A stretch of 7,480 bases of DNA from Terriglobales bacterium (lineage in GTDB: Bacteria > Acidobacteriota > Terriglobia > Terriglobales > Gp1-AA117). Positions 1 to 7,480 of the stretch are shown here, one piece after another. A program made the position numbers and the translations under genes. A model generated the notes under the pieces. That model saw only the letters and a list, made by a program, of their open reading frames with translations. It was not told the DNA's origin and made no database searches. Where the stretch lies: positions 1 to 7,480 of the forward strand of contig JASLFF010000784.1 of assembly GCA_030150795.1 (NCBI GenBank), in the 5' to 3' direction. Position 1 is the first letter of the stretch, and the number at the start of each line of letters is the position of its first letter.

Positions 1-128
1 CGAAGAACAAGCACGCGACGAAACATTTCCATCGCAGCAAGCATCCGCTCGTCCGCTCGATTGAGCCGGGTGAAGCGTGGATCTGGTGCTATGTGGATGA
101 GCTTTCGCCGGGAGAGATTGCGGCCTGA
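1..128 (+). CDS. UBP-type zinc-finger protein, C-terminal 41 residues (5' truncated by window)
   Basis: Reading from base 3 to the TGA at 126-128 gives 41 residues with the tail signature of a ubiquitin-hydrolase-type (UBP, zf-UBP) zinc finger. It has a KNKHATKHF segment, an HPLVRS segment, then EPGEAW followed by WCYVDE. In this family, histidines in the HAxxHF...HP region together with upstream cysteines bind zinc; those upstream cysteines lie outside the window. Bacterial members are usually stand-alone proteins of roughly 80-100 residues, so about half is visible here. In eukaryotes the fold binds the free C-terminus of ubiquitin, but a bacterial ligand is not established and I do not infer one. 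Recognition rests on motif memory only. The start is outside the window. Confidence 0.8.
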   Translation, partial: KNKHATKHFHRSKHPLVRSIEPGEAWIWCYVDELSPGEIAA

Positions 129-164
129 GAGTTTTTGAAAAGCTCGTAGTCTCTCAACCTTCAT

Positions 165-197
165 CTATCTAACTATCTAACGCGGTTTTATAGATAG
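165..197. repeat. Tandem CTATCTAA pair with a downstream inverted copy
   Basis: CTATCTAA occurs twice back to back at 165-172 and 173-180. TAGATAG at 191-197 is the exact reverse complement of the first seven bases of either copy. A transcript could therefore form one of two mutually exclusive 7-bp stems. The near stem leaves an 11-nt loop at 180-190. There is no following T-run, so this is not a standard intrinsic terminator. The function is unknown and chance is possible in such AT-rich simple sequence. Confidence 0.4.
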
Positions 198-222
198 CGT
201 GAACTTTAAAAAACAAGCACAA

Positions 223-285
223 GGTCCCTCCGTCCTACTCGCGCGCTGGTAAAGCGCGCGCTCGCTTAACGGCCGTCGGGATGAC
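223..285. repeat. Intergenic element bounded by GGTCCCTC and GGGATGAC with a GC-rich hairpin
   Basis: The ends GGTCCCTC (223-230) and GGGATGAC (278-285) match the two sides of a dispersed intergenic element whose other strand reads GTCATCCC...GAGGGACC, which I recall as frequent in Acidobacteria and other soil bacteria. Between them is a strong hairpin: CGCGCGCT at 240-247, loop GGTAA at 248-252, and AGCGCGCG at 253-260, an 8-bp stem. No T-run follows on either strand. A genome-wide copy count is needed to confirm it as a repeat, since only one copy is in this window. Confidence 0.4.
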
Positions 286-327
286 GATTTTTGAAAAAGG
301 ACGATTTTTGGGAAGCGATGTTGCTAC

Positions 328-2235
328 TCATCTGCCATTCAACCAAACAAAAAACCAATGTATCGCGCTTAACCACACTGCCAGCAGCATCAGGTTCATG
401 CCAATCAACATGGCAATCACAATGAGCATGAGTCCGCCGGCAACGGTGAGCAGCGGCACAATGATCGCGTAAAGCAAAGTCATGAAGACAGTCAGCACCC
501 AGCCGCCTGCTCTTACCGGCGCGATCATGTGCGAGCCCATCTTCTGCAAGCGCTTGGCGCGCTTTACCAGAGGCGGATGAAACGAAGCGAAGCTCTGCAG
601 GCTAGACTGGCTGCGCTTCGGCTGGCTTTGCCGTCTGCCTTGCTGCGCCTGCTTAAGCCGTACGATGGCGGCCCCGTCTCCGTGGCTTGCCGCCTCGAGG
701 TCGGCGAAATTTGGTAGCTCGCCAAGACCAACAGGCAATCTTTCGCCCATCATTGTGGCCATCGCCTGCAGGCGCGCTACTGCCCGCTGGTCTCCCGTGG
801 CTGCGGCTTTTACGGTGGTGATTATTTCCTGGCGCACGCTGGGCCAGTCATTTTTTGCAAACCCTCCTGCAACCCCTGCTGTTATCGGGGACGCAATCCC
901 TCCTGCAACCGGCGTGTCATAGAGATTCGCGGCGTCCTGTGCCGACATCGTGTGTGCCGTTGATGCCCAGGCCTGAATGGCTTTGGCCATCTGCTGCTGG
1001 CTCGGCTGCTGTCCGCGCAGGCCGCTGTCGCCCTTGGGATTCACCACAAAAAGATGCGTGGCCCAACCACCGCTATCGAAAGCAGTGTTGTCTTCACTCA
1101 GGCATTGCAGCGCGCGGGCCAGCGCGTCTGGATTGCGCGTAAGTTCCACCGAACTCGCGTCAGCCAGGTAGCGGCGCGTGCGCCACAGCATGGCCATGCA
1201 CGGGCCCAACAGCACGTTCAGAAAGAACCACAGAGTGATGTTGATGGCCATGTTGGTGAACATCAGAGGAAAGAGCACGAAGCGATAGATCTTTTTCAGC
1301 AGGCCGGGATTGCCCTTGTTGAAATAGCTGCCGGTGTCATCACTATCGAGCGAGCCGGCCAGTGATTCCGCGATGGCTGCGGCATCAGCGGCTTTCTGCT
1401 CCGGAGTACCGCCGGTGAGCATGTACCGTACTACGCGCCAGACACGGCGGCGCGCGTCACCATCAAACGGAATGTTGACCAGGCTCAGCAGCAGGCCGCT
1501 GGTTTCAAAAACGCTCGTCACAGTGAACGCGATACCCAGGTCGCCGTTGCCGATGGAACCCACAAGGTGGGCCAGGATTGCCTGAAGCTGGTCGCGGTCA
1601 AGATCGTCGAGCAGGCGGCGTGAGATTACAATTCGCGCGTCATGCGCTGATGTGCCTACCGCAGCGGCGTTTGCGCCGACGGAATCGACCAGCATGATTT
1701 TTGGCGCGGGCAATCCGGCGGCGATGGCCATTTCCTGCGCTGTATCCGCAAGCTGAAGCTCTTTCAGGTCAGCCTGATTGGGCTCGCGGGCGTTCATGCT
1801 GGCCAGTGTGCCGCCTACGCCGCCATGCCGGAACAATGCCAGCATGGCAAACCACAACCCAAAGGCCACGACCATCCCGGGAAGCAGCACTAATAGAAGA
1901 CCGGCGGTCAGTTCGCCGGGATCAAGCGTGCCCCTCTGGTTGATAACATAGTCGGCCACGCGCATGCCAAGCTTAGCCAGGTCATTGGCTTGCCGCCAGA
2001 ACTCCGGCGGCAACGGCGAGAAATGGTTGACGATTTCCGCCACGATCAGCGTGCCGGCATAGAGCAGCGGCGTGAGCACAAGAGTGAGCGGAACACCCAT
2101 GATGAATGCGGCAAACGTACACAGCGCGGACATGCGCCACGTGGCGCGGCGATTGCGCTTCTGGGCGGCGAAAAAAGTTTCTGGATTGACCGGGCCAAAG
2201 TTCCGTGCGCTTGTTGTAGCTTCCGTGGGGTCCAT
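328..2235 (-). CDS. M48/HtpX-like membrane protein with degenerate active site (putative pseudoprotease)
   Basis: This 635-residue protein has the M48 (HtpX-type) peptidase layout. Hydrophobic helices lie at about 37-68 and 108-135, followed by a REPNQADLKELQLAD segment, AIAAGLPAPKIMLVDS at about 171-185 and ARIVISRRLLDDLDRDQL at about 200-217. Where the zinc motif HExxH belongs, the protein reads H223-L-V-G-S227 and continues IGNGD, so the catalytic Glu is Leu and the second His is Ser. The third-ligand motif (normally E in REYxAD) reads R-R355-Y-L-A-D, so that Glu is Arg. Only the first His remains. The C-terminal M48 motif HPPLVKRAKRL (553-563) is kept. Further hydrophobic helices occur at about 315-350 and 575-632, with a polar Q/R/S-rich stretch at about 525-550. 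At 635 residues it is about twice E. coli HtpX. The start has no clear Shine-Dalgarno, so a nearby start is possible. The frame is open throughout, which argues for a working non-catalytic protein rather than a decayed gene. Confidence 0.82.
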   Translation of the reverse strand: MDPTEATTSARNFGPVNPETFFAAQKRNRRATWRMSALCTFAAFIMGVPLTLVLTPLLYAGTLIVAEIVNHFSPLPPEFWRQANDLAKLGMRVADYVINQRGTLDPGELTAGLLLVLLPGMVVAFGLWFAMLALFRHGGVGGTLASMNAREPNQADLKELQLADTAQEMAIAAGLPAPKIMLVDSVGANAAAVGTSAHDARIVISRRLLDDLDRDQLQAILAHLVGSIGNGDLGIAFTVTSVFETSGLLLSLVNIPFDGDARRRVWRVVRYMLTGGTPEQKAADAAAIAESLAGSLDSDDTGSYFNKGNPGLLKKIYRFVLFPLMFTNMAINITLWFFLNVLLGPCMAMLWRTRRYLADASSVELTRNPDALARALQCLSEDNTAFDSGGWATHLFVVNPKGDSGLRGQQPSQQQMAKAIQAWASTAHTMSAQDAANLYDTPVAGGIASPITAGVAGGFAKNDWPSVRQEIITTVKAAATGDQRAVARLQAMATMMGERLPVGLGELPNFADLEAASHGDGAAIVRLKQAQQGRRQSQPKRSQSSLQSFASFHPPLVKRAKRLQKMGSHMIAPVRAGGWVLTVFMTLLYAIIVPLLTVAGGLMLIVIAMLIGMNLMLLAVWLSAIHWFFVWLNGR

Positions 2236-2350
2236 GAGGGCTTGAGATTAGCACCGCAACGGAGTGGCGGCAACTATCACGTTTCCCAGCAGAGAATGAG
2301 CGCTTCGCGATACAGTGTTAGAAGCACGTTTTGAGATACGGATTGGATTC
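2236..2350. promoter_or_regulatory. Divergent intergenic region between the M48-like and hydrolase genes
   Basis: Both flanking genes start outward from this 115-bp gap, so it should carry both promoters. I could not find a pair of -35 and -10 hexamers at normal spacing on either strand, and neither start has a strong Shine-Dalgarno. The regulatory role is inferred from gene orientation only. Confidence 0.35.
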
Positions 2351-3496
2351 ATGCGGACTTTATTGTCAGTTATCTTATTGTCATCTCTGATCGCGACCGT
2401 TGCGGCGCAATCGCCTTCACCAACTCCACCACCATCTTCTACGCCGACGCCTGAAGACCGGCCGACGTTGAACCGTCCGGGATCGTCGAACACCGCGCCC
2501 ACGCCCGCGGCTGCGCCGACGCCCTCTTCATCGCCTGCGGCTCAGCCGGCGCAGGCGGAACAGAATGGTGAACCGCCCAAGCCTTCCTATCCTGACCTGC
2601 TGCCGCGTTTTGACTATGACAGCCGTGCCGGACTTGAAATGCGTGAGACTGACGTGCATAAACGCGGCAATGTGCGGCTGATCGAACTCAACTATGCTGG
2701 CGCCAGCGGTGACCGCGTGCCGGCTTACCTGCTGATTCCTCCGGGCGGCGGTTCGTTTCCCGCCATCATCTGGGGACACTGGCTGATGAAAGGCTCGCCG
2801 CTCGCCAACAAAGATGAGTTCCTTGAAGAAGCCGTGGCGCTGGCCAAGTCCGGCGTGGTGTCATTGCTGATTGATGCGCCGCAGGTCCGCCACGAATGGG
2901 TTGAAGCCAACAACGACGCCGGCCCGCTGGAAACGGCAAAGCAGCAGAGTGAAGCCGCCGTGCACCAGGTCACTGATCTTCGCCGCGGCATCGATCTGCT
3001 CTACGGGCGCGCGGACGTTGATCGCAAGCGCATCGCTTACGTTGGACATAGCTGGGACGCGCATGTGGGCGCGATTCTGGCCGGAGTGGAAACCCGCATC
3101 AGCGCGTACGTGCTGATGGCCAGCGGCTATGCCGATGAAGAAGAGGCTTTCGCCAGCAAAGATCCGCAACGCATGGCGCAGATCAAGCAGGTGGGCGCGG
3201 ACAACGTCCATGAATATTTTCGCGAGTATGCGTGGGACGATCCGGTTTATTTTCTCGGCCATACTGATCGTGAAAGCATCTTTCTGCAATTTGCCTCAGG
3301 CGATCCCATCAGCAAAGAGATGGCCCAGAAATATCTTGACCGCTTCAGCTCCAAAGATAAAAAGATGGAGTTTTACAATGCTCCGCATGCACTCAACGCC
3401 GCTGCTCGCCTTGACCGCGACCGCTGGCTGCAAAAACATCTGGGCATCAAGAAGATCGATGAAAAGGAGCTGGAAGAGATTGAGCAGTTGAAGTAG
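2351..3496 (+). CDS. Secreted alpha/beta hydrolase (dienelactone hydrolase/esterase-like)
   Basis: The frame is open from a GTG at 2315, but I choose the ATG at 2351. It begins a clear signal peptide (MRTLLSVILLSSLIATVAA, cleavage after A19 with V-A-A), whereas the longer form puts twelve charged residues in front. The protein is 381 residues. A low-complexity Pro/Ser/Thr/Ala linker spans about 20-80, followed by an alpha/beta hydrolase domain from about 85. The oxyanion-side strand FPAIIWGHW, the nucleophile elbow VGHSWDAH with Ser234, an acid in FASGD (Asp318) and a histidine in NAPHAL (His346) give a full catalytic triad in the right order. The elbow is GHSWD rather than GxSxG. The likely activity is hydrolysis of an ester or similar bond outside the cytoplasm; the substrate is not predictable. 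A zinc-ribbon gene follows 34 bp downstream. The closest families by feel are dienelactone hydrolases and acetyl-xylan-esterase-like enzymes. Confidence 0.85.
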   Translation: MRTLLSVILLSSLIATVAAQSPSPTPPPSSTPTPEDRPTLNRPGSSNTAPTPAAAPTPSSSPAAQPAQAEQNGEPPKPSYPDLLPRFDYDSRAGLEMRETDVHKRGNVRLIELNYAGASGDRVPAYLLIPPGGGSFPAIIWGHWLMKGSPLANKDEFLEEAVALAKSGVVSLLIDAPQVRHEWVEANNDAGPLETAKQQSEAAVHQVTDLRRGIDLLYGRADVDRKRIAYVGHSWDAHVGAILAGVETRISAYVLMASGYADEEEAFASKDPQRMAQIKQVGADNVHEYFREYAWDDPVYFLGHTDRESIFLQFASGDPISKEMAQKYLDRFSSKDKKMEFYNAPHALNAAARLDRDRWLQKHLGIKKIDEKELEEIEQLK

Positions 3497-3530
3497 AGAC
3501 GTTCTGGCTTGCGTTGTATCATAAAAAAAT

Positions 3531-3752
3531 ATGCCGTTTCCTATCAAAGTTTGTGCCGTGTGCGCTGAGGAGTTTGAGCTGAAGCCGGACAAGCCGGGCT
3601 TTGCCAACCGCTGTCCTGCGTGCAGCGAGCCCGATGGCGCGGAGCCTGAAAGCAAGAGCAGGATGGATGCCCTTGAGCGCAAGAATGCCAAGGACGCGAA
3701 TGAAGCTCGCCGGGAGGCGATGCGCAATCTGCTATATCGCAAAGACAGTTAG
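3531..3752 (+). CDS. Small two-CxxC zinc-ribbon protein
   Basis: This 73-residue protein has two CxxC knuckles, C8-A-V-C11 and C28-P-A-C31, separated by 16 residues that include EEFEL and KPGFANR. The spacing fits a four-cysteine zinc ribbon. The second half is a charged, Ala/Glu/Lys/Arg-rich helix (about 40-68) ending in LLYRKDS. The protein is small, cytoplasmic and has no signal sequence. Its role is unknown; zinc ribbons of this size may bind nucleic acid or protein. The ATG follows an A-rich run with no Shine-Dalgarno, and a TATCAT at 3517-3522 sits about eight bases upstream, which would suit a leaderless transcript, although no -35 is evident. It could instead be translated from the hydrolase transcript 34 bp upstream. 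The cysteine pattern makes this a credible gene despite its size. Confidence 0.8.
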   Translation: MPFPIKVCAVCAEEFELKPDKPGFANRCPACSEPDGAEPESKSRMDALERKNAKDANEARREAMRNLLYRKDS

Positions 3753-3764
3753 AGCGGTTTTGGA

Positions 3765-3777
3765 GTTTACCGTAAAC
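3765..3777. other. Small hairpin after the zinc-ribbon gene
   Basis: GTTTA (3765-3769) and TAAAC (3773-3777) form a 5-bp stem with a CCG loop, 12 bases past the stop codon. There is no T-run after it, so it is at best a weak transcript-end structure. Confidence 0.25.
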
Positions 3778-3791
3778 GCAGCTAGAAACTC

Positions 3792-3846
3792 TCAGGGGCT
3801 AAAGCCCGACAATCTATCGAAGAGTACCGCAGGCATGAATGCCTGC
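3792..3846 (+). repeat. Composite intergenic repeat, copy 1 (AGGGGCTAAAGCCCG module plus tGAa hairpin)
   Basis: Module A is TCAGGGGCTAAAGCCCG at 3792-3808, identical over 17 bases to 5139-5155; its core GGGCT-AA-AGCCC is self-complementary. After exactly 20 bases comes module B, a near-perfect hairpin with GCAGGCAT at 3829-3836, GA at 3837-3838 and ATGCCTGC at 3839-3846 (8-bp stem). The element sits in the convergent gap between the zinc-ribbon gene and the coiled-coil membrane gene. I recall both modules as common in acidobacterial genomes. The function is unknown; no T-run follows the hairpin. Confidence 0.7.
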
Positions 3847-3956
3847 TCCACCCCGTTACGGTCTACATTCGCGCTGAAAATGCTATAGACCTCAGAAGAC
3901 GCGAAGCGTGGGCGCACCATCTTGAAATAGAAGCAGCGCTTATTTTCGCAAGTGGC

Positions 3957-4985
3957 CTATGCCGCGTGGCTCTGCAGAAGATAAAACCCGTAGCACAGCA
4001 CGAGGAATACGGCTTCGAGTCCGGCAAAGACCACGAAAAAGCTATTGTGTATCCGGAAAAGCAATCTGTTGTCAAAGCCCCATTCACTCGCAGGCGGACG
4101 CGCCTGCATGGCGCGATAAAGGCCGCGCGTCGTCACCACAAAGAAGTGCAGCAGCAGGCCATAAAAGCCGATCCAGAACACGACCCAGAAAAGCGGGCCA
4201 ACGCTGGAGAACAGCTCGCCCATGCCATAGTCACTGCCGCTGAATGCGACAAATAAAAATCCCAGCAGCACCAGGTTCGGCCAGAGGCCTTCAGCGGTAA
4301 TGAAGTAAAGATAATAGTCGGCCAGATTACGCGCATGGCGATTGCGAGGAAACTCTCTCTGCGCGCCCTGGCTGAACAAGCCCGCGGCCAGAAACAGCGC
4401 CAGCGAAAAAATAAGCGGGCTGCCAGAATTTACGATCGCCAGCGTGCTTTGCCGCGCGCGAAGATTATGCTCCCGCGACGACATATTTTTCTTGTACTGC
4501 TCTTCAGAGCTGCGCGACTCTTCCAGCGAATTATTCAACGCCGCAAGCGCCTGCTCGCGGCTGAGCGGCAACGCGGATATGTGCAGCTTAAAGCTTGAAT
4601 TGGGAGAACCAGAAATTCTCCTGATCTCCGCCTGCGTGGCTGAAATGATTTCTTCCTGGCGCTTGATCTCTGTCTTTGAGCTTGCCTGCAACGCCGTGAT
4701 TGCATCTTCCAGCTTGCCGGCATGGCGCGTCATTTGCCAGTTGAGGCCGGCGGCGATGAATGCAATCAGCACCAGGCCTTGCAGCGCAAACATGCCGGGA
4801 GAAATCCAGCCCGGTAATCCAGCAACGGCGGCATATGGCAGAAGCTCAGCGTTCTGATCAATAACATTCTTCTGGCGCAGCAATGGGACGGCCCCCGGCT
4901 GTTGCTGCCATTGCAGACGGAGCTGGTCCTGCGGCGTTAGCTGTACTTCGCTAACCTCGGCTGCGTCCTGGTACACCGATTCCAT
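3957..4985 (-). CDS. Coiled-coil multi-pass membrane protein of unknown function
   Basis: I do not recognise a family for this 342-residue protein. It starts with about 60 polar residues rich in Gln (LTPQDQLRLQWQQQP at about 16-30). A single hydrophobic helix follows at about 65-83, then a long polar region of about 100 residues with heptad-like, charged helical stretches at about 86-124 and 140-182. Four hydrophobic helices close the protein at about 184-205, 235-250, 262-285 and 314-336. The plan of one helix, a coiled-coil domain outside the membrane, then a four-helix bundle suggests an oligomeric membrane sensor or scaffold, but no catalytic or ligand motif is visible. There is no clear Shine-Dalgarno before the ATG, and a 6-bp hairpin lies four bases upstream of it. 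It is co-oriented with the propeller lipoprotein gene, but a 271-bp repeat-bearing gap makes co-transcription doubtful. Its 3' end converges on the zinc-ribbon gene. Confidence 0.75.
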   Translation of the reverse strand: MESVYQDAAEVSEVQLTPQDQLRLQWQQQPGAVPLLRQKNVIDQNAELLPYAAVAGLPGWISPGMFALQGLVLIAFIAAGLNWQMTRHAGKLEDAITALQASSKTEIKRQEEIISATQAEIRRISGSPNSSFKLHISALPLSREQALAALNNSLEESRSSEEQYKKNMSSREHNLRARQSTLAIVNSGSPLIFSLALFLAAGLFSQGAQREFPRNRHARNLADYYLYFITAEGLWPNLVLLGFLFVAFSGSDYGMGELFSSVGPLFWVVFWIGFYGLLLHFFVVTTRGLYRAMQARPPASEWGFDNRLLFRIHNSFFVVFAGLEAVFLVLCYGFYLLQSHAA

Positions 4986-4989
4986 CGTA

Positions 4990-5006
4990 CGTGCTTGTTT
5001 AGCACG
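4990..5006 (-). other. Hairpin just upstream of the coiled-coil membrane protein start
   Basis: CGTGCT (4990-4995) and AGCACG (5001-5006) pair as 6 bp around a 5-base loop. On the minus strand the stem ends four bases before the ATG at 4985, where a ribosome would have to bind. It could limit translation initiation or be incidental; no ligand-binding structure is evident. Confidence 0.3.
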
Positions 5007-5138
5007 GTTTTAAAATCGGGCACAAGCACCAACAGTGCATAGCCTGAATGGCACTCGCGGCAGAGACTTCCGTGAGACGTGATTCCAGCGGCTTTCTTCG
5101 CGATCACCGTCTCAGTTTCAATCCGCCATTTTATTTTT

Positions 5139-5195
5139 TCAGGGGCTAAAGCCCGGATTATTTTGAAGCACTTGCGGCACGACTGAAGTCGTGCC
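5139..5195 (+). repeat. Composite intergenic repeat, copy 2 (AGGGGCTAAAGCCCG module plus tGAa hairpin)
   Basis: Module A at 5139-5155 is identical over 17 bases to copy 1. After exactly 20 bases of unrelated sequence comes module B: GGCACGACT at 5176-5184, GA at 5185-5186 and AGTCGTGCC at 5187-5195, a 9-bp perfect stem. The arms differ completely from those of copy 1, yet the central TGAA and the spacing are kept. It lies between the propeller lipoprotein gene and the coiled-coil membrane gene, in the same orientation as copy 1. Confidence 0.7.
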
Positions 5196-5256
5196 CTGAC
5201 ACTTGTCTTCATCAAGGACACTTTTTCCGCACCTCTTTAGCCAATCACAAACGCCC

Positions 5257-6390
5257 CTAGCGCCGCACAACCGTTATTGCCGTTGCAGCCGTTGCCACGC
5301 CCAAGGGCGAGCCCTTGACTGCCTGCAGCGCGCCATTCGATGCGATATTAAAAGCCGCGATATCGTGGCTTCCCTGCTCGGTCACATACAAGAAAGAAGT
5401 CTCCGGATCCACGGCAACGGCGGAAGGGCCAACGCCTCCGGTGGGGAAAGGAGATCCGGTCAACGCGCCCAGAGCGCCGGAACCAGCATCAATGGCATAG
5501 GCAGAAACATTGTTTGACGCGCTGTTGGCGGCATACAAGAGCGCTCCCTGCGGATCAATGCCCAGCCCAATGGGCGCAGCGCCCGCGGCAAATGGAGAAC
5601 CGTTGATTGGAGTAAGCCCGCCACCGGTTTGAATTGCAAATCCCGCAACCGCATTGTGGGCAGGATCCGTCACATAGAGGAAACGCCCGGAGTGTTCCAC
5701 CGCGATTGAAGTGGGTGTTGCGCCTGCGCCCACTGAGGTGGGTAGTCCGGCTTGCGCCAGCTGTCCATTCCCGCTGATATTAAACACTGCTATGGTGCCT
5801 TCAGCGCCATTGGCCACAAACAGAAAGTTGCCCGTGGGAGAAATTGCTATAGACGAAGGATGCGATGCCGGCACAATTGGAAATGGCGAACCGGAAAGCA
5901 CACCCAGACTCCCCGTGCCAGGATCAACCGTGTAGGCCGTAACGTTGCCGGCCGTCTGGTTGGCCGTAAACAGGAACGGAGCCGTGGGCGACATCACCAG
6001 TGAAACGGGTCCTTTGTCGGTGGCAAAAATATTGGGAGGATTCGTAGGGTTAACAATACTGATGCTCGTGGGCACGGAAAGATTGCCGTTGCTCGCGTTA
6101 ATGTCCAGCAAGGTCACATCACTGCCGGCAAAATCGCTTATATAAAGGAAGTCGCCGGAAGTGTGCGGCTCCAGCCCTGACGGATTGGATCCGACGGGAA
6201 AATTCGGCGTCCCCAGAGGCACAAGCGTTCCATCGGATTGCACGCGGAACTGAAAAGCCTCATTGGTTCCCTGCCCTGTTACATACACAAATTCGTTGTG
6301 TCCGCTGGCGCATCCGTTCAAAAAAACGGCCACGCACACCGCTAGAAACGCTATTACACCGTAAAAGGCCTTCGACTTCCGTGCCCTCAT
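5257..6390 (-). CDS. Lipoprotein with seven-bladed YVTN/lactonase-type beta-propeller
   Basis: The frame extends up to 6456, but the ATG at 6390 is preferred. AGGAGA lies four bases before it, and it begins a lipoprotein signal: MRARKSK, a hydrophobic stretch, then the lipobox LNGC with Cys27. The mature protein is a propeller. Seven repeats begin with an aromatic or leucine strand such as FVYVT, FLYIS, FLFTA, FLFVA, FLYVT, LLYAA and FLYVT at about residues 34, 81, 139, 189, 237, 285 and 333, at 47-58-residue spacing. Repeat ends often read GSPF. The protein ends in AITVVRR, which could supply the closing strand. This matches the 6-phosphogluconolactonase-like (lactonase) superfamily at its usual length for the 377-residue form. 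Members in this kind of lipoprotein context are often non-enzymatic surface or binding proteins, so I do not assign lactonase activity. It is predicted to be membrane-anchored on the extracytoplasmic side. No partner gene is adjacent. Confidence 0.87.
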   Translation of the reverse strand: MRARKSKAFYGVIAFLAVCVAVFLNGCASGHNEFVYVTGQGTNEAFQFRVQSDGTLVPLGTPNFPVGSNPSGLEPHTSGDFLYISDFAGSDVTLLDINASNGNLSVPTSISIVNPTNPPNIFATDKGPVSLVMSPTAPFLFTANQTAGNVTAYTVDPGTGSLGVLSGSPFPIVPASHPSSIAISPTGNFLFVANGAEGTIAVFNISGNGQLAQAGLPTSVGAGATPTSIAVEHSGRFLYVTDPAHNAVAGFAIQTGGGLTPINGSPFAAGAAPIGLGIDPQGALLYAANSASNNVSAYAIDAGSGALGALTGSPFPTGGVGPSAVAVDPETSFLYVTEQGSHDIAAFNIASNGALQAVKGSPLGVATAATAITVVRR

Positions 6391-6394
6391 TGAA

Positions 6395-6400
6395 TCTCCT
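6395..6400 (-). promoter_or_regulatory. Shine-Dalgarno AGGAGA that fixes the propeller lipoprotein start
   Basis: TCTCCT on the plus strand reads AGGAGA on the minus strand and ends four bases before the ATG at 6390. It is the clearest ribosome binding site in the window and favours this start over the upstream in-frame ATG at 6456. Confidence 0.75.
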
Positions 6401-6637
6401 AAGCCTGCAATTGAAAGAAAGTAAAGGATACATGAAATTACGCCAGCAATCAGCAATCAGCCGTCAGCACGCAGCCGGACGGAGTTCACCCCACCTTCTG
6501 AGAAGAACGCCGAGAGGGCCGTTTCATGCAGGATATGTTTCAGGCCGCTCAGCTCAGTTCGAATGAGACGGTGACCGAGGCAAAAAACCAAGATCTTCAA
6601 CCACAAGGTCGAAAAACCAATTTTCATGAGCTTGCGC

Positions 6638-6650
6638 GGGCCGAAGGCCC
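6638..6650. other. GC-rich short hairpin
   Basis: GGGCC (6638-6642) and GGCCC (6646-6650) form a 5-bp stem with a GAA loop. It has no T-run on either side, so it is not called a terminator. Confidence 0.3.
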
Positions 6651-6695
6651 TGGATGACAAAGGACACGAAGGAACACAGAGGAAGTAGCAGAGAC

Positions 6696-6769
6696 CGGAA
6701 AAGCAAAACTTACCACGGAGGGAGGAGATCGGGTGATCCGGTGATCGGAAAACAAAACCTACCCCGGAG
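6696..6769. repeat. Imperfect 25-bp direct repeat (CGGAAAA..CAAAAC.TACC.CGGAG) flanking a GATC-rich octamer array
   Basis: The 25 bases at 6696-6720 recur with one deletion and a few substitutions at 6746-6769, a period of 50 bp. Between them is a short tandem array of an octamer close to GATCGGGT: 6727-6734, 6735-6742 with one change, and a partial copy at 6743-6748. The unit resembles the dispersed 'accacggagacacggag' text seen in many environmental bacterial genomes. It has no coding value. Confidence 0.55.
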
Positions 6770-6807
6770 CACTGAGACACGGAGAACAGCCATGCGGCTG
6801 GCATCCA

Positions 6808-7395
6808 TCATGCTGAATCTGCCGAACGCCGCCACCGTATCAGCAGCATGATTGCGACTGCCCCATTCATCAGAACAAGTGTTGCAGGATAGAGCCAGGT
6901 CGCCAATGAATAGGATTGCAGCGCAAAAAGCGATGGAACGTATTTCGCACTGTTCAGCGCAAATGAACTGACGCTGTCCTTTCGGGGCTGCATCCAGCCT
7001 TTCTTGATTGTCGATCCGTATCCTAAAACGTCAGTAGCAGTTGCCAGAATGGCGGATTGTGTTGGATTTTTTGAAAGCAGGTAGTAGGCGAACACTATCA
7101 GCCCTGCAGCCAAACAAAACCAATCGAAGAACGAAAAATGCCATTTGTCTTTGAAAAAACTAATGGCGCCGATCAGAAAACAAATGAGCGCCGTAAAGCC
7201 GACTACCCAACTTCCGGCCCCTGCTCCTTGTGAAATCTGCACCAGGTAAACCACTCCCGTAACAAATCCCCACAAAAACCAGGAAAACGGATGCGGACGA
7301 ACACCATCCTCCCTAGTGGTCTGCCAGATGTAAATCGTAAAAGCAAGGACCATCAGGAGAACGGACAACACGCCCATGAGGAATTTAAAGGTCAT
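6808..7395 (-). CDS. Seven-helix membrane protein with internal duplication, PQ-loop/SWEET-like
   Basis: This 195-residue protein is almost entirely membrane-embedded, with likely helices at about 4-25, 37-55, 64-84, 90-107, 113-129, 142-160 and 167-187. The two halves look alike. A Pro-His at 34-35 before FSWFLWGF and a Pro-Arg at 137-138 before DSVSSFAL each follow a helix and a short charged loop. Each is followed by a helix, a loop with an aromatic (GAGSWVVG, SLATWLYP) and another helix. The three-plus-one-plus-three plan with repeated proline motifs is that of PQ-loop/SWEET-type proteins, which carry sugars, amino acids or other small solutes. The canonical PQ pair is PH and PR here, and identity is low, so the family is an inference. 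A transport role is possible but unproven. No Shine-Dalgarno is evident upstream of the ATG; an in-frame Met at residue 7 is an alternative start. No neighbour shares an operon with it within the window. Confidence 0.78.
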   Translation of the reverse strand: MTFKFLMGVLSVLLMVLAFTIYIWQTTREDGVRPHPFSWFLWGFVTGVVYLVQISQGAGAGSWVVGFTALICFLIGAISFFKDKWHFSFFDWFCLAAGLIVFAYYLLSKNPTQSAILATATDVLGYGSTIKKGWMQPRKDSVSSFALNSAKYVPSLFALQSYSLATWLYPATLVLMNGAVAIMLLIRWRRSADSA

Positions 7396-7480
7396 TTGTT
7401 ACCGATTGGCTAACGGATTCTAATAGGGACCTGACGGCAAACTGATAGCGGGCAAACCTTACCGCTGATTGAACTGATTT

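Follow-up and report, generated by a model that had tools for sequence, protein, structure and literature searches.

A probable M48-fold pseudoprotease family without a zinc site and its genomic linkage to LemA

iRhoms are repurposed inactive proteases, and genes for LemA with an M48 neighbour are widespread. To our knowledge, the joint role of LemA and this neighbour is unclear; a comparative-genomics study has reportedly proposed a prokaryotic association of GIDE, LemA and HtpX. BepA, Ste24p and ZMPSTE24 are zinc enzymes, of which BepA is periplasmic and carries a TPR domain. The fourth zinc ligand of BepA is a histidine (H246) of the HPX4R 'plug' motif, according to an excerpt of PMC7950410, and an excerpt of PMC4794232 presents MamO as a repurposed inactive protease. 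Among the matches listed from the open-licence literature, we found no bacterial M48 pseudoprotease, no LemA-M48 pair and no paper on a joint LemA-M48 role, and LemA is absent from the main text of PMC6737893. Two listed papers on piroplasmid proteases contain both 'pseudoprotease' and 'M48' (PMC9965338, PMC8621943), so eukaryotic parasites may already offer documented cases of inactive M48 homologues. The LemA linkage and co-occurrence of a pseudoprotease family are new here.

We analysed a window of 7,480 nucleotides, the whole stretch of DNA considered here, from a Terriglobales bacterium. Its reverse strand encodes a 635-residue M48-fold protein (328..2235; stop codon at 328-330) that we describe as a pseudoprotease on the basis of its open frame, Pfam match, alignment, dN/dS and structure model. 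As in iRhoms and MamO, a protease fold appears to be selected without catalysis, but those proteins belong to other protease clans. The protein shares an M48 domain and an HPX4R-type plug with LemA-linked active M48 proteins (most ~350 aa; L067-L072), the N-terminal segments are similar by eye, and in part of its family a LemA gene lies next door as well. However, the active proteins have HExxH and REYLADA or REFLADA, which the pseudoprotease lacks, and their LemA lies upstream, whereas an adjacent LemA in the pseudoprotease family lies downstream. Judged by landmark spacing, the active proteins are also shorter by ~50 residues between the helices of the metal site and by ~120 residues ahead of the plug, and the C-terminal helix region is missing from them. 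Compared with HtpX (NCBIfam equivalogs, PDB 3cqb), the protein has no zinc site and scores far below the cut-offs of 245-422 bits; several HtpX models match below cut-off, the best at 98.6 bits against 355.

The altered active site and its conservation

Peptidase_M48 (PF01435) matches the 635-residue protein with an E-value of 4.4e-15 and 56.4 bits (gathering cut-off 20.3). At the HExxH site the protein reads HLVGS (residues 223-227; 1555..1569, reverse strand, as for all motifs below), with the catalytic Glu replaced by Leu and the second zinc His by Ser. The two stretches occupy aligned positions, since 'ailahlvgsigngdl' falls on 'AVLAHEVSHIANGDM' when the protein is aligned to 3cqb, a structure of the HtpX domain. 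In RRYLAD (1159..1176), Arg355 (1171-1173) takes the place of the third-ligand Glu, while Asp359 (1159-1161) is kept. A first-pass annotation of this DNA had read both substitutions, and an uninterrupted 635-residue frame, from the letters; the residues and coordinates are right, and 328-2235 on the reverse strand is open throughout. The M48-type gene further retains IGNGD (1540-1554), AIAAGLPAP (1702-1728), YLADASSVELTRNP (1129-1170), His394 of a WATHLF motif (1054..1056) and HPPLVKR (559..579). The last corresponds to the HPX4R active-site plug motif, as described in part of PMC7950410 and seen in the family alignment, and holds His553 and Arg559. A hydrophobic C-terminal helix region follows (residues 579-634; 334..501), which is modelled as helix; in short intact M48 relatives, unlike this protein, the plug closely precedes the protein end. 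Two of the four BepA-type ligands (H223, H553) are left in the window protein, which has lost the remaining pair along with the catalytic Glu. Because these two persist in the window clade, weak metal binding may be conceivable there.

To assess the family, we aligned 248 sequences: the query, 240 database proteins and 7 loci. The database proteins comprise the best 120 of 1104 and the best 120 of 1101 matches from two partly overlapping searches, the second seeded with five divergent family members, and the set favours query-like or dead members and holds at least one duplicate (P0123 = L065). Neither the catalytic Glu (position 224) nor the third-ligand Glu was found in any of the 248 sequences inspected, HExxH occurs in 0/248, and the second zinc His is Ser227 in every one. 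Position 355 is Arg in 191, Lys in 45, Ile in 7, Val in 4 and Cys in 1. The first His (223) is kept in 220/248 and is Ser, Gln, Ala or Gly in the remaining 28; position 553 is His in 202, Phe in 42 and Tyr in 4. As these losses recur in 248/248 family sequences, loss of the site is far from chance. All of the twelve M48 relatives carrying HExxH show Glu in the column of the third ligand; the intact rows and loci were found with the family profile and then picked by the HExxH pattern, so their HExxH is given by construction.

Close relatives of the window protein are more uniform. Among the query and the best 120 of 1104 relatives, the motif is HLVGS in 107, HLIGS in 13 and HMVGS in 1, with RRYLADA in all, and H223, S227, R355, H394, H553 and R559 do not vary within this window clade of 121 sequences. 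An intact HExxH in close relatives, which would have spoken for decay of a single copy, was not found (0/120, best 120 of 1104).

Lys355 occurs with Phe or Tyr at 553 in 44/45 sequences, and Arg355 with His553 in 191/191. Possibly this covariation links the lost metal site to the plug, or it records the history of one clade; because the pairing follows one clade, it is no proof of contact.

We estimated selection with Nei-Gojobori dN/dS. Comparing the window with the three loci nearest to it, L034, L031 and L033, gave 0.119, 0.128 and 0.168, respectively. The 36 pairwise values among nine loci span 0.12-0.40, those for distant pairs being rough because synonymous sites are near saturation; the L032 protein entered without its first residues. 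None of the nine coding sequences contains a stop, and codons inside the dead site vary synonymously while the residues stay unchanged. In an M48 tree built without the site columns, a single branch (SH-aLRT 100) sets the 34 family rows apart from the rest; it is a long stem, for which the tool warned that long branches meet. The predicted structure of the window protein has an M48 fold, and the alignment behind the model included four intact M48 rows; Foldseek alone gave no match with E below 0.001 for this model. Catalytic residues are gone clade-wide under purifying selection. Sequence and model give good support to the first-pass proposal of a pseudoprotease that keeps its fold and is selected for a role other than catalysis, with HExxH missing from all 248 sequences, the family on one side of a branch, an M48 fold predicted and dN/dS of 0.12-0.17 against the nearest loci.

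Distribution, neighbourhood and linkage to LemA

The family is uncommon: we found it in 2/297 phylum genomes, 5/200 order genomes and 4/399 class genomes, each count taking in the centre genome. In the profile search of the 399 class genomes, which is less biased towards query-like sequences than the aligned set, the weakest family member scored 668 bits and the best other protein 78. An M48 match at E 1e-6 was present in 226/399 of these genomes, and only 4 of them matched the pseudoprotease family. This search considered three M48 candidates per genome and the corresponding LemA search eight, so members may be missed. Most of the named close relatives belong to Candidatus Angelobacter or to other Acidobacteriota/Terriglobia, and a few relatives carry other phylum labels (bin labels as given).

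Next to the pseudoprotease in the window lies a divergent alpha/beta-hydrolase-like gene (2351..3496, forward strand; Pfam matches below cut-offs), which is kept beside the pseudoprotease in L030, L031, L033 and L034. We placed its start 115 bases away from that of the pseudoprotease gene; its product has a Pro/Ser-rich stretch near the N-terminus. On the other side, 327 bases separate the pseudoprotease gene from the window edge and hold the C-terminal end of a convergent UBP-type zinc-finger gene (1-127, forward strand; PF02148 via the L034 orthologue), with 88% identity over 41 residues to the gene beside the L034 copy. The reverse strand further encodes a 342-residue protein with a C-terminal half that is hydrophobic by eye (3957-4985; no Pfam match with E up to 0.1 and no NCBIfam match), a lactonase-type seven-bladed propeller protein (5257-6456; PF10282) with an N-terminus that looks lipoprotein-like by eye, and a 195-residue protein that is hydrophobic by eye (6808-7395; no Pfam or NCBIfam match). 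A mobile stress-tolerance island was considered as the source and rejected, with no plasmid match at E 1e-5.

The next-best matches after the family in the 399 class genomes were intact M48 proteins. LemA was close by in all ten best intact loci: in the eight fetched as regions (from L039-L048) it lies immediately upstream of the M48 gene (8/8), and in the remaining two it falls within their short flanks. LemA was in none of the short flanks of the lower-ranked loci L049-L064. We rejected canonical HtpX as the nearest relative, as the best non-family matches in the class genomes are these LemA-linked proteins.

In the pseudoprotease family, LemA lies immediately downstream in five of five divergent loci (L003, L030, L032, L065 and L066). 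It is adjacent in 5/9 family loci with flanks, the exceptions being the window, L031, L033 and L034. LemA occurs in each of the eight family genomes that we examined, in one to three copies, and the cognate subtype is present in all eight examined genomes with the pseudoprotease gene; we infer from these relatives that the window's own genome has one too. In the LemA tree, the pseudoprotease-adjacent copies form one clade (local support 0.978). G001, G002 and G350 each contribute one unlinked LemA to this clade, and these copies group with that of G260 (0.968). The sister group of this cognate clade is weakly supported (0.68). As the closest intact group, the LemA tree favours L041-L044/L067 and the M48 tree L045/L072, the latter with the long-branch warning. 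The remaining LemA copies of the eight genomes all lie outside the group that accompanies short intact M48 proteins.

The unlinked LemA genes neighbour a PLP-dependent gene of sulfur-amino-acid type (G001, G350) or a nitronate-monooxygenase-like gene (G002), names read from the translations without a profile search. The same two gene types follow LemA in L030, and the other flank of the unlinked copies differs. Because these flanking genes are shared with L030, one flank of the neighbourhood seems to have stayed with the unlinked LemA, with the pseudoprotease and its hydrolase-like neighbour lying elsewhere; the direction of this move is one we infer.

Another LemA in G001 precedes a DUF2207 gene (L075), an arrangement seen by eye in three more loci. 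This made a DUF2207_C domain near the pseudoprotease C-terminus tempting, and we rejected it at 24.3 (P0121), 22.5 (P0194) and 16.7 bits (P0123) against a cut-off of 33. These sub-cut-off matches may reflect only transmembrane helices.

Next, we searched the 399 class genomes with a profile of eight cognate LemAs. Four sequences scored 325-351 bits and the next 229, and the four genomes concerned (G260, G350, G492, G560) are those with the pseudoprotease. Since all four sequences belonged to this first profile, it was rebuilt with each group left out: held-out cognates then scored 285-310 bits, and none of 38 other LemA loci exceeded 233. Fisher's test on the 4/399 overlap gave 1e-9, a value that ignores kinship and rests on few scored candidates per genome.

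Possible roles of the pseudoprotease

We consider it probable that this M48 pseudoprotease, formerly catalytic and paired with LemA, persists as a non-cleaving partner of a dedicated LemA. It most likely descends from an active M48 protease that had LemA as its gene neighbour. Catalysis would have been lost, most simply once at the family base, through the changes Glu to Leu, His to Ser and Glu to Arg or Lys, after which the lineage would have kept its fold, the plug Arg and its tie to a LemA of its own. Within a LemA complex, the protein would then form the membrane-bound half, which does not cleave. It might bind LemA, and probably client proteins too, through the old substrate groove, and the basic residue at 355 may help to fill the vacated metal site. 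We draw this mechanism from the genomic association, and part of PMC8423444 offers a precedent for a non-proteolytic M48 role in BepA.

Alternatively, the protein could act on an active membrane protease as its decoy or regulator, binding HtpX or the substrates of HtpX and tuning its activity. Inactive rhomboids regulate active membrane proteases in a similar way, and the retained fold and plug Arg suit such a role. Including the family member, G001, G002 and G003 gave 7, 12 and 9 M48 matches, and most of the other loci returned from them have HExxH. The second, intact HtpX gene that the first-pass annotation had suggested looking for has a candidate in 6/8 family genomes (G001, G002, G350, G395, G492, G560), as a frame of HtpX length (278-333 aa) that is 42-45% identical to an intact LemA-linked M48 query. 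The link is not specific, however, because M48 matches are common in class genomes without the pseudoprotease, and the same search gave no match of this length in G003 and G260. In G003 an M48 match (G003:C191:221-740, locus L018) is split over two frames, as a broken gene or an assembly fault. Because none of the eight genomes gave a closer relative of the short LemA-linked protease, the paralogue pattern would speak more for replacement than for a decoy accompanied by an active twin. The genomic partner specific to the family is LemA, and we regard the regulator role as unlikely.

A membrane holdase or chaperone acting without LemA, like the chaperone-like side of BepA, also strikes us as quite unlikely. 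The M48 fold persists in the model, and BepA promotes LptD maturation besides degradation, an effect that the protease-dead E137Q variant partly retains according to a passage of PMC8423444. In an excerpt of PMC7950410, however, protease-dead BepA fails to complement and worsens vancomycin sensitivity, and the LemA linkage and co-occurrence would be left unexplained. Neither role put forward in the first-pass annotation, binding misfolded membrane proteins or regulating an active HtpX, gained specific support; the evidence leads to LemA instead, which that annotation had not noticed.

It is highly improbable that enzymatic activity or metal binding survives in the protein at a modified site built from Ser227, His223, Asp359, His394, Arg/Lys355, His553 or other acids. 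His223, Ser227 and Asp359 sit at the old active site; Ser227, Asp359, His394, Arg559, Glu159, Glu168, Asp232 and Glu244 are each invariant (248/248). However, His223 is missing in 28/248 and His553 in 46/248, and 355 may be Arg, Lys, Ile, Val or Cys, so no set that needs these positions can be universal. Asp359 and Asp232 are also present in 12/12 aligned intact relatives and His394 in 10/12, and therefore require no new function. A metal site elsewhere in the protein is conceivable, as twelve other His, Asp or Glu columns are at least 97% conserved in the alignment of 248 sequences, though we saw no pointer to one.

A relaxed, decaying gene would account for the missing catalytic residues, but is scarcely credible given nine stop-free coding sequences with dN/dS of 0.12-0.40 and a median length of 628 aa (range 547-753) across the 248 sequences.

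Returning to the non-cleaving LemA partner, a more specific form of this reading is tentative and somewhat doubtful: a dedicated LemA-M48 complex may have discarded proteolysis altogether, and the vacated zinc site, with its basic residue and invariant Ser, would now be a pocket that binds LemA or clients. For this family, the names 'Zn-dependent protease with chaperone function' and 'M48 family metalloprotease' are misleading. If this more specific form is true, the LemA-M48 pairing has a core function independent of peptide-bond cleavage. A natural family with a dead protease half in a pair that still persists would allow scaffolding and cleavage to be told apart, making the joint role of LemA and its M48 neighbour testable.
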